Source of the DNA: Lachnospiraceae bacterium
GTDB taxonomy: Bacteria; Bacillota; Clostridia; Lachnospirales; Lachnospiraceae
DNA length: 64,000 nt
Assembly (NCBI GenBank): GCA_017624835.1
Contig: JAGAMG010000024.1
Span: forward strand, 1-64,000
Direction of reading: 5' to 3'
A program made the translations under genes and the position numbers. Numbering within the stretch: position 1 is the first letter of the stretch; each line of letters opens with the position of its first letter. Shown piece after piece: positions 1 through 64,000 of this stretch. Below the pieces are notes generated by a model. That model saw only the letters and a program-made list of their open reading frames with translations. It had not been told where the DNA came from and did not search any database.

Positions 1-714
1 ATGCTCGTGGTCATGCTCGTGCTCATGATCGTGGCAACCGCAAGTACAATGCTCATCATGGTCATGATGGTGCTCATTTGCATGCTCCAGCATCTCTTTC
101 ATCATATTTTCCAAGCTATCTACACCTTCAATTGTCTTTAATACTTCTTTACCCTCAAGCTGAGTTAAAGGGGTTGTAATAATCGTTGCTTTCGCATTGT
201 GCTCACGAATCATTTCCACACAGGCATTTATTTTTTCCTGATTTACCTTGTCAGTTCTGCTCAAAATAATCGTTCCTGCATAAGCAATCTGATTAGTAAA
301 GAACTCTCCAAAATTCTTCATATACATCTTACATTTGGACGCATCCACCACTGCAACTGCGCTGTTTACCTGCACATCCAAATCAGCTGCCACATCCTCT
401 ACAGCCTTTAATACATCTGAAAGCTTTCCAACACCGGAGGGCTCAATCAGCACTCTTTCCGGCTCATAGGTATTAATAACTTCCTTCAAGGAAGTTCCAA
501 AATCACCTACCAGAGAACAACAAATACAACCGGAATTCATCTCTTTAATTTCAATACCGGATTCCTTCAAAAAGCCTCCATCAATACCGATTTCACCAAA
601 TTCATTTTCAATCAGTACTGTTTTACTTCCATTCAATGCTTCACCTAAAAGCTTCTTTATTAAGGTAGTCTTTCCTGCTCCCAGGAAGCCTGATACTACA
701 TCTATTTTTGTCAT
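1..714 (-). CDS. CobW/G3E-family GTPase, metallochaperone-like (3' end outside window)
   Basis: The frame is open from an ATG at 714 to the left edge, so 238 codons are visible and the C-terminus is missing. The N-terminus reads MTKIDVVSGFLGAGKTTLIK, a Walker A of the G3E GTPases (CobW, HypB, UreG). About 40 residues later comes SGCICCSL, the CxCC metal motif of the COG0523 group. The visible C-terminal part is dominated by His, Asp and Glu (runs such as HHHDHDEHC and a CTCGC segment), a likely metal-binding tail. The family moves zinc or cobalt into target proteins in the cytoplasm using GTP. The cobalamin operon lies 20 kb away, so a cobalt role is possible, but a zinc chaperone is equally likely. 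An AGGA ribosome site precedes the start. Confidence 0.9.
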   Translation of the reverse strand, partial: MTKIDVVSGFLGAGKTTLIKKLLGEALNGSKTVLIENEFGEIGIDGGFLKESGIEIKEMNSGCICCSLVGDFGTSLKEVINTYEPERVLIEPSGVGKLSDVLKAVEDVAADLDVQVNSAVAVVDASKCKMYMKNFGEFFTNQIAYAGTIILSRTDKVNQEKINACVEMIREHNAKATIITTPLTQLEGKEVLKTIEGVDSLENMMKEMLEHANEHHHDHDEHCTCGCHDHEHEHDHEH

Positions 715-788
715 AATTTCCTCCAATCTGAAACAGGTCTGTCCACCTGCTTCCTGCATGCATAATAAACACACTTTTTCACTGCTTA

Positions 789-819
789 ATATTTTCCCCC
801 ATATCCTCCCGCTTGTCAA
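789..819 (-). promoter_or_regulatory. Candidate promoter of the CobW-like gene
   Basis: On the minus strand a perfect TTGACA (814-819) is followed after 17 bases by a weak AAAATA (791-796). It would start transcription about 70 bases upstream of the ATG at 714. Position and the -35 box support it; the -10 is poor. Confidence 0.4.
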
Positions 820-924
820 TAAGACTATTCTAAAAGTTTTCTCAAAAATGAAGGATTTCTCAATTTGAATAATTGCAATCCTCTAATACTTTGTGTTATA
901 CTCTATAAATCAAATTTACATCTT

Positions 925-951
925 GTTTACTATTTTTCATTCAAAGTAAAC
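925..951. promoter_or_regulatory. Inverted repeat GTTTAC-N15-GTAAAC in the 715-1087 gap
   Basis: The 373-base gap between the CobW-like gene and the toxin gene holds promoters for both sides and this imperfect palindrome (GTTTAC at 925-930, GTAAAC at 946-951). A similar but longer one lies upstream of the MarR gene at 63639-63667. It may be a regulator site; no terminator is visible in the gap. Confidence 0.3.
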
Positions 952-1029
952 TTCACAGGCTTTAAAAAATCATATTTACCCACTTTTTACAACAAAATAT
1001 ATGCATATTGAAATATTCTTATTGCCTTT

Positions 1030-1056
1030 TTGACAGCTTTTGTGCTATCATAGAAT
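1030..1056 (+). promoter_or_regulatory. Candidate promoter of the toxin-antitoxin pair
   Basis: TTGACA at 1030-1035 and TAGAAT at 1051-1056, 15 bases apart, lie about 30 bases before the toxin start. The spacer is short, so this is moderate evidence. Confidence 0.4.
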
Positions 1057-1087
1057 TGGGATATGAAATATGCAGATAGGAGATACT

Positions 1088-1474
1088 ATGGCATACAACA
1101 TCATATTCTATGAAAACGAAAATGGGAAATCTGAAATATGGAATTTTCTAGAAAACCTACGAAAAAAATCAGCCACAAATAAAGATGCCCGCATACAATA
1201 TAAGCAAGCTATTCTTTATATCAAGCTATTGCAAAATAATGGCACAATGCTCCCTGATACAATTACCAAGCACATAGACGAAAATATCTGGGAACTTCGT
1301 CCAGGTAACAATCGCATCTTCTATTTCTATTGTGATGAAAATAATTTTATTCTTTTACACCATTTTCGCAAAAAAACACAAAAGACACCTCGCCGTGAAA
1401 TTGCAAAAGCTAAAGCAGAGCGTGACGATTATTTATCCCAAAAGGAGAAAAATGACTATGAAAAATTGGAATGA
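1088..1474 (+). CDS. higB: HigB/RelE-like type II toxin (Gp49 family)
   Basis: A 128-residue protein resembling the phage-derived Gp49/HigB toxins, a branch of the RelE mRNA interferase superfamily that cuts mRNA on the ribosome. Supporting features are size, the central WELRPGNNRIFYFY segment typical of the family, the HHFRKK motif and a basic, charged C-terminus. I place the start at ATG 1088 because AGGAGA lies 4 bases upstream; an ATG at 1070 has no ribosome site. The gene overlaps the following HTH gene by 23 bases, which is the toxin-first order of HigBA systems. The active site was not verified residue by residue. Confidence 0.8.
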   Translation: MAYNIIFYENENGKSEIWNFLENLRKKSATNKDARIQYKQAILYIKLLQNNGTMLPDTITKHIDENIWELRPGNNRIFYFYCDENNFILLHHFRKKTQKTPRREIAKAKAERDDYLSQKEKNDYEKLE

Positions 1475-1730
1475 TTATAAGGAATATGTTAAAAACATTG
1501 ATTCTGACAGCTACAAAACACTAAGCGATATGGAAGAACAAGCCCAGCTAATTAGTGCAATTATTAAACAACGCAATGAACTAGGTCTAAGTCAACGCGA
1601 TCTTGCTGCAATTTGTGGCATGCCTCAATCCTCTGTAGCAAGAATTGAATCTCTTCAAACCAGCCCCAATCTGGCTACCCTTTTAAAACTATTGCGCCCA
1701 TTAGGCTTAAAGTTAACTATAATAAAATAA
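1452..1730 (+). CDS. higA: HigA-like XRE-family antitoxin
   Basis: A 92-residue protein with a Cro/C1-type helix-turn-helix at about residues 35-85. The segment ELGLSQRDLAAICGMPQSSV contains both the positioning and the recognition helix, and ARIESLQTSPNLATLLKLL follows as in XRE domains. It would bind and neutralise the upstream toxin and repress their shared promoter. The start ATG 1452 (MTMKNW) has AAAGGAG just upstream inside the toxin reading frame; ATG 1458 is an alternative. Translation is probably coupled to the toxin. The pair is compact and has no other partner gene. Confidence 0.82.
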   Translation: MTMKNWNDYKEYVKNIDSDSYKTLSDMEEQAQLISAIIKQRNELGLSQRDLAAICGMPQSSVARIESLQTSPNLATLLKLLRPLGLKLTIIK

Positions 1731-1757
1731 ACTATTAATACTATATTTTCTTAGTAA

Positions 1758-2411
1758 TCATTCCCTTACCAGCTCATACTCCGCCATAATAATGCTCAAG
1801 GGTACTGCTGCCACTTCCCTAACTTCCTCATTTGTTCCGCACAAAATACCAATAAACCATCCCGCTTCATCAAATACAGCGCCACCGGACATACCCGGAA
1901 GAATCTCTCCCCGAATCAACATCATATATTGATTAAAATCCTCACTAAATATCCATGGATAAATAAGAGTACCGCTGATTTGTTCTACATCTCCGGCACT
2001 ATTGCTTCCCTGCATTATCAGCTTTTCATCTCCCGTAAGAGTATCAAAGGCTTCTTTATCAATACTCACAGAAGAATATTGCTTATCTGCTTCCACCCTG
2101 ATAAAAGCAACATCCGAGGAATTGGATATTACATAGGAGCTGCTCTCTACCACACTTCCATCCTCAAAGATAACCTCTACAGAATCCTTTGCCGATTGTA
2201 ACACATGAGCTGCTGTTACAATAATCATATTTTCTTCATTGTTCTTATAAACCACACCGCTTCCGGTAATTTCTCCTGCCGCTATCTGTACAATAGGGGA
2301 CAATTCCTCCTCCGAAGCATTACCACAACCAGCTAGCATTACTGCAAACAGGATAACACATATAAGCACCAACCTATTTCTATATCCCTTAACATGATAC
2401 CAACTAAACAT
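1758..2411 (-). CDS. Trypsin-like serine protease lipoprotein
   Basis: 217 residues from ATG 2411, chosen because AAAGGAG lies 11 bases upstream; a longer frame to 2465 has no ribosome site. An N-terminal hydrophobic stretch ends in MLAGC, a lipobox, so the protein is probably anchored outside the membrane. The trypsin/HtrA catalytic triad is recognisable: His in TAAHVL, Asp in NSSDVAFIRV and Ser in GMSGGAV. No PDZ domain is present, so it is a minimal protease domain unlike full HtrA. Substrate unknown. It stands alone between the toxin-antitoxin pair and the left repeat of the rnpB-associated island. Confidence 0.8.
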   Translation of the reverse strand: MFSWYHVKGYRNRLVLICVILFAVMLAGCGNASEEELSPIVQIAAGEITGSGVVYKNNEENMIIVTAAHVLQSAKDSVEVIFEDGSVVESSSYVISNSSDVAFIRVEADKQYSSVSIDKEAFDTLTGDEKLIMQGSNSAGDVEQISGTLIYPWIFSEDFNQYMMLIRGEILPGMSGGAVFDEAGWFIGILCGTNEEVREVAAVPLSIIMAEYELVRE

Positions 2412-2534
2412 TCGTCGTATTTCTCCTTTTTCACAATGAAACCTAAGCGTAACATATTTTTCCAAATTTCAGCCATCTAATACAAAAACGAACCACCACT
2501 CTTTTGAGCAGCAGTCCAAATTCATTTTCTCTTG

Positions 2535-2575
2535 GTGTAAGCAAGACGATAAGCCAGATTATATCTTGTATAATC
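2535..2575 (-). repeat. Left attachment-site-like repeat: copy of the rnpB 3' end
   Basis: These 41 bases match 7941-7981, the 3' end of rnpB, at 39 positions (differences at repeat positions 22 and 29). Everything between the two copies looks like accessory DNA and an integrase gene sits next to the rnpB copy. This is the pattern left when a tyrosine recombinase inserts an element into the end of a stable RNA gene. The rest of the 2412-2875 gap holds no gene that I can support. Confidence 0.8.
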
Positions 2576-2705
2576 CGACACCCTAGAAAACATGATGTTT
2601 TCGGCACTTTTTGTTGCTAACGGACACATATTTAAACAAATTATAAGCGTTTAAATATAACATTTTTGCTGCTCATTTATCACATATTTGCATTGTATAA
2701 TAAAA

Positions 2706-2730
2706 GTGGTAGCCTCGCAAGAACTACCAC
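2706..2730. repeat. Small inverted repeat
   Basis: GTGGTAG and CTACCAC separated by 11 bases, followed 12-15 bases later by a T-rich stretch. It could be a weak plus-strand terminator or an operator upstream of the membrane protein gene at 2876. Function undecided. Confidence 0.35.
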
Positions 2731-2875
2731 ATTCTCATTCATCATTTTTTATTTTTATCCTCAAATTGTATTTTTATTGTACTTTTTTATTTTATTTGTA
2801 ATTTTCCCCTTCCTTTTTGTCATTTATATATAGGGACATAGGATATATATCATTTATACAAAGGAGGAACGCATT

Positions 2876-3619
2876 ATGGATGAGTTTTTAGCTTACATTA
2901 CAATTTTTCAAATTGCAACTGACTTATTTGATTTATTTATCGGTTCATCATTAATATTTGGAGCCTTAAAATGGAGAAAAGGTCTGTTGTCTGCAACTGC
3001 ATTTTATTGGGGACTGGTACTCGGACTCATCAGCGGCGTATTTTTTACATATGTATTTGATACATCTCCCCTCTCAATACTAATTATGGCAGCTATAGGT
3101 GCTATAATATTCCCCATATTTACATATGTTATCCCTGCTGTAAATCGATTTGTACTTGGTTTTATTGTTGTCATGAAATTATTATTCATGTTTACAACCG
3201 TGATGTGCAAAGATGGAAACATGGAATTAACTACAGCCCTTACTCTTCCTCTCATTTTAGGTACTTTGTCAGGGATTATTTTTATGTTTCTCAAACAGCT
3301 CAGCGTCTTACCATTTGTACTCGGTTGTGTATTTATTGGTGCAAGTCAATTTGCACCTACAATCGCAAAATACATAAATCAATTCATTTTTGGTATTACA
3401 CATGACTACTCTTTGCTATTTGACCCTATTGATTTTATTTTTGCACTCTTTAAAATAGAATTAACAGATGGATTAACTCTGTTACTTGTAATAATATTTA
3501 TGTGTATTGGAATTCCATTTCAACTTCACTCTATCAAAAAGCAAGGATACGGCTATGATACTCCTATTATTGCATTTGAAACAGACGATCCCAATATGCA
3601 TGGCAAAATAGTATCTTAA
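2876..3619 (+). CDS. Unknown polytopic membrane protein, island cargo
   Basis: 247 residues with about six or seven hydrophobic segments spread over the whole length, and a short polar C-terminal tail beginning around HSIKKQGYG. AAAGGAGG lies 7 bases before the ATG, an excellent ribosome site. The glycine-rich pairs of helices recall TMEM198/DUF4203-type proteins, but I do not recognise the family with confidence and give no function. No signal peptide beyond the first helix is apparent. The gene stands alone inside the rnpB-associated island and seems intact, unlike most of the other island genes. Confidence 0.7.
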   Translation: MDEFLAYITIFQIATDLFDLFIGSSLIFGALKWRKGLLSATAFYWGLVLGLISGVFFTYVFDTSPLSILIMAAIGAIIFPIFTYVIPAVNRFVLGFIVVMKLLFMFTTVMCKDGNMELTTALTLPLILGTLSGIIFMFLKQLSVLPFVLGCVFIGASQFAPTIAKYINQFIFGITHDYSLLFDPIDFIFALFKIELTDGLTLLLVIIFMCIGIPFQLHSIKKQGYGYDTPIIAFETDDPNMHGKIVS

Positions 3620-3646
3620 ACAATACAAACATTTTCTATGTCCCGA

Positions 3647-3689
3647 GAGTGTCGCAAAATAACTAAATTTTAGTTATGGAGCAACACTC
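3647..3689. repeat. Imperfect palindrome at the left edge of the IS remnant
   Basis: GAGTGT and ACACTC flank an inner AACTAAA-T-TTTAGTT palindrome. It sits just downstream of the transposase remnant and could be the old IS end or a hairpin derived from it. I see no matching end on the other side near 5170. Confidence 0.45.
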
Positions 3690-3711
3690 CCTTCTTTTGT
3701 TGAAATGAAAA

Positions 3712-3747
3712 TCTGGGAAAACTTCGTTTTTTGAAGTTTTTCCCAGA
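3712..3747 (+). terminator. Rho-independent-type terminator
   Basis: TCTGGGAAAACTTC pairs with GAAGTTTTTCCCAGA around a T-rich loop and is followed by ATTTTTTG on the plus strand. It could end the membrane protein transcript, although it lies about 90 bases past the stop and may belong to the IS end. Confidence 0.5.
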
Positions 3748-3789
3748 ATTTTTTGCATACTTTAACAAAGTTTTCACATCATTTTTAAG

Positions 3790-5150
3790 CTATATTATCG
3801 GAAACAGATAACTTCCCAACCTATCATTCTGGATTTTAGCATGCAGTTTATTGATGATGTATCCCAAACACAGTAAAAGAAGCTCCAGTCTTACTATGGT
3901 TTTCCCACGAAACAGAACTTTTTGGAAATCATAACCATTTTTTAGAACACCGAAAGTACCTTCTACCTGAATGGAGCGGTTCATACGATATTTTATTCCT
4001 GTTTCACTTATAATGTTTTCATAGGACATCTTCCTGTGCTCCATAAAGTTTTTAGATACATACAATCGTTTGTTTCCTTTTGCTTTTGTATATTTATCTT
4101 TGTAAGGACACCCACCGCGGTTTGTACATTCGTATACAGTTACCTCTGATTCATAACCATTCTTACTTTTCTGCTTCTTTTCATACAGTAGAAGCAATGT
4201 TTTTCCAGCATGACAGGTATAGATATCATTTAAAATATCATATCTCATGTTTTCACGTTTGCTTATATCCTGCTTAAAACTTTGTTTTTTCCACTTCTCA
4301 TATGTATGAGACTTAAAATAAGGTATCTGATTTTGCTGCACCAGATAATCATAAGCCTCTTCACTTTCATAACCGGAATCTGCAGTTACACTCGGATAAC
4401 GGAATCTAAGCTGTTTTTCCATATGTTTAAAAATGGAACCATCATCCATACGTCATTTCTTTCCTGAAAAATATCTGCCGCAACAATATATTCACTGTCT
4501 ACACCAATCTGTACATTATATCCGGGGTTTAATTGGGCATTTCGCATATGGTCATCTTTCATGTGCATGAATGTGGCATTCTCATCCGTTTTGGAATAGC
4601 TGTTACGGCTGAAAAAACGTAAGTTGTGCAGATCGTATAGAAACTGTCTGCCAAAAAAAGCTGGAACAATTCCGTATATCGTTGATGTACACTTTTTCTT
4701 TTTCCGCGACCATGTACAAAAACAACACTGTGTGTAAGGCAGTAAAACTTCAGATAATCTACAATTTTTGAAGATAGGCCACTCGGTTTTCTTTTAAAAT
4801 GCCAAAAGACTGCATATAATCCCTGTTTAACATCTGTACGGCATCTTCCATCTTTGCAAACATTTTTTCTTCCCATTTTCCTACGAATTTCTTCCAGCCA
4901 AAAGTATATTTATTGACACAGGCTTCCAGCTTTGTACCATCAAAAAATACCATTTCTTTTGATAATTCACCCATTGCTACAAGTCACCGTACCATTTGAT
5001 AAAACAGGGCTTCGCAGACGCTGGCAGAGCAAGCCAGATACAGCAAAGTGTAATCCAATTCGTGGCTCAGCAATCTGACAGAATCATCATCAGTAATCAA
5101 ACCTTCCAAACAATGTGTTAAACCAATTGATAAATTTCGCCAAGTTCTGC
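3790..5150 (-). pseudogene. Decayed IS1182-like transposase
   Basis: Fragments in several minus-strand frames align in order with one IS1182-type DDE transposase. An N-terminal piece around 5130-4983 contains ITDDDSVRLL. Then come FFDGTKLEA (about 4950), HMKDDHMRN and NPGYNVQIGV (about 4565-4500), TADSGYESEEAYDYL (about 4390) and the C-terminal RSIQVEGTFGVLK with RLELLLLCLGYIINKL (about 3980-3850). At least three frame changes and internal stops break it, and part of the region between the N-terminal piece and the DGTKLEA piece seems missing. It cannot encode an active transposase. Confidence 0.85.
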
Positions 5151-5259
5151 ATAATTTATGTGGTGTAATAAGTTATAAGTCATATCTTATTATACCGTGA
5201 AAAGCAGGTTCTTCGGAGCCTACTTCTCTATTTTTTAGTATAACAATAACATAATAATT

Positions 5260-6125
5260 CTATCTACCCAACACATCAATCATATACAATAGCATTAAAT
5301 ATGACTTTTTTTCAGATAACTTAAATGGCCAAAAAACATTAAACCTTCTGCTTACTTCGATTTCTTTTTCATCCACTCTTTTTTGAATATCTAAGGAAGC
5401 CTGTGCTGCACCTTGTATACTACCTTCGCGTCCTTGTTCTGATATCTCCAAACCTATAAACGCTCTTTGTTTTGTTGCCTTAATAATTGTGTCATTAAAT
5501 CTACTTGCAATAAACTCATTTTCCAAATGCACTCTTTTTGCAATGCTTTCATCATTCTTTCCAACAGAAACTAAAAATTTATTCCATAAATATTCCGGCA
5601 TTACATTCAATTGGCTATGAACCCCTAATACAATAGAATAATCAAATAAATTCTCATCTATTCCAATATTATAAGTTCTTACTTTTTCATATAATTTATC
5701 AAGCACTCGTATCATCTTTGGTGCAGTTGTCATTGGACTAAAAAATGCACGAGCTTTTTTTAAATCTTTTGTTGCAACATTCAAGTACTCTAAATAATCC
5801 TCTTTTGATAACCCTAAGAAGTCCTTTACCATAATAACAATTTTATCACCAACTTCTAAATTGTATTTTTTAATGCATCTTTCATTGACTTTTCATCAAT
5901 ATCTATTAAAAAAATTTTCTCGAAATGTCCACTTAATTTACATAAATCTAGGTCATTACATTTACCAGCTCCAAAAATTGCAGCTGTTTTTCCAGGATTT
6001 GAATTGCTTATAATAAAGTCTGTTATTTCATCTCTATATTTTTCCCAATCCTCAAAAGCATTTTTAATCTCCAAATTTTCTATAGCTATTTTATAAATAT
6101 CCTCATTTAAAGATAATTTACCCAT
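5260..6125 (-). pseudogene. Frameshifted Rossmann-fold (methyltransferase-like) gene
   Basis: Two frames together make one protein of about 288 residues. The 5' part starts at ATG 6125 behind AAAGGAG and contains AAIFGAGKCNDLDL and KIFLIDID, a glycine-rich loop and acidic strand typical of SAM-dependent methyltransferases. It stops at 5856 just after the run TTAAAAAATAC. Adding one A to this run of six joins it to the second frame, which continues into MVKDFLGLSKEDYLEYLN and runs to 5260. The defect is either a real frameshift mutation, a sequencing error in the homopolymer or, less likely, programmed slippage. Substrate unknown. It is adjacent to the small unknown gene at 6200-6541 and probably formed a unit with it. 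Confidence 0.6.
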
Positions 6126-6199
6126 GATTTTTTCTCCTTTGTATTTAATCGGCTTATTAATCACACCAACCGTCAATATTAAACAGCTCCCGCCTAACT

Positions 6200-6541
6200 T
6201 TACAAATAATCTTCTATATCACAAAAATCTATTTCTTTCAGAATATATATTTTCCATTTTTCATTTTCTTTTACATATTTAATATATCCCATTTCTTTCA
6301 GATGCTTTTTAACATCTTCAATTACTTCATAACCCATGTGATCCACAGGACCATTATATGCATAATTTATAGCCTTGTTATTTATTTTCGATGCATAACA
6401 CCAATTACTCTGATTTGCTTTACATTCATTCTCAATATACTTATAGATTCGTATAACAAATAATGCAAATCTTCCATTTCCATTTATAAGTTGGGATGAT
6501 AATACATACTTCTTATGTTCTATTTTCTCGCTATTCCACAT
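6200..6541 (-). CDS. Unknown 113-residue protein
   Basis: The ATG at 6541 is preceded by AAGGGGGG, a strong ribosome site. The protein has no signal peptide or membrane segment. It looks mainly helical, and the C-terminal half (GYEVIEDVKKHLKEMGYIKYV then a basic strand-turn) resembles a winged-helix layout, so a DNA-binding or adaptor role is possible. I do not recognise the family. It is 74 bases upstream of the frameshifted Rossmann gene on the same strand and may be its former partner. Confidence 0.5.
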   Translation of the reverse strand: MWNSEKIEHKKYVLSSQLINGNGRFALFVIRIYKYIENECKANQSNWCYASKINNKAINYAYNGPVDHMGYEVIEDVKKHLKEMGYIKYVKENEKWKIYILKEIDFCDIEDYL

Positions 6542-6729
6542 TATATTCCCCCCTTATAGATATCGTAATTATACCACACTACCTACTATAATTCAACAAA
6601 ACAGGAAAACCGCCCTACTCTACTAAAGCAGAACGATAATGCTCCTGAGTGAAACAGAATCTCTGAACACGCAACTTGATTTTTACGACCTAGGTATTTT
6701 TATGCCCATTTTTAAGAAAGGGTGATATT

Positions 6730-7826
6730 ATGGCAAAGTAAAAGCACCCTAAACTCCCTAATCGCTTGGGCAGTATAAAGAAATTATCCGACAATCGTGT
6801 TAATCCCTATACCATATATCCTCCCACAACAGATTTTAGTGAAAATGGGACTCCCATTACGCCCAATGCCTCTGTTATGTATCTGATTGGTATACCGGTT
6901 TTTATGCACTTATGGAATATAACATTGTCAGTAAAATTATATCTTCCTACAACAACACCAAACGCATCGAATCCGGCAATAAAACATTCGCAGAAGTATA
7001 CAAGCTATACTATGCCGATAAATATGAGAATCCTAACAGTAAAAAGAACTTTTCAAAATCTTCCATCAACGCTTATAACTCCGCATACAAAAAATGCACT
7101 GCTCTATATGACAAGCCAATGAAATCCATCACCAAAACGGATATGCAAAGCATAATAGACTCCTGCATTCTTGGATATGGCAGCTTAGTGAATCTGAAAA
7201 ACCTATTTAGCCAAATGTTTGCCTATTCCCTCCAAAACGGAATTGTCGAAATGGACTACTCACGCTTTGTAACGATAAACACCGAGAAAGACTTTGAAAC
7301 AGGAGAACCATTCACAGAGCATGAAATAAAGCTGCTCTGGCAGAATAAGGACAACCAAGATGTGCAAATCATTCTGATTCTGATATATACCGGTATGAGA
7401 ATTGGAGAATTAGAGGTCGTTGGTATTGATTACACAGAGAACTATTTCAAGGGTGGCTTAAAGACTCCGGCTGGAAAGGACCGTATTATTCCATTCCCGG
7501 ACAGTATCATGGAATATATTAAAACTTTCAATCAGAAATCATTTAATGCTGGAACCTTCCGGGACAAAAAATTTTATAACCTCATTCAATCCATTGGAAT
7601 GGATCCTCTGACAAATGGAAAGAAACATACTCCTCATGATTGCCGCCACACCTTTTCATGGTTGTGTGATAAATATGGAGTGGATGAATTATCAAAGCAT
7701 CTATTGATGGGGCACAGCCTTGGAAATGATGTTGAGAAATCAGTATACGGACATAGAACAGTTGAACAGCTCCGCGAAGAAATTAACAAAATAACTGTTC
7801 CGAATTTGTCACTAACGTGTTGCTAA
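6730..7826 (+). pseudogene. Broken tyrosine integrase
   Basis: The original start is probably ATG 6730, behind GAAAGGGTGA. The fourth codon is TAA (6739-6741). The frame then encodes KLPNRLGSIKKL and NPYTIYPPTTDFSENG, the arm-type N-terminal domain common in Firmicutes integrases. Near 6868-6871 one C appears lost, moving the frame so that LCYVSDWYTGFYALMEYN continues into the catalytic domain. That domain keeps the recombinase residues: Arg in TGMRIGEL, HDCRHTF, LLMGHS and a Tyr in VYGHRT. A protein starting at 6912 could still be made but would lack the arm-binding domain. It ends 115 bases from the rnpB repeat, the usual place for an integrase next to its site. Confidence 0.85.
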
Positions 7827-7890
7827 CGTATTCGTATTTATTCATATTTTATATGATTTATTTCCACTTTTACGTTTACTCAAAAGCATG

Positions 7891-7932
7891 AAAAAACCTA
7901 GTAAAATCAAGCATTTCAGCCATTTTACTAGG
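7891..7932 (-). terminator. Terminator of rnpB
   Basis: On the minus strand an 11-bp stem (CCTAGTAAAAT against ATTTTACTAGG) is followed by TTTTTTC. It lies just past the 3' end of rnpB and is inside the island, so the element seems to have brought or restored a terminator for the RNA gene. It is convergent with the integrase. Confidence 0.85.
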
Positions 7933-7940
7933 TCAAATAA

Positions 7941-7981
7941 GTGTAAGCAAGACGATAAGCCGGATTATGTCTTGTATAATC
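7941..7981 (-). repeat. Right attachment-site-like repeat inside rnpB
   Basis: The last 41 bases of rnpB, including the 3' strand of helix P1, repeated at 2535-2575 with two differences. P1 pairing is complete with this copy, so rnpB is functional despite the insertion. Confidence 0.8.
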
Positions 7982-8344
7982 ATCTATCTACTACGGCTGT
8001 CACCAGCCGTCTCCAGCGACCCACCTGAAAGCAGGCCGGGCAAGCCTGTTGCTTTCTTTTTGGTCTTGCTTCGGATGGGGTTTACATGGCTCCGTCTGTT
8101 ACCAGACGGACGGTAGTCTCTTACACTGCCTTTCCACCCTGACCACGGCGAAGCACAAGTGCTGCGCCGGAAAGAACCCGCAAGCGGCTTCTTTCGCACT
8201 TTCGTTTCCGAAAGCGGGCGGTATATTTCTGTTGCACTAGCCTTGGAGTCACCTCCACCAGACGTTATCTGGCATCCTGCCCTGCGAAGTCCGGACTTTC
8301 CTCACCCGCATTGCTGCGGCCGCGATTATATATCTTACTTACAC
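7941..8344 (-). ncRNA. rnpB: RNase P RNA (class A), tRNA 5' processing
   Basis: Read on the minus strand, GTGAGGAAAGTCCGGAC near the 5' end, GGGCAGGATGCCAG and AACGTCTGG, and GGAGGTGACTC are the signature segments of bacterial RNase P RNA. The ends are set by helix P1: GTGTAAGTAAG at the 5' end (8344-8334) pairs with CTTGCTTACAC at the 3' end (7951-7941) over 11 positions, giving about 404 nt. It is the catalytic RNA that trims tRNA precursors together with RnpA. The last 41 bases are duplicated at 2535-2575. Confidence 0.95.
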
Positions 8345-8351
8345 TTAAGTG

Positions 8352-8380
8352 ATTATAATGGTAACGAATCCAAAAATCAA
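8352..8380 (-). promoter_or_regulatory. Promoter of rnpB
   Basis: TTGATT (8375-8380) and TATAAT (8352-8357) with exactly 17 bases between them; transcription would begin at about 8345, the predicted 5' end of the RNA. The -35 box overlaps the last codons of the upstream membrane protein gene. Confidence 0.8.
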
Positions 8381-9954
8381 GCCTTTTTCGATTTTGTCAT
8401 TTTTGTCAAACCAATGTCCACCCAAGGCTTCAACCTCTTAAATAAGAAGAAGTAACCTGCAATAGCCATGGGGTACATCATCAAATAATAGGGCAAAATA
8501 TACCTTGCTTTGGCTTCATATAAAATACTGAAAAGAAATCCTCCCAGCATACCAATTGCTAACAAATGCTGTAATATCGCCCCATTCCTTCTCACACCAA
8601 AAAGGAAATAGCACAGCATACCTATGTAAAGCACAAATTGTATACGGTCGCAAAACGCCCTGATTCCCACCTGATATTCCCCGGAGATTTTTTCAATCAG
8701 ACTACCGGGTACTAATTCCGGTTCCTTTCCCGGCCAAAATTTGTGGCTGAAATACAAGGCTTGGTACATGGGTTGATTCCATTGGGACAACAGCTTTCCT
8801 TTAAAAAATTCACCCGCATAGGTAGGATTTTCTATAAAAAATTTAATCCTTTCCCCGATATCTTCCTTTGAAATTTCTGCTGTTACTTCAGAATCACATT
8901 CGGCACCATAGTATACTGCTTTACTGTAGGAGGAATCCCAGCCGTATACACCTTCATTTTCCTGTAGCCCCATTGCAATATGGGTATACATGGGAATTCC
9001 CTCAGCAATCTCCATACCGGAACGGATTTCATACATTTTTAAAATAGCACCATTTAGCAGCATGGGACAAATAACGGATAACAAAAGCGCAAGCAACAGC
9101 TTTTTATCCTTTTTTACCAACACATAAATTCCACCGGCCAAACAAAGAGCAACCAATAAAATCAAAGAATTCTGTCTGGTAATAATCGCCATCGTTATGG
9201 CACCTATTACCCCTACAAGATATCTCACATAGCCGGTTCTTTCATATCCCAGCAAACAGCTTGCTGTAAGTAAAATGAAAAAAGTACTTGGAAGGTCCCC
9301 ATAAACCCAGCCGGTATAGAAAATCAACGGAAGACAGCCCATACTGAAAACCAGATATCCGGCGGTCATCATCCTATGCTCTGTAATTTGCCAAACAATA
9401 CGATATCCCAAGTAGACAATTCCCACTGCCAGCAAAACACATATTACCTGACAGGCAAAATAATTATAAGTACCTACTATCAGAAATAACAATTCAACCA
9501 AGAATATCAAACCCAACTGATAGGGATACATTCCACAATATCCACCGGGCACCAGATTTCCATAATTTCCTTCAATAAACATGGATGCGGTACCATAGAT
9601 ATAAGCCTGATCTCCCTCCGGCTGCCTCTTTACTACTGTTATCCACCAGAAGCCTCCGACAGCTGTCCATATCATGGCTACCGCAAGCAGCAGCTTTACT
9701 ATCACATTTTGCATTTTTATGGATATTCTTTTATCCAAATAAAACAATCCTAATAAAAATGCTGCTGCGCCAACCACAAACAATATATTTGCTATCATGG
9801 AATCCTTAGTATTAACAGGTATCTCAGCTCCGCCGATTTCAACATACTGAGTATATCGAAGGGCATACCAGGAAAGCCATATAAAAATCAAACTTCCCAC
9901 AATGGCAACTACCCAATCGGCAACACCTGCAAGCTTTTGTATTCCCTTAGACAT
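8377..9954 (-). CDS. Glycosyltransferase-39-like polytopic membrane protein
   Basis: 525 residues with about 11-12 hydrophobic helices. The first periplasmic-side loop carries EGDQAYIYGTASMFIEGNYG, a sequence placed like the acidic catalytic loop of ArnT/PMT-type (GT-C fold) glycosyltransferases that use polyprenyl-linked sugars. Also conserved with two paralogues in this window (46025-47554 and 47525-49057) are TRQNSLILL, MYEIRSGMEIAEG and the C-terminal YEAKARYILPYY. The donor and acceptor are unknown. AGGAGG lies about 11 bases before the ATG. Its first 8 bases overlap the nucleoside kinase gene, so it is the last coding gene of the dgt-dnaG-rpoD transcription unit, followed directly by rnpB. 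Confidence 0.8.
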   Translation of the reverse strand: MSKGIQKLAGVADWVVAIVGSLIFIWLSWYALRYTQYVEIGGAEIPVNTKDSMIANILFVVGAAAFLLGLFYLDKRISIKMQNVIVKLLLAVAMIWTAVGGFWWITVVKRQPEGDQAYIYGTASMFIEGNYGNLVPGGYCGMYPYQLGLIFLVELLFLIVGTYNYFACQVICVLLAVGIVYLGYRIVWQITEHRMMTAGYLVFSMGCLPLIFYTGWVYGDLPSTFFILLTASCLLGYERTGYVRYLVGVIGAITMAIITRQNSLILLVALCLAGGIYVLVKKDKKLLLALLLSVICPMLLNGAILKMYEIRSGMEIAEGIPMYTHIAMGLQENEGVYGWDSSYSKAVYYGAECDSEVTAEISKEDIGERIKFFIENPTYAGEFFKGKLLSQWNQPMYQALYFSHKFWPGKEPELVPGSLIEKISGEYQVGIRAFCDRIQFVLYIGMLCYFLFGVRRNGAILQHLLAIGMLGGFLFSILYEAKARYILPYYLMMYPMAIAGYFFLFKRLKPWVDIGLTKMTKSKKA

Positions 9955-11602
9955 TGAAACAGCTTCCTCCTACAAACTCTCTGCAAATAGAGTTGTTTGG
10001 TAAGCTTTCACTACTTACGCCCAAGAAATAATCCAGGAATTTCAAAAGCCTCTTGGCCTCATAATATTCCGGTGCTCCCTTAGGAATCTGGAACAATAAA
10101 GGCTCTGCAAACTGCTTCAATACAGCAAGCTCATAAATCAATACGGAATTAAACATGGCATCAGCCTGCTCCTGGAAGGGGAAAATATTTTCCTCCTCTC
10201 CTCTTCGCACCGAAGGCCACATTTCAATGGTTCTTCTGGCTTCTGTTCCACGGGTTCTGGCATCCCTTACCATTCTGCGGAGGAGTCGGCCATCAGTGGT
10301 AGGAATACGATTATGCTCATCAATATTAATATTGGTAAGAGCACTGATATAAATCTTATATTTGCTTTCCTCCGGCAGTGCATAGGACATCTTCTCATTC
10401 AAGCCATGGATTCCTTCAATTATTAAAATATCCTCTGCTCCAAGCTGTTTAAATCTGCCGTTATACTCTCTTTTTCCTGTTTTAAAATTGAACTTGGGAA
10501 GCTCAACTCTCTCCCCTGCCAGCAACTTACACATATCCTCATTAAACTGCTTTACGTCAATGGCTTCCAAACATTCAAAATTGTAATCCCCATTTTCATC
10601 CCTTGGAGTAAATTCACGATTTACAAAATAATCATCCAGACCAATGGGATGAGGAACCATACCTAAGGTACGAAGCTGAATGGAAAGTCTGTGAGAAAAG
10701 CTGGTCTTTCCGGAAGAAGAAGGCCCTGCAATCATAATGAACTTTACATTGCCCCGACTTACAATATCCTTGGCAATCTCGCCAATTTTCCGCTCCTGCT
10801 CCGCTTCCTGTACCAGAATCATTTCACTTAAGGAGCCACTGCAAATCTGGTCATTCAAATCTCCAACAGTCTGAATGCCAACCTTCCGTCCCCACTCCTC
10901 GGAAGTTTTAAAGGTAGCAAAAAGCTTTTTCCGCTCTTCAAAGGGTTCCACAGAAAGAGGATTCTTCTTTGTAGGCAATAACAGCATAAAGCCCTCATCA
11001 TAGGAAATCACATCATAATGCTTTACATAGCCTGTATGAGGCAGCATATAACCATAATAATAGTCATAATATCCACCAATTTCATACACATTTACAAAAG
11101 AACTGCGACGATAACGGAACAGCTTCTCTTTATCCTTCATGCCCTGTGCCTTAAACAGCTCCATGGCATCGTCTATGGGATAGGACTTTTTAATAAAAGG
11201 AAGCTTCCAGGCCGTCAGTTCCTCCATCCTCTGCTTAATCTTCTTTGCATTTTCCGCATTGGATATATAACTGCCTTGTGGGCTGATATATAAGCCATGT
11301 CCTACCGCAAACTCCACACGGCTGTTCTGTGCTGCCTCTGCTCCAAAAATATCATTTACAGCCTTTAAATACAGCATAATAGCCGTTCGCACATAGGTTT
11401 TGTAACCTATATCATCCTTTAAGGTAAAGAAATCCAAGGTACAATCCTTTGTAACTGTTTTAAACAGCTCACGAATTTTACCATCTGCTGCCACAACAGC
11501 AATCATATTCTGATACTCTTCCTGATACTCGTTCGCGATATCCTCAAAGGTAGTTCCCTGAGGATACTGTTTCTTTTCACCTTTTATCGTAATCGTATAC
11601 AT
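9947..11602 (-). CDS. TGS-domain nucleoside (uridine-type) kinase
   Basis: 551 residues. Residues 1-60 resemble a TGS domain, residues about 60-220 the editing-associated second domain of threonyl-tRNA synthetase (VGHGLYISP, SYPIDDAMELF), and residues about 285-490 a P-loop kinase with AGPSSSGKTSFS, GLDDYF and a downstream IEGIHGLN. This architecture is widespread in Clostridia and is usually annotated as nucleoside kinase or uridine kinase; the C-terminal part is related to phosphoribulokinase/uridine kinase. The physiological substrate is not certain. It lies 29 bases downstream of trmK and overlaps the next gene by 8 bases, so it is likely co-transcribed with the dgt-dnaG-rpoD block. Confidence 0.85.
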   Translation of the reverse strand: MYTITIKGEKKQYPQGTTFEDIANEYQEEYQNMIAVVAADGKIRELFKTVTKDCTLDFFTLKDDIGYKTYVRTAIMLYLKAVNDIFGAEAAQNSRVEFAVGHGLYISPQGSYISNAENAKKIKQRMEELTAWKLPFIKKSYPIDDAMELFKAQGMKDKEKLFRYRRSSFVNVYEIGGYYDYYYGYMLPHTGYVKHYDVISYDEGFMLLLPTKKNPLSVEPFEERKKLFATFKTSEEWGRKVGIQTVGDLNDQICSGSLSEMILVQEAEQERKIGEIAKDIVSRGNVKFIMIAGPSSSGKTSFSHRLSIQLRTLGMVPHPIGLDDYFVNREFTPRDENGDYNFECLEAIDVKQFNEDMCKLLAGERVELPKFNFKTGKREYNGRFKQLGAEDILIIEGIHGLNEKMSYALPEESKYKIYISALTNINIDEHNRIPTTDGRLLRRMVRDARTRGTEARRTIEMWPSVRRGEEENIFPFQEQADAMFNSVLIYELAVLKQFAEPLLFQIPKGAPEYYEAKRLLKFLDYFLGVSSESLPNNSICREFVGGSCFNV

Positions 11603-11631
11603 TCCTTGCCCTTCCCTTCTCTTTTTATAGT

Positions 11632-12408
11632 TTATTGCTCATTTTCTAAATGAAATAATGCCAACGCCCTATGAATACTTTCTAATTCTTTCCGAATCTC
11701 CAGCAGCCTGTTTTGGGCACGCTCATTACCATTACCGGACAAATTATCCGCTATTTGCTGCATATTACGTTCCGTTTCCTCCAGATACTGTTTTAAGACG
11801 GGATGCTTTCTTTGCAACAATAGTTCCCCATACTTTTCTTCCAGGGAATACTCCGTTTCCTCCAAAATACATGCCGAAGTCTGAACCTTTGTTATTTCTC
11901 CTGCCACCCCCACATTTTCCTCCGGGCAATAGCTTACCTTCATCAGAAAATAATATTTTCCATCTTCACAAAGTATATTCTCATCCAGTAACCGATATCC
12001 TTCTGACTTTAAAAATCTGCGAAATTCCGGAAGTTCTGATTGAGGCTGCAAAATCAATTCCTGAAGTCCTCTTGCCTTATCCCGGCTGTCAGTCAAAATT
12101 CTTGTCATAAGCCTGCCCCCCATGCCTGCACAAACAAGTGACTGCGCCTCGCCTTCCTTAAATTCCTTTAATCCGTCCGACAAACGGGTAGTTATGTAAC
12201 TTTCAAGCCCATATTCTGCAATATGCTCCTTCGCTCTGGATAAAGGTCCTGTCCTCACATCCATAGCCAGCACGCCGGGGCTGATGCCCCGCTGTACCAG
12301 ATATATGGACACAAAACCATGGTCACAGCCCACATCCACAACAGTCCTGCCAGAGGTCACCATTTCCGCAAGGGTTTGTAACCTCTCGGAAAGCACTACT
12401 GCCGCCAT
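11632..12408 (-). CDS. trmK: tRNA (adenine-22-N1)-methyltransferase TrmK
   Basis: 258 residues. The N-terminal Rossmann domain has VVDVGCDHGFVSIYL (SAM-binding motif I), AMDV and VCAGMGG, all characteristic of TrmK (formerly YqfN, DUF633). The C-terminal half is helical and coiled-coil-like, as in the family. The enzyme methylates N1 of A22 in the D-loop of tRNAs. Its ATG shares a base with the rpoD stop (TAATG), so translation is coupled, and the rpoD-trmK order is the same as in Bacillus subtilis, which supports the assignment. Confidence 0.93.
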   Translation of the reverse strand: MAAVVLSERLQTLAEMVTSGRTVVDVGCDHGFVSIYLVQRGISPGVLAMDVRTGPLSRAKEHIAEYGLESYITTRLSDGLKEFKEGEAQSLVCAGMGGRLMTRILTDSRDKARGLQELILQPQSELPEFRRFLKSEGYRLLDENILCEDGKYYFLMKVSYCPEENVGVAGEITKVQTSACILEETEYSLEEKYGELLLQRKHPVLKQYLEETERNMQQIADNLSGNGNERAQNRLLEIRKELESIHRALALFHLENEQ

Positions 12409-13520
12409 TAATCCAAGAAGTCCTTCAGCTTACGGCTGCGGCTGGGATGACGGAGCTTACGAAGGGCCTTTGCCTCAATCTGACGAATACGCTCACGGGT
12501 AACGTTAAATTCCTTACCTACCTCTTCCAAGGTGCGAGCTCGTCCATCATCCAGACCAAAACGAAGACGAAGTACCTTCTGCTCTCTCTCAGTTAAGGTA
12601 CCCAGCACCTCAACCAATTGCTCCTTGAGCAGGGTAAAAGCTGCTGCATCCGCAGGTACGGGAACATTGTCATCCTGAATGAAATCACCCAAATGACTGT
12701 CCTCTTCCTCACCGATAGGGGTTTCCAAAGAAACAGGCTCCTGACTGATTTTTAAGATTTCGCGTACTCTCTCAACGGGCATATTCATTTCTTCTGCAAT
12801 TTCCTCAGGAGAAGGCTCTCTTCCTAATTCCTGCAAAAGCTGACGACTGACACGAATCAGCTTATTAATGGTTTCTACCATATGCACAGGGATACGAATG
12901 GTTCTTGCCTGATCCGCAATTGCTCTTGTAATCGCCTGACGAATCCACCATGTAGCATAGGTGGAAAACTTATAACCCTTACGATAATCGAATTTTTCTA
13001 CAGCCTTAATAAGACCCAGGTTTCCTTCCTGAATCAAATCGAGGAACAACATTCCTCTACCCACATATCTCTTGGCGATGCTGACTACCAGACGAAGGTT
13101 TGCCTCTGCAAGACGCTTTTTCGCCTCCTGATCACCTTCCTCCATTCTCTGTGCCAATGCAATCTCCTCTTCTGCACTCAAAAGAGGTACCTTACCGATT
13201 TCCTTCAGATACATACGAACAGGGTCTTCAATGCTGACACCCTCGGGCACGGACAAATCAATGTTTTCTACATCAACCTCGTCCTCCTCGGTGAGGATAA
13301 TTTCCTCATCATCCACATCATCACCTTCCGTAATGCGCAGTACATCCACACCATTCTGATCCAGCATTTCCAATATTTTTTCAAACTGTTCCTCTTCCAA
13401 AGGCATGTCCGCAAAATGATCGCTGATTTCCTGATATTCCAGCACATTTTTCTTCTTTTTTGCCATATTCAAGAGTTCTTTATATTTCTCTAAAAATTTT
13501 GCCTGTGTGTTTTCATCCAT
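12408..13520 (-). CDS. rpoD: Primary sigma factor RpoD (SigA)
   Basis: 370 residues from ATG 13520 ([10 protein letters not shown]); a frame extending to 13640 would overlap dnaG and has no ribosome site. Region 1.2 starts at [11 protein letters not shown]. Region 2 follows with [14 protein letters not shown] and [14 protein letters not shown], then region 3 and region 4 with [17 protein letters not shown] and [20 protein letters not shown], the -35-binding helix-turn-helix. Region 1.1 is short, as in Gram-positives. It is the housekeeping promoter specificity subunit of RNA polymerase. It follows dnaG by 64 bases in the macromolecular-synthesis order. Confidence 0.98.
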
Positions 13521-13584
13521 TTTTCTGGTTCCATCCTTCCTTGTAAAACATTTTATTCGTAATTTTAACCATTTTCCTATTACA

Positions 13585-15357
13585 CTATTCCATTGAAATA
13601 CGCGTTCTGGCCAATTCTTCCAATGCTTTTTTTCCCTCAATTACAGATTTTAATGCATTCATATCACTGCCCATTTGAGAAGCATAATATTCATAACTGT
13701 TTCTTTTTACCGAAAGCAATATATCATGAAATGCCTTTTCCTTCTCCTGCACAGTAGTAAGCTCCGGCAAATTAGTATTGAACAGGGCAGCTGCCTCCCG
13801 CTGTTCCTCCTCATCCTCAAACATGCTGATGATAGCTGCCGGATTATATTCCCCTCTTTCAAGCTCCTCAAAAAGCCTAGCGGCAACACGTTTGTACAAA
13901 TCCTCCGTAAAATCCTCCGCGGAAATATACTTACTGATTTTTGGATAAATTCCCGGGTCATCGGTAATCCAGGTAATCAAAAGCCTTTGGGCGCGTTTTG
14001 CATTTTCCTCCGGCTTATTCTTTTGCTGTACTCCCGACTTGGGACGTTCCACAGGGCGTACCAAGCCCGTCTGGGATGCATAGCTTATTACCAGCTTCCG
14101 CAAATGCTCAAAGGCAATATGATACTTGTCCGCCACCGCCTGAAGATAATTTTCTCTTTCCACCTCTTCCTTAAACTCACATAGCTTCTTTGCTATTTCA
14201 CGATGGAATTTGGTTTTTTCCTCCGGGTCGTTTTGATTATATTGCTGCTCCAGCACTCTTATTTCAAAGAAAAAGCTGTTCTCTGCCCTGTCAATCCGCT
14301 CCTGAAAGGCTTCCCTGCCAAGATTTTTAATAAATTCATCGGGGTCCTTATAGGGACGCATATCTATGACCTTACCGGTAAGCCCAGCTTCCCGCAGGAT
14401 ACCGATACCTCTCAGTGCCGCCTTGGTTCCTGCACCATCACTATCATATGCCAAAAGTACATTTTCCGTATAACGGTGTAAAAGACTTGCCTGCTCCGAG
14501 GTAAATGCCGTTCCCAGGGATGCTACAGCCTGAGTAAAGCCTGCCTGATGCAGTGCTATTACATCCATGTATCCCTCGCAAAGTATGATATTGCCGCTTC
14601 GGGCTGTACGGGCAAAATTCAAACCATACAAATTACGCCTCTTATCAAATACCGGCGTTTCCGGGGAATTCAGATACTTAGGCTCCCCATCTCCCATCAC
14701 TCTGCCGCCAAAGCCAATGACACGATGATTACTGTCCTGAATGGGAAACATTACCCTGTTCCAAAACTGGCTCAGCAAACCACCTCGTTCTGAAAAATTA
14801 GCCAATCCTGCTTCTTTAATCAGGGCATCCTCAAAGCCCTTCTGCCTTAAATACTGCACCAACAGAGCACCGTTTTTACCGGCGTAACCCAATCCAAACT
14901 TATGGATGGTTTCATCGGACAATTCTCTTTTCTTTAGATATTGATATCCTATTTGTCCATGGGTATCTCTCAATTGATAATAAAAATACTTGGCAGCCTC
15001 CTTGTTGACCTCCAACAGCCTTGCCCGCTTATTCGCCTTTTGCTGCATTTCAGGGGAATATTCCACCTCAGGCAGCTTTACTCCTGCGCGGTCTGCCAAC
15101 TGCTTTACAGCCTCCGGGAAGGTATAATTTTCATAATTCATAAGAAAAGTAAACACATTTCCACCTGCTCCGCATCCAAAGCAATGATACATCTGCTTAT
15201 TTCCCGATACGGAAAAAGAGGGGGACTTTTCATTATGAAAAGGACATAGCCCCCAATGGCTGCTGCCTTTCTTTTGTAGTCTTACATATCCTGACACCAC
15301 ATCCACGATATCATTTTTCATTCTGACTTCTTCTATCAGTTCCTCAGGATAATACAT
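13585..15357 (-). CDS. dnaG: DNA primase DnaG
   Basis: 590 residues. The N-terminal CHC2 zinc finger reads [11 protein letters not shown] and CFGCGAGGN. The TOPRIM catalytic core is at about residues 250-335 with [15 protein letters not shown] and [15 protein letters not shown]-terminal helicase-binding region of ordinary length follows. It makes RNA primers for replication at the fork. I use ATG 15357 ([11 protein letters not shown]), which matches the family start and has AGAAAGG 9 bases upstream; ATG 15384 would overlap dgt by 13 bases. The dgt stop lies 14 bases before the chosen start. Confidence 0.96.
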
Positions 15358-15371
15358 TGATACTAACCTTT

Positions 15372-16376
15372 CTAAATCTGCCATGATTTAGGTATGTAAA
15401 TTTCCTCATAAACAGAAATTGCAAACCTGTCACTCATGGCACCTACATAATCACAAACCACCTTTTCCCGTGGTTCTCCCTCCGACAATAAATTGAGAAA
15501 CTCCTCCGGTAATTCATCCACATGCTTCAGATAATGCAGATACAATGTTTCCATCAGTACTTCTGCCTTGCTTTCTTCGCTCTTAGCCTCAGGATTTTGA
15601 TACACTCTGTCAAACATAAACTGACGAATCCGCTTCATGGCATCCGCCACCGGCTCGGACATGATAATGTCATTTTTTCCCATGCTGTTGGTTACGATAT
15701 CATGGATAAAATGATCCAATCTCTCACCGGGAGAAGAACCCAAAATTTCACGAATATCTGCCGGCACATCAGTTTCCTTCAAAATCCCTGCTCTTACCGC
15801 ATCATCCATATCATGATGAATATAAGCGATTTTATCCGACAAGCGAACAATTTTGCCTTCCAAAGTATGAGGCTTTCCTATGGTCTGATGATTTAAAATA
15901 CCATCCCTTACCTCATAGGTAAGATTTAAGCCTCTGCCCTTTTTCTCCAATCTGTCCACAGTCCGCACACTCTGCTCACTGTGTTCAAAGCCAAAGGGAC
16001 ATACCCGGTTTAACGCCCGTTCTCCCGCATGCCCAAAGGGAGTATGCCCCAAATCATGTCCCAAAGCAATGGCCTCTACCAGCTCTTCATTGAGCTTTAA
16101 CGCCTTTGCAATGGTTCTGGCATTTTGGGAAACCTCCAGGGTATGAGTCAATCTGGTCCGATAATGGTCACCCTCCGGGGTCAAAAACACTTGCGTCTTG
16201 TCCTTCAGTCTTCTAAATGCCTTACAATGAATAATTCTGTCCCTGTCACGCTGAAAAACAGGGCGAATGTCACACTGCTCCTCCGGTTTAAGTCTCCCTT
16301 TTGAATTCATACTAAGGGATGCATAGGGACTTAAATAATCCTTTTCGTACTGCTCTAAGCTTTCTCTGATTGTCAT
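15372..16376 (-). CDS. dgt: dGTP triphosphohydrolase-like HD-domain protein
   Basis: 334 residues from ATG 16376 (MTIRESLEQYE), chosen for the TGAGG upstream and family agreement; the open frame reaches 16517 without support. HD-domain metal ligands are visible in RLTHTLEVSQ, ALGHDLGHTPFGH and, later, KIAYIHHDMDDA. The family removes the triphosphate from dGTP or other dNTPs. It stands immediately before dnaG as in many Clostridia, suggesting dNTP pool control linked with replication. It follows the esterase terminator, so it needs its own promoter, which I could not place with confidence. Confidence 0.9.
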   Translation of the reverse strand: MTIRESLEQYEKDYLSPYASLSMNSKGRLKPEEQCDIRPVFQRDRDRIIHCKAFRRLKDKTQVFLTPEGDHYRTRLTHTLEVSQNARTIAKALKLNEELVEAIALGHDLGHTPFGHAGERALNRVCPFGFEHSEQSVRTVDRLEKKGRGLNLTYEVRDGILNHQTIGKPHTLEGKIVRLSDKIAYIHHDMDDAVRAGILKETDVPADIREILGSSPGERLDHFIHDIVTNSMGKNDIIMSEPVADAMKRIRQFMFDRVYQNPEAKSEESKAEVLMETLYLHYLKHVDELPEEFLNLLSEGEPREKVVCDYVGAMSDRFAISVYEEIYIPKSWQI

Positions 16377-16516
16377 GTCTGCCTCACATTCTGACGTTTT
16401 CTCGTCTATCAAACAAAAACCTTTGTTCCTAATATAAGCACACCATACAATAACCCTACTGTAATTATTCTGCGCGGGCACTTGAAATCCTTTTATTTTT
16501 TTGAAAAATTTGAACA

Positions 16517-16546
16517 AAAAAATCTGCCGTGCTAGCGACAGATTTC
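16517..16546 (-). terminator. Terminator of the esterase cassette
   Basis: On the minus strand AATCTG and CAGATT form a stem around the sequence TCGCTAGCACGG, followed by TTTTT. The stem starts inside the last codons of the esterase gene. It separates the lipid-like cassette from dgt. Confidence 0.6.
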
Positions 16547-17428
16547 ATAAACAAATTCTGCAATTTTATCCATTGCCTCCGTTGCCTTTTTCACAGGCGA
16601 CATCTGGAATACATGCCACATTCCCTTAAAACGCTCTAATTTCACAGAAATATCCTGTTCCTGCATGGCTTTATAAAGCCTGAGGGAATCGCTAAGCAGA
16701 ATCTCATTCTCCCCTACCTGGATATAAGTAGGTGGAAATCCTGCAAAATCTCCGAATAACGGGGAAATCATAGGATTGGTAATATCCCAGCCATCCACAT
16801 AGGCAGACGTTACTCTTTCCATATACTCATGATCAAGCACCGGATCCACTGCTGCTTTCGTCTGATAGCTTTTACCGGTAGCAGTCATATCCGTCCAAGG
16901 GGACATGAGCACCAGCCCTCTGGGAAGCATTCTTCCTTCCTCCTTTAGACGCAAGGTAAGAGCAAGTGCCAGATTTCCTCCGGCAGAATCCCCTGTTATA
17001 ATCACATCCCTTGCTCCATACCCCAAAAGCATCAGATAATTCCATGCCTTCATGGCATCCTCCAAGGCTGCCGGATATGGATTTTCCGGTGCCAAACGAT
17101 AATCAAAGCACAGTACCTCCATGGTGGTTGCCATTGCCAGCTTGGAGGTCAGACTTCTTGCATATAGACTGCTGCCGGTAGAATAACCGCCGCCGTGACA
17201 ATGCAAAATCACATGCTTTTTCATATGGGCACGATTCAGGCTAATCCATTCCCCATACATGCCATCAATCTCAAGCTCCCGATAACTTAATTCCTTGGTA
17301 TTTCCAAGCAGCATTCCAATCTGATCCTGGGATTGTCTGTGTTTTTCCAAATCTGTATTTTCCACTAATCCATGCACCCGTTTTACCAGCTGCATGAGAC
17401 TCTGGTTCCTCTTACTGATTTTCGCCAT
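16532..17428 (-). CDS. HSL-family alpha/beta hydrolase (esterase)
   Basis: 298 residues with the hormone-sensitive-lipase family features: the oxyanion-hole HGGGYSTGS at about residue 78, the nucleophile elbow GDSAGGNLA at about 146, an Asp near VGENEILLSDS and a His in MWHVFQMSP. No signal peptide, so cytoplasmic. Likely an esterase or deacylase of a small lipid or ester. TAAGGAG precedes the ATG. It lies 9 bases after the zinc-ribbon membrane protein gene, and the condensation-like acyltransferase is upstream, so the three probably act on the same compound. Confidence 0.85.
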   Translation of the reverse strand: MAKISKRNQSLMQLVKRVHGLVENTDLEKHRQSQDQIGMLLGNTKELSYRELEIDGMYGEWISLNRAHMKKHVILHCHGGGYSTGSSLYARSLTSKLAMATTMEVLCFDYRLAPENPYPAALEDAMKAWNYLMLLGYGARDVIITGDSAGGNLALALTLRLKEEGRMLPRGLVLMSPWTDMTATGKSYQTKAAVDPVLDHEYMERVTSAYVDGWDITNPMISPLFGDFAGFPPTYIQVGENEILLSDSLRLYKAMQEQDISVKLERFKGMWHVFQMSPVKKATEAMDKIAEFVYEICR

Positions 17429-17437
17429 AACTTCTCC

Positions 17438-18142
17438 TTAAAAGTGTAATCTCCTGCGCACTGCATTGCGGACTCTTCGTAACGATAGCATTGTAATAAT
17501 TGCAATATCAATTACCGTGCAGATAGTCATTACCACTGCTGCCCATCGAATATGCACCTCTCCTGCAAGATACCTGTCAATCATAAACTCCAGACCACCG
17601 CAAAGCAATCCAATTGCCGTAATGACATACAAGCCAATGGTCAAAAAAGACTTGGGCAGCTTACGGATGCAAAGCGTCAGCAATTCCAAAATCACTGTAA
17701 TATATATCACTATGGGTAATCCCAATCCCCAAAACCATTTATCACTTTCTATCATATAGGCCAACATATACAAATATCCGCTTACTGCAATTCCGTCAAA
17801 CAGTATGGACACATAAACCGGCTGCTTGGTATAAATCACAAAGGGAATCAAGGTTACCCATAAAATTACACATACACCGATTACCGCCAAGGACCATAAG
17901 GCTCCTGTAAATACAAAGGCATTTAACAAACCGCAGGTAATTGCAGTAGCCAGACACACTATTGTCACAAAAATACCCATATCCTTGCTTTTTACAACCT
18001 CTACCTGTCCCTTTTCCTCCGGAAATGGGGTTTTAGCATTTTGAGCTATCACCTCTCTGGGATTCATAACCGGTGTATTGCACAGAGCACATTCCTTTGC
18101 TGTTTTATCCAATTCCACACCGCAGTTCACACAATATGACAT
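17438..18142 (-). CDS. Zinc-ribbon membrane protein (DUF6320-like)
   Basis: 234 residues from ATG 18142 (MSYCVNCGVEL), with GGAAAGGG upstream; a longer frame to 18175 lacks a ribosome site. Residues 4-25 hold CVNCG and CALC, a four-cysteine zinc ribbon. After a linker there are about six transmembrane segments and a basic tail ending RRVRNAVRRRLHF. No catalytic motif is visible. In Clostridia such proteins occur between an acyltransferase and an esterase gene like those here; the role is unknown, perhaps a membrane partner of the acyltransferase. Confidence 0.7.
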   Translation of the reverse strand: MSYCVNCGVELDKTAKECALCNTPVMNPREVIAQNAKTPFPEEKGQVEVVKSKDMGIFVTIVCLATAITCGLLNAFVFTGALWSLAVIGVCVILWVTLIPFVIYTKQPVYVSILFDGIAVSGYLYMLAYMIESDKWFWGLGLPIVIYITVILELLTLCIRKLPKSFLTIGLYVITAIGLLCGGLEFMIDRYLAGEVHIRWAAVVMTICTVIDIAIITMLSLRRVRNAVRRRLHF

Positions 18143-18190
18143 AGTTTCCCTTTCCATGCGACCTTTACAACGCATTTTCTTTTTTCATTT

Positions 18191-19525
18191 TTATTCCATT
18201 ACATCCAAAGTACGGTTGCTCTCTATCTTTACATGAATTCCGTCCTTTACCAGCTTACGGAAAAAGTAGCGCTCCACATCCGCTTCAATAATACTGCTGG
18301 CAAAATTAATGGTCAGAATATCCCCAAAGCTGATAATAGCGCAATTGGTTCTGCTGGAAAAGGGCTGACCCATGCAAATATCAAAACGCTCAATATAGGG
18401 CTTCATTGCCTCCGGCACCTTCATAGCTCCCATATTGGTAAGCCCCGCAGAAGAATTTCGATCCTGTACCTTGGTATAAAACTGTCTCACCACAAAATCT
18501 TTAATAAACAATGGCACCACGCGAATCAAGGGATGGCGCTGGGTTGCCGCATTGGTGGTAATATCCCCTCGCAAGAACTTTTCATTGATATAATAACGCA
18601 TATAATTATGCACCTGAACCACAATTTCCTCAAAGGTATAATCCCCAAGCCTTGGGTCAATGCCCGGATATATCATGGTAATAAAATTCCGCAAAGTATT
18701 GGAAGGAAAGAAACGCCGCAGGTTTACCGGCATGGCTATCTTTACGGGCTTTAATCTGATATGCCAATCCTTCTGCTGTTTTTCCAGCAAGGCATACAAA
18801 AGCACTGCATTCAGATACTCGGTAATGGTGGCATTGTATTTTTTTGCCACTTCCATAACTTGGGAAACGGACATAATACCATCAATAATATTCAGGGTAT
18901 AAAAAGGCTCCTTGGTACCGCGAACACGGTAGGTTTTCTCCCCCGGTCTGGGAGGACAAACCTTGGCATTGGCATATTTCATATAGGCATCTTCCAATTC
19001 CCCGGAATCCGGTTCCTGCGTAATATCCAATACAAAGCCTTCATTGGGAATTTCCTCATGCCCCAACAGCCGTAAATAAACTGCCGCTACTGTCATCAGC
19101 ACACACATACCTCCGGTACCGTCTCCCAGACTGTGATGTGCCTCTAAGGAAATTCTGCTTCCATAATAATAAAACCGGATTAAATACCTGTTATTCGCCT
19201 TAAAATACATGGGCTGGCAGGGATTCTTTACATCCGCCTGCACAAAGGGACCGGGGCGGTTATTAGGCTCCAGATAACGCCAAAAAAGCCCCTTTCGGAT
19301 AGCCGCCTTGTAGGTAGGAAATCGCGGCATGGTCATATCCACCGCCTTTTGCAATACATCCGGCTTAATTTCCTCCTTCAAAAGCACTGACAACCGATAT
19401 ACTGAAGAAAAGTCCCGCCTCTGCAACGTGGGATAAACAATTGCAGATAAATCCAGCTTATACCAATCCTTATGAGTAGATTTTTTCTTTATGCTGTTTT
19501 CTTGTGTTTTTTCTTTTTTTGACAT
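18191..19525 (-). CDS. Condensation-domain-like acyltransferase
   Basis: 444 residues resembling chloramphenicol-acetyltransferase/condensation-fold enzymes (alcohol acetyltransferase and PapA-type). The key motif HHSLGDGTGG (HHxxxDG) is present at about residue 133, and RRDFSSVYRLSVLL and a C-terminal SFGDILTINFASSI match the fold. It would move an acyl group from a thioester to a hydroxyl or amine acceptor; the acceptor is unknown. A lysine-rich N-terminal tail precedes the domain. AGGAAG precedes the ATG. It is the first gene of a three-gene cassette with the zinc-ribbon membrane protein and the esterase. Confidence 0.8.
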   Translation of the reverse strand: MSKKEKTQENSIKKKSTHKDWYKLDLSAIVYPTLQRRDFSSVYRLSVLLKEEIKPDVLQKAVDMTMPRFPTYKAAIRKGLFWRYLEPNNRPGPFVQADVKNPCQPMYFKANNRYLIRFYYYGSRISLEAHHSLGDGTGGMCVLMTVAAVYLRLLGHEEIPNEGFVLDITQEPDSGELEDAYMKYANAKVCPPRPGEKTYRVRGTKEPFYTLNIIDGIMSVSQVMEVAKKYNATITEYLNAVLLYALLEKQQKDWHIRLKPVKIAMPVNLRRFFPSNTLRNFITMIYPGIDPRLGDYTFEEIVVQVHNYMRYYINEKFLRGDITTNAATQRHPLIRVVPLFIKDFVVRQFYTKVQDRNSSAGLTNMGAMKVPEAMKPYIERFDICMGQPFSSRTNCAIISFGDILTINFASSIIEADVERYFFRKLVKDGIHVKIESNRTLDVME

Positions 19526-19645
19526 ATATTTACTTCCTGATTACATCCCTTTTTACATTTAAATTATATTCCACATTTTTGTCTACTTCTCTTACTTTAT
19601 ATTTTACTTCCTTTCTCTCAAAAATACAACTTGTTATGCACGACA

Positions 19646-19672
19646 AAAAAAGCCTAGTAAAAACTAGACTTT
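19646..19672 (-). terminator. Terminator of tRNA-Leu(CAG)
   Basis: Minus-strand stem GTCTAGT/ACTAGGC with a TTTT loop, followed by a run of seven T. Confidence 0.85.
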
Positions 19673-19677
19673 TAAGA

Positions 19678-19761
19678 TGCAGGAAAAGAGACTTGAACTC
19701 TCATGGTATTGCTACCACACGGACCTGAACCGTGCGCGTCTGCCAATTCCGCCATTCCTGC
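19678..19761 (-). tRNA. tRNA-Leu (anticodon CAG)
   Basis: An 84-nt cloverleaf with acceptor stem GCAGGAA/TTCCTGC and discriminator A, D-arm GGCGGAATTGGCAGAC, anticodon loop TTCAGGT on an ACGG/CCGT stem giving CAG, a long variable arm (GTGGTAGCAATACCAT), and the T-loop GTTCAAGTC. The long variable arm identifies a class II tRNA. CCA is not encoded. Confidence 0.95.
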
Positions 19762-19772
19762 GAACAAAATAT

Positions 19773-19801
19773 ATTTTATATCCTTTCCAGAAAAATGTCA
19801 A
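19773..19801 (-). promoter_or_regulatory. Promoter of tRNA-Leu(CAG)
   Basis: TTGACA (19796-19801) and TAAAAT (19773-19778) with a 17-base spacer, ending 11 bases before the mature tRNA 5' end. Confidence 0.85.
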
Positions 19802-19831
19802 TAGAATTTTCGCAATTTTTTACACAATTTT

Positions 19832-20068
19832 TTATCTTTTTAAAATACCTATTATCACATCGTAATTTTCCGGTTGGTGAGGGAAACTACAGTTAGTGCA
19901 AACCTTGATTTTCCGCCCCTCCTTTTCAATATAGTTGGGATTCCCCGGACAATTCTCCCGATTATATAAGGGACAATAGCAGAATAAACAGTTAAACTCA
20001 TTTAGCCCCTTATGGCAGGGAAAATATTTGCACTCTCTGTTTTCAAAAAAACGATGGGAATTTTCCAT
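19832..20068 (-). CDS. Cysteine-rich small domain protein of the cobalamin locus
   Basis: 78 residues with eight cysteines in FFENRECKYFPCHKG, NCLFCYCPLY, ENCPG and VCTNCSFPH. This is the cysteine-rich small domain (PF04071 type), which is repeatedly found beside cobyrinate synthase genes. It probably binds zinc or an iron-sulfur centre; the function is not known. It is the last gene of the cobalamin operon, 5 bases after cbiA. Confidence 0.85.
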   Translation of the reverse strand: MENSHRFFENRECKYFPCHKGLNEFNCLFCYCPLYNRENCPGNPNYIEKEGRKIKVCTNCSFPHQPENYDVIIGILKR

Positions 20069-20073
20069 AGAAT

Positions 20074-21465
20074 CTACTTTTCCTTTCGTTCCCGATATCT
20101 CCTTGCCTTATCCACAAAGCTTTGAGCAAATGCCGGATTGGAGGGGTAATAAAGATGAGGAAAGCCAAGCCAGAAATGTTCTCCGGCAAGAACACAGGGA
20201 TAATTTTTTCCGGTAACAGGCTTCACTGCCAGACAATCACTTCCATTACATTCACTGTCAAAATAATGAAACTCATGACCTCTGATTCTCTCCCCTTCCG
20301 GCAAAAACCAGCTCTGCTTTTCTTCCAGCTCAATATATCCAAAACGCACCAGCTTTTGAGTATCACGGCAGGAAAAGGGAAGCACCCCCGCCATTTTCCT
20401 GCTCTTTCCTTCTTTATCTATCATAGCAGAATGTAAATACAAAAATCCACCACATTCTGCTACTACAGGCATTTTATTTTCAAATGCCTGCTTTATTTCT
20501 GCCAACATCCCTGTATTACTGCTAAACGCTTCCCCATGTAATTCCGGGTAACCTCCTCCTAAAAGAAGTCCATCACAGCCCTCCGGCAGCTTCTTATCGT
20601 GAAGTGGGGAAAAATATACTAATCTAGCGCCATTCTCCTGTAGCAATAGCAGATTGTCTTCATAGTAAAAACAAAAAGCCTCATCCCTTGCAACCGCAAT
20701 TATGGGCTTGTCTGTAGACACCTTTTCCCCTTCCTGTACCCCGTTATGTTCTTGATAATCATAGCCTGCCAACACTTCCGCACATTCTGCAATCTCCAAA
20801 ATACGCTCCAGAGAAACCGTCTTTTCTAATTCACAAGCACTTTCCCGGAGCTGTTCCCTTACATTGGCTATTTCATCAGGCATCATTAATCCCAGATGTC
20901 GGCTTTCCAGATGCAGCTTTTTATTTTCCGGGAAATAACCCACCACAGATATTTGACATTCCTCTTCTATCAAAGGCTTGACTACCTCATAATAAGACTT
21001 TGACATTCGGTTCAAGAGAACTCCGGCAATCAAATGCTCCCTATCGTATGCCAAAAATCCTGCAATCATAGGTATTACAGAACGCCCCATGCCTTTGGCA
21101 TCCACCACCAGAATAATGGGAGTTTTGGTTACCTTTGCCAAATGATAAGAGGAACCTTCCTCACGGATACCGCCCAGACCGTCAAAAAGTCCCATAACGC
21201 CTTCCAACACTGCAAAATCCTCTTCTCGACTGTTTTTCAGGAAAAGTGCTCTGGTCTTCTCTTCCCCTGTAAAAAAAGTGTCCAGATTTTTTGAGGGAAT
21301 ATCAAGAACCTTTGCATGAAACATAGGGTCAATATAGTCCGGTCCACATTTATAGGAAATAACCTGTTGTCCCTGCTTTTTCAATGCCTGTAGCAGCGCA
21401 CAGGTAATTGTGGTCTTCCCGCTTCCGCTTTTAGGAGCAGCTATCATCACTCGTTTTCTGTTCAT
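20074..21465 (-). CDS. cbiA: Cobyrinic acid a,c-diamide synthase CbiA
   Basis: 463 residues. The N-terminal ATP-binding domain starts with AAPKSGSGKTTITCALL, followed by CGPDYIDPMFH. The C-terminal class I glutamine amidotransferase domain has the nucleophile Cys in VAECGGFLYLHSA and the His in GHEFHYFDSE. The enzyme amidates the a and c side chains of cobyrinate with glutamine and ATP. The length is normal for the family. CbiP at 33434 is its relative acting on the other four carboxylates. Confidence 0.95.
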   Translation of the reverse strand: MNRKRVMIAAPKSGSGKTTITCALLQALKKQGQQVISYKCGPDYIDPMFHAKVLDIPSKNLDTFFTGEEKTRALFLKNSREEDFAVLEGVMGLFDGLGGIREEGSSYHLAKVTKTPIILVVDAKGMGRSVIPMIAGFLAYDREHLIAGVLLNRMSKSYYEVVKPLIEEECQISVVGYFPENKKLHLESRHLGLMMPDEIANVREQLRESACELEKTVSLERILEIAECAEVLAGYDYQEHNGVQEGEKVSTDKPIIAVARDEAFCFYYEDNLLLLQENGARLVYFSPLHDKKLPEGCDGLLLGGGYPELHGEAFSSNTGMLAEIKQAFENKMPVVAECGGFLYLHSAMIDKEGKSRKMAGVLPFSCRDTQKLVRFGYIELEEKQSWFLPEGERIRGHEFHYFDSECNGSDCLAVKPVTGKNYPCVLAGEHFWLGFPHLYYPSNPAFAQSFVDKARRYRERKEK

Positions 21466-21492
21466 TGTTTTCTCACTCTATTTCCTCAACTT

Positions 21493-23523
21493 TTACTTCT
21501 TACATAGGTCAAAGGCACATATCCAAACAGGATTCTCCGCCTGCATCAAATGATATTCTCCTACCTTCTTTGCTCTACTGACCTGCAGCTGTACTATCTC
21601 CGGGGTTTCCATAGGGAACCGGGATATTACTTCTTTGATTTCACAGATAGTCTCCATGCTAATGGCATTTATTACCACTCTCATTCCCGGATTTCGTTGA
21701 TACAAAGTTTCCAATATTTCCTTCATTCTGCCACCGCTTCCACCGATAAAGGCATGGGTGGGCATGGGTAATTCTTCCAGTCCCTCCGGTGCTTCTGCGG
21801 ATACCACTGAGATATTTTCCAATTGGAATTTCTCTTTGTTTTTTTCTATCAAAGCTAGCGCTTCTTCCTTGCGTTCTATGGCATATACCTGTATTTCCTC
21901 CGAAAGCCCTGCAATTTCTATGGCAATGGAACCGCTTCCACTGCCGATATCATAGACCACGGCATTTTTATGGAGCTTTAATTTGCAGATACTGACCTCT
22001 CTGACCTCTTCCTTGGTCATAGGAACCTTATCCCGAATAAATTCTGTATCTGCCACTCCATGAGTTACCTTCTTGCCTACAGCAAGAGGATTTCTGATAA
22101 AACAGGTATATAAGCCTTCTTCCCTTACTTCACAGCACTGCGCCGGAGTCAATATTTTTATCTGTTGCTCCGGGTAGGATAGCTGATAGCCTGCCACAAT
22201 CTCACAGGCAGTCATACCTGCTGCCACCAGAATATTTCCCAGCTTATTTACATCCTTTACCCCGGACATCAGTAGAAAAGTCTTTTTCTCACACCTGATT
22301 CTTTGAACTAAATTCACCAGTTCCTTTCCATGCATACTGCATATTGCAGCATCCTGATAGCTTTCCCCAATACAGGAAGCAAGGTAAGAAATCGAAGAAA
22401 TTCCCGGCAACACACGAAAAGACGCCTCTAAGCCACCCTCTGTTATCCCCTGTTGCAACACCCTGTACAAAGCCTGACAACCACTATAAAATCCACTATC
22501 CCCGGAAAACAGTATAACCACCTTCCCTGATTCCAGAATATCCCCTTTTTGCTGTATTTCCTTTAGATAAGATAGAATCTGTTCCCCTCTATAATAGGGC
22601 TTCTTTTCTACTTTAGGTTGGTAGGGAGCAATCATCCGTTCTGCCCCTAACAAAATATCCGCTGTTTCGATTGCCTGAGAAACCTCTTTTGTCAAAGTAT
22701 TCCTGCTGCCCATGCCTACCCCGGCCAACAAAATCTCCATTTTTTTCTTCTGCTTTATCTGTTGCCCACAAAGCTTTTCTAATTCCCGGCAGACTTCTGC
22801 AAAAGAATAGCCTTTGTCCGTTTGTGGCTGACCAATCACAAATACCGGAATCCCCGTGTTTTTCGCCGCTTCCAGCTTTTCCTGATAGCCACCGTTTCTG
22901 CCGCTTGCCTTGGTTACCAAGCATTTTATCTGATACTGCCGGATAATTGCCTCATTCATTTCTACGGAAAAGGGCCCCTGCAAGGCCAGAATCTGCTTCC
23001 CATTGATTCCATTTTTAATACACAGCTCCAGACTTTCCATTCCCGGCAGCACCCGCACATAAAGCCTGCTTTTCAACTCTTCTGAAACACAGTATTTCCC
23101 AAGCTCCTTGCTGCCTGTGGTCAGTAATACATTGCCCTCCACAGCTTCCAATGCCTTTGCACAGACTTCGTTAGAATCAAACCAGCTAATTTCCCCGATA
23201 TCCTCTTCTATGCCAACTTCCCGCTGCAGGCGTAAGTAAGGAATGTTCAGTCCCTCCATTGCTGCTTTTATATTTTCTGTCACAAGCTCCGCATAGGGAT
23301 GAGTTGCATCCACTACTGCAACAAAATCACCTTCCACAATGTATTGCCGTATCTCTTCCCGATTCATTCTGCCCCGGTGTATCTTTGCCAGGGGATGCTC
23401 CTTTAGAACAATTTCCCCATATTCCGTGGCAACACAAATCACTTGACGGATTCCCGCCTCCGCCAGACACTCCGACAATTTTCTTCCTTCAGTTGTTCCT
23501 GCAAATATCAGTATTTCTTTCAA
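21493..23523 (-). CDS. Fused CbiJ-CbiE-CbiT (precorrin-6A reductase and precorrin-6Y/7 methyltransferases)
   Basis: 676 residues with three enzymes in a row. Residues 1-255 are a CobK/CbiJ reductase (ILIFAGTTEGRKL, DATHPYAELV, TTGSKEL). Residues about 262-470 are a tetrapyrrole methylase of the CbiE type (LAGVGMGSRNTLTKE, FSGDSGFYSG, PGISSISYLA). Residues about 485-676 are a CbiT Rossmann methyltransferase (DIGSGSGSIAIEIA, IGGSGGRMKEIL). They reduce the ring, methylate C5 and C15 and decarboxylate. The start is a TTG at 23523 behind GAGG, overlapping the cbiH 3' end by 35 bases. CbiE-CbiT fusions (CobL) are common; the additional CbiJ is less so. Confidence 0.9.
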   Translation of the reverse strand: MKEILIFAGTTEGRKLSECLAEAGIRQVICVATEYGEIVLKEHPLAKIHRGRMNREEIRQYIVEGDFVAVVDATHPYAELVTENIKAAMEGLNIPYLRLQREVGIEEDIGEISWFDSNEVCAKALEAVEGNVLLTTGSKELGKYCVSEELKSRLYVRVLPGMESLELCIKNGINGKQILALQGPFSVEMNEAIIRQYQIKCLVTKASGRNGGYQEKLEAAKNTGIPVFVIGQPQTDKGYSFAEVCRELEKLCGQQIKQKKKMEILLAGVGMGSRNTLTKEVSQAIETADILLGAERMIAPYQPKVEKKPYYRGEQILSYLKEIQQKGDILESGKVVILFSGDSGFYSGCQALYRVLQQGITEGGLEASFRVLPGISSISYLASCIGESYQDAAICSMHGKELVNLVQRIRCEKKTFLLMSGVKDVNKLGNILVAAGMTACEIVAGYQLSYPEQQIKILTPAQCCEVREEGLYTCFIRNPLAVGKKVTHGVADTEFIRDKVPMTKEEVREVSICKLKLHKNAVVYDIGSGSGSIAIEIAGLSEEIQVYAIERKEEALALIEKNKEKFQLENISVVSAEAPEGLEELPMPTHAFIGGSGGRMKEILETLYQRNPGMRVVINAISMETICEIKEVISRFPMETPEIVQLQVSRAKKVGEYHLMQAENPVWICAFDLCKK

Positions 23524-24250
23524 TTTGATATCCTCGCTTTGTAATCAGCTTTCCATTGACAATCTCAGAACCTTCATTTCCCACGAACACTGTGGTAAAC
23601 ATATTCACCTCTGCTTCCCGCAGCTCCTTCAAGGTACAGGTCACCACTTTGGTACCCTCCCTGCCGATATTCTCCACATAGCCACAGGGTCTGTCTTCCT
23701 CCATACTGCGAAGCAGAATATCACAGGCTCTCATCAAATAATCCTTTCTCTTATGGCTGGAAGGATTATAAATAGCAATGGCAAAATCTCCCTCTGCTGC
23801 CGCCATGAGCCTTTTTTCAATTTTCTCCCAAGGGGTCAGCAAATCACTTAAACTAATAACACAGAAATCGTGATTCAAAGGCGCTCCCAAAACCGCTGCG
23901 CCACTGTTTGCCGCCGTAATTCCGGGAATCACCAAAAGCTCCGTATCCGGATGTGTCTTACCCATTTCAAACATCAGGGATGCCAGACCATAGACTCCCG
24001 CATCTCCACTGCAAATCAATGCTACCTGTTTCCCTTTTTCCGCCTCTTCAAAACAAAGGACACATCGCTCCTGTTCCTGACGCATAGGAGTGGACAGCAT
24101 TTCTTTTCCGACAAAACGCTCTCCCAGCAATTTTATATAAACCGTATAGCCAATAATCACATCGGACTGCTCCAATGCCTGTATGGCTTCCAAAGTCATC
24201 ATTTCTTCTTTTCCCGGACCCATTCCTATGATATAAATTCTATTCTTCAT
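23489..24250 (-). CDS. cbiH: Precorrin-3B C17-methyltransferase CbiH
   Basis: 253 residues of a tetrapyrrole methylase fold. YIIGMGPGKEEMMTLEA at the start, the CbiH/CobJ-type ICSGDAGVYGLASLMFE, PGITAANSGAAVLGAPLNHDFCVISLSDLLTPW and AIYNPSSHKRKDYL are diagnostic. It methylates C17 during ring contraction of cobalt-precorrin-3. ATG 24250 is preceded by TGGAG; it overlaps cbiG by 11 bases and the fusion gene by 35 bases. Confidence 0.94.
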   Translation of the reverse strand: MKNRIYIIGMGPGKEEMMTLEAIQALEQSDVIIGYTVYIKLLGERFVGKEMLSTPMRQEQERCVLCFEEAEKGKQVALICSGDAGVYGLASLMFEMGKTHPDTELLVIPGITAANSGAAVLGAPLNHDFCVISLSDLLTPWEKIEKRLMAAAEGDFAIAIYNPSSHKRKDYLMRACDILLRSMEEDRPCGYVENIGREGTKVVTCTLKELREAEVNMFTTVFVGNEGSEIVNGKLITKRGYQIERNTDICRNN

Positions 24251-25343
24251 CAAATACTACACTCCATTCTCTTTTTGCAATGGCTATGGTCATTCCGTCC
24301 TCTGCATGCTTTTCGTAAATCAATTCTCCATGGGGTTCACAGACCTTTAACGCTGCACGTTCACACACATTATCCACTCCTACCTTACCCTCCACAAAAA
24401 CAGAAGAATGAAAGCTTCCTTTTACCTTCTGTAATTCTTCTGCTGTATAGGTTATAAAAGGAATATTGTGCTTCCGGCTCCATGCAAGAAGCCCTCGCTC
24501 CTCCTTTTTCTGTTCAATAGATGCAAGCGCCAGAAGCTGTGTTTTATCAATTCCGACTTCCACCATGCTTCTTTGAATAAAAGCTTCTATTTTTTCCAAT
24601 TCCTTACCTTTTCTACAGCCCATTCCTATCACATATTCTCTGGGCTTCAGTAAAATTGCCCCATCAAAATCCTGATTCCGGGTGGTTACCACAATATCAA
24701 CTGACTGCTTAGGCGGAAAAGAAACTATCTGTATTCCCTCCGGAATCCTACAAGCCGCTTTAAAATGCTCCGGTTCTATGGACAGTGTAATCCTTTTCCC
24801 AGCCAATACCTTAGAGGAAACCTTGGCAATGCCACATCTATTTACAATATGTAATTCATTTTTCTTCGCAAATAAATCTACTGCGAACTTTCCATTGATA
24901 TCCGTAGCCGTGGTAATAACAGGAACTGCTCCCGTTTTCCGGGAAATAAGATATGCCAGTTCATTGGCACCACCCACATGTCCGGAAAGAATAGGAATCA
25001 CATACTCGCCCTTTTCATCCATTACCAGCACCGGACTATCCTGAAGCTTATTTGTAATATGGGGCGCAATTGCTCTCACTGCAATCCCGCAGGCACCAAT
25101 AAAAAGTAGTGCATTCTTCTCTTCCATCTGATGCTTCGCCCATTCTCCGATAGGTTCTTCTACAAATTCTTCTCCCAATAAGAGATTGTGCTCATGCATC
25201 GGTATATCATCTCTACCCATGGTCTCCTGTGAGCATTGGCTACACTTAGTAAACAAAGTGACTTCCATTTCCTCCAAAACTCTTGCAATTTTCCCAGCTA
25301 AAGTCATTCCATTTTGGGTAAAACTAATGACACTTAATCTCAT
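24240..25343 (-). CDS. cbiG: Cobalt-precorrin 5A hydrolase CbiG
   Basis: 367 residues from ATG 25343 (MRLSVISFTQNG), behind GAGG; the open frame to 25424 overlaps cbiF without support. The N-terminal domain has FIGACGIAVRAIAPH and VIPILSGHVGGANELA, and the C-terminal domain has VIGMGCRKGKELEKIE and YTAEELQKVKGSF, both typical of CbiG. It opens the delta-lactone of cobalt-precorrin-5A and releases acetaldehyde. Its presence identifies the anaerobic, early-cobalt-insertion route. Confidence 0.94.
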   Translation of the reverse strand: MRLSVISFTQNGMTLAGKIARVLEEMEVTLFTKCSQCSQETMGRDDIPMHEHNLLLGEEFVEEPIGEWAKHQMEEKNALLFIGACGIAVRAIAPHITNKLQDSPVLVMDEKGEYVIPILSGHVGGANELAYLISRKTGAVPVITTATDINGKFAVDLFAKKNELHIVNRCGIAKVSSKVLAGKRITLSIEPEHFKAACRIPEGIQIVSFPPKQSVDIVVTTRNQDFDGAILLKPREYVIGMGCRKGKELEKIEAFIQRSMVEVGIDKTQLLALASIEQKKEERGLLAWSRKHNIPFITYTAEELQKVKGSFHSSVFVEGKVGVDNVCERAALKVCEPHGELIYEKHAEDGMTIAIAKREWSVVFDEE

Positions 25344-25362
25344 GGTTCCGTCCTCGTATTTT

Positions 25363-26139
25363 CTAAATGCTCTCCCTTTCTTTGCCTTTGGCACTGCGAA
25401 ATTCTGTGGAAAAATCCGGTGCATATAACCGGGATTTCTTATAATTCTGATGGGTAATCACGTCCCCCACCAACACCAATGCAGTCTTGGTAATCCCATG
25501 GGTTGCTGCTGTCTCCCGTAGAGTTTCCAGGGTACAGATATATGCCTCTTCTTCCGGCCAGGTTGCTTTATATACAAGTGCCGCCGGAGTTTCCTTGGAA
25601 TACCCTCCTGCAATCAGTCGCCTGCTTAATTCTTCCAGCATTCCCGTACTCAGGTAAATTGCCATGGATGCCTGATGGGCAGCAAAGCTTTCTATACTTT
25701 CCTTGGGCGGAACCTTTGTTTCTCCTTCCATTCTGGTAATAATCAATGATTGGGAAATTCCCGGCAGGGTATATTCCAGATTTAAGGATGCCGCTGCTCC
25801 AAAACAGGCACTGACACCGGGACAACTCTCATAAGCAATTCCCAGCTTGTCCAATTCCTCCATCTGTTCTCTGACAGCTCCATAAATGCTGGGGTCACCG
25901 GTATGAAGCCGAACGATTACTTTCCCCTGTGCTTCTCCCTGCTTCATAAGGTCTATCACCTCATCCAAGGTCAATTTTGCACTGTTATATATCCGGCAGT
26001 CATCCCTTGCATATCCCAGAAGCTCGGGATTTACCAGAGAACCTGCATAAATAATGATATCCGCCTGCTTAAGCAAACGCATTCCCCTTACAGTTATCAA
26101 ATCTACCGCCCCTGTTCCTGCGCCAACAAAGTAAACCAT
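25363..26139 (-). CDS. cbiF: Precorrin-4 C11-methyltransferase CbiF
   Basis: 258 residues. The tetrapyrrole methylase motifs are YFVGAGTGAVDLITVRG, IIYAGSLVNPELL, RLHTGDPSIYGAVREQM, CPGVSACFGAAASLNLEYTLPGISQ and MAIYLSTGM, closely fitting CbiF/CobM. It adds the C11 methyl group using SAM. The ATG has GGAGGCAG upstream and overlaps the end of cbiD by 37 bases. Confidence 0.95.
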   Translation of the reverse strand: MVYFVGAGTGAVDLITVRGMRLLKQADIIIYAGSLVNPELLGYARDDCRIYNSAKLTLDEVIDLMKQGEAQGKVIVRLHTGDPSIYGAVREQMEELDKLGIAYESCPGVSACFGAAASLNLEYTLPGISQSLIITRMEGETKVPPKESIESFAAHQASMAIYLSTGMLEELSRRLIAGGYSKETPAALVYKATWPEEEAYICTLETLRETAATHGITKTALVLVGDVITHQNYKKSRLYAPDFSTEFRSAKGKERESI

Positions 26140-27266
26140 TCTGCTGCCTCCTTACTTTTTGCTAATTCTCCAAATTCATTTGCATACAAAATACAGTCAA
26201 TCTGCATTTTTCCCTTTGCACGCTTATTCAGATAGTAACATATTCGCTTCATGGCATAATTCATCACTTCTCTCAGCCTTCCGCTTTCCTCCAAAATGCG
26301 TACTGCTTCCTCGGTAGTAACACATTCCAATATCCTTTGTATATGCTCCACTTCTACGCCATGCTTAATAGAAAAAGCTGCCAACAGCTCCATACGGCAA
26401 TCCCCTTCCCCGGAATGGGTGTTCATAATTCCTCCTGCAACCTTAATCAGCTTTCCGATATGTCCCGTCAAAAGCATTTTTTGAAAGCCCATTTCCACCG
26501 CCATATCAATGGTTTCTCCAATAAAATTGCTGCACTTTACACTTCTGTCCAAATCATAGCCATAGGTCTTTTTTATAAAATCCAGGCCGTAATTTCCCGG
26601 GGAAACTGCCACATAATCAAATCCTTGAGCTTTCCGCTGGTTCAATTCCACCTTAATGGTGTCCACTATTGCCTGACTGCTCATGGGCTCCACAATTCCG
26701 CTGGTTCCCAAGATGGAAATACCGCCCACAATACCAAGTCTGGGATTAAAGGTATGCTCCGCCAGCTTTTCTCCCTCCGGCACAAAAATCTCAACCTGTA
26801 AGCAGCCTTTATAATCTGTAATACTGCAAACCTGCTGCACCTCTCTGGTTATCATTTCCCTAGGCACATGATTGATGGCCGCATTTCCCACAGGCTGGTC
26901 AAGACCGGGCTTGGTTACTCTTCCCACACCCTTGCCCCCGTCAATTACTATCTGCGGAAATTGACTTTCTCCCCGTGTTTCAATTATCGTCCCATAAACC
27001 TGCTTTCTATCTTTCTGCTTTCCATAGGAAACCTTTGCATAAATCAAAGCCCCTGTGGTAATATCCGGGTCATCCCCACCATCCTTTTCCACAGCACAGC
27101 TGACCTCCTGCTCTTTCCGGTGAATATCCTGAATTTGTGCTGTATATGGAATTCCCTTTGGTGTCTCTATGGTAATTTCTGTTTTTTGCTTTCCTGTTAA
27201 CAGCATATAGGCTGCTGCTTTTGCAGCCGCAGCCGCACAGCTTCCTGTGGTAAAACCATACCGCAT
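26103..27266 (-). CDS. cbiD: Cobalt-precorrin-5B C1-methyltransferase CbiD
   Basis: 387 residues beginning RYGFTTGSCAAAAAKAA, the unmistakable CbiD N-terminus. Further conserved segments are DGGDDPDITTGALIYA, GKGVGRVTKPGLDQPVG, AINHVPREMI, GGISILGTSGIVEPMS and LTGHIGKLIKVAGGIMNTHS. It methylates C1 in the anaerobic pathway. GAGG stands upstream of the ATG, and cbiC ends 33 bases before it. Confidence 0.96.
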   Translation of the reverse strand: MRYGFTTGSCAAAAAKAAAYMLLTGKQKTEITIETPKGIPYTAQIQDIHRKEQEVSCAVEKDGGDDPDITTGALIYAKVSYGKQKDRKQVYGTIIETRGESQFPQIVIDGGKGVGRVTKPGLDQPVGNAAINHVPREMITREVQQVCSITDYKGCLQVEIFVPEGEKLAEHTFNPRLGIVGGISILGTSGIVEPMSSQAIVDTIKVELNQRKAQGFDYVAVSPGNYGLDFIKKTYGYDLDRSVKCSNFIGETIDMAVEMGFQKMLLTGHIGKLIKVAGGIMNTHSGEGDCRMELLAAFSIKHGVEVEHIQRILECVTTEEAVRILEESGRLREVMNYAMKRICYYLNKRAKGKMQIDCILYANEFGELAKSKEAAEWFTLLAQEQGR

Positions 27267-27299
27267 TTTTCAGCACCTCTTCCGTCAAACGTAACATCA

Positions 27300-27959
27300 T
27301 TACCTTCTGCCGAGCTCATACAACAAAGCATTGCAGATAGCTGCTGCCACATTACTGCCACCCTTTCTGCCACGATTGACAATATAGGGCACATCCGTTT
27401 CCATAATGATTTCCTTGGCAACCTCCACATTCACAAAGCCTACCGGTACACCAATCACAAAGGCCGGCTTCCAGGCTCCCTCCTGTATCATTTCATATAA
27501 TTGTATTAAGGCAGTGGGGGCATTCCCAATCACAAAAATAATCGGCTTTGGAATCTTTGCCGCCCTCTCCATACTGACAGCCGCCCGGGTGGTCTTCCTC
27601 TCCTTTGCCAGACGTGCCACCTCTTCCTCTGCCATAAAGCAATGGGGCTCTCCACCAAATTTGGCAAGCATCCGCTTATTGATTCCGGCAAGTGCCATAT
27701 TGGTATCCGTCACAATATCCGCACCATTCAGAATTAAGTTTTTTGCAATTTTAACTGCATCCCGGGAAAAACAAAGAGTTTCCGTATATTCAAAATCCGC
27801 GGTGGTATGTATCACTCTCTTGGTTATCATTTCCTGCTCTTTGGGAAGCAGAATCCCTCTTCTGGTAAGCTCCTCTGAAATGATTTCAAAGCTTCTATTT
27901 TCAATTTCCTCCGGCAATAAATGCTCTATTTTTTTCTGTTCTATTCTAATTTGTTCCAT
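27300..27959 (-). CDS. cbiC: Precorrin-8X methylmutase CbiC
   Basis: 219 residues with VIHTTADFEYTETLCFS, GADIVTDTNMALAGINK, PIIFVIGNAPTALIQLYEMI, PAFVIGVPVGFVNVEVAKE and VNRGRKGGSNVAAAICNALL, all conserved in CbiC/CobH. It moves a methyl group from C11 to C12 to form cobyrinate. Overlaps the upstream cobD 3' end by 19 bases. Confidence 0.96.
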   Translation of the reverse strand: MEQIRIEQKKIEHLLPEEIENRSFEIISEELTRRGILLPKEQEMITKRVIHTTADFEYTETLCFSRDAVKIAKNLILNGADIVTDTNMALAGINKRMLAKFGGEPHCFMAEEEVARLAKERKTTRAAVSMERAAKIPKPIIFVIGNAPTALIQLYEMIQEGAWKPAFVIGVPVGFVNVEVAKEIIMETDVPYIVNRGRKGGSNVAAAICNALLYELGRR

Positions 27960-29002
27960 GCTGCTTCCCTTATTTCTCCTATGGCTTTCAATAGCTTCTC
28001 ATTGTCCTGTCGGTTTCTCACGGCAATCCGGTAATAACCATCCTGCAAGCCACGGAAATTCCTACAATCCCGGATTAGGATTCCCTGTGCAAGCAATAAC
28101 TCATATAATGGCAAATCACTTTGAAAGAAAATAAAATTTGCCTCCCCGATAAATACCCGAAATCCCAGTTTGCTTAAGCCCTCTTCTAAAAACTGTCTTT
28201 CTTTTTTTACAAAAGCAACCGTCTGTTCCACAAAATCTAGTTGTTTGACACAGACACCTCCTGCTGCCTGAGCAAATACAGAAAGATTCCACTCCGGCAT
28301 CTGCCGTCCGACTTTCTTAAGTAGCTCCTGATTGCTGCAAACCAAATACCCTAAGCGTACTCCCGGGATGGCAAATATTTTGGTAAAAGCCCGTACCAAT
28401 ATCAAATTCTCATATTCCTCTATTTCAGACAACATAGAAGCCCCTCTGCCACAAAATTCTATAAAACATTCATCCAATACCACTGTGATGCTTTTTTCCT
28501 TGCAATGTTTTAAAAGTCTTTTCAAATATCCTCTGTCTATCAGCTTCCCTGTTGGATTATTGGGATTTGCCAGAAATAGTAGTGCTGTATCTTCTGACAA
28601 CACATGAAAGAAATCTTCTCCCAATGCAAACTGTGCCTCTTCCTTCATAGGATAATAAATAATCTCTCCGTGCACTGCTCCTGCTGCATATTCATAGCCA
28701 TAAAAGGCGGGAACCGGTATCACAGTCTTTCCAGGCTGTATGCCATGAACAATTGCCATAAAAAGCTCTGACGCACCATTTCCGAAAAGCAAAAACTCCT
28801 GTGGAACCGACAGCATCTCACTGACTGCGCATTTCACTTTTTCTGCTGTAATATCAGGATACTCACCTGAAGAACCAACTGCATCCTTAAGCGCCTCCAT
28901 TACCGCCTCAGGCATTCCTAAAGGATTTACATTCACTGAAAAATCTATTTTCACTTGATTTCTATATATATCACCGCCGTGTATTCCCTGCACTACTGCC
29001 AT
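27941..29002 (-). CDS. cobD: L-threonine-O-3-phosphate decarboxylase CobD (PLP enzyme)
   Basis: 353 residues of a class I/II aminotransferase fold. HGGDIYRNQVKIDFSVNVNPLG at the start, LFLANPNNPTGKL, VLDECFIEFCG and VRAFTKIFAIPGVRLGYL (with the PLP lysine in FTKIFAIPG) match CobD. It makes (R)-1-amino-2-propanol O-phosphate, the linker for the nucleotide loop. The start could be ATG 29002 or a GTG at 28993, which is better spaced from AGAGGG. A histidinol-phosphate aminotransferase is the main alternative, but the operon position favours CobD. Confidence 0.92.
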   Translation of the reverse strand: MAVVQGIHGGDIYRNQVKIDFSVNVNPLGMPEAVMEALKDAVGSSGEYPDITAEKVKCAVSEMLSVPQEFLLFGNGASELFMAIVHGIQPGKTVIPVPAFYGYEYAAGAVHGEIIYYPMKEEAQFALGEDFFHVLSEDTALLFLANPNNPTGKLIDRGYLKRLLKHCKEKSITVVLDECFIEFCGRGASMLSEIEEYENLILVRAFTKIFAIPGVRLGYLVCSNQELLKKVGRQMPEWNLSVFAQAAGGVCVKQLDFVEQTVAFVKKERQFLEEGLSKLGFRVFIGEANFIFFQSDLPLYELLLAQGILIRDCRNFRGLQDGYYRIAVRNRQDNEKLLKAIGEIREAAWNKLE

Positions 29003-29008
29003 CTCCCT

Positions 29009-29986
29009 CTATACCATTGCCATCAAAACCAGACATAAAGCTTCACCCATCCATGCAGTCAAATACAATAAATAATTGACTCGCTTAATGTCCTCATAAT
29101 CAACCTTTCGCAGCCTATCACCGATATAAGGCTTTTTCACTATTTTGCCAAAATAGCTGGCATCTCCTGCAAGCTGAATTCCCAATGCTCCCGCACATAC
29201 GGATTCCGTCTGGGCAGAATTGGGACTGGCGTGGTTCCGGTTATCCCTTTTATAGATAAAAAAGGCTCTCTTTCCCGAAAAGCTCTTTCCACCGCAAAAT
29301 GCTGCCAAAATCATCAGATAGGCACTGATTCTTGCAGGAATATAGTTTACCAAATCATCCAACTTGGCTGCCGCTCTTCCAAAATACAAATATTTATCAT
29401 TTTTATATCCCACCATGGAATCCATGGTATTGATTGCTTTGTAAAAGAATCCTAATACAGGCCCCCCAAGAGCAATGTATAACATGGGAGCAATCACTCC
29501 ATCCGAAGTGTTCTCTGCCACAGTCTCTATAGCCGCTTTGGCTACACCCTCTTCATCCAGCACTGCCGTGTCCCTGCCTACAATCATGGAAACCGCCTTT
29601 CTGGCCTCCTCCAGATTCCGGTCTTTCAGGCAATGATATACCTTCATACTTTCCACCTTTAGACATTTTGTGGCAAGAATTTGATAGGTCATTATGGTTT
29701 CTGCCAAAATCCCCAGATAGGGATGTATCATGTATGCTCCCAACAAAACGGCAGCCGCAACCGAAACAGTAATCAACAACACCAAAACTACAAGCACAAT
29801 TCCTTTTTTGCATTCCTGCTCTGAATTCCTATTTTGCATTCCTTCATCCGTCTGCTTTAACAACCTTTTTTCCAGCTTTGCTATCAGATTTCCAATGAAA
29901 CGGATGGGATGTGGCAAACAGTAGGGATCGCCCAGAAGCAAATCCAACAAAAACCCTAAAAAAAATGCCAACATGTGATATTTCAT
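29009..29986 (-). CDS. cbiB: Adenosylcobinamide-phosphate synthase CbiB
   Basis: 325 residues from the internal ATG at about 29986 (MKYHMLAFFLG), behind GGGAG; an in-frame ATG at 30022 would overlap cobC. The first helix ends in LLLGDPYCLPHPIRFIGNLI, the CbiB signature, followed by LEEARKAVSMIVGRDT, ETVAENTSDGVIAPMLY and DSMVGYKNDKYLYFGRAAA. It is an integral membrane enzyme that attaches aminopropanol phosphate to cobyric acid. Confidence 0.95.
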   Translation of the reverse strand: MKYHMLAFFLGFLLDLLLGDPYCLPHPIRFIGNLIAKLEKRLLKQTDEGMQNRNSEQECKKGIVLVVLVLLITVSVAAAVLLGAYMIHPYLGILAETIMTYQILATKCLKVESMKVYHCLKDRNLEEARKAVSMIVGRDTAVLDEEGVAKAAIETVAENTSDGVIAPMLYIALGGPVLGFFYKAINTMDSMVGYKNDKYLYFGRAAAKLDDLVNYIPARISAYLMILAAFCGGKSFSGKRAFFIYKRDNRNHASPNSAQTESVCAGALGIQLAGDASYFGKIVKKPYIGDRLRKVDYEDIKRVNYLLYLTAWMGEALCLVLMAMV

Positions 29987-30005
29987 GTCCTTATTCTCCC
30001 AATAT

Positions 30006-30629
30006 TCAAAACTTTTCCACATCCACTATGGCAGGTGCACCACCGCGTTCTTTAAACACCCCCAGATACCCACCACCATTGGCTACCTGATAATCAAAAT
30101 AATCTCCTCCGGAATATTGACTTAACAGGGACATAATAGTCCCCCCATGTACAATCATTCCCACCACAAGACTCCTCTGATTCCATGCTCCTGATTCGGA
30201 AAGGTACGCCAGCATTCTGCGAAAACCGCCGTCACATCGAAGTGTAAATGCTTCCCTGCTTTCCCCTTCCGGAAAAGGCAGTGTTCCATTACTGTCAATC
30301 CATGCCTGATAGCGTCTATCTTTCTGCAATTCCATATAATTCTTTCCTTCAAAGGCTCCAAAATCCATTTCCGCCCATTCGGGAATGATAATGGGCGCAA
30401 TCTCCGGATAAAGAATCTGCGCCGTTTCCAAGCAACGCTTCATGGGGCTAATAAAAAGTTGGGTAACTTGTGGGTAACGCTCTTCTTTTTTTGCTTGTAG
30501 CAATTCCCTTTTTCCGGCTTCCCAAAGACCTTCCTCAGTTCTTCCCAGATAACGATGTTCTTTATTGGATTTTGTAGCTCCATGCCGGATGAAAACCAGC
30601 TTTACTTGATTCTCTGCCCTATTCCGCAT
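30006..30629 (-). CDS. cobC: Histidine-phosphatase family protein, probable alpha-ribazole phosphatase
   Basis: 207 residues of the phosphoglycerate mutase/histidine phosphatase fold: LVFIRHGATKSNKEHRYLG (RHG with the catalytic His), EMDFGAFEGKNY and VVGMIVHGGTIMSLL (second His). In this operon it most likely removes the 5'-phosphate from alpha-ribazole phosphate or adenosylcobalamin phosphate. It overlaps the upstream CobU-like gene by 28 bases. Confidence 0.85.
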   Translation of the reverse strand: MRNRAENQVKLVFIRHGATKSNKEHRYLGRTEEGLWEAGKRELLQAKKEERYPQVTQLFISPMKRCLETAQILYPEIAPIIIPEWAEMDFGAFEGKNYMELQKDRRYQAWIDSNGTLPFPEGESREAFTLRCDGGFRRMLAYLSESGAWNQRSLVVGMIVHGGTIMSLLSQYSGGDYFDYQVANGGGYLGVFKERGGAPAIVDVEKF

Positions 30630-31036
30630 ATTACACGCTCCACTTCTTCTGCCTGCTTTGCAAGCTCCACAAGGATTCTTCCGGTACGCTCTCTATATTC
30701 TCTTTCAAAGGCATCCATGGGGACAATCCCATTGCCGATTTCATCACTGATAATGATGCAGTCAGGATATCGCTCCAACAATCCCATAATTTCCTTCTCC
30801 GGGCAGCCACCTTGTTGAATGCAATTTTTTATCCATTGATGAAAATTATTGAAAATGATAGTCTTACTCTGGGACATTGTATCTACCTGTGTTGCTGCTT
30901 CCTTTACAAGCTCTCCATCCGGTATCGCACCATCCCATACCATACAGCTTTCCTGCTGCTTACCATTTTCCTGCATAATCCTCTGTAGAACAAATTTTAA
31001 TTTTCCCTGGGCATAACCACCCACATATAACTTCAT
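30602..31036 (-). CDS. CobU-like protein with an altered Walker A
   Basis: 144 residues from ATG 31036, 9 bases after AGAGG. The N-terminus LYVGGYAQGKLKF stands where CobU has GGxxSGKS, but the residue after the lysine is Leu rather than Ser/Thr. The C-terminal part ISDEIGNGIVPMDAFEREYRE then RVICGIGQRIK is the canonical CobU ending (NEVGxGIVP). Adenosylcobinamide kinase/guanylyltransferase activity is therefore doubtful for this copy alone. A second, P-loop-intact CobU lies at 31815-32348 with an unusual C-terminus, so the two may work together. It is shorter than typical CobU (about 180 residues). Confidence 0.75.
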   Translation of the reverse strand: MKLYVGGYAQGKLKFVLQRIMQENGKQQESCMVWDGAIPDGELVKEAATQVDTMSQSKTIIFNNFHQWIKNCIQQGGCPEKEIMGLLERYPDCIIISDEIGNGIVPMDAFEREYRERTGRILVELAKQAEEVERVICGIGQRIK

Positions 31037-31048
31037 GCTTTCCATCCT

Positions 31049-31813
31049 CTATTTCAAAAGATTTAACAATGCTGCGGCTACCACCATGCCGCCCTCACAA
31101 AGCAGTACAAAGTACCCTGCAGTATCTCCGGTAATTCCGCCTAATTCTTTTTTGGTGCGATAATAATAGTAACCAAATACCCCAAAGGCAACTGCCACAA
31201 TCATAGCTCCTGCCGTAAGCGACTGCCACAACATTAAACCCATACAGATAACACCTTGCAGACACAATAGGACTCTCACAATTTTTCTCCGGGCATGATT
31301 GGCAAACAAATAGAGCATTCCTTCCTTTTTGGCAGAAGGAAAAGAAACCACACTGATTCCGCTGAGGCAGCGAGCCAAAAAGAAGCCCGCACATACAATG
31401 CCCAATAGATTCTCATCCTGAAGCTCCGAAAAGGCTCCCAAATAAACCAATCCATAGGTACCCAGCATAATTACCGCAAAGGCTCCAATATGGGAATCCT
31501 TCAAAATCTCCAATTTCTTTTCCCTGGGCTGATAGGAATGAAAGGCATCCATGGTATCCATAAAGCCATCCACATGGAATCCCCCTGTAATAAGCAGGGG
31601 AATTGCTGCGCCAATCAGCGTGGCACACAGCCTTCCGATTTCATATTGCCTGCAAAACATGCTCCAAAGATAAAGGCAGCCACCTATCACGGCTCCCACC
31701 CATGGGAAAAAGCACAGCATATATTTCATATCCTCTTCCTTCCACTCAAATTGGGGAACAGGAATCTTGGAATACAGGGAAAATGCAATAAAAAAAGCCT
31801 TTATGATATGCAT
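31049..31813 (-). CDS. cobS: Adenosylcobinamide-GDP ribazoletransferase CobS
   Basis: 254 residues, a polytopic membrane protein with about six helices. The N-terminal FFIAFSLYSKIPVP, then FPWVGAVIGG, ITGGFHVDGFMDTMDAFHS (HxDGxxDxxDA metal motif), KLEILKDSHIGAFAVI and GGITGDTAGYFVLLCE are the CobS signature. It joins adenosylcobinamide-GDP with alpha-ribazole. It lies one base after the downstream end of the canonical cobU and 12 bases before the CobU-like gene. Confidence 0.95.
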   Translation of the reverse strand: MHIIKAFFIAFSLYSKIPVPQFEWKEEDMKYMLCFFPWVGAVIGGCLYLWSMFCRQYEIGRLCATLIGAAIPLLITGGFHVDGFMDTMDAFHSYQPREKKLEILKDSHIGAFAVIMLGTYGLVYLGAFSELQDENLLGIVCAGFFLARCLSGISVVSFPSAKKEGMLYLFANHARRKIVRVLLCLQGVICMGLMLWQSLTAGAMIVAVAFGVFGYYYYRTKKELGGITGDTAGYFVLLCEGGMVVAAALLNLLK

Positions 31814-31814
31814 A

Positions 31815-32348
31815 TTATTTTCCTTCCTTTATGGTCAGCGGAATCCCTACCACTACCTCTATTACTGTATCTGCCATAACAGCCATTTTCTCATTAATGC
31901 TTCCCAATGCTTGAATGTACTCCATGGTAGTTTCATCGTAGACATTACCATCCTCAAACACATTGTTTGTGACAATTACCAGATGCTTCAAACCATTTCT
32001 CAGCAGGTTTATTTCCTGTACAATCTTTTCTGAAACCTCTTCTGCCCTTTTGGGCTCTTTCTCAGAAAACATTTCGTTGGCAACAAGATTAGACATGCAT
32101 TCCAACAAGGCGGACTGCTCCTCCATCTTCTCCAAGGCTTCCAAAATATCTGTGGGCTGCTCTATGGTAACAAATTCCTTTCCTGCTCTCAGCCTCCGGT
32201 GTCTTTCAATTTTGGTTTGTCCCTCTTTATCAAAAACCTGCATGGTGGCAAGATAATATTTTCTACTTCCCCGGGCGAGTCTGACAAGGTATTCCTCCGC
32301 ATAAGCAGATTTACCACTGCCGCTTCCGCCCATAATTAAAATCATCAT
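31815..32348 (-). CDS. cobU: Adenosylcobinamide kinase/guanylyltransferase CobU
   Basis: 177 residues. MILIMGGSGSGKSAYAE is a proper Walker A, and KIERHRRLRAGKEFVTIEQP holds the conserved His that is guanylylated in CobU, followed by LLECMSNLVANEMF. Toward the end VTNNVFEDGNVYDETTMEYI replaces the usual SNEVGxGIVP and only VVVGIPLTIK is conserved. It phosphorylates and guanylylates adenosylcobinamide. It probably compensates, or is compensated by, the second copy at 30602-31036. Confidence 0.88.
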   Translation of the reverse strand: MMILIMGGSGSGKSAYAEEYLVRLARGSRKYYLATMQVFDKEGQTKIERHRRLRAGKEFVTIEQPTDILEALEKMEEQSALLECMSNLVANEMFSEKEPKRAEEVSEKIVQEINLLRNGLKHLVIVTNNVFEDGNVYDETTMEYIQALGSINEKMAVMADTVIEVVVGIPLTIKEGK

Positions 32349-32373
32349 TTTCTATCAGCTTCCTCTTTCCACA

Positions 32374-33465
32374 CTAGAATCTTTTGTACTGCTCTATTTC
32401 AATATCCGCAAAGGTTGTCCTGTCACTATAAACCTTTAATACCATATCCAATAAGGCAAACATCATCACTGCACCGGTTCCCTCGCCTAAAGCCAATCTG
32501 CCGTCAATAACCGGCTCCAGCCCCAAAGCCCGCATCAGTCTTTCTACAGCCGGCTCCTTTCCCTTATGGGAAGGAAGCAGGAATGCCTTGGTACCGGGCA
32601 GAAGATGTTCTGCAACCAACGCTGCTACCATGCTGATTACACCATCTAACACTATGGGCACATGAAAAAGAGCTCCGCCCATACAGACCCCTGCCAACCC
32701 TGCAATATCCAATCCTCCCACGGTGGCTAAAACAGTCAGGGCATCCGCCTTATCTAAATGGTATTTCAAGATTGCCTCTCCAATTACCTGCCGTTTCCGG
32801 GAAAGTCCCGCATCATCAAGCCCTGCTCCTCTGCCGGTAACCTGCCCCACCTCACATGGCAGCAGTGCTGCCGCAACAGCGCTGCTGGTAGTGGTATTTC
32901 CAATCCCCATTTCACCGGTGGCAAGGATGTGATATCCCGCCTCTTTACAGGAAGCTACCATATCAATTCCCACTGCAATGGCACGGATGGCTTCCTCCTC
33001 CGTCATAGCCGGTTCTTTCCTAAAATTCCCGGTGCCACATCTTATTTTCCGATTTAATACCCCTTCTATAGATTCTTCTCTATTGATACCAATGTCTACA
33101 GGAATGGTGTCCGCCCCAATCAGGGCTGCCATTTTCCCTACAGCAGATTGCTTTTCTGCCATTTTCCCGGCAACGGCTGCCGTAACCTCCTGACCGGACT
33201 GGCTGATTCCCTCTGTCACAATTCCATTGTCCGCGCACATGATAATAACTGCTTTTCTGGAAATATCTATTTTGTCCGTGCCAATAATGGCTCCTATCTG
33301 TGCCGTCAGGGTTTCAAATCTGCCCATTCCGTCAATGGGCTTGGCAACTCCATCCCAATTTTTGCAAATCTGCTTTCGCACCGCTTCCTCCGGTGCCTCT
33401 ATACTCAATCCATTTAGTTCCTCTCTGGTAAATTTATTCCAAATGGGCTTCTGTAAGCATCCCAT
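32374..33465 (-). CDS. cobT: Nicotinate-nucleotide-dimethylbenzimidazole phosphoribosyltransferase CobT
   Basis: 363 residues. [75 protein letters not shown] and [17 protein letters not shown] are conserved in CobT, with the catalytic Glu near [11 protein letters not shown]. It makes alpha-ribazole phosphate, the lower ligand. It overlaps cbiP by 32 bases. No gene for dimethylbenzimidazole synthesis is visible in the window, so the true base is open. Confidence 0.95.
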
Positions 33466-34957
33466 AAATTTCCTCCATATTCAGATACTGCCTCAAGGTA
33501 TCCGCCAATTTATCATACTGCTTTTCCTTAAAGGTCTGATAATCCTCAAACACGCCCTCTTCTATTTCAATTCCCTTTTTCTCTGCCAATACCTGAACAA
33601 TGGCAGCTGCCATATTTCCTAAATCAAATAATCCATGAACATAGGAACCGTATACATTGGGATTGCTGCCGGAAACTACAGTGGAGTTATCCGGATTAAC
33701 ACATTCCTGTGCCCTGCTGCCTGCCTCTTGCATCAAGTCCTCGCAGCCTACAAAGCCTGTCTCACCCATATGAATCTCATATCCGTTATAGGCACAGCCT
33801 GAAATAGCAGCAAGGCTTCCTGCCAGTCCATTGACTACGCCCTCTACCTGACAACGTTTCTTTTCTTTCTTCAAAACTGTGGAAACAGGCAACAGCTCCA
33901 TTCCCCTGATACTGCCTCCTTCTTCTACCCTATCCGGGTCTGCTATCTCACAGCCCAGCATCTGATATCCGCCACAGATACCAAAAACAGGAATTTTCTC
34001 TGCCAGCTTCTTTATTGCTGCCTCCAATCCATTCTGGCGCATCCACTTTAAATCCCCCATGGTATTTTTACTGCCGGGCAGGAAAACCATGTCCGGATGC
34101 TGCAACTCACCCACGGAAGTTACATAACGGACTGTCACATCCTCCATCTGTTCAAACACATTAAAATCAGTAAAATTAGAAATTCTGGGATAACGGATTA
34201 CTGCAATGTCAATCAGTCCCGCCCCCTTTTTGTTAAAACGTTCCGTGAGACTATCCTCATCCTCCAGCTTAAGCTCCATATAAGGAACCACCCCGGTTAC
34301 CGGAACCTTCCCCTTTTCCTCCAGCATTTCAATACCGGGGTCAAGTATGCTCTTGTCTCCTCGGAATTTATTGATAATTAACCCCTTTACCCTTTTCTTT
34401 TCGTCTTCCTCTAATAGCATCAAAGTACCCAGAAGCTGTGCAAACACACCGCCCCTGTCAATGTCCCCCACCAAAAGCACGGGCGCATCCACCAGCTTTG
34501 CCAAGCCCATGTTCACAATATCATTCTGCTTTAAATTGATTTCCGCAGGACTCCCCGCCCCTTCAATGACTATGATATCTGCATATTCTTCCAGCTTCCG
34601 AAAGGCCTTTTTAATGTCCGGTATGAGTTGCTTTTTGTAGGCAAAGTATTCTCTCGCCGGCATGTTGCCCAACACCTCTCCATTGACAATGACCTGGGAA
34701 CCAATATGATTGGTAGGCTTTAATAAAATCGGATTCATACAGACCATGGGCTTAATCCCTGCTGCCTCTGCCTGCATTACCTGGGCTCTTCCCATTTCAA
34801 GCCCCTCCTCCGTAATAAAGGAGTTTAATGCCATGTTCTGGGATTTAAAGGGTGCAACCCGGTAGCCATCCTGTTTAAAAATTCTGCAAAGTCCTGCCAC
34901 CAAAAGGCTCTTTCCCGCATTGGACATTGTGCCCTGAATCATAATTACTTTTGCCAT
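33434..34957 (-). CDS. cbiP: Cobyric acid synthase CbiP
   Basis: 507 residues. The N-terminal ATPase has [21 protein letters not shown] and [13 protein letters not shown], then [13 protein letters not shown] and [16 protein letters not shown]. The C-terminal glutaminase has the nucleophile Cys in [12 protein letters not shown] and His in [11 protein letters not shown]. It amidates side chains b, d, e and g of the corrin. Length is normal. Confidence 0.96.
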
Positions 34958-34986
34958 GTATTACTACCTCTTCCAACCTTCCACCA

Positions 34987-36096
34987 TCACACTATAACCT
35001 TTGTCTCAATTCTTTTTCCTGCTGCCTGTGCATATGCAAGCAACGCCCCATTCGCTACCTCTAAGGTTCCAAATTTTTCCTTGCAGCAAACCACACGCTC
35101 ACAAGCATCTATTTTTTGCTTTGCCCTCTCCAAAACTTCCTCCGGAATAGGTTCAAATGCCTCTGTCCCAATTACCTCTGCTGCCAACGCCTTCGCCACA
35201 GGATAATCCACATCATTTTCAAATAAAATCCCCGCAATAAAGGCAATACCTTCTCGCTGTAATCTACGATAGGCATTCCTTCCGGTACCCCCACCGGCTA
35301 TTACAAAAACCTTTGCATCTTCCCTAATGGCTTCCAGCTCCATATTGCTGTTTTCCTCATCAAAGCATCCGGAAGCAATTCCAAATAATTGGTTAATATA
35401 ACCCGGTACAAAAATCTCCTCGGGCGTTCCAAAACGGTCAACATATGCCCCGTTCACGCATAAAATTTTATCCGCTACTCTTGCTGCCAGCTCCAGCTCA
35501 TGCAGGGACATAATCACAGTAAGTCCCTTTTTTCTGCGCATCTCCTGCAATATGGACAAAAACTCCAATTTATATTTCACATCCAGATAGGAGGTTGGCT
35601 CATCCAATATAATAATTTCCGGTTCCTGACAAATTGCTCTGGCAAGCATAACCCTTTGTCTTTGTCCATCACTGATTTGGGTATAATCCCGGTCTTTGAT
35701 TTCTGTTACATGCACCAGTTCCATTGCTTCTTCTACCATTCGGTAGTCTTCTTTGGATAAAATTCCAAAATGTCCTGTGTAGGGGTAGCGTCCGGTGGCA
35801 ACAACCTCCTCACAGGTCATCATTTCCGTCTTAAGCTTGTCCGTTAATACTACTGCCATTTTCCGGGACAATTCTGTGCCGGACATTTGACTAAGACTTT
35901 GCTTATCCAGATAAACCACACCACTGATTAGCTCCAACTGCTTTGCAATACTTTTTAAAATGGTGGACTTGCCGGCCCCGTTGGGACCTATCAGTGTCAA
36001 TATATCCCCCTTTTTTAACCCAATCTCAATATCTTTAATCAAAGGGCGTTTCTGATATCCAACACACATTTTCTTTGTGGAAAAATAATACTCCAT
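34987..36096 (-). CDS. btuD: ABC transporter ATPase (BtuD-type) with an extra C-terminal domain
   Basis: 369 residues. Residues 1-245 form a standard iron/B12-family ATPase: Walker A GPNGAGKSTI, signature ISDGQRQRVMLARA, Walker B IIILDEPTSYLD and the switch His in SLHE. Residues about 258-369 form a second domain starting KVFVIAGGGTGRNAYRRLQREGI, with VDYPVAKALAAEVIG and KIDACERVVCCKEKFG. It has a Rossmann-like glycine motif and is not part of ordinary BtuD. The ATG overlaps the btuC stop (TAATG). It energises corrinoid import with the two genes upstream. Confidence 0.88.
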   Translation of the reverse strand: MEYYFSTKKMCVGYQKRPLIKDIEIGLKKGDILTLIGPNGAGKSTILKSIAKQLELISGVVYLDKQSLSQMSGTELSRKMAVVLTDKLKTEMMTCEEVVATGRYPYTGHFGILSKEDYRMVEEAMELVHVTEIKDRDYTQISDGQRQRVMLARAICQEPEIIILDEPTSYLDVKYKLEFLSILQEMRRKKGLTVIMSLHELELAARVADKILCVNGAYVDRFGTPEEIFVPGYINQLFGIASGCFDEENSNMELEAIREDAKVFVIAGGGTGRNAYRRLQREGIAFIAGILFENDVDYPVAKALAAEVIGTEAFEPIPEEVLERAKQKIDACERVVCCKEKFGTLEVANGALLAYAQAAGKRIETKVIV

Positions 36097-37124
36097 TACA
36101 CAGCCCTCTCCTTCTTACGTCTCACCATAATCCACAGTACAATGGGCGCTCCAAATACTGCTGTTACCGTACTAATACTGAGCTCTGTAGGAGCAAACAG
36201 GGTTCTCGCCAGTAAATCACAAAACAGGCAAAAAACGCTGCCTCCCAGAAAGCATGCCGGTATCATAAGAATGGGCTTGGTAGTACCAAGCATCCCTTTT
36301 ACCAGATGGGGCACTGCCACTCCCACAAAGGATATGGGTCCTGCAAAAGCTACAATACAGGCAGATAACAGGCTGGACAAAACCACCATTGCTCCTCGCA
36401 GGAATTTGATGTTTACCCCCATGTTCCTTGCATACGCTTCCCCCAATTGATAGGCACCGAGGGGCTTGGACAAGAAAAAAACAATCAAAGAAGTCACCAA
36501 TACCACAGCAGCCATAACCACCACATGATCCCAGGTCGTTCCCGAAAAACTTCCCCTGGACCAATTATGAAGATTCACAATATCTGCATCATTGGCAAAG
36601 GTCACTACAAACTCCGTCACTGCCGAACAAATATATCCAATCATGACACCACTGATAATCAGCATGGACATTTTACTTACCTTCCGGGACATCAACAGCA
36701 CAAAGCCCATGGATAAAAGGGCTCCCAGAAATGCTGAGGAAATAAGCATGGTGGAACTGACACGTACAGATTTCCCTAAAAGGAACACCATTACCAATGC
36801 CACCACCATTTTTGCTCCCGAAGAAATTCCCAAGGTAAAGGGACCGGCAATGGGATTGTGGAAAAAGGTCTGTAAAAGATAACCTGCCAATGCCAAAGCA
36901 CCCCCAAGAATCATAGCCGCAACAGCTCTGGGAAAACGGATATCCCAGAGAATCCTCTGTATGGTCTGCTCCATTTCCAAGCCTACAAGACATTTCCCAA
37001 TATCCGATAGGGAAATCTCCACACTTCCAATACAGATATTGCAGACTAAGAATACTAACACACCGATTCCAAGCAGTAAAAAAGATGCTATGTGTCTAAT
37101 TTTCCGATTCCCCTGCCTCTGCAT
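36096..37124 (-). CDS. btuC: FecCD/BtuC-family permease
   Basis: 342 residues with about nine or ten transmembrane segments. Conserved family segments are ILWDIRFPRAVAAMILGGALALAG, NPIAGPFTLGISSGA, LGEAYARNMGVN and GPISFVGVAVPHLVKGMLG. It is the membrane subunit of a BtuCDF-type corrinoid importer. AGGAGGAAAAA precedes the ATG. Iron-siderophore permeases are close relatives, but the riboswitch-controlled operon indicates a corrinoid substrate. Confidence 0.9.
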   Translation of the reverse strand: MQRQGNRKIRHIASFLLLGIGVLVFLVCNICIGSVEISLSDIGKCLVGLEMEQTIQRILWDIRFPRAVAAMILGGALALAGYLLQTFFHNPIAGPFTLGISSGAKMVVALVMVFLLGKSVRVSSTMLISSAFLGALLSMGFVLLMSRKVSKMSMLIISGVMIGYICSAVTEFVVTFANDADIVNLHNWSRGSFSGTTWDHVVVMAAVVLVTSLIVFFLSKPLGAYQLGEAYARNMGVNIKFLRGAMVVLSSLLSACIVAFAGPISFVGVAVPHLVKGMLGTTKPILMIPACFLGGSVFCLFCDLLARTLFAPTELSISTVTAVFGAPIVLWIMVRRKKERAV

Positions 37125-37154
37125 TTTTTCCTCCTGCTCCTATACTAAAATGTA

Positions 37155-38339
37155 CTACTCTAAACGGAAAAGATATTCCATTTCCGCTGTTTCTTCCTCC
37201 ATAAGCATGCTATGCATATCCTCAATTAAGTAACCAATTGACATGGACTGCTGATACATGTCATTGGTGGTACACCAGACATTTCCCTCCTGCACCGCTT
37301 TAAAATCCTTTAAGAGCTCACTTTTTTCCAGCAAGGTCTCCACAGATGTAACGCTTCCGTCAATGGTACTGTTGTAAATTAGGAAATCCGCATCCTTAGC
37401 TGTATGATAAAACTCTTCCATCTGGATATTCATGGTAGAACGTTTGGTATCATCCTCCCCAAGGTTCTCAAAAACATATCTGCCACCCGCCAATTCTATC
37501 ATTTTAGGCACATAATCAGATGGTCTCCGCACTTGAACCATGCCATTTGATGTGATATAAAAAAAGGCCACAGTCTTGTCCGTCTTTTCATCAGCAGTTA
37601 CACGTTCCAGAATATCTGTCTGTTCTGCAAACACTCTCTCCGCCAACTCTTCTTTTCCCAACAGGGCACCAAAGAATTTTATCCATTCTACTCTGCCCAG
37701 AGGATGGGACTCGTAGCTGGAATAATCTATCATTACCGGAATCCCAAAGCCCTCCAGTTGTTCAATTACCTCCGGCGAATGGGAAATCATATTGTTTTCG
37801 ATTGCAAGTAAGCAGCCCTTGGATAATATCAGCTCATAATCCGGCTTATTATATTTTCCGGCATAAACCAGATCTCCATTTGCCATTGCTGTTCTTGCTT
37901 CTTCAATGTACCAGCCATCCTCCTTTTGTCCGGATAGGCTAATGGTATCCAAGGCATCCAGTTCGCAGAACATATTCATAGCGGCGGTGGCAACCAGATA
38001 AATATCCTTGATAGGCCGCTGTAATATCACAGCCTTTTCCAGTTCCTTAGGTAAGTCTGCACCTTGGGGTACTTCTTTATCTTCCGGCACTACCAGCAAT
38101 TGCGTTCCATCGGTAATGGTCAGCAGGATGTAATCTCCGGTATAATAGTCCACCTTAAAGTTCTCTGCATATTGTAGCTCCATCGTGCTTTCGTAAAGCA
38201 AATCAGCGGTCTCCGCTTCCATGCTTCCGATGCTTGCCTCTAAATTAGAATTAGAAGCAGGACTGCTGCAGCCACACAGTCCCAACAGTCCTATACAAAC
38301 AACAAAACATAGAGTTAATATGTTCCTACTTCGGTTCAT
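37155..38339 (-). CDS. btuF: Substrate-binding lipoprotein (BtuF-type)
   Basis: 394 residues. The signal peptide ends in GLLGLCGCSSP, a lipobox. The mature part is a class III periplasmic-binding-protein fold, with NMFCELDALDTISLSG and DLVYAGKYNKPDYELILSKGCLLAIEN near the first lobe, a long linker helix and VFENLGEDDTKRSTMN in the second lobe. It should capture cobalamin or other corrinoids outside the membrane for BtuCD. The N-terminal 60 residues before the fold are longer than in Escherichia coli BtuF. Confidence 0.87.
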   Translation of the reverse strand: MNRSRNILTLCFVVCIGLLGLCGCSSPASNSNLEASIGSMEAETADLLYESTMELQYAENFKVDYYTGDYILLTITDGTQLLVVPEDKEVPQGADLPKELEKAVILQRPIKDIYLVATAAMNMFCELDALDTISLSGQKEDGWYIEEARTAMANGDLVYAGKYNKPDYELILSKGCLLAIENNMISHSPEVIEQLEGFGIPVMIDYSSYESHPLGRVEWIKFFGALLGKEELAERVFAEQTDILERVTADEKTDKTVAFFYITSNGMVQVRRPSDYVPKMIELAGGRYVFENLGEDDTKRSTMNIQMEEFYHTAKDADFLIYNSTIDGSVTSVETLLEKSELLKDFKAVQEGNVWCTTNDMYQQSMSIGYLIEDMHSMLMEEETAEMEYLFRLE

Positions 38340-38370
38340 TCATAATCCTCTTATTTCAAGTTTTCTTTTT

Positions 38371-40059
38371 CTATTCCACAGCCTTCATACTTTCAGAATG
38401 GAAGGTAAGTGTATATTCAACCTCGTGAGGCTTACTCATTGCAACGGTATCACCGATTACAGGCATTTCTGCATCATATACCAATACCGGAATTTCAAAG
38501 GTAGAATTTCCTTCCGTATTAGTCGGAAGATACTTTTCCCCCTCTACCAGCATGTAATCATAATTGGGACTGCTCCACTCAATAGTTGCTACCGCTTTTC
38601 CCTCAGTTACTGTAATGGTTGCTGGTGAAATAACTGTGGTCTTACCACTTCCGCCACTTAAGGTTACATCAATTGTGTAGGTACCATCTTCTACAGCAGC
38701 CTCACCAATAGATGCTGACAGGAAGGTAAGCTGACGGTCATACCACTCTTCTTTTTTCTTACTAAAGGCTGCACAGTCAATGGGCGCGTCTAACTCTGCT
38801 ACAGGAATTGTATATGTATAAGCCCCATTTGCATCCTCAACAAAAGGAATACAGTCAGCTTCCTCCGCGGATGCAGCCTGCTCTCCCGTTCCCATATAAA
38901 GCTTAGTATATCCGGTGCCACTCAGTGTAATTACCGCAGTCATATTACCTTCAGCCACTGTCAGCTCAGCCTTTTCAATCTTAAACATGGAGGAGCTTGA
39001 TTCTACTTCTATTGCATAGGTACCATCCTTGATATCCCTAACAGTCTGATTTTCCACCTCTGATTCCACCACACCTGTAAAACTTGTACCTCGAGAAATC
39101 GCCTCCTGTAAATGTGCTACATAAATATCCTGAATTGCCGGAATTTGTCCAAGTCCTTCCAGAATACACTCCACTTCGTAGCCTTCTTTTTCCAAAACAG
39201 TTTTCCAGGAATCCTCTTCCGCTCCCGCCATATCGTTATTAGCATGGTCTCCGGCAACCACCATCAAAGGCTCCAATACCACCTTCTTGTAGGTTCCCTT
39301 TGCTTTCAATGCAGCAACCACATCATCCAGAGTAGGTGCTGCTTCTACGGTACCAATAAAGTAGTTCTCATAACCACCTTCACTGAGCTTGTCCTGAAGC
39401 CTTGCATATACTGCATTGGAGTCTGCCTCTGTTCCATGTCCCATAAAACAGATAGCTGTCTCACCATTATCATAGGATGCCGTCTTTTCTGTGATTGCTT
39501 TTACAACTGCATCAAAATCAGTTTCATCCATCAGCAAAGGCTCTGCCAATACAATCTTCTCAAATTTATCCAGATAATCCGTCAAAGTCTTAGCAAGATC
39601 ATTATATTCAAAACCATTCATCAAATGAGTGGGCTGCACCGTCAATTCCCTAATGCCATCTGCCACTGCTCTGTCCAATGCTTTCTCTACATTATCAATT
39701 TCCAAGCCATCCCGTTCTTTCAGAACATCTATAATAATCTGGCTGGTAAATGCTCTGCGAACTTCATAATCGGGACATACTTTCGAAACAGAATTTTCAA
39801 TAGCCCCGATTGTAATATCACGACTATCGTTATAGCTGGTTCCAAAGCTCACTACTAAAATTGCCTTATCATTTTTTTCCGCTTCCTGTTCAGCAATAGA
39901 TGCTGCCGTTCCTGCTTGGGATACTTCTACGCTGGGAGTTACGCTTTCTTGCTGTACCACTCCACTCACCTCTTTCTGCTGGGTTTCTGCACTACCGCAG
40001 CCGCCAAGACAGCATATACTTAACATAGCTGCCAACATCATTACCAATTGTTTTTTCAT
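38371..40059 (-). CDS. cbiK: Exported CbiK-type cobaltochelatase lipoprotein with two C-terminal domains
   Basis: 562 residues in four parts. Residues 1-21 are a signal peptide with lipobox CLGGC. A polar linker follows to about 62. Residues about 65-335 are a CbiK chelatase: LVVSFGTSYNDSR, LTVQPTHLMNGFEY, CFMGHGTEADSNAVY and MVVAGDHANNDMAG, with the metal-binding histidines. Two related 100-residue domains follow: DGTYAIEVESSSSMFKIE to FSKKKEEWYDRQLTF, and DGTYTIDVTLSGGSGKT to PHEVEYTLTFHSE. The chelatase puts cobalt into sirohydrochlorin in known enzymes, which are mostly cytoplasmic. Here it should be on the cell surface. It is the first gene after the riboswitch. Confidence 0.88.
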   Translation of the reverse strand: MKKQLVMMLAAMLSICCLGGCGSAETQQKEVSGVVQQESVTPSVEVSQAGTAASIAEQEAEKNDKAILVVSFGTSYNDSRDITIGAIENSVSKVCPDYEVRRAFTSQIIIDVLKERDGLEIDNVEKALDRAVADGIRELTVQPTHLMNGFEYNDLAKTLTDYLDKFEKIVLAEPLLMDETDFDAVVKAITEKTASYDNGETAICFMGHGTEADSNAVYARLQDKLSEGGYENYFIGTVEAAPTLDDVVAALKAKGTYKKVVLEPLMVVAGDHANNDMAGAEEDSWKTVLEKEGYEVECILEGLGQIPAIQDIYVAHLQEAISRGTSFTGVVESEVENQTVRDIKDGTYAIEVESSSSMFKIEKAELTVAEGNMTAVITLSGTGYTKLYMGTGEQAASAEEADCIPFVEDANGAYTYTIPVAELDAPIDCAAFSKKKEEWYDRQLTFLSASIGEAAVEDGTYTIDVTLSGGSGKTTVISPATITVTEGKAVATIEWSSPNYDYMLVEGEKYLPTNTEGNSTFEIPVLVYDAEMPVIGDTVAMSKPHEVEYTLTFHSESMKAVE

Positions 40060-40172
40060 ATTTTCCTCATTTCTGCAGTTCTACTGCGTTTTATTGATTC
40101 ATTAAATATGTCGCTATTGTCAAAAAACGCACCTGCAAACCGCATATCGAGAAAAACTGCTCACAAAAAGAA

Positions 40173-40202
40173 AAACCCTTTCCTAGTTACAGGTAAAGGG
40201 TT
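40173..40202 (-). terminator. Leader terminator of the cobalamin operon
   Basis: On the minus strand AACCCTTT and AAAGGGTT form a stem extended inward by CCT/AGG, followed by TTTCTTTTT. It lies between the riboswitch aptamer and the cbiK start, so it is probably the expression platform: cobalamin binding would favour it and stop transcription. Confidence 0.8.
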
Positions 40203-40312
40203 TGTACACAAAAGGAATCTGCCCGAGCATACTTTTCCCCAAAAAGCAAGGCTCCAGCAAATACACACGTACAACCAGTTACTCGTGGTCTGAAACAAAC
40301 GTTTCTGTACAG

Positions 40313-40490
40313 CATTCAGGCAGGTCTCCCGGCTTAAAGATCATCGCATTGGCCATCTTCCCAGTTTCCCAGTGATATAGCGGCTTCTACTCCCTAATTA
40401 CGGTGACGAGTTCGTACAGGATTTGCACCTGTTTCCCTTTTCACCGGAGCCAATCCTATTCAAGATTGCTCCGACACCTGATTACTACAT
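40313..40490 (-). ncRNA. Cobalamin riboswitch
   Basis: Read on the minus strand the conserved segments are GGTGAAAAGGGAAACAGGTG, CAAATCCTGTACGAACTCG with CACCGTAA, GCCGCTATATCACTGGGAA, and AAGCCGGGAGACCTGCC at the 3' side. Order and spacing are those of the AdoCbl-type aptamer. It precedes cbiK by about 250 bases and is the only such element I see in the 20-kb operon. Confidence 0.95.
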
Positions 40491-40504
40491 ATTCAATTCA
40501 ATTT

Positions 40505-40533
40505 AATATAACATATGTGCACAAAAAAAGAAA
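40505..40533 (-). promoter_or_regulatory. Candidate promoter of the cobalamin operon
   Basis: TATATT (40505-40510) with a weak TTCTTT 17 bases upstream (40528-40533), placed about 15 bases before the aptamer. The -35 lies in the terminator of the gene before. Confidence 0.35.
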
Positions 40534-40554
40534 GGGCATTTCTCCCTTTCTTTT
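40526..40554 (-). terminator. Terminator of the FliD-like gene
   Basis: An 11-bp stem (AAAAGAAAGGG against CCCTTTCTTTT) with a 7-base loop; on the minus strand it is followed by a T run. Confidence 0.85.
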
Positions 40555-40602
40555 ACTGTTTTTTATTTCACTGTTTCTTATTGATAGAATCATCTACCAC
40601 AA

Positions 40603-41382
40603 TTAGAATAAAGTATTAAACAAGCTACCGCTGTCATAAACATTATTCACTGTACCATTGGTGTTGTACATGCTGCTCTTGGAAGCTTCGTTATCAGCTG
40701 TGGCATTAATCCTGGAAGCCTGTGCAGAAACACGATAGCCATAGGAACCAACTCCGTTAAACATACTCTTAGCGGTATTCATATTAGCCTTCATAAAGGT
40801 ATCCTTATTAAGAGATAAGGTACTGTCCTCATTCATGGTAATACCAAGCTTATTTAAGGTCTTAATGTTAGCAGCTGTAGCATTTGCCATGGTTACCGCT
40901 TTATCGGTAACTCTCTCATTACCGGCATCATCCACTGCACTAATTACGGAATTATAATTATTTACAAAACTATTTACAGCCTTATAAATTGCCTCAGTAT
41001 CATATTCTTCCGAGGTCTTCTCCACACCGTTTTCATCCTTGGTGGTAATTTCCTTTTTATTAAATACGGATTTTTTACCGGTCTCTACCAATGCATCTGC
41101 AGACTCTTTTAATGCATCAGTGGCAGTATCCACCTTTGCAAGACTCTTCTTTTCTTCCTCTGTAGCAGTGGTAGTATTGGCATTATTATTCTTATTTGTC
41201 TGATTTTTTACAGAATCACTGCCTGTCTCTCTATAATAAGCCTTCATCAGCTTACCATAGCTACCATTCTTAATAGCTGCATAATCAGAAAGGAAATTTA
41301 AGTTTGCTCCACTTGAATTTTTCGTTCCTAAATTGGAAAATAAATATGAATAATCTGTCTTAGAAAAAATATTAATTGCCAT
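40603..41382 (-). CDS. Orphan FliD C-terminal-like protein
   Basis: 259 residues, no signal peptide or membrane segment. Residues about 85-230 follow the pattern of the flagellar cap protein FliD C-terminal domain: AIYKAVNSFVNNYNSVISAV, then LNKLGITMNEDSTLSLNKDTFMKA (in two consecutive parts) and SMFNGVGSYGYRVSAQA. The C-terminus ends YDSGSLFNTLF. The N-terminal half is low-complexity (Asn/Thr/Lys/Glu). It lacks the N-terminal FliD domain and no other flagellar gene is near. It may be a surface or secreted protein relying on a flagellar-type export, or unrelated coiled-coil similarity. AGGAGG precedes the ATG. Confidence 0.6.
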   Translation of the reverse strand: MAINIFSKTDYSYLFSNLGTKNSSGANLNFLSDYAAIKNGSYGKLMKAYYRETGSDSVKNQTNKNNNANTTTATEEEKKSLAKVDTATDALKESADALVETGKKSVFNKKEITTKDENGVEKTSEEYDTEAIYKAVNSFVNNYNSVISAVDDAGNERVTDKAVTMANATAANIKTLNKLGITMNEDSTLSLNKDTFMKANMNTAKSMFNGVGSYGYRVSAQASRINATADNEASKSSMYNTNGTVNNVYDSGSLFNTLF

Positions 41383-41474
41383 AGTCTACCTCCTTGTATT
41401 CTACGCATCCTTGCAAAAGTACCTTTTTCCTACTTCTATGGTATCATATATTTCGTCAAATGAACAGCAAATAT

Positions 41475-43388
41475 TTAGTTTTTTTCCAAAATTTGCTGTA
41501 GCATGACTACTCTGTTGAAGGGGAAGGAGAAATAATAGCCATCCACGAAATCCTCTGTCAGTGCAATAATCTCCTTTGCCAGTTGGATTCCTGCCTGTTC
41601 TCCCTCTTCCCTGGTCATATCCTCACGATATCTGGCAAGAACCTCCTCCGTTACCTCAATACCTGTCATTTCATTTTTCATAAAGGTGGCATTTTTCAAA
41701 CTCACAAAGGGCATGATCCCACACAAAATACGGGCTCCGGTTTCTTCCTTTACTCTTCTGAGACGTTCCACACCTTGCTTTGTAGAAACAGGCTGTGTCA
41801 GGAAAAAGGTTGCTCCTGCTGCCATCTTTTTCTTGACTCTTCCTATTTCCACATCCAAATTTCTGCGGGTTTGATTGATAGCTCCACCAAAACATATGGG
41901 TGCATCTGCAAACTGCTCCTCATTCATATCATTGGCAATCTGCATTAACCCTACTGAGTCAAAGTTGAACACACTCTTCACACTGCTTCTTACCATCATG
42001 GGAATGGGGTCGCCTGTTACAATCAGGAAATTATGAATGCCATTGATATGTGCCCCCAACAGCTGGGAACGCATTGCTATAGCGTTTTTATCCCTACAGC
42101 AAAGATGGGGCATTACACACATTCCTGTTTCTCTGGCAACCTTTTCTGCCATGAGAATGGAATCTGCCCTGGTACGTCCCGAGGGGGAATCCGGAAAAGT
42201 AAGCACATCCACACCACTTTTCAAAAGCAGATGCGCCGCATCCATCAGCTTTTCATCATCACTGCCAAGGGGTGGGGCTAATTCTACGGCGATGAGCTTT
42301 TTACCTGTTTTTCCGGCAAAGAAAGAGTGGTTAATGATGGTTCTTTGTTCCTTGCCATCTGCCCCTTCTGTTCTTCCTGCATCATCCTCTCTAACATTTC
42401 CGTCTCTTACATTTTCTGCATTTGCTGCTTCTGTCTCTCCTGCTTCGTTATTCTCCTGCTCCCACTTTTTCTTTTTTTCTTCTAACAACACATTCATCCT
42501 GCTGATATACTCCGGCGTAGTACCGCAGCAGCCGCCAAGGATTGTCACACCATCCTCTGCCAAATCCCCTGTTTTCGCCACAAAGTAATTGATATTTTCA
42601 TTGGAGAAAATCATACGGTTGCTGACATTTTGAGGATACCCTGCATTGGGAAATGCAGTTAACGGCTTATTAATGGGCATTTTTAATCCTCGGATAATCT
42701 GCTGCATATGGGCAGGACCCACACCACAATTAAAGCCAACCGCATCTATCCATTCTATACTTTCTGCTTTACCAATCAGCTTCCGTGCACTTAACCCCAA
42801 ATTACTATAGCCAAACTGATTTATCGCAAACTGAACAATTATAAATGCCTTATTTCCGATAAATTCTATGGCAGGACGGATGTCTTCTATATCCGCAAAG
42901 GTTTCAAATACAAAAACCTCTGCCCCTTCCTCCAAAAATACCCGGCAGATATCTATGTATTCCTGAACAACAGTTTCTTTTGCTGCCGGATTCTCATTGG
43001 GTATCTGACCGATATCTGCCGCAACAAATACGGATTCCCGGCATGTTTCCACGTTATCTCCGGCAGTTTCCACGTTGTCTTTCGCCATATTTTCTACAGC
43101 CTGTTTTGCCAAACGGTATCCGCTACGCAGATTTTCTTCTACCTCTTCCCATGCATTCTGTAACATTACTGTATTGCTGGCATAAGTATTGGCACGAAGA
43201 AGTCTCGCCCCCGCTGCAATATATTCCTTATGTATCTCTACAACTCTTTCCGGATGCAGCTTATTGGCAAACTCCGGTAGCTCCTTTGTGTCGTATTTCA
43301 ATGCATAATAGGTACCAAAGGCACCATCACAGAGCAAATGGTTTTGTTTGATTTGGTTTTTAATTTCTTCTTTACTGTATTGTTTCAC
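41475..43388 (-). CDS. Homocysteine S-methyltransferase / 5,10-methylenetetrahydrofolate reductase
   Basis: 637 residues. Residues 1-305 are a Hcy-binding methyltransferase: LCDGAFGTYY, AGARLLRANTYASN, DAVGFNCGVGP and the zinc-binding ILGGCCGTTPEYI. After an Ala/Glu-rich linker, residues about 350-637 are a MetF-type TIM barrel (VTFPDSPSGRTRAD, LIVTGDPIPM, FFLTQPVSTKQG). The architecture is that of Bacillus YitJ. It links folate one-carbon units to methionine formation. No S-box, T-box or cobalamin domain is visible. GAGGAAAT precedes the ATG. Confidence 0.93.
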   Translation of the reverse strand: MKQYSKEEIKNQIKQNHLLCDGAFGTYYALKYDTKELPEFANKLHPERVVEIHKEYIAAGARLLRANTYASNTVMLQNAWEEVEENLRSGYRLAKQAVENMAKDNVETAGDNVETCRESVFVAADIGQIPNENPAAKETVVQEYIDICRVFLEEGAEVFVFETFADIEDIRPAIEFIGNKAFIIVQFAINQFGYSNLGLSARKLIGKAESIEWIDAVGFNCGVGPAHMQQIIRGLKMPINKPLTAFPNAGYPQNVSNRMIFSNENINYFVAKTGDLAEDGVTILGGCCGTTPEYISRMNVLLEEKKKKWEQENNEAGETEAANAENVRDGNVREDDAGRTEGADGKEQRTIINHSFFAGKTGKKLIAVELAPPLGSDDEKLMDAAHLLLKSGVDVLTFPDSPSGRTRADSILMAEKVARETGMCVMPHLCCRDKNAIAMRSQLLGAHINGIHNFLIVTGDPIPMMVRSSVKSVFNFDSVGLMQIANDMNEEQFADAPICFGGAINQTRRNLDVEIGRVKKKMAAGATFFLTQPVSTKQGVERLRRVKEETGARILCGIMPFVSLKNATFMKNEMTGIEVTEEVLARYREDMTREEGEQAGIQLAKEIIALTEDFVDGYYFSFPFNRVVMLQQILEKN

Positions 43389-43516
43389 TGTAATTTCCTC
43401 ATAACTATTCTCATTTATCCCAGCATTCCACCCTAAACTACACTTTTATCCCTCTTCCACTCATATACATTTCTTCCCCAAAGTAAGACATTTAAATGAA
43501 ACATCATTATCTGCCC

Positions 43517-44248
43517 CTACTTACTCTCATCCGTAATTGCCTCATTAGACACAAACATCCAGATTTCTGAATTCTCCGGAAGCTGTAAGGTCACACGACA
43601 AATTTCCCCTGTCATCTCTGATAAACAGTCCAAAACCACCTGATTGCCCATCTGACTTCCTGCTATACATGTAAAATTCTGTGCATTCGTATCCCCATGC
43701 TGCATCACATAAGCGTCACTGTTGTTCAAATAGCACCATTCTAAAGGCTTCTCCATATCTTCCATCGTCAGCCCAAGACGCGACTTTAGTACAGACGCAA
43801 CCTGTTTTCCGGTAACACGGGTAATATCCGTGAAGATTTCATCCATCTCTGCCCATTCCAAATATTCCTGCACTTCTTCGTCCGTCAGCTTTTCCATATC
43901 CAGCCCGCAGCCGGTATAAAAGAGCTCATTCAAATCAATCTGCTTAGGCTCGTCATAATAGCTTAGTAAAAAGGCGTTATTCTCCCGGCTGTTAACATAA
44001 TCCGTCCATTGTGCCAGTTCCTGCTCTGTCAAAGCCACTGTTTCTGCTACGGCATCAGAAGTAACCGTTTCCGTTAGTTCCACTATACTCTCCTGCTGTG
44101 TTTCTACTGCCACATTAGAATCAGACGTTTCCGTTGGAGCCGCAGTGTTATCGTTCTGTATTTCTACGGCTCTGTTACCACAGCCCAAAAGGACAGTGAC
44201 ACAGAAAGCACAGAGCAACCATATGCTGATTTTTTTCTTTTTTTTCAT
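43517..44248 (-). CDS. Unknown lipoprotein
   Basis: 243 residues. A Lys-rich N-terminus and hydrophobic core end in VLLGCGN, a lipobox. About 60 residues of Thr/Glu/Val-rich spacer follow, then a globular part with LTDEEVQEYLEWAEM, VTGKQVASVLKSRLG and two or three cysteines. No known domain is recognised. It would be surface-anchored. It stands alone between tRNA-Leu(AAG) and the homocysteine methyltransferase gene on the same strand. Confidence 0.7.
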   Translation of the reverse strand: MKKKKKISIWLLCAFCVTVLLGCGNRAVEIQNDNTAAPTETSDSNVAVETQQESIVELTETVTSDAVAETVALTEQELAQWTDYVNSRENNAFLLSYYDEPKQIDLNELFYTGCGLDMEKLTDEEVQEYLEWAEMDEIFTDITRVTGKQVASVLKSRLGLTMEDMEKPLEWCYLNNSDAYVMQHGDTNAQNFTCIAGSQMGNQVVLDCLSEMTGEICRVTLQLPENSEIWMFVSNEAITDESK

Positions 44249-44335
44249 CTATGTACTCCTCAATACCCGCCTATATACCTTAATATCGTTACTTTATTTC
44301 AAAATTCAATAAAATACAAACTTCATACAGAAAAA

Positions 44336-44368
44336 AGAAAAAAGCCTTGAAATTTCAAGGCTTTTTCT
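44336..44368 (-). terminator. Terminator of tRNA-Leu(AAG)
   Basis: GCCTTGAA and TTCAAGGC pair around a 2-4 base loop and are followed by six T on the minus strand; the A/T flanks would let it work on both strands. Confidence 0.85.
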
Positions 44369-44379
44369 TAAAAGGTTAC

Positions 44380-44463
44380 TGCGGAAGATGGGACTTGAAC
44401 CCACACGGTGTAACCACCACAAGATCCTTAGTCTTGCTCGTCTGCCAATTCCGACACTTCCGC
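44380..44463 (-). tRNA. tRNA-Leu (anticodon AAG)
   Basis: An 84-nt class II tRNA: acceptor stem GCGGAAG/CTTCCGC, D-arm with GGAATTGGCAGAC, anticodon stem CAAGA/TCTTG with loop CTAAGGA giving AAG, a long variable arm and T-loop GTTCAAGTC. No encoded CCA. The unmodified A34 is unusual in bacteria but is known from Firmicutes. Confidence 0.93.
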
Positions 44464-44485
44464 ATTTACGCACCGCGCAAATATG

Positions 44486-44514
44486 ATATTAGCACCTTTA
44501 TAGAAAAAAGTCAA
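44486..44514 (-). promoter_or_regulatory. Promoter of tRNA-Leu(AAG)
   Basis: TTGACT (44509-44514) and TAATAT (44486-44491) with 17 bases between them, ending about 23 bases before the mature 5' end. Confidence 0.8.
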
Positions 44515-44555
44515 TTGTTTTTTTGAAAAATTTGTAGGAATTTTTCAAACAATTA
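44512..44555. repeat. Inverted repeat between the tRNA and tetR promoters
   Basis: TGAAAAATT and AATTTTTCA around TGTAGG, extended by AATTGTTT and AAACAATT. It overlaps the tRNA -35 box. Function unknown; it is in the 44249-44683 gap, which otherwise holds the tRNA and two promoters. Confidence 0.4.
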
Positions 44556-44610
44556 CAAATTCTATTATAGATTGCTATTTTGCTGATGACTTCACAACTA
44601 AAATCAAATA

Positions 44611-44651
44611 TTGACAAATTCTCATTAATAATATAATATTAGTTATATAAC
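44611..44651 (+). promoter_or_regulatory. tetR promoter with a candidate operator
   Basis: TTGACA at 44611-44616, TATAAT at 44632-44637 (15 bases; a TAATAT at 44634 gives 17), then the palindrome GTTATATAAC at 44642-44651 over the start point. TetR proteins commonly autoregulate from such sites. Confidence 0.6.
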
Positions 44652-44683
44652 AATCATTATATTTCATAGAAAGGAGGATACAC

Positions 44684-45268
44684 ATGCCACCAAAAGCAAA
44701 AATTACAAAAGAAATGATCGTGGATGTGGCTTTTGGTATTATTCAAAGTGATGGTGTAGATAAAGTTACTGCCCGTAATATTTCTGAGCAATTGAACTGC
44801 TCTACCCAACCGGTATTATATCATTTTGCAACCGTAGAGGATATCAAAAAGGCTGCCTATGAAAAAGCAGACGCATATCACTCAAATTATATCATGAACA
44901 TGGAAAAGGACTACGAAAATCCCATGCTTACAATTGGAATGAATTATATTCATTTTGCAATGGAGGAAAAAAATCTGTTTCGTTTTCTATTTCAATCAAA
45001 TGAATTTTCAGGAGCAAGTATACCGGACTTGTTGAATTTAGAAGCATTATTACCACTCTTCACGGTTCTGCAACAGGAAGCAGATGTATCCTTGGAGGAA
45101 GCCAAGGAGATTTTTAGTACCTTGTTTATTTTTGCTCACGGATATGCAAGTCTGTATGCAAATAATACTATGATTTATGATGAGGCCAAGATAATATCAG
45201 AATTGGAAAAAGTATTTTACGGAACACTTTATGTGATGAAAGGAGATACGGATGAAAAAAACATTTGA
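44684..45268 (+). CDS. TetR/AcrR-family regulator
   Basis: 194 residues. The N-terminal helix-turn-helix covers about residues 8-55, with TARNISEQLNCSTQPVLYHF containing the recognition helix. The C-terminal ligand domain is helical and diverged (NLFRFLFQSNEF, IFAHGYASLYANN). GAAAGGAGG precedes the ATG. It overlaps the CPBP gene by 17 bases, so it probably controls its own operon and responds to a small molecule that is unknown. Confidence 0.88.
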   Translation: MPPKAKITKEMIVDVAFGIIQSDGVDKVTARNISEQLNCSTQPVLYHFATVEDIKKAAYEKADAYHSNYIMNMEKDYENPMLTIGMNYIHFAMEEKNLFRFLFQSNEFSGASIPDLLNLEALLPLFTVLQQEADVSLEEAKEIFSTLFIFAHGYASLYANNTMIYDEAKIISELEKVFYGTLYVMKGDTDEKNI

Positions 45269-45947
45269 AAAGCATGAATCTTTAATCAGCATTTTATTAA
45301 TCATTTTATATGTAGTAATCAATTCCTACTGTATGCAAAACTTTGGATTGGAAGACTATAGAAGCACAATTATAAATACCATTTTTTCAATCGCTTTACT
45401 GCTTTTAATAATCACGATTAAAAGAACAGCCTATTATGGATTAACCAAGGTAACTGATTATAAAAAATATTTATATTTCATTCCTTTAGTATTAATTATA
45501 TCCGTTAATATATGGAACGGATTTAATATTGTCCATACTCCAACTGAGATTCTCTTTTATATTCTATCCATGCTCAACATTGGTTTTATAGAAGAAATTA
45601 TCTTTCGAGGCTTCTTGTTTAAAATGATGGCAAAGGATAACCTTAAAAGTGCCATCATAGTAAGCTCCGTTACTTTTGGACTGGGACATATTGTCAATCT
45701 GCTTAATGGAGCAGATTTCGTTCCTACTTTATTACAGATGTGTTATGCAATCGCTTTAGGATATCTGTTTGTCATTATATTTTATAAGAGCAAATCACTT
45801 ATTCCCTGCATAATAGCACATTCTCTTATTAATTCCTTTTCAATATTTAATATTGAGAACAACGTATCTTTATACATAAGATCTGCATTTTTAATTGTTG
45901 TGCCGCTTGCTTATGCGTTCTATATAAATAAAACGATTAAAGAATAG
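45252..45947 (+). CDS. CPBP-family intramembrane metalloprotease
   Basis: 231 residues with about seven or eight transmembrane helices. The Abi/CPBP motifs are present: EEIIFRGFL (EExxxR), FGLGHIVNLL and a second His in IAHSLINSF. The family includes CAAX prenyl-protease relatives and bacteriocin self-immunity proteins. AAAGGAG precedes the ATG inside the tetR frame. No bacteriocin gene is visible nearby, so the role is undefined. Confidence 0.87.
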   Translation: MKKTFEKHESLISILLIILYVVINSYCMQNFGLEDYRSTIINTIFSIALLLLIITIKRTAYYGLTKVTDYKKYLYFIPLVLIISVNIWNGFNIVHTPTEILFYILSMLNIGFIEEIIFRGFLFKMMAKDNLKSAIIVSSVTFGLGHIVNLLNGADFVPTLLQMCYAIALGYLFVIIFYKSKSLIPCIIAHSLINSFSIFNIENNVSLYIRSAFLIVVPLAYAFYINKTIKE

Positions 45948-46024
45948 AAATGCGTGAAATATAATGATATAATGGTTGTCTAAAGCGACTTATTAAAATA
46001 CATAATAAACAAACGAGGCAATCC

Positions 46025-47554
46025 ATGAAAAAAACAGGACAATTAATAGAACTCATTTCAGAAAAAGGCATAAAGGTTTTGGCAATCATCATTTTAGGAT
46101 GGCTCACCTTTTGGCAGGCAATCCGTACCTTCCGCCTGCCCTTTGATTATATTGAAGAATATGTCCGGGAGTATCCCGACTCTCCTATAAAAAATCTATT
46201 ATTCCTACTCTTCTGTATCATATTCTTCTTCCTGATACAGAAGGTAATCCTTCGGGGCGATACTGCCAGACAAAAGAAAACGGTATTTGTTATTGCCCTA
46301 ATTGATATTTTTATAGTTGGAATCCTTTTATCAGCCTGGGTATCCATCTGTGATATTTCACCCTATTGGGATCAGTTGGAGGTTTTGAATGCTGCCTCCG
46401 GCTTCCGCCAGGGTGACTTCGGAAATATGGAATATAATTACTTACAGATGTATACCCAGCACTACGGACTTATCTTTTTTGAAGAATTCTTCTTAGGTAT
46501 TTGGAACAATTACCGAATTTTCCAATACCTGAATGTCCTTTTCATTATGATGATAATTTTTCTGTTTTACCGGGTTACCGATTTATTTTTTGACAGCCCC
46601 AGAATCAGCCTTTATAGCTTGATGAGCGTTACCGTCTTTATTCCCATGCACGTTTACGTGGTGTATGTGTACGGTGATTTAGGTTCAATCGCATTGTGTA
46701 TGCTCTGTCTTTGGGCATTATTGAAATGGAACATTACATCAAAACTTCGATATGTTTTGATTGCTTTATTCAGTGCTTCTATTGCAACTCTAATCCGGCA
46801 AAACAGTCTGATTATTCTGTTAGCTATTTTAATTGGCATGGTTATCCATGCTTGGAAAACCTGGAATTGGAAAAAGTTTGTTGTTGCAATTGCAGTACTT
46901 GTACTTCCTCTGCTATCCGTTCAGCTTGTGGAAGGAATTTATGAAATCCGCTCCGGTCGTGAAATTGGTGCCGGACTTCCTGCGGTTGTGTGGTTTTCCA
47001 TGGGGATTCAGCAGGATTCCAACGGTGTAGGCTTTGATACTGCCTATGACGAGTCTATTTGGTGGCACAGCGACTGTGACCCTGAAAAAACCGCAGAAGC
47101 TGCCATAAAGGATATTAAGCACAGGTGGGAGGAGATAAAGGGAGACCCAGCCCTAATCAGAGAATTAATCCGCTATAAGGCATTGGAGCAATGGATCGAA
47201 CCCACCTTTACCAGCTTTACCATGACCGGCAAATTTGAAGAGCCTGCCAATGCAGTGGTAGAAACCCTTTATTTTGGAACTTTGCCGGACTATATTTGCC
47301 GCTTTATGAATTTTTATCTTTTTGTAATCTATGCATGTGCTTTCCTATGGGCTATTAGGGGCGTGTTCCGTAAGGAGGGAATGCTTACTTCTATTATGTT
47401 AATTGCCTTTGTAGGCGGTTTCCTGTTTGGTATGATATGGGAAGCCAAGGGACGCTATATGATGCCCTATGCCATGATGCTGATACCCTATATGGCGTGC
47501 GGTTTATCACAAACGCAGGAAAAGCTACTTTCCCTTTTTCAAAAAGGAAAGTAG
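46025..47554 (+). CDS. Glycosyltransferase-39-like membrane protein, paralogue A
   Basis: 509 residues with about 11-12 transmembrane segments. Like its paralogues at 8377-9954 and 47525-49057 it has an acidic outer loop (YWDQLEVLNAASGFRQGDFG), LIRQNSLIIL, YEIRSGREIGAGLP and IWEAKGRYMMPYAMM. The layout fits GT-C enzymes using lipid-linked sugars. The N-terminus KKTGQLIELISEKGIKVLA is nearly the same as in the convergent gene. AACGAGGC stands upstream of the ATG. It ends in overlap with that gene. Confidence 0.8.
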   Translation: MKKTGQLIELISEKGIKVLAIIILGWLTFWQAIRTFRLPFDYIEEYVREYPDSPIKNLLFLLFCIIFFFLIQKVILRGDTARQKKTVFVIALIDIFIVGILLSAWVSICDISPYWDQLEVLNAASGFRQGDFGNMEYNYLQMYTQHYGLIFFEEFFLGIWNNYRIFQYLNVLFIMMIIFLFYRVTDLFFDSPRISLYSLMSVTVFIPMHVYVVYVYGDLGSIALCMLCLWALLKWNITSKLRYVLIALFSASIATLIRQNSLIILLAILIGMVIHAWKTWNWKKFVVAIAVLVLPLLSVQLVEGIYEIRSGREIGAGLPAVVWFSMGIQQDSNGVGFDTAYDESIWWHSDCDPEKTAEAAIKDIKHRWEEIKGDPALIRELIRYKALEQWIEPTFTSFTMTGKFEEPANAVVETLYFGTLPDYICRFMNFYLFVIYACAFLWAIRGVFRKEGMLTSIMLIAFVGGFLFGMIWEAKGRYMMPYAMMLIPYMACGLSQTQEKLLSLFQKGK

Positions 47555-47563
47555 CTTTTCCTG
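47516..47563. terminator. Bidirectional terminator: 18-bp perfect inverted repeat over two stop codons
   Basis: CAGGAAAAGCTACTTTCC and its exact complement flank 12 bases containing TTTTT and AAAAA. The two convergent paralogues both end in EKLLS-x-x-KKGK-like sequence encoded in this repeat, with stops on each side, so coding and terminator are the same DNA. Confidence 0.8.
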
Positions 47564-49057
47564 TATTACCCATACCCCATATGCCATATAGGGTATCATG
47601 CAAATCACATATCCAAACACATATCTGCTTTTTGTTTCCCAGATAATACTGAACAAAATTCCTCCTACCACAATTACCAGAGGTAATAGCTGCCAAATAT
47701 GATTCCGCTTCCTAATACTCATTATTAGGAACAAAAGCACCCCAAAGTAAATTACAAAGGCATAGTAATTTTGAAGATTTACAAGCATTCCCTGTAAACC
47801 GCCTTTATAAACTGCTTCCACCAGTCCCGTCACATCCTTGGAATCATCAAAGGTAAGTGTCATGCTTCCATAGGTGGTTTCTCCCCATTGCTCCAGCATT
47901 TTATTTTTATAAAAATCCTGTGCCATAGCCGGGTCTTCTGCAAATTCCTGTAGTCTTGCCTTGATATCCACCAGCGCATATTCCGTTGCCTTTTGGGCAT
48001 CATTTCCCGCCGCCCAAAAGATGGACTCATTATAAGCATTATACACACCATGACCGCCCCAATTACCCTGCATTCCCATTCCTACCCAAAGAATTGCCGG
48101 CATGGAGTCACCAAGTTCTATTCCTGAGCGTTTCTCATAAATGGTAGGAATTATCTGCATACTGCCAAACATTACAGCAGTTACCAAGGCTCCAATTAAA
48201 ATCGCTCGCCATTCCCATTCTCTCCAGGCATAAATCGCCAAACAGATAAAGATTGCCACCACTATAATCAGGGTATTCTTTCTGGCCAATGCAGCTATCG
48301 TCAGCGCCAGCACTATGATTGGAATATAACGCTTCTGCTTGGTATCACACCAGTTAAGCAGCGCCCAGATAGCTACAAGACTTAATGCAATGGAACAGAT
48401 ATCCCCATACACCAAATTCACATACAGATGCATGGGCAGAAATCCCGCCACAGTTACCAGACAGTAAAAATTTACAATCTGATTCTGAAATAATTTATCC
48501 GTAATCCGATACAAAAAGAATACAATTGCCATAATAAAGATTACATTTAAGTACTGGAATACACGATAATCGCCACCGATTCTCAGTACCAGTTCCTCCA
48601 AAAACACCAAATTTAACTGCTGCTGAAAGCCCTGTATGTAATTGTATTCCATATGGGAGTAATCTCCCTCTAAAAAACTTAAGGTAGTTTGATACACCTG
48701 CTGTGCATCTCTGCTTTGCCTAAATTGGGTAACTGTAACCCACGTAGTTAAAGTTATTCCTACCATAAGAGTTTCCGCAATTGCAAAGTACCGGACAATT
48801 TTTTTCTTTTGTTCTTCGTTCTTATTCCTAAACAATACCCATGACAATACTCCATATAATACAAATATTGCTAAAAATACAAGCACATTTTTAATCACAC
48901 TGTCCTCATAAACAGTTAAAATTTCCTCCGAGTAATCCAAGGGATAACAGCAAGTATAAGCAGCCGTCCACCAGGTAATTACTGCCATTAAGATAAAAGC
49001 AATTACCTTTACACCTTTTTCACTTATATTTTCTATGATAATACCTGCTTTTTTCAT
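47525..49057 (-). CDS. Glycosyltransferase-39-like membrane protein, paralogue B
   Basis: 510 residues with about 11-12 transmembrane segments. The outer loop has QQVYQTTLSFLEGDYSHMEY where paralogue A has its acidic loop. LARKNTLIIV, YEKRSGIELGDSMPA and IWETKSRYVFGYVICMIPYMA match the other two copies. Likely a GT-C-type transferase of unknown donor and acceptor. Its last 30 bases are antisense to the end of paralogue A. Its N-terminus KKAGIIIENISEKGVKVIA shows that A and B come from a duplication followed by inversion. Confidence 0.8.
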   Translation of the reverse strand: MKKAGIIIENISEKGVKVIAFILMAVITWWTAAYTCCYPLDYSEEILTVYEDSVIKNVLVFLAIFVLYGVLSWVLFRNKNEEQKKKIVRYFAIAETLMVGITLTTWVTVTQFRQSRDAQQVYQTTLSFLEGDYSHMEYNYIQGFQQQLNLVFLEELVLRIGGDYRVFQYLNVIFIMAIVFFLYRITDKLFQNQIVNFYCLVTVAGFLPMHLYVNLVYGDICSIALSLVAIWALLNWCDTKQKRYIPIIVLALTIAALARKNTLIIVVAIFICLAIYAWREWEWRAILIGALVTAVMFGSMQIIPTIYEKRSGIELGDSMPAILWVGMGMQGNWGGHGVYNAYNESIFWAAGNDAQKATEYALVDIKARLQEFAEDPAMAQDFYKNKMLEQWGETTYGSMTLTFDDSKDVTGLVEAVYKGGLQGMLVNLQNYYAFVIYFGVLLFLIMSIRKRNHIWQLLPLVIVVGGILFSIIWETKSRYVFGYVICMIPYMAYGVWVIQEKLLSFLKKGK

Positions 49058-49172
49058 TTTTGTCCCTACTTTTTTCTACTTTTCTTTTTGTTTTTCATAC
49101 TTCTACTTTTCTGTCAAGCTTCTCTTACAAAGACCTTATTATCCTATCATATTTTCCCTCTTTTGTCACATT

Positions 49173-49214
49173 AAAAAATGCCCCACCCACCCCCAAGGGC
49201 GGATGAGACATTTT
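49173..49214 (-). terminator. Terminator of the kdu/kdg operon
   Basis: On the minus strand AAAATGTCTCATCCGCCC pairs imperfectly with GGGTGGGTGGGGCATTTT, followed by a T run. Confidence 0.8.
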
Positions 49215-49241
49215 CTTTTTATTTTTATTCTACAGAAACAA

Positions 49242-50273
49242 TTATCTCTGTACACGTCCGGAAGCGTCACCGCCAGCCAGAGTCTCAACTTCTTTTCTGG
49301 ATACCAGGTTGAAGTCGCCGGGGATGGTGTGCTTTAATGCAGAAGCAGCTACACCATACTCAAGAGCATCCTTGAAGTTCTTGCCATCAAGCATACCGCA
49401 GATAACACCACCAGCGAAGGAGTCACCACCACCTACACGGTCAACGATAGGATGAATGCTGTACTCTTTGGAGTGATAGAATTCCTTGGTATCTCTGGAG
49501 TAGATACATGCAGACCAACCGTTATCGGAAGCGGAACGGCTTACACGTAAGGAAGATACACAGTACTCGAAGTTGAACTTCTCTACCATCTGCTCAAAGA
49601 TGGACTTGTAACCAGCAAGCTCAAGCTCACCACTGGTAACATCGGTATCGCCGGGCTTGAAGCCAAGTACTAACTCAGCATCTTCCTCATTACCGATACA
49701 TACATCAACGTACTGCATCAGGTTGGTCATAACCTTCTGTGCCTTCTCGGAAGACCACAGTTTCTTACGGAAGTTAAGGTCTACAGAAACCTTTACGCCG
49801 TGCTTCTTAGCTGCCTTTAAAGCTTCCTCGGTAAGAACTGCTGCGCTGTCAGATACAGCGGGAGTAATACCGGTGAAGTGGAACCAGTCTGCACCTTCGA
49901 AGATAGCATCGAAATCAAAATCTGCTGCAGTTGCAGTAGAGATAGAGGAATGAGCTCTATCATAAACAACCTTGGAAGGTCTCATGGAAGAACCGGACTC
50001 AAGGAAGTAGATACCAAGTCTCTCACCACATTTAGCGATGTTCTTGGTTCCTACATTGTATTTTCTCAAAGCAGCTACTGCACACTCACCGATTTCGTTG
50101 TTAGGAACTGCAGTAACGAATTCAGCGTCATGTCCATAGTTTGCAAGAGATACTGCAACGTTAGCTTCACCGCCGCCGTAGCATACATCAAACTCGTCTG
50201 CCTGGATAAATTTCTCATTGTTGGGGGTGGATAATCTAAGCATGATTTCACCCATGGTAATAACTTTTGCCAT
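49242..50273 (-). CDS. kdgK: 2-keto-3-deoxygluconate kinase (PfkB family)
   Basis: 343 residues. PfkB features are the N-terminal MGEIMLRLSTP, GGGEANVAVSLANYG and the C-terminal catalytic segment VDRVGGGDSFAGGVICGM with the Asp base. It phosphorylates KDG to KDPG, which the aldolase encoded upstream then cleaves. AAAGGAA precedes the ATG. Last gene of the operon. The codon choice is strikingly uniform, as in highly expressed genes. Confidence 0.92.
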   Translation of the reverse strand: MAKVITMGEIMLRLSTPNNEKFIQADEFDVCYGGGEANVAVSLANYGHDAEFVTAVPNNEIGECAVAALRKYNVGTKNIAKCGERLGIYFLESGSSMRPSKVVYDRAHSSISTATAADFDFDAIFEGADWFHFTGITPAVSDSAAVLTEEALKAAKKHGVKVSVDLNFRKKLWSSEKAQKVMTNLMQYVDVCIGNEEDAELVLGFKPGDTDVTSGELELAGYKSIFEQMVEKFNFEYCVSSLRVSRSASDNGWSACIYSRDTKEFYHSKEYSIHPIVDRVGGGDSFAGGVICGMLDGKNFKDALEYGVAASALKHTIPGDFNLVSRKEVETLAGGDASGRVQR

Positions 50274-50324
50274 TTTAATAAATTCCTTTCGTTTTTAATA
50301 TTTTTTCGTCTTCTCGACGCGGGC

Positions 50325-50376
50325 ACTCGCATACTTCTTTTTGTTCATGTCATACATGCACAAAAGTATGCTCGTG
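50325..50376 (-). repeat. Intercistronic hairpin 1 between eda and kdgK
   Basis: GCATACTT (50329-50336) and AAGTATGC (50364-50371) with further pairing outside. No T run follows, so it is not a plain terminator; the gap of 209 bases is filled by two such hairpins. Confidence 0.65.
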
Positions 50377-50395
50377 ATACGTTGCTGTCGCAACT

Positions 50396-50459
50396 AGGTA
50401 TAAAAGTATATATCTGCATGCTCTTGCAAGCAAGGCATGAAGATAATACTTTCATACCT
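50396..50459 (-). repeat. Intercistronic hairpin 2 between eda and kdgK
   Basis: AGGTAT, AGTAT and GCATG pair in nested order with CATGA, ACT and ATACCT across the 64 bases. It lies directly after the eda stop. Confidence 0.65.
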
Positions 50460-50482
50460 GCCCGCTACAAGCTTATGCGCTT

Positions 50483-51448
50483 CTATTTCTGTACCAAATG
50501 TACTGCAAATCCGCCGATTTCTTCCTGAAGATAGATAGCCTTCAAAGCACCCTTTGCATCTCTCTTAGCAGATTCCTCGTTGAACTCAACACCAAGAACA
50601 GTGCTTAAGTAGTTAACTGCTCTCTCAATGTAGTTGGTTCTGATAGCGATGTGACCATTCTTACCAAGGTAAGGAGTCTTCATAACTTCAAGTGCGGTAC
50701 CGGCGAAGATGGAGCTGTTGCCAACCTTTGCAGGCATACCAAAGATAAATGCAAAACGGTTAGCAGCCTTAAGAGCCTCTTCCTCGTTCTCTGCATTTAC
50801 ACCAACATGAGCTAATTCAAAGCCAAGCATGGTCTGAACTGCTTCTCTGGTTAACTGCTCAATCTTGTCCCACTCACCGGCATTGATTAAGTCGCCGGGA
50901 ACCATCCAGGAACCACCACAAGCGATAATCTTGGGGAAGTCAAGGTAAGAAGTAAGATTCTTAGCACTAACACCACCGGTAGGCATAAACTTCATGTTTA
51001 CATAAGGAGCTGCCATAGCCTTAATCTTTGCAAGACCACCGGACTGCTCAGCAGGGAAGAACTTAACAACATCAAGACCAAGCTCAATAGCCTGCTCGAT
51101 ATCGCTGGGGCTGGAAGTACCGGGAGTAATAGGTACATTCTTCTCGATACAATATTTAACAGTCTTAGGATTTAAACCGGGGCTAACGATGAATTTAGCA
51201 CCAGCCTCTACTGCTGCATCAACCTGTGCTGCATTTAAAACAGTTCCTGCACCTACACACATGTTAGGGAAGTTATCGGTCATAATCTTGATAGCTTCTG
51301 CTGCTGCATCTGTACGGAAGGTTACCTCTGCACAAGGAAGACCACCTGCACATAATGCCTTTGCCAAAGGAAGTGCATCCTCTGCTCTGTCAATTTTTAC
51401 AACCGGTACAATACCGATTTTGCTGATTTGCTCTAATACTGCGTTCAT
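50483..51448 (-). CDS. eda: KDPG/KHG aldolase with a C-terminal VOC-like domain
   Basis: 321 residues from ATG 51448, preceded by GAGG; ATG 51466 is less well spaced. Residues 1-205 are a classical Eda barrel: GIVPVVKIDRAEDALPLA, AEVTFRT (catalytic Glu), VGAGTVLN, KFIVSPGLNP and VVKFFPAEQSGG with the Schiff-base lysine, then MPTGGVSAKNL. Residues about 215-321 look like a glyoxalase/VOC-type half (FELAHVGVNAENEEEAL, RAVNYLSTVLGVEF). It cleaves KDPG to pyruvate and glyceraldehyde 3-phosphate. The added domain is the odd part; its role is unknown. Confidence 0.9.
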   Translation of the reverse strand: MNAVLEQISKIGIVPVVKIDRAEDALPLAKALCAGGLPCAEVTFRTDAAAEAIKIMTDNFPNMCVGAGTVLNAAQVDAAVEAGAKFIVSPGLNPKTVKYCIEKNVPITPGTSSPSDIEQAIELGLDVVKFFPAEQSGGLAKIKAMAAPYVNMKFMPTGGVSAKNLTSYLDFPKIIACGGSWMVPGDLINAGEWDKIEQLTREAVQTMLGFELAHVGVNAENEEEALKAANRFAFIFGMPAKVGNSSIFAGTALEVMKTPYLGKNGHIAIRTNYIERAVNYLSTVLGVEFNEESAKRDAKGALKAIYLQEEIGGFAVHLVQK

Positions 51449-51492
51449 TTTTTCCTCTTTCTGCATGATTTCACATGCTTTTATATAATTCC

Positions 51493-51576
51493 GAAGAATC
51501 GCTGCGCGATTCTTCTCGACGAAACTTAGAAAATCTTAGATGCAGTATTATAGCATCTTAGATTTTCTTTTCGTCG
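51493..51576 (-). repeat. Two intercistronic hairpins between the RpiB-like gene and eda
   Basis: Stem GAAGAATCG/CGATTCTTC (51493-51515) and a long stem 51517-51576 joining CGACGAAA and GAAAATCTTAGATGC with their complements, one mismatch. It starts two bases after the upstream stop codon. Confidence 0.75.
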
Positions 51577-51578
51577 TT

Positions 51579-52217
51579 TTACGCCAATAATTCTCTTACG
51601 GCCTCTGCAATAGCATCATCCTTGCAGTTTGCAAAGAAGTATTCCTGGAACTTAGCACCGGACAAAGCACCCTTTGCCAAATCCTGGTCAATGTTCTTCA
51701 GAATAGTAACCATATCTACATGGGTTACTTCTTTTACCTTATCCAGAATCTTCTTGTTGCGCTGTTCAGGTTCAACTCTCTCCTTAGGATATCCGCCGCC
51801 ACCGGGAGCACAGAATAATTTCTCGAAGGTATACTCAAGATTTAATTCTCCACCCCAGCCGAAGCCCTGTGCAAAAGGAAGTGCTACACAGTTACCATCG
51901 TTTACCTGAGAGAACAGATATGCATCCAGGGGAGAGGTTACATGTCCGCACAATACCTTGGGGAAGGAGTTGCAAGCAAGCATAGCACCCTCACCGGTAC
52001 CACAACCGGTAATTACAAAGTCAGCTGCACCGGAGTTAATCAGAACTGCTGCCAGAATACCGTTCTGTACATAGGTCAGGGAATTGGAATCCTCAGCACC
52101 GTACATACCGTAATTAAACACCTCATGTCCCATGGGCTCTACTACTTTTTTTAGGGTAGCACAGATTAATTCATTCTTTGCTGCCTGACTGTTTTCATTA
52201 ATTAAAGCGATTTTCAT
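51579..52217 (-). CDS. RpiB/LacAB-family sugar-phosphate isomerase
   Basis: 212 residues. MKIALINENSQAAKN, GILAAVLINSGAADFVITGCGTGEGAMLACNSFP and VCLPF-like VNDGNCVALPFAQGFGWG match the RpiB/LacA/LacB fold, with the Cys of GCGTGEGA in the place of the catalytic residue. In this operon it probably acts on a uronate or deoxyketo-acid isomerisation step rather than ribose phosphate, but this is inference. The C-terminal 70 residues are longer than in RpiB. It is between kduD and eda. Confidence 0.82.
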   Translation of the reverse strand: MKIALINENSQAAKNELICATLKKVVEPMGHEVFNYGMYGAEDSNSLTYVQNGILAAVLINSGAADFVITGCGTGEGAMLACNSFPKVLCGHVTSPLDAYLFSQVNDGNCVALPFAQGFGWGGELNLEYTFEKLFCAPGGGGYPKERVEPEQRNKKILDKVKEVTHVDMVTILKNIDQDLAKGALSGAKFQEYFFANCKDDAIAEAVRELLA

Positions 52218-52284
52218 GAAAATAACGCTGCCTTTCTGCCTCTAAAAAGGCTATTTATAAGTATGATACATTAAACGCCACAAT

Positions 52285-52317
52285 AGTCAGCCACCAAAAA
52301 TCTTTTGGTGACTGACT
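52285..52317 (-). repeat. Intercistronic hairpin between kduD and the RpiB-like gene
   Basis: A 15-bp stem with one mismatch: AGTCAGCCACCAAAA against TTTTGGTGACTGACT with three loop bases. No T run on the minus strand. Confidence 0.7.
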
Positions 52318-52357
52318 TGTGTATGCATTTCTTATTTTTAATTCTATACGTCAGTTA

Positions 52358-53161
52358 TTAGCTGGGCTGCTTACCGATGTATGCAAGGATACCACCGTCA
52401 ACATAGAGAATATGTCCGTTTACACCGTTAGAAGCTTCGGAAGCAAGGAATACTGCAGGTCCGGTAAGCTCTTCAGGCTGTAACCATCTGTTAGCAGGAG
52501 TCTTAGCACAGATGAACTGATCGAAAGGATGTCTGCTTCCATCAGGCTGAACCTCACGAAGAGGAGCGGTCTGAGGAGTCTCAATGTAACCGGGTCCAAG
52601 GCCGTTACACTGAATGTTGTACTGACCATATTCGGAACAGATATTTCTGGTGAGCATCTTTAAGCCACCCTTTGCAGCTGCGTATGCAGATACAGTCTCA
52701 CGACCAAGCTCGGACATCATGGAGCAGATGTTGATAATCTTACCAGCACCCTTCTTCATCATAGAAGGAATAACAGCCTTAGCCATGATGAAAGGTCCGT
52801 TCAAGTCGATATCGATAACCTGTCTGAACTGAGCAGCGGTCATCTCATGCATAGGAATTCTCTTAATGATACCTGCGTTGTTAACAAGGATATCAATTAC
52901 ACCAACTTCCTTTTCAATCTGTGCAACCATATCGTTAACTGCATCCTCATTGGTTACGTCACAAACATAACCGTGAGCCTTGATGCCTTTTTCAGCGTAT
53001 GCTGCAAGTCCCTTATCAACCAGCTCCTGATTGATATCGTTGAAGCAGATGGTTGCTCCGTTCTCTGCATATGCAGAAGCGATAGCAAAACCAATACCAT
53101 AGGATGCACCGGTAACAAGTGCTACTTTACCCTCAAGTGAGAAGTTTGTAAAATTAGACAT
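52358..53161 (-). CDS. kduD: Short-chain dehydrogenase, probable 2-keto-3-deoxygluconate dehydrogenase KduD
   Basis: 267 residues. The SDR cofactor motif is TGASYGIGFAIA, the catalytic Ser-Tyr-Lys is in NICSMMSELGRETVSAYAAAKGG, and NNAGI follows the cofactor region. Neighbours kduI and kdgK indicate interconversion of 2,5-diketo-3-deoxygluconate and KDG with NAD(H). AAAGGAG precedes the ATG. Gluconate 5-dehydrogenase is the closest alternative name. Confidence 0.88.
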   Translation of the reverse strand: MSNFTNFSLEGKVALVTGASYGIGFAIASAYAENGATICFNDINQELVDKGLAAYAEKGIKAHGYVCDVTNEDAVNDMVAQIEKEVGVIDILVNNAGIIKRIPMHEMTAAQFRQVIDIDLNGPFIMAKAVIPSMMKKGAGKIINICSMMSELGRETVSAYAAAKGGLKMLTRNICSEYGQYNIQCNGLGPGYIETPQTAPLREVQPDGSRHPFDQFICAKTPANRWLQPEELTGPAVFLASEASNGVNGHILYVDGGILAYIGKQPS

Positions 53162-53212
53162 TTCTTTATCTCCTTTTCTTTATATATTATGTTTTGTATA
53201 TTATGTTTTTAA

Positions 53213-54073
53213 TTACATAAGATCCTTCATTGCAACGCCGTCCATGTCGTCGAAGTCCTGATTCTCTCCAACCATACCCCAGATAAAGGTATATGCTCTG
53301 GAACCGCATCCTGAATGGATGGACCAGCTGGGAGAAATAACAGCTTCTTCATTTCTCATAACGATGTGACGGGTCTCTGTAGGCTCACCCATATAATGCA
53401 TAACAAATGCATCCTCAGGCATCTCAAAGTAGAGATAAACCTCCATACGTCTGTCATGTGTATGACAGGGCATGGTGTTCCATACGCTACCGGGCTCCAG
53501 CTTAGTCATACCCATAACCAGCTGACAGCTCTCTACCTGACCGGGTAAAATATACTTACAGATTACTCTGTGGTTGGCATCCTCTAAGGAACCAAGCTCC
53601 ACTTTATTCTCATCCTTTACAATCACAACACCCTCTTCAGGAGTTCCGTTAGGCTTAATAACCACGGTAGGGTAGGTCTTGTGTGCAGGAGCGGAATTCA
53701 AATAAAATTTTGCAGGATTGGAAGCATCGTCACTTGCAAAAACAATGTCCTTGGAACCCATTCCGATATACATAGCCTCCTTGAAGCCGATATTGTATAC
53801 CTTGCCATCAATGGAAATGGTACCTGCTCCTCCGATATTAATAACACCCAGCTCTCTTCTCTGGCAGAAATATTCTGCACGAAGCTCGTCTCCGGCTGTA
53901 AGAGCAATAGGCTCTGTAGGTACTGCTGCACCTGTAATAATTCTGTCGATGTGGCTGTATACCAATTTAATCTCACCGGGCACGAAAAGATTCTGAATCA
54001 GAAACTCTTCTCTCAGACGGTCTGTGGTATAGTGCTTCACATCTCTTGGGGATACTGCTGTTCTAAGTTCCAC
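53213..54073 (-). CDS. kduI: 5-dehydro-4-deoxy-D-glucuronate isomerase KduI
   Basis: 286 residues from a GTG at 54073, behind AGAGAGG and matching the family N-terminus (VELRTAVSPRDVKHYTTDRL); a TTG at 54094 is a weaker alternative. Further KduI segments are REEFLIQNLFVPGEIKLVYSH in two parts, RELGVINIGG and the zinc-site NTMPCHTHDRRMEVYLYF (CHTH and E). It isomerises the product of unsaturated uronate breakdown from pectin or glycosaminoglycans. It is the first gene of the operon. Confidence 0.93.
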   Translation of the reverse strand: MELRTAVSPRDVKHYTTDRLREEFLIQNLFVPGEIKLVYSHIDRIITGAAVPTEPIALTAGDELRAEYFCQRRELGVINIGGAGTISIDGKVYNIGFKEAMYIGMGSKDIVFASDDASNPAKFYLNSAPAHKTYPTVVIKPNGTPEEGVVIVKDENKVELGSLEDANHRVICKYILPGQVESCQLVMGMTKLEPGSVWNTMPCHTHDRRMEVYLYFEMPEDAFVMHYMGEPTETRHIVMRNEEAVISPSWSIHSGCGSRAYTFIWGMVGENQDFDDMDGVAMKDLM

Positions 54074-54090
54074 CTTGCGCCTCTCTTTCT

Positions 54091-54117
54091 CCAATGTACG
54101 CTCTCTTATGACATTGG
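54091..54117 (-). promoter_or_regulatory. Leader hairpin just upstream of the kduI ribosome site
   Basis: CCAATGT and ACATTGG are 13 bases apart in the transcribed leader, a few bases before AGAGAGG. It may affect translation or be a protein site. Confidence 0.45.
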
Positions 54118-54131
54118 CTGATACCTTTTAA

Positions 54132-54150
54132 TGAAAGTGCTTACATTATA
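54132..54150 (-). promoter_or_regulatory. kdu operon -10 box overlapping a cre-like site
   Basis: The -10 TATAAT (54145-54150) has no good -35, as expected when an activator is needed. The sequence TGTAAGCACTTTCA (54132-54145) over the start point fits the CcpA box TGWAANCGNTNWCA at all but one position. The 300-base gap 54074-54374 also holds the araC promoter and the leader hairpin. Confidence 0.65.
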
Positions 54151-54269
54151 CCATATTTCAACAAGCATTTCCATTAAAATTTTCTCAAAATTTTTACGAG
54201 CATATCTCGTTCTGAAATAAAGTATACTAGAAAAAATTCTCCAAGTCTATTCATATATTAATCAAAACA

Positions 54270-54298
54270 TTGCAAATCTTGAACTTTTTTATTATACT
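54270..54298 (+). promoter_or_regulatory. Promoter of the AraC regulator gene
   Basis: TTGCAA (54270-54275), 17 bases, TATACT (54293-54298). Transcription would begin near 54305, which rules out a protein start at 54270. Confidence 0.75.
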
Positions 54299-54374
54299 AA
54301 ATTTAATGTTGCCAAAATACATGTTATCTCAATTCCCAAACAGGCAGCAAAATTTACTTAGAAAAGGATTATTT

Positions 54375-55232
54375 ATGGAAAAGCTTACCTCCTGTAAAAC
54401 CGCAATTGAAAATTGTAAATCATCAAAAACCTTTGCCATTGCCCATCTCTATAAAGAAGAAAAAGCCATGGATATGCATATCCATGACTGTTATGAGCTT
54501 TATTATTCCATTTCCGGCGGCAGACAGTTTTTGATAGACAATTGCTTTTACAGCATTGCTCCGGGAGATTTATTTATTATTAACCAATACGAAAGCCATA
54601 AGCTGACCCAGATTGACAGTTGTGTTCATGAGCGCATTGTGTTGTCCATCCATCCGGATTTTGTAAAGCAGCTTTCCACTCCGGAAACCAATCTGGATTA
54701 CTGCTTCAGTAATCGTAACGAACACTTTCAACACAAGCTTTCCCTAAATAAGGAACAGCAGAAGCGTTTTTTGTACTTTATCAATAAAATCACCTCCGCA
54801 AATGGCTTTGCCCACGATATTACCGAGTGCGCTGCCTTCATGGAGCTATTGGTTATGATTAACAAAATGTCCACTCAAAACGCCACTGCCACCGCCAATG
54901 CGGGCTATAAATACAATCATCAGGTGGATGATATTCTTGCCTTTATCAATCAGAATATCTCCCAGCCCATTACCGTGGAACAGCTTGCAGGACATTTTTA
55001 CTTAAGCGAATCCTATATCTGTCGGATTTTTAAGGCAGCTACCGGAACCACCATCAATAAATACATTACCGCACGGCGCATCAGTATCGCCAAATCCCAC
55101 TTAAATGAGGGACTGAGTGTATCCGAAGCCTTTGAGCGAAGCGGTTTTAATGATTACAGTAATTTCTTTAAATCCTTTACCAAGGCTGTAGGCGTATCTC
55201 CCAAAAAATATGCCAATTTAAGCATCAGTTAA
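54375..55232 (+). CDS. AraC-family regulator, probably of the kdu operon
   Basis: 285 residues from ATG 54375, after AAGGAT. The N-terminal cupin-like domain has MDMHIHDCYELYYSISGG and APGDLFIINQYESHKL, typical of the sugar-sensing half. The C-terminal two helix-turn-helix units are ISQPITVEQLAGHFYLSESYI and VSEAFERSGFNDYSNFFKSF followed by GVSPKKY. It is divergent from kduI, and the kdu promoter lacks a -35, so it is likely an activator responding to KDG or a related compound. Confidence 0.9.
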   Translation: MEKLTSCKTAIENCKSSKTFAIAHLYKEEKAMDMHIHDCYELYYSISGGRQFLIDNCFYSIAPGDLFIINQYESHKLTQIDSCVHERIVLSIHPDFVKQLSTPETNLDYCFSNRNEHFQHKLSLNKEQQKRFLYFINKITSANGFAHDITECAAFMELLVMINKMSTQNATATANAGYKYNHQVDDILAFINQNISQPITVEQLAGHFYLSESYICRIFKAATGTTINKYITARRISIAKSHLNEGLSVSEAFERSGFNDYSNFFKSFTKAVGVSPKKYANLSIS

Positions 55233-55243
55233 CAGCTACTTTC

Positions 55244-56110
55244 CTAATCATTCGGTCTTTGATAAAACCTTCCCGACAGACTCTCCGTCCGAATCATATT
55301 GATAAAGGCGTCAGGGTCTGTTTCTTTTACAAATTTAAGCACATGACGCACTTCATCCCTTCCCACTACGGAATAGAGAATATTACATTCCTTTTTCCGA
55401 TAACAGCCAATGCCCTTTATCAAAGTGGCATCATGATTGGTAATCTCCCTGATGCCCTCATAAATTTCATCGGGCTTACCTGTTACAATGAGCAGGGTCT
55501 GCTTCTGATACCGCTTATACAGAGTCTGTAACACCTGAGTGGAGGTAAATTGAAAAATAATGGAATACAGCGCCTTATCCCATCCAAACAATGCACCTGC
55601 AATTGCCAAAATCACTACATTCCCTGCAAAAATATAATTCCAAGAATCAATGCCGAATTTTTCTGACAAAAAGATGGCAATAAAATCCGTTCCACCGCTG
55701 GTAGCCCCGGAAAAGAGACATATACTGATTGCCAATGCCTGAAACAGTCCGCCAAATACCGCCACCAATAACGGGTCGGTAGTAACCACATAAACAGGCA
55801 CCAAATCCGTTACCAAACCGGTTAACACAATCATCAGACAAGAATACAGGGTAAATTTCTTGCCGATAAATTTAAAGCTTATCACCACAGGAATAGAGTT
55901 CAAAATAAAGTTAATCACACTGAAAGGCGGCTCCACCTTCCACAGCAGCACACAGATTTCCTGTATCAACACTGTTAAACCGTTAAAGCCTCCGGGCACC
56001 AGCCCTCCGGTTCTGACAAAGCTTTTCAGATTGACAGCCATAATCAGAGATGCTGCAATAATCATCATAGTTCTCTTTATCGTATCTATCACTTGATTTT
56101 TTGTTCTCAT
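55244..56110 (-). CDS. YitT-family membrane protein (DUF161/DUF2179)
   Basis: 288 residues. Five or six membrane helices with the family segments GLVPGGFNGLTVLIQE and GATSGGTDFIAIFLSEKFG, then a cytoplasmic C-terminal DUF2179 domain (TLLIVTGKPDEIYEGI, HDATLIKGIGCYRKKECNILYSVV in two parts). The function is unknown, and transport is suggested for the family. The ATG overlaps the YfhO stop by four bases (ATGA type), so the pair is translationally coupled. Confidence 0.9.
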   Translation of the reverse strand: MRTKNQVIDTIKRTMMIIAASLIMAVNLKSFVRTGGLVPGGFNGLTVLIQEICVLLWKVEPPFSVINFILNSIPVVISFKFIGKKFTLYSCLMIVLTGLVTDLVPVYVVTTDPLLVAVFGGLFQALAISICLFSGATSGGTDFIAIFLSEKFGIDSWNYIFAGNVVILAIAGALFGWDKALYSIIFQFTSTQVLQTLYKRYQKQTLLIVTGKPDEIYEGIREITNHDATLIKGIGCYRKKECNILYSVVGRDEVRHVLKFVKETDPDAFINMIRTESLSGRFYQRPND

Positions 56111-58584
56111 AGGCGTCTCCGTTTCTTCTCTATAAGCATTAATCCGCCAAACAACATCACACTAACTACGGAAACTGCCACACCTGCCCACTTTCCGGTA
56201 GGTACATAATGCATTTCCAGCATATATTCTCCCGGCTCCAAATCAAATGCCATAAGAGTCCCACCAAACAACTGTGGCTCCACCTCTTCTCCATTCACCA
56301 ACACTTTCCAGCCGGTTTCATAGGGTATGGACAGAATCAGTCTTCCTGCCTCTGTCAGAGCTAATTTTCCCGACACCGCAGTACTGCTATAGTTTACCTC
56401 TGTTAAATGCTGTGCAGACAGCTTTGCCAATGCCTGCTGCAAAATTTCTTCATTCAATTGGTAAATATCTGCCGAAATCTTCTGGGTAACATCCTCCTTA
56501 TCCCCGTTTTTCAGGGTAATGGATTCTCCTTCATAAAGCTGCCCCAGATAGAGAATGGATTCATGCTTTAAATCATTGAAGCTTTGCTCTTCCAGCATTC
56601 CTCCGATTGCCTCCACCTTAGAGGTGCCTCCGGCGGTAAGATAGGCATAATAAATTCCGTTTTCCTTGGCAGTAAATTTGACATCATCACCGCTTGCCTT
56701 TGCAGATACCTTTTCCAACAAATTCCCGGCAAGTCCCAAATCCTTCATCAGCAGATTTTGAATCCTTATACCATTACTGCTGTCTCCTTCCGGCAAATCA
56801 AAGCCCGTCGGTGCCACATAGCCAAAGGGCAGGGTTTGTGTGCTTTCGTATAAATAAATATCCCCACTTTTTTCCAATAACCGATACAGGGAATTTTCAT
56901 ATTTTTCCGACTCCCCAAACATATAATTTACATTGAGAAGAGCCCCGGTAAACGCGGTAGCACCATCAAATCCATAGTACACCTTACTGTGTCTCATTCC
57001 CAACCTTTTGTACATATCCATTACAGCGGAATTCATAGTGGAGGAAAATACGGAAGCACTGGGATACCCTGTCAGTGTGGCATCATTCTTGGTTTTTCGG
57101 GTAAATTTTTCCAGACGATATATGGTATTACCATTCCCTTCCTTTTCCAATTCCTTCGTATAATCATATAGTGCCTGATAATCCGCCTGCTGTCCCAGAT
57201 AATCGGAGCGACTGACCGTGCCCACGCTGGTCCATGAGGTATTGATACTGCACTCTGCAACTACCACCACCAGCGTAACCACCGCCAAAACTATTTTTGT
57301 GTACTGCTCTCTCAGCGGTTTGGTTCGATATAAATACAAAAGTACTGCATAGGCTGATACAAAAACAAGGGTCAGCATTTCTGTGCCAATCTCAAAATCA
57401 TCACTTTCCACAAACTTTTCACAAAACAGTAAAAAGACCACTGTCCCCAAATAACTGTACAAAATATATTTTTCTGAAGTTTTCCCCACATTCCGATATG
57501 CCTCATAGCACATTATCAACAGCAGAAAAATGTAAATAAAGGACTGCCTTGCGGGCAGGGAATCAGGATAATTCATACCATGCCAGATAAAATCCAGCAT
57601 GTTGGTACTGAATGCCAGCAGCAAAAATCCCGCCAATGCCATATTGGCAAAGCGTTTTCTGATGGAAATACTCTGATTCAAAACATACATGGGTATCAGC
57701 AAAAACACTGCCACGCCGGAATAAATATTGGGCCAATGGTCAAGTCCCTTGTGGGTGGTAACGCACATACAATGTCTGGTCAGCATGTCCAATACCGAAA
57801 AATAGGACTCCAGCTTGGTAGGAAAATCCATATCCCCAAAATCCGTTACCATAATAGCGCAGACCTCGGGAATCAAAAGAATTGCCGCCATCCCTCCTGC
57901 CAACAGGGAATACAGGGCAAAATTGCCCACTATGCGTATACTTCGTTTCTCCGTGACAAAGAGGACACAAAAATACAGCACCAAAAAGATACATACCATA
58001 ATGGAAATATAATAATTAGTGAAAATGGAAAGTGCCAGCGTAACACAGTAAAGACCGCATTTCCCCTCCTTCACAAGCCGTTCCAACCCTAATACAACCA
58101 ACGGCAATAAAATTACACAGTCCAGCCACATGATATTCCAGTTATAGGCTGCCATAAAGCCGGACAGTGCATAAAAACAAGCAAAGAAAAGTACTGCAAA
58201 ATCCCCATCTCCAAAACGCTTTTGCAAATAATAGGCAGCTGTCAATCCACATAAGCCGATTTTTGCAATCACCAGATAACTCATAAACTCCATCAAAAAA
58301 GCTTCCGGTACCAAAAAAGCCAGCCAATGAAGGGGACTTGCCAGATAATAAACATAAAGTGCCAAAAAGTTGGAACCAATCCCCACATGATAGGAATAAG
58401 CCAGCCCCTCACCTGCTTTGATTTTATTCAAAAACTCACTGAAAAAAGGCATGTACTGGTGATACATATCCATATACAAAAAGCTTCTGTCTCCAAAGGG
58501 ATAAATTCCTCTGATAATAAAAATTGTCAGCATTATCACTACCGGCAATAAAAAACAGCACAGCAATGTCTTGCGTTTATTCAT
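56107..58584 (-). CDS. YfhO-family membrane glycosyltransferase-like protein
   Basis: 825 residues. Thirteen or so membrane segments in the first 450 residues and an outer domain of about 350 residues, with a final helix near the C-terminus followed by EKKRRRL. YPFGDRSFLYMDMYHQYMPF in the first loop (DMxxQY), SYHVGIGSNFLALYVYYLASP and NIMWLDCVILLPLVVLGLE are the YfhO hallmarks. In Bacillus and Listeria YfhO/GtcA-system proteins glycosylate lipoteichoic or wall polymers from lipid-linked sugars; that is family knowledge. AAAGGAA precedes the ATG. Confidence 0.88.
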   Translation of the reverse strand: MNKRKTLLCCFLLPVVIMLTIFIIRGIYPFGDRSFLYMDMYHQYMPFFSEFLNKIKAGEGLAYSYHVGIGSNFLALYVYYLASPLHWLAFLVPEAFLMEFMSYLVIAKIGLCGLTAAYYLQKRFGDGDFAVLFFACFYALSGFMAAYNWNIMWLDCVILLPLVVLGLERLVKEGKCGLYCVTLALSIFTNYYISIMVCIFLVLYFCVLFVTEKRSIRIVGNFALYSLLAGGMAAILLIPEVCAIMVTDFGDMDFPTKLESYFSVLDMLTRHCMCVTTHKGLDHWPNIYSGVAVFLLIPMYVLNQSISIRKRFANMALAGFLLLAFSTNMLDFIWHGMNYPDSLPARQSFIYIFLLLIMCYEAYRNVGKTSEKYILYSYLGTVVFLLFCEKFVESDDFEIGTEMLTLVFVSAYAVLLYLYRTKPLREQYTKIVLAVVTLVVVVAECSINTSWTSVGTVSRSDYLGQQADYQALYDYTKELEKEGNGNTIYRLEKFTRKTKNDATLTGYPSASVFSSTMNSAVMDMYKRLGMRHSKVYYGFDGATAFTGALLNVNYMFGESEKYENSLYRLLEKSGDIYLYESTQTLPFGYVAPTGFDLPEGDSSNGIRIQNLLMKDLGLAGNLLEKVSAKASGDDVKFTAKENGIYYAYLTAGGTSKVEAIGGMLEEQSFNDLKHESILYLGQLYEGESITLKNGDKEDVTQKISADIYQLNEEILQQALAKLSAQHLTEVNYSSTAVSGKLALTEAGRLILSIPYETGWKVLVNGEEVEPQLFGGTLMAFDLEPGEYMLEMHYVPTGKWAGVAVSVVSVMLFGGLMLIEKKRRRL

Positions 58585-58691
58585 AGCGTTGCAATTCCTT
58601 TCACATATTTCATCTGTTTTTTTTACAAAAAATGTTTTATAATCAATTCAGTTTTGCATATATTAATTAAACCTATTTTTGAGGAAAGAAC

Positions 58692-59333
58692 ATGAAAATA
58701 GCCATACTCGGAAGAAAAAAAGACACCACCAATTACGAAAACTATGTAAAGCGCCTGTCTCAAATCCCCGTTTCCACCCTGAACCCGGTCGAGATTACCA
58801 ATTGTCAGGCTCTGATTCTTCCCGGTGGCGGTGATATTACTCCTGCCTTTTTTGGGGAACACAATAACGGTTCCAAAGATATTGATACGGAGCTTGACAT
58901 TTTACAGTTCCAGGCATTGGAATATGCCCTGCAAAAAAACATTCCCATCCTGGGTATCTGCAAGGGCATGCAGTTAATCAATGTAGCCTTTGGCGGCACC
59001 CTGATACAGGATATGCCCGCTACTTCCGCATTTCACCGTTATATAGAAAAAGACCAATACCACATCACCCATATTCTGGAAGGCTCCGTTCTTCATAAGC
59101 TGTATGGCAAGGAAGCCTATGTGAACAGTGCCCATCATCAATGTGTCAATGCTTTGGGAAAGGAGCTTGTTCCCATTCAATGGTGCCCACAGGATAACTG
59201 TATTGAAGCCATCATTCATGAACAGCTTCCCATTCTGGGTGTACAGTGGCATCCCGAGCGTTTAAACAAAAGTCTTACTCCGATTGGGGGAGAGTCTCTT
59301 CTTGAGCTCTTTTTGGCATGGGTAAATATCTAG
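58692..59333 (+). CDS. Class I glutamine amidotransferase-like hydrolase (peptidase C26)
   Basis: 213 residues of the gamma-glutamyl-GABA hydrolase type. ILPGGGDITPAFFGE, the nucleophile elbow ILGICKGMQLINVAFGG with the Cys, SAHHQCV and the His-Glu pair in VQWHPERL are all present. It cleaves gamma-glutamyl bonds; the substrate is undetermined. TGAGGAAAG precedes the ATG. Its last 59 bases overlap the end of the convergent DUF2974 gene. It is shorter than the family average of about 240 residues. Confidence 0.88.
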   Translation: MKIAILGRKKDTTNYENYVKRLSQIPVSTLNPVEITNCQALILPGGGDITPAFFGEHNNGSKDIDTELDILQFQALEYALQKNIPILGICKGMQLINVAFGGTLIQDMPATSAFHRYIEKDQYHITHILEGSVLHKLYGKEAYVNSAHHQCVNALGKELVPIQWCPQDNCIEAIIHEQLPILGVQWHPERLNKSLTPIGGESLLELFLAWVNI

Positions 59334-60450
59334 CACGTTTCAGAGGAAAGCCGCGGCTTACCTCTGCTTTCATGCGCTGTCCACCGATTTGAAACAGGGA
59401 TTTCATAATTTTTTTCAAAACCTCCGCTGTTTCCTCATCCACTTCCCCTATGGCATCCTTAATTTTATTCATACTCTTTTTCCAATCTGCCGCAAAATCA
59501 ATCAAATTATCCGCTTCGGAAGCAGAAACAATTTGGTAAAAGGTATCTACAAAGGTTCTCAGCTGTTGCTCATCCAGCGATAAAATCCATTCGTTAATGG
59601 TTCCGTCCACAAATCGTCTGCTTTCATAAATATCGTTTGCTTTTATAAACTCCCCATTTTTTACCAGCCATGTATAAGGGTCATGCTGAGCCAAGCCTAA
59701 ACGGTTACTTTCCACTACCTGATAATGGATACCCGTTTCAAAAATCATTCCAATTAATGAGGAATGGGGCAAAATCTTTACTACTCTGCTCTCTATTTTA
59801 TCATAGCCACAGCTTTCTAAGACCTCCGGTCGAAAGCCGGGTCCGTCCATATTGTAAATTTTAATTATACGCTTCTGCACATCGGGAATACACTTCATAG
59901 CGCTGTAAACTGCCAGATTTCCGCCTTTGGAATGCCCACCCACATAGAATGGAGCATGTAAACGTCCGGTTACCATGTTTAAGTACTTCACACTATAGCT
60001 TTGAGCCGGTATGGGCGACAAATAAGCCATATTAAAATCTTCTTTCCAACCTATTATCGTTTCATCCGTTCCCCGAAACGCGATATATATGGTGCCATCC
60101 TCCAACAAAAAGGTAACGGCTGAAAACTGGGTTTCCCACTCCTTCTCCACCAGATTAATATAGCAATTCAGACGCATATTTCCAAATCTGCAACCCGAAA
60201 GTGCAGCAGTAAATAATGCCCTGTTCTGTTTTTCATATCTGGTATCTGAAAAGAGCTTATGAAAATCCACATGCTCTGCTATCTCCTTTATGGAAATAGA
60301 TGCTCCTTCCTTTCGCACATCACACACAATCCCATCATACTTCAGATAGGAAAGCTGACATAATACCAGACTGTCCACATCATTCATGGGCATTTCTGTC
60401 AGGGGACAATCACCGTACTTATTCAGATAATCAATTATTGTTCCTATCAA
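59275..60450 (-). CDS. DUF2974/Mbeg1-like alpha/beta hydrolase
   Basis: 391 residues from a TTG at 60450, which has AAAGGGA 9 bases upstream and matches the family N-terminus (IGTIIDYLNKYGD); an ATG at 60504 is an alternative. The lipase-like core has FRGTDETIIGWKEDF and the nucleophile elbow VGGHSKGGNLAVYSA. The Ser, a downstream Asp and a His near YQVVESNRLGLAQHDPY fit the triad. Function unknown, probably a cytoplasmic lipase-like enzyme. The 3' end is antisense to the last 59 bases of the C26 hydrolase gene. Confidence 0.82.
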   Translation of the reverse strand: MIGTIIDYLNKYGDCPLTEMPMNDVDSLVLCQLSYLKYDGIVCDVRKEGASISIKEIAEHVDFHKLFSDTRYEKQNRALFTAALSGCRFGNMRLNCYINLVEKEWETQFSAVTFLLEDGTIYIAFRGTDETIIGWKEDFNMAYLSPIPAQSYSVKYLNMVTGRLHAPFYVGGHSKGGNLAVYSAMKCIPDVQKRIIKIYNMDGPGFRPEVLESCGYDKIESRVVKILPHSSLIGMIFETGIHYQVVESNRLGLAQHDPYTWLVKNGEFIKANDIYESRRFVDGTINEWILSLDEQQLRTFVDTFYQIVSASEADNLIDFAADWKKSMNKIKDAIGEVDEETAEVLKKIMKSLFQIGGQRMKAEVSRGFPLKRARYLPMPKRAQEETLPQSE

Positions 60451-60669
60451 GCTTACACTTCCCTTTGTTTTTAGAATTTTCCGCCCCCATTTTCCTGCGC
60501 TCATTGTACCACACTTTTCCTTTTTTTGTATAGCCATATGAAACCTCATTTACCAATTTCACAAGTTGCGTATTTTTCATAAATATGTTACTTTTGTATT
60601 ATACGTTTGAAAATAAATTTGCATACATTTGCATTTCTATTTCTTTGAAAACATGGGAAGGTGATTTTT

Positions 60670-61521
60670 ATGAGTAAAATACGGATTGTTGCAGATTCTA
60701 CCTGCGATTTATCTCCCGATTTAAGAGAAAAATATGATATCACTATAATTCCTCTATGCATTGTAATGGAGGACAAAAGCTATTATGACGGCGAAGAAAT
60801 AACTACTGACGAAATTTTTGAATGGTCCGACACCAATCGAACCACTCCCAAAACCTCCGCAGTATCCTACGAGCGGGCTTTGGAAATTATGAAACCCTTT
60901 ATGGATGCCGGGGATGAAATTATTTTCTTTGGTATTTCCGAGCAAATGAGCACCACCTGTAATATCATCCGCCTGATTGCTGAGGATATGGAATATCCCA
61001 AACTCCATGTAATTGATTCCATGAATCTCTCCACCGGCATCGGACTCCAGATTCTTTATGCGGCAGAACTGGCAGCGGATGGTAAATCCGCCACCGAGAT
61101 TATAGAGCGGGTGGAACAACGCCGTGGAAAGGTTCGTGCAAGCTTCGTAGTAGAAACCCTTACTTATCTGGCAAGAGGCGGTCGCTGCACCGCTGTTACG
61201 GCATTGCTTGCCAATACCCTAAAGCTGAAACCACAAATCATTGTAGAAAGAGGTGCCATGGGTGTTTCAAAAAAATTCCGCGGCAGACAGTCCTCTGTAA
61301 TCATGAAATATGCAAGGGAATTGGAAGCTGATTTACTGATGGCAGACCCTACCTGCGTATTTGTAACCCATGCCCATTGTGATGATGCAATTGTCAAAGA
61401 AGTAGTAGACTATTTAGAGGGACTTGATTACTTCGGCAAGGTCTATGTAACCAATGCAGGCGGAGTTATTTCAAGCCACTGTGGTCCCGGAACCCTGGGT
61501 ATCTTGTTCTATGCAAATTAA
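60670..61521 (+). CDS. DegV-family fatty-acid-binding protein
   Basis: 283 residues from ATG 60670, behind GGAAGGTGA. IVADSTCDLSPDLREKYDI at the start, the TSAVSYERALEIM equivalent of the TSxPS lipid-head motif, VIDSMNLSTGIGLQI and YLARGGRCTAVTALLANTL are DegV segments. The family presents fatty acids to FakA for phosphorylation in other Firmicutes (FakB). No fakA gene is next to it here. Confidence 0.92.
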   Translation: MSKIRIVADSTCDLSPDLREKYDITIIPLCIVMEDKSYYDGEEITTDEIFEWSDTNRTTPKTSAVSYERALEIMKPFMDAGDEIIFFGISEQMSTTCNIIRLIAEDMEYPKLHVIDSMNLSTGIGLQILYAAELAADGKSATEIIERVEQRRGKVRASFVVETLTYLARGGRCTAVTALLANTLKLKPQIIVERGAMGVSKKFRGRQSSVIMKYARELEADLLMADPTCVFVTHAHCDDAIVKEVVDYLEGLDYFGKVYVTNAGGVISSHCGPGTLGILFYAN

Positions 61522-61562
61522 TACGGATAAAACCTGCTTATTCCGTCCCTATTTTATCAAAC

Positions 61563-61632
61563 AAAAAACAGACCATAATTTCACAGCAATATCTGCCTAA
61601 TTATCTGCTGTGAAAATTATGGTCTGTTTTTT
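61563..61632. terminator. Shared bidirectional terminator of degV and citrate synthase
   Basis: AAAAAACAGACCATAATTTCACAGCA pairs with its near complement ending GGTCTGTTTTTT around an A/T-rich loop. A runs on one side and T runs on the other let it work both ways. Confidence 0.9.
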
Positions 61633-61669
61633 ATAAAATATTTTTTACCTTTTATCTATAAATATATGT

Positions 61670-63037
61670 TTATGAATGTCCTACCAGATAGTCTCTGTCT
61701 TCCATATCGATATATTCTCTTTCCTCTGCCACACTCATATAGGCAGGACGAATAATCTTATCCATGTTAATTAATTCTTCAATACGATGTGCGCTCCAGC
61801 CAACAATTCTGGCAATAGCAAAAATAGGGGTATACAGCTCCAAAGGAATCTCCAGCATACTGTAAACAAAGCCACTGTAAAAGTCCACATTTGCACTTAC
61901 ACCCTTGTAAATCTTTGCTTTCTGTGAAATTACCTCAGGAGCAATTCTCTCAATCATGGAATATAATGCAAAATCCTTTTCTCTTCCCTTTGCAGTTGCC
62001 AGCTTCTCTACAAAGCCCTTAAACACCTGCGCTCTGGGGTCTGACAGGGAATAAACCGCATGACCCATACCATAAATAAGTCCCTTTCTATCAAAGGCCT
62101 CCTTATTCAATATCTTCTGGAGATATGCTCTGACTGCCTCTTCATCCTCCCAATCGGACACATTGGCTTCAATATCACGCATCATTTCCACAACCTTAAT
62201 ATTGGCACCTCCATGCTTTGGTCCCTTTAAGGAAGAAAGCGCTGCCGCAATAACGGAATAGGTATCGGAACCGGAGGAGGTAACCACACGGGTGGTAAAG
62301 GTAGAATTATTACCGCCGCCATGCTCCATATGTAATACCAATGCAATATCTAAAACCTTTGCCTCAAGCTCCGTATATTTCTTGTCCGGCCTTAGCATCA
62401 TCAAGAGATTTTCCGCTGTGGATAATCTCTTTTGAGGGCGATGGATGTACATACTTTCATCATTGCTGTAATGATTGTAGGAATGATAACCGTACACCGC
62501 CATCATGGGGAATACCCCAATCAGTCCGATACACTGACAAAGTACATTTTCTATAGAGGTATCACTACAATTTTTATCATAGGACGCCAATGTCAGCACA
62601 CTTCGAATCATGGAATTCATAATATCGCTGCTGGATGCCTTCATAATAACATCACGGGTAAAGTTTCTGGGCAATGTCCTGTGAGATGCCAGAATATTAT
62701 TAAAATGCTTTAACTCTCCTTCATTTGGCAAATCACCAAACAACAAAAGATATGCCACCTCTTCAAAACCAAATCTCTTATCCCGAAAACCATTTACCAA
62801 CTCGATACAGTCATATCCACGATACCAGAGCTTTCCATCACAGGGTACCTTTTGACCATTTTCCATTTTAAAGGATTCAATACGGGATATATTGGTTAAT
62901 CCTGCCAATACACCACTGCCGTTTTTATCACGCAGTCCCCTCTTAACGCCGTACTCATCAAACAAGCTCAAATCCAACTTATCCGCATTCCGGCATAAAT
63001 CTGCATAATCTGCTAAATAATTGTCACTTCTTCTCAT
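61670..63037 (-). CDS. Citrate synthase
   Basis: 455 residues. The family core is visible: LWYRGYDCIELV, the catalytic His in LVLHMEHGGGNNSTFTTRVV, the second active site GPKHGGANIKVVEMM and the Asp region with GMGHAVYSLSDPRAQ. N-terminal residues 1-50 are the extra segment typical of the long Clostridia type. It condenses acetyl-CoA and oxaloacetate; 2-methylcitrate synthase is a possible alternative. AAGGAGGG lies before the ATG. It is transcribed alone, with the marR gene upstream on the same strand. Confidence 0.92.
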   Translation of the reverse strand: MRRSDNYLADYADLCRNADKLDLSLFDEYGVKRGLRDKNGSGVLAGLTNISRIESFKMENGQKVPCDGKLWYRGYDCIELVNGFRDKRFGFEEVAYLLLFGDLPNEGELKHFNNILASHRTLPRNFTRDVIMKASSSDIMNSMIRSVLTLASYDKNCSDTSIENVLCQCIGLIGVFPMMAVYGYHSYNHYSNDESMYIHRPQKRLSTAENLLMMLRPDKKYTELEAKVLDIALVLHMEHGGGNNSTFTTRVVTSSGSDTYSVIAAALSSLKGPKHGGANIKVVEMMRDIEANVSDWEDEEAVRAYLQKILNKEAFDRKGLIYGMGHAVYSLSDPRAQVFKGFVEKLATAKGREKDFALYSMIERIAPEVISQKAKIYKGVSANVDFYSGFVYSMLEIPLELYTPIFAIARIVGWSAHRIEELINMDKIIRPAYMSVAEEREYIDMEDRDYLVGHS

Positions 63038-63141
63038 GGTAGCCCTCCTTGTCCTGTCTTCCTATTTTTTCTACTTCCCTTTTGCTCTATATCATTTGTT
63101 ACCTGACCCTATTATATAAGCTAATCCTACGCTTTCTTTTG

Positions 63142-63594
63142 TTATATTTCCTCCCGTTCTGTCTCAGCCAGCTCCCGGGACATATTTTGACACAACAGCT
63201 GCATCACCCGGAAGGTTGCTTCCTTATCCTCGGGAGTAATTCCCGATGCAAGAGAAGCACCCATATCCTTACGAATCTGTTCCACCTCAATAATAATAGG
63301 CTCCGCAGCTTCCGTAGGCTTAATATGGACACATCTTCTGTCTGTCTTATCCTCATACAATTCCACATAGCCCTTTTGATGCAAATGTTCCACGGACTTG
63401 GAAACATTAGCCTTGGACATACCTTCATCCACAATATCCTTTGACAAATTCTTATCTCCGGCACGGGACACATAATGCAGTACATCAATATCAGCAATTC
63501 TCAAATCATACTTTTTCATCACGCCCTGACAGCGTCTTTCATATAATTTCTTATACTTGTAAACCACTGTCAGCGTATCAAATAAATGGTACAT
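63142..63594 (-). CDS. MarR-family regulator
   Basis: 150 residues from ATG 63594 behind GAGAGG; the frame extends to 63624 without support. The winged helix spans about residues 30-100: IADIDVLHYVSRAG, the recognition helix in EGMSKANVSKSVEHL and the wing GYVELYEDKTDRRCVHIKP. MarR proteins bind palindromes and respond to small ligands. The palindrome at 63639-63667 lies at its own promoter. The target genes beyond itself are unknown; citrate synthase downstream is a candidate. Confidence 0.88.
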   Translation of the reverse strand: MYHLFDTLTVVYKYKKLYERRCQGVMKKYDLRIADIDVLHYVSRAGDKNLSKDIVDEGMSKANVSKSVEHLHQKGYVELYEDKTDRRCVHIKPTEAAEPIIIEVEQIRKDMGASLASGITPEDKEATFRVMQLLCQNMSRELAETEREEI

Positions 63595-63638
63595 AATTGC
63601 CTCTCTTATACAAATAGCTGTCACTCTATTTCAAAATA

Positions 63639-63667
63639 GTTTACTTTGAAACTGTTTCCTTGTAAAC
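63639..63667. promoter_or_regulatory. Palindrome upstream of marR, candidate MarR operator
   Basis: GTTTACTTTGAAAC, one base, then GTTTCCTTGTAAAC: 11 of 14 positions are complementary. It sits 45-73 bases before the start codon. Confidence 0.65.
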
Positions 63668-63761
63668 AATATTAATATGTATACAACTCACTTGTCAAGC
63701 ACAAACTAATAATCTTTATGACTTCTTTTGATATTTTATCTGAAAATTCTTCTTTTCTATC

Positions 63762-63814
63762 AAAAAGGAACCACATTCTTTATTCCATAACCGGATTCAG
63801 AACATGGTTCCTTT
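63762..63814 (-). terminator. Terminator of the alcohol dehydrogenase gene
   Basis: Stem AAAGGAACCA/TGGTTCCTTT with a large loop that can pair further, followed on the minus strand by TT and a T-rich stretch. Confidence 0.75.
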
Positions 63815-63858
63815 ATTTAACCTTTATAATTATTTGATTTTCTCAAAGAGAAAAACTT

Positions 63859-64000
63859 TTACAGCAGGGACTCATACAGCTTGGTAATATCCTCTACGCT
63901 GGTCTCCTTAGGATTGCCGGGACGGCATGCATCATCATAAGCGGACTGTGCCAGGAAAGGAATATCCTCTCTCTTTACGATTTCCTTCAAGTCAGCAGGG
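63859..64000 (-). CDS. Iron-containing alcohol dehydrogenase, C-terminal end
   Basis: Only the last 46 residues lie in the window; the gene begins beyond the right edge. The visible sequence (FLAQSAYDDACRPGNPKE, VEDITKLYESLL) is the conserved C-terminus of group III iron-dependent alcohol dehydrogenases such as FucO lactaldehyde reductase. The substrate cannot be told from this part. Confidence 0.85.
   Translation of the reverse strand, partial: PADLKEIVKREDIPFLAQSAYDDACRPGNPKETSVEDITKLYESLL

Follow-up and report, generated by a model that had tools for sequence, protein, structure and literature searches.

Among RNA genes, those for tRNA and tmRNA are the classic integrase targets. In islands of the Islander/TIGER class at these genes, the integrase lies beside the regenerated gene, a structural RNA gene provides attB at its 3′ end, a displaced fragment sits at the far end and the RNA is completed by attP; the locus described here is alike in these respects and differs in its target, rnpB. 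Prophages at ssrA (tmRNA) presumably offer a parallel, in that a single-copy structural RNA other than a tRNA is restored by the attP tail, as with rnpB. Unlike the ssrA prophages, the rnpB sites contain CCGGCUUA plus the P1 strand, and we take CCGGCUUA to be the 3′ strand of helix P4 (CR-V/P4), part of the ribozyme catalytic core. The Islander abstract sets out the same split-and-restore logic (PMC4383910), and TIGER/Islander sites are divided among tRNA/tmRNA genes (33.8%), coding sequence (43.4%) and intergenic DNA (22.8%), and other RNAs have no class of their own (PMC12424338). Nowhere in the literature searched was rnpB described as a site of attachment, although the TIGER 2020 survey may mention it; within that scope the literature agrees with an earlier note on this DNA, which did not know rnpB as a common target. 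Judged from its sequence, the locus is a known kind of integration with a new target, rnpB.

The window, that is, the whole stretch of 64,000 nucleotides analyzed, carries the rnpB gene and a second copy of its tail:

7940-8341, minus strand: rnpB, RNase P RNA class A (RF00010, 288.1 bits, model positions 1-367 complete)
7941-7981, minus strand: gene-side attachment copy within rnpB (39/41 identical to 2535-2575)
2535-2575, minus strand: displaced rnpB tail, the putative pre-integration 3′ end of the gene (copy match and flank similarity to congener L006)

The earlier note had described the 41-base end of rnpB as repeated at 2535-2575 with two mismatches, and this was borne out: the rnpB 3′ end stands as a direct repeat (39/41) at both element ends, and a whole-genome search with the rnpB end returned only itself and this copy (E 5.7e-11). 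The search showed no extension of the homology beyond 41 bp, which speaks against the possibility, raised in the same note, that the copy belongs to a pseudogene with longer rnpB homology. On the element side rnpB is intact over the full RF00010 model; the match ends 1 base past the attachment copy, at 7940, and is the only one in the genome assembly, which is ~85% complete. The attachment copy contains CAAGACATAA-TCCGGC-TTATCGTCTTG, whose inverted arms resemble a recombinase core by eye.

The flanks of the two copies show which is likely to be the original. They contain a host gene and two terminators:

1758-2465, minus strand: host trypsin-like protease gene (Pfam Trypsin_2), a common downstream neighbor of rnpB in the genus
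2477-2534, minus strand: displaced ancestral rnpB terminator as predicted by fold and by alignment to L006, GGACTGCTGCTC-AAAA-GAGTGGTGGTTC followed by a T-run
7890-7940, minus strand: present rnpB terminator on the element side, by fold, like the rnpB terminators of G032 and G015 and weakly like that of G031

An empty site is present in relatives. In congeners, whose full-length rnpB matches are 73-80% identical, the protease match starts at most 625 bp from the end of rnpB at 20/36 loci; it lies 1.6-2.0 kb away at 3/36 and is absent nearby at 13/36, so the region often changes for other reasons. No duplicate of the gene's own tail was found at the 36 loci within the stretches examined (37 fetched, 7 of them under 5 kb), and neither the window integrase nor the 247-aa cargo protein described below occurs in any of these stretches. 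The comparison proposed in the earlier note thus gave the expected arrangement, and no uninterrupted relative carrying the interval as ancestral DNA appeared among them. At the junction itself, the displaced-side flank was compared with 29 congener rnpB 3′ flanks, and the similarity comes from one relative, L006, on which the comparison depends: 2 of 10,000 shuffles scored equally well for L006, as against 451 for L032, 332 for L013 and 201 for L023, with lower scores for the remaining 25. Since the DNA left of 2535 resembles the L006 rnpB flank, the copy at 2535-2575 is probably the displaced original.

As the earlier note had stated, the inserted side brings a terminator, which by fold is a strong hairpin with a T-run directly after rnpB. 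Compared with native rnpB terminators, it scores 51 against G032, 34 against G015 and 21 against G031, with 0, 0 and 85 of 10,000 shuffles, respectively, scoring equally well. Because its terminator resembles those native to rnpB in congeners, the element seems to carry a captured rnpB end. This calls for the extra assumption that attP captured an rnpB terminator, a point against the integration reading given below.

The element also contains a tyrosine integrase gene and three short repeats:

6912-7826, plus strand: tyrosine integrase, 304 aa, core-binding and catalytic parts open (Pfam PF00589, phrog_1)
6697-6911, plus strand: N-terminal part of the same gene, broken (tblastn of relatives L034, L037 and L040)
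7806-7828, plus strand: two direct arm-type repeats, TTGTCACTAACG and GTGTTGCTAACG
2611-2622, plus strand: the third such repeat, TTGTTGCTAACG, close inside the opposite element end

The integrase adjoins the rnpB copy as the earlier note had it: the gene lies inside the element near one end, and 113 bp separate its stop from the rnpB 3′ end. Its assignment rests on Pfam Phage_integrase (27.7 bits, cut-off 27.1) and the phrog_1 integrase family (1.3e-32). The open frame contains TGMRIGE, HDCRH, GHS and SVYGH, which presumably supply the tyrosine recombinase residues R, HxxR, H/W and Y; the catalytic lysine was not located. An intact arm-binding N-terminal domain is lacking; homology to intact relatives switches frame near 6864-6876, and the N-terminal part, which is in the other frame, reads into an in-frame TAA at 6739-6741. 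With the transposase described below also in pieces, the element is a fossil, in keeping with the earlier description. The arm-type repeat has 4 matches with at most one mismatch in the 64 kb, 1 of them elsewhere, compared with a mean of 0.72 in shuffled sequence, and similar repeats lie downstream of related integrases.

Overall, the tail duplication, the empty site, the adjoining integrase and the arm-type repeats inside both ends agree with the earlier proposal of an integrative element in the rnpB 3′ end, and elements at the same site occur in other genomes. We consider it highly probable (about 0.93) that a tyrosine-integrase element inserted through an rnpB tail in its attP into the host rnpB at its 3′ end and later decayed. 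This element would have been a small integrative satellite or island (today ~5.4 kb, in a decayed state) and would have entered the chromosome by integrase-mediated recombination of its attP, which carried the terminal ~41 nt of rnpB, with the matching 3′ end in the host. Integration would have broken rnpB inside its tail, at a crossover point presumably within the repeat, while attP supplied an equivalent tail and its own terminator, so that the cell could go on making full-length RNase P RNA. The host tail and terminator would have been displaced by 5.4 kb and left beside the old neighbor gene. Afterwards, the N-terminal part of the integrase would have been lost and an IS would have inserted and then decayed, and the element could presumably no longer move by its own enzyme.

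The tail might instead have been copied by a tandem or segmental duplication, with the accessory DNA and the integrase arriving later in unrelated events. Duplication of this kind without an integrase does exist: in E. coli XL1-Blue a second copy of the rnpB tail lies 113 bp on. These 113-bp 3′ tandem repeats, which we take to be a known repeat family, are like the window in that a partial rnpB tail is duplicated downstream (two copies in one strain), but they are tandem, with no integrase and no element between. The copy in the window, by contrast, is single, lies 5.4 kb off and is followed by a terminator that differs from that of the gene and is like a native one of a congener; it stands at the junction to a common neighbor gene, and arm-type repeats lie inside both ends. 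We therefore regard duplication as extremely unlikely. Surplus rnpB sequence is also recorded for mycobacteria, where it is described as additional predicted copies of the gene and not as 3′-end integrations (PMC9569102).

The match of the present terminator to native ones of G032 and G015, and weakly of G031, would also suit a history in which the element side is ancestral, with rnpB and a type-1 terminator native there and the left copy owed to a rearrangement or to another rnpB gene. However, it is the left copy that is contiguous with the protease and cobW, the rnpB neighbors in most congeners, and the left terminator resembles that of L006, which keeps the canonical order. Moreover, if attP captured the rnpB end of a congener, one event explains the element side, and an ancestral element side is thus very unlikely.

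Apart from the integrase, the element carries the following:

2876-3619, plus strand: cargo ORF for a 247-aa protein, hydrophobic by eye (no Pfam, PHROGs or PADLOC match)
3790-4974, minus strand: fragmented DDE transposase, an IS remnant (Pfam PF13751 on 3790-4449; other pieces by position only)
5260-6541, minus strand: cargo ORFs 5260-5832, 5856-6176 and 6200-6541 (no family match)

No long terminal inverted repeats were found for the transposase remnant. The element ORFs gave no PADLOC match to defense systems, and the cargo ORFs tested gave no Pfam or PHROGs match to phage structural or conjugation genes. The interval had been called AT-rich; in 1-kb windows its GC content (28-38%) is indeed lower than that of the right flank (40-45%) but overlaps that of the left flank (33-39%). 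Low GC thus does not set the element apart from the DNA on its left, which is a point against the integration reading.

The relatives of the window integrase do not guide us to its site. Integrase matches at E≤1e-15 occur in 57/299 family genomes, including the window's own, with identities up to 53% for the nearest. Among the 29 relative loci listed (L034-L062; 3.9 kb or shorter, several ended by contig ends), none has rnpB in its 1.5-kb flanks, and no site there comes within one substitution of the tail; two chance-like sites have two. One locus, L038, contains tRNA genes. A search of genome contigs gave 3 integrase relatives with no rnpB match in the DNA retrieved, one of which (L064) stops 100 bp after the integrase, and viral contigs gave no relatives. 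We therefore rejected close relatives as a guide, and from its position we infer the preference of this integrase for rnpB.

Elements at rnpB do occur elsewhere. The search for such integrases that the earlier note had proposed was positive: integrases lie at rnpB 3′ ends in other genomes and phages, but they are not close relatives of the one in the window. The rnpB-tail core ACAKAAYYCGGCTTAT has an exact match in 161/391 same-class genomes, the other 230 falling outside the duplicate-tail test, and a second match in 9/391, G550 among them. Three of the nine carry elements with both tail copies: G683 (46-bp copy, 38 kb), G600 (79 kb) and G712 (31-bp copy, 63 kb). A viral-contig prophage (L096/L105) likewise has both copies (46-column tail alignment, 39.5 kb). 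The other second matches were a contig overlap (G535), chance sites (G394, G421 and G665) and two whole rnpB genes (G666). A search with an alignment that has G600 and G683 among its rows (A1, E≤1e-100) returned from the 391 genomes only these two, from which only the absence of a further close member follows.

In viral contigs, an exact long tail pattern had 0 matches, and shorter patterns gave 14, 29 and 10 stretches. The GAGGAAA motif of rnpB lies upstream of the tail in 31 of the first 43 viral stretches, and Rfam found rnpB in 9 of the 16 submitted to it. Among the 43, only L085, L105 and L108 have an integrase directly at the 3′ side of the tail, as detected with a profile built on limited relatives that may miss other integrases. 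An integrase adjoins rnpB on three further phage contigs; in L085 and L184 a full rnpB faces a convergent integrase. Left uncounted were L104 (integrase match ~1.3 kb beyond rnpB), L103 (1.6 kb from a tail-like site), L078 (on the other side) and the closely similar rnpB contigs L080, L081, L087-L089, L091, L094, L097 and L100 (integrase 5′ of rnpB in 8/9).

Site conservation differs among these integrases. The L108 integrase is 54% identical to that of L128, which has no tail within three substitutions nearby, and 50% identical to that of L129, whose single three-substitution site lies inside the integrase match itself; therefore, the L108 group does not keep the rnpB site. The L085 integrase has 12 loci, including its own contig: the tail is present at L132 and L134, was judged by eye at L135 (missed by the three-substitution pattern) and was not found at six others, while the L131 and L133 stretches end too early. 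Altogether, the integrases at rnpB form five or six groups, at most ~30% identical between groups.

We think it likely that the rnpB 3′ end serves generally as an attachment site, one that the literature searched does not list and that five or six groups of tyrosine integrases have reached independently in Clostridia and Actinobacteria (hosts partly inferred). Each element would bring a captured 3′ end of rnpB, with the conserved CR-V/P4 3′ strand in it and often a terminator, and the essential RNase P of every lysogen would then have an element-derived 3′ end and termination. Such a target would widen the RNA-gene rule to an essential, conserved RNA with a replaceable 3′ end, offer programs that search for islands a new type of site to look for and account for some odd DNA beside rnpB. 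It would also provide a natural test of how much variation RNase P RNA tolerates in its 3′ end and terminator. Since the core is common to many rnpB genes, these integrases could perhaps serve as insertion tools in many bacteria.

Some phage contigs have an attP-like site consisting of the tail only next to an integrase, and so does Arthrobacter phage TripleJ (NC_049470), where the rnpB-tail-like ACAGAACCCGGCGTATCGGTC lies ~15 bp after the annotated integrase gp37. The TripleJ integrase is not closely related to that of the window, and in TripleJ the tail and the integrase have the same orientation; we regard the tail as a candidate rnpB attP-like site. Its GGCGTA variant also occurs in the full rnpB genes of L182, L184, L185 and L186.

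We read the interval 2535–7981 as a decayed element that would have integrated by recombination at rnpB, with the RNase P RNA restored. The features on which this reading draws are the following:

2535–2575: second copy of the last 41 bases of rnpB, with two mismatches
2611–2622, 7806–7817 and 7817–7828 (the last with one mismatch): TTGTYRCTAACG repeat, which has one further, distant match
6912–7826: tyrosine integrase ORF directed toward the rnpB 3′ end (Pfam 27.7 bits, cut-off 27.1; phrog_1, 1.3e-32)
between the rnpB tail copies: fragmented DDE transposase (Pfam)
7940–8341, minus strand: rnpB, complete class A RNase P RNA (RF00010, 288 bits)

The earlier note had placed the element between the rnpB tail and its two-mismatch repeat at 2535–2575, and these coordinates proved correct. 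When the rnpB region was searched against the whole genome, only the gene and this copy were returned (E 5.7e-11 for the copy), and one RNase P RNA gene was found in the assembly, which is ~85% complete. The match of the gene to the Rfam model is full-length, the P1 region being included by match extent only. In rnpB sense, the two mismatches fall within the 5′ half of the copy, which would fit either a crossover 3′ of both or decay in the displaced copy.

The window integrase retains TGMRIGE, HDCRH, GHS and SVYGH, which we take to be tyrosine integrase motifs. Because the alignment of its relatives shifts between frames near 6870 and an in-frame stop lies upstream of that change, it is a broken gene. 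The remaining ORFs between the tail copies gave no family matches in Pfam, PHROGs or PADLOC. Since no phage structural or conjugation genes were found in this interval, small island or remnant is the most fitting name for the element. Its description as AT-rich held in part: its GC content (28–38%) is lower than that to the right of rnpB (40–45%) but close to that of the left flank (33–39%). The TTGTYRCTAACG repeat is also present after several integrases related to that of the window. The shuffle expectation was 0.72 and four matches were reached in 0 of 100 shuffles, a count that is descriptive, the pattern having been picked after inspection of the relatives and the window. Repeats of this kind just inside both element ends have the appearance of arm-type integrase sites, and the two ends are read as belonging together.

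The empty site expected in relatives was recovered when the DNA 3′ of rnpB was compared among 37 same-genus loci (stretches of up to 16.5 kb, seven under 5 kb), 36 of which contained the rnpB 3′ end and one of which was too short. The match to the protease gene, which in the window is located to the left of 2535, starts ≤625 bp from the rnpB end in 20 of the 36 and at 1.6–2.0 kb in three; in 13 the gene is not adjacent to rnpB. Over the length examined, none of the 36 stretches contained a second copy of its own rnpB tail, and neither of two element products, the window integrase and the cargo protein of 247 aa, was found in any of them. Separately, one congener locus (L154, genome G025) carries, near a contig end, an integrase fragment 822–1124 nt past the rnpB end and oriented away from it.

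Folding predicted a hairpin and T-run at both flanks, on the side of the displaced copy and on the rnpB side, in agreement with the terminator proposed for the inserted side. Past the displaced copy, 62 nt are similar to the 3′ flank of rnpB in L006, a locus with canonical gene order and one among 29 flanks compared (score 27; 2 of 10,000 shuffles as good); the next-best flanks were weak (L013, L023 and L032, with 332, 201 and 451 of 10,000 shuffles as good). The 62 nt now 3′ of rnpB, on the element side, resemble the native rnpB terminators of genomes G032 (score 51) and G015 (score 34), neither score being reached in any of 10,000 shuffles; the resemblance to that of G031 is weak (score 21; 85 of 10,000). 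Our reading is that the attP had at some time acquired an rnpB end, together with its terminator, from a related species. We keep as a rival the reading that the element side, with its native-like terminator, is the ancestral state; however, the left-side gene order conflicts with it. A tail followed by a terminator hairpin on the element side, as in the window, also occurs in L108 and, at the copy next to rnpB, in L105 and G683.

Integrases at rnpB, for which a search of other genomes had been proposed, were indeed found in G683, G600 and several viral contigs. The conserved rnpB tail, expressed as a 16-letter pattern, was matched in 161 of 391 same-class genomes (probably Clostridia, judging from the named Lachnospiraceae relatives), and the reversed control in none. 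Nine genomes had two matches, and three of these are elements; this figure of 3 in 391 is a minimum because 230 genomes had no match and diverged copies, that of the window included, escape the pattern. These elements, and the viral contigs with rnpB beside an integrase, are as follows:

G683: full rnpB with an integrase at 17 bp; 46-bp copy (95.7%) at a distance of 38 kb
G600: full rnpB with an integrase at 58 bp; copy at a distance of 79 kb
G712: full rnpB; 31-bp copy (96.8%) at a distance of 63 kb; nearest integrase 1.5 kb from the far copy
L105 (IMGVR_UViG_3300035388_000034): rnpB truncated at the contig end, with its 3′ part present (147 bits); integrase ~30 bp away; tail copy 39.5 kb from rnpB (46-column alignment, 95.7%)
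L085: full rnpB; convergent integrase at 30 bp; portal and terminase genes on the contig
L184: full rnpB; convergent integrase frame ~105 bp away
L132: at the contig end, rnpB fragment (below the Rfam cut-off, called by eye) with an adjoining integrase

G712 is the weaker case because no integrase was found beside its rnpB. No second tail copy was seen in L085, L184 or L132. Tail-only, attP-like sites lie beside an integrase in L108, L134 (the L188 contig), L183, L189 and Arthrobacter phage TripleJ (L142, L187), and doubtfully, by eye, in L135; Rfam found no rnpB in the stretches of these loci examined. The high-GC contigs are probably actinobacterial, judging from their GC content and from the Arthrobacter phages that the L085 integrase matches.

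Identity is ≤30% between the window integrase, the G683/L105/G600 set (53–56% within), G712, L108 and the L085/L132/L134/L135/TripleJ set (35–60% within). L183, L184 and L189 share 65–68% identity and have ~30% or less to other rows among the best five per query; of the three, one is found integrated in rnpB and the others have the tail only, as expected for the prophage and free genome of one phage family. The rnpB label requires five changes on a 42-row integrase tree (quick method, L183 group left out), in which rows labelled 'other' were screened over the examined stretches only and some are possibly mislabelled. The G712 integrase places beside the G683 set (support 90, long branch), and therefore the rnpB-site integrases may form five groups rather than six. 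Relatives of the L085 integrase in L139 and L141 are followed, by eye, by sequence reading EFELYYDI, which we take to be the end of glnA; compared with L085, this suggests a target switch within one integrase family.

Elements that enter a structural RNA gene at its 3′ end and restore it are a familiar sight at tRNA and tmRNA genes. The kind of event is thus already known, and what is new to us is rnpB as the target. The literature searched, a partial coverage with a key 2020 survey outside it, was not found to name rnpB as an attachment site; in the portions examined, rnpB serves as an annotation item, typing gene, map landmark or promoter, and additional copies are described in mycobacteria (PMC9569102).

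Several other rnpB arrangements were observed. G666 has two full rnpB genes (L111:4408–4762 and L112:4056–4428), 23.6 kb apart and 89.7% identical. In E. coli XL1-Blue (L192:709–844) a second copy of the rnpB tail lies 113 bp further downstream, and a 45-nt tail query matched 5,375 of 5,426 E. coli genomes at a median of two places per genome (E ≤ 1). Large viral contigs such as L101 (152.8 kb) appear to carry their own RNase P RNA, RF00010 scoring 196 bits at L101:2869–3272 among 21 tRNA genes. L083, L084, L092, L068 and L074 have a GAGGAAA motif upstream of an rnpB tail and, after the tail, a sequence that by eye resembles a tRNA. Nine near-alike viral-classed contigs (L080, L081, L087–L089, L091, L094, L097 and L100) have rnpB, with an integrase ~1 kb on its 5′ side in eight. 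Elsewhere in the window, a Gp49-like ORF (Pfam) and an overlapping ORF, helix-turn-helix-like by eye, lie at 1070–1730 between cobW and the protease gene and are perhaps a toxin-antitoxin pair, and a cobalamin riboswitch lies at 40302–40496 (102 bits).
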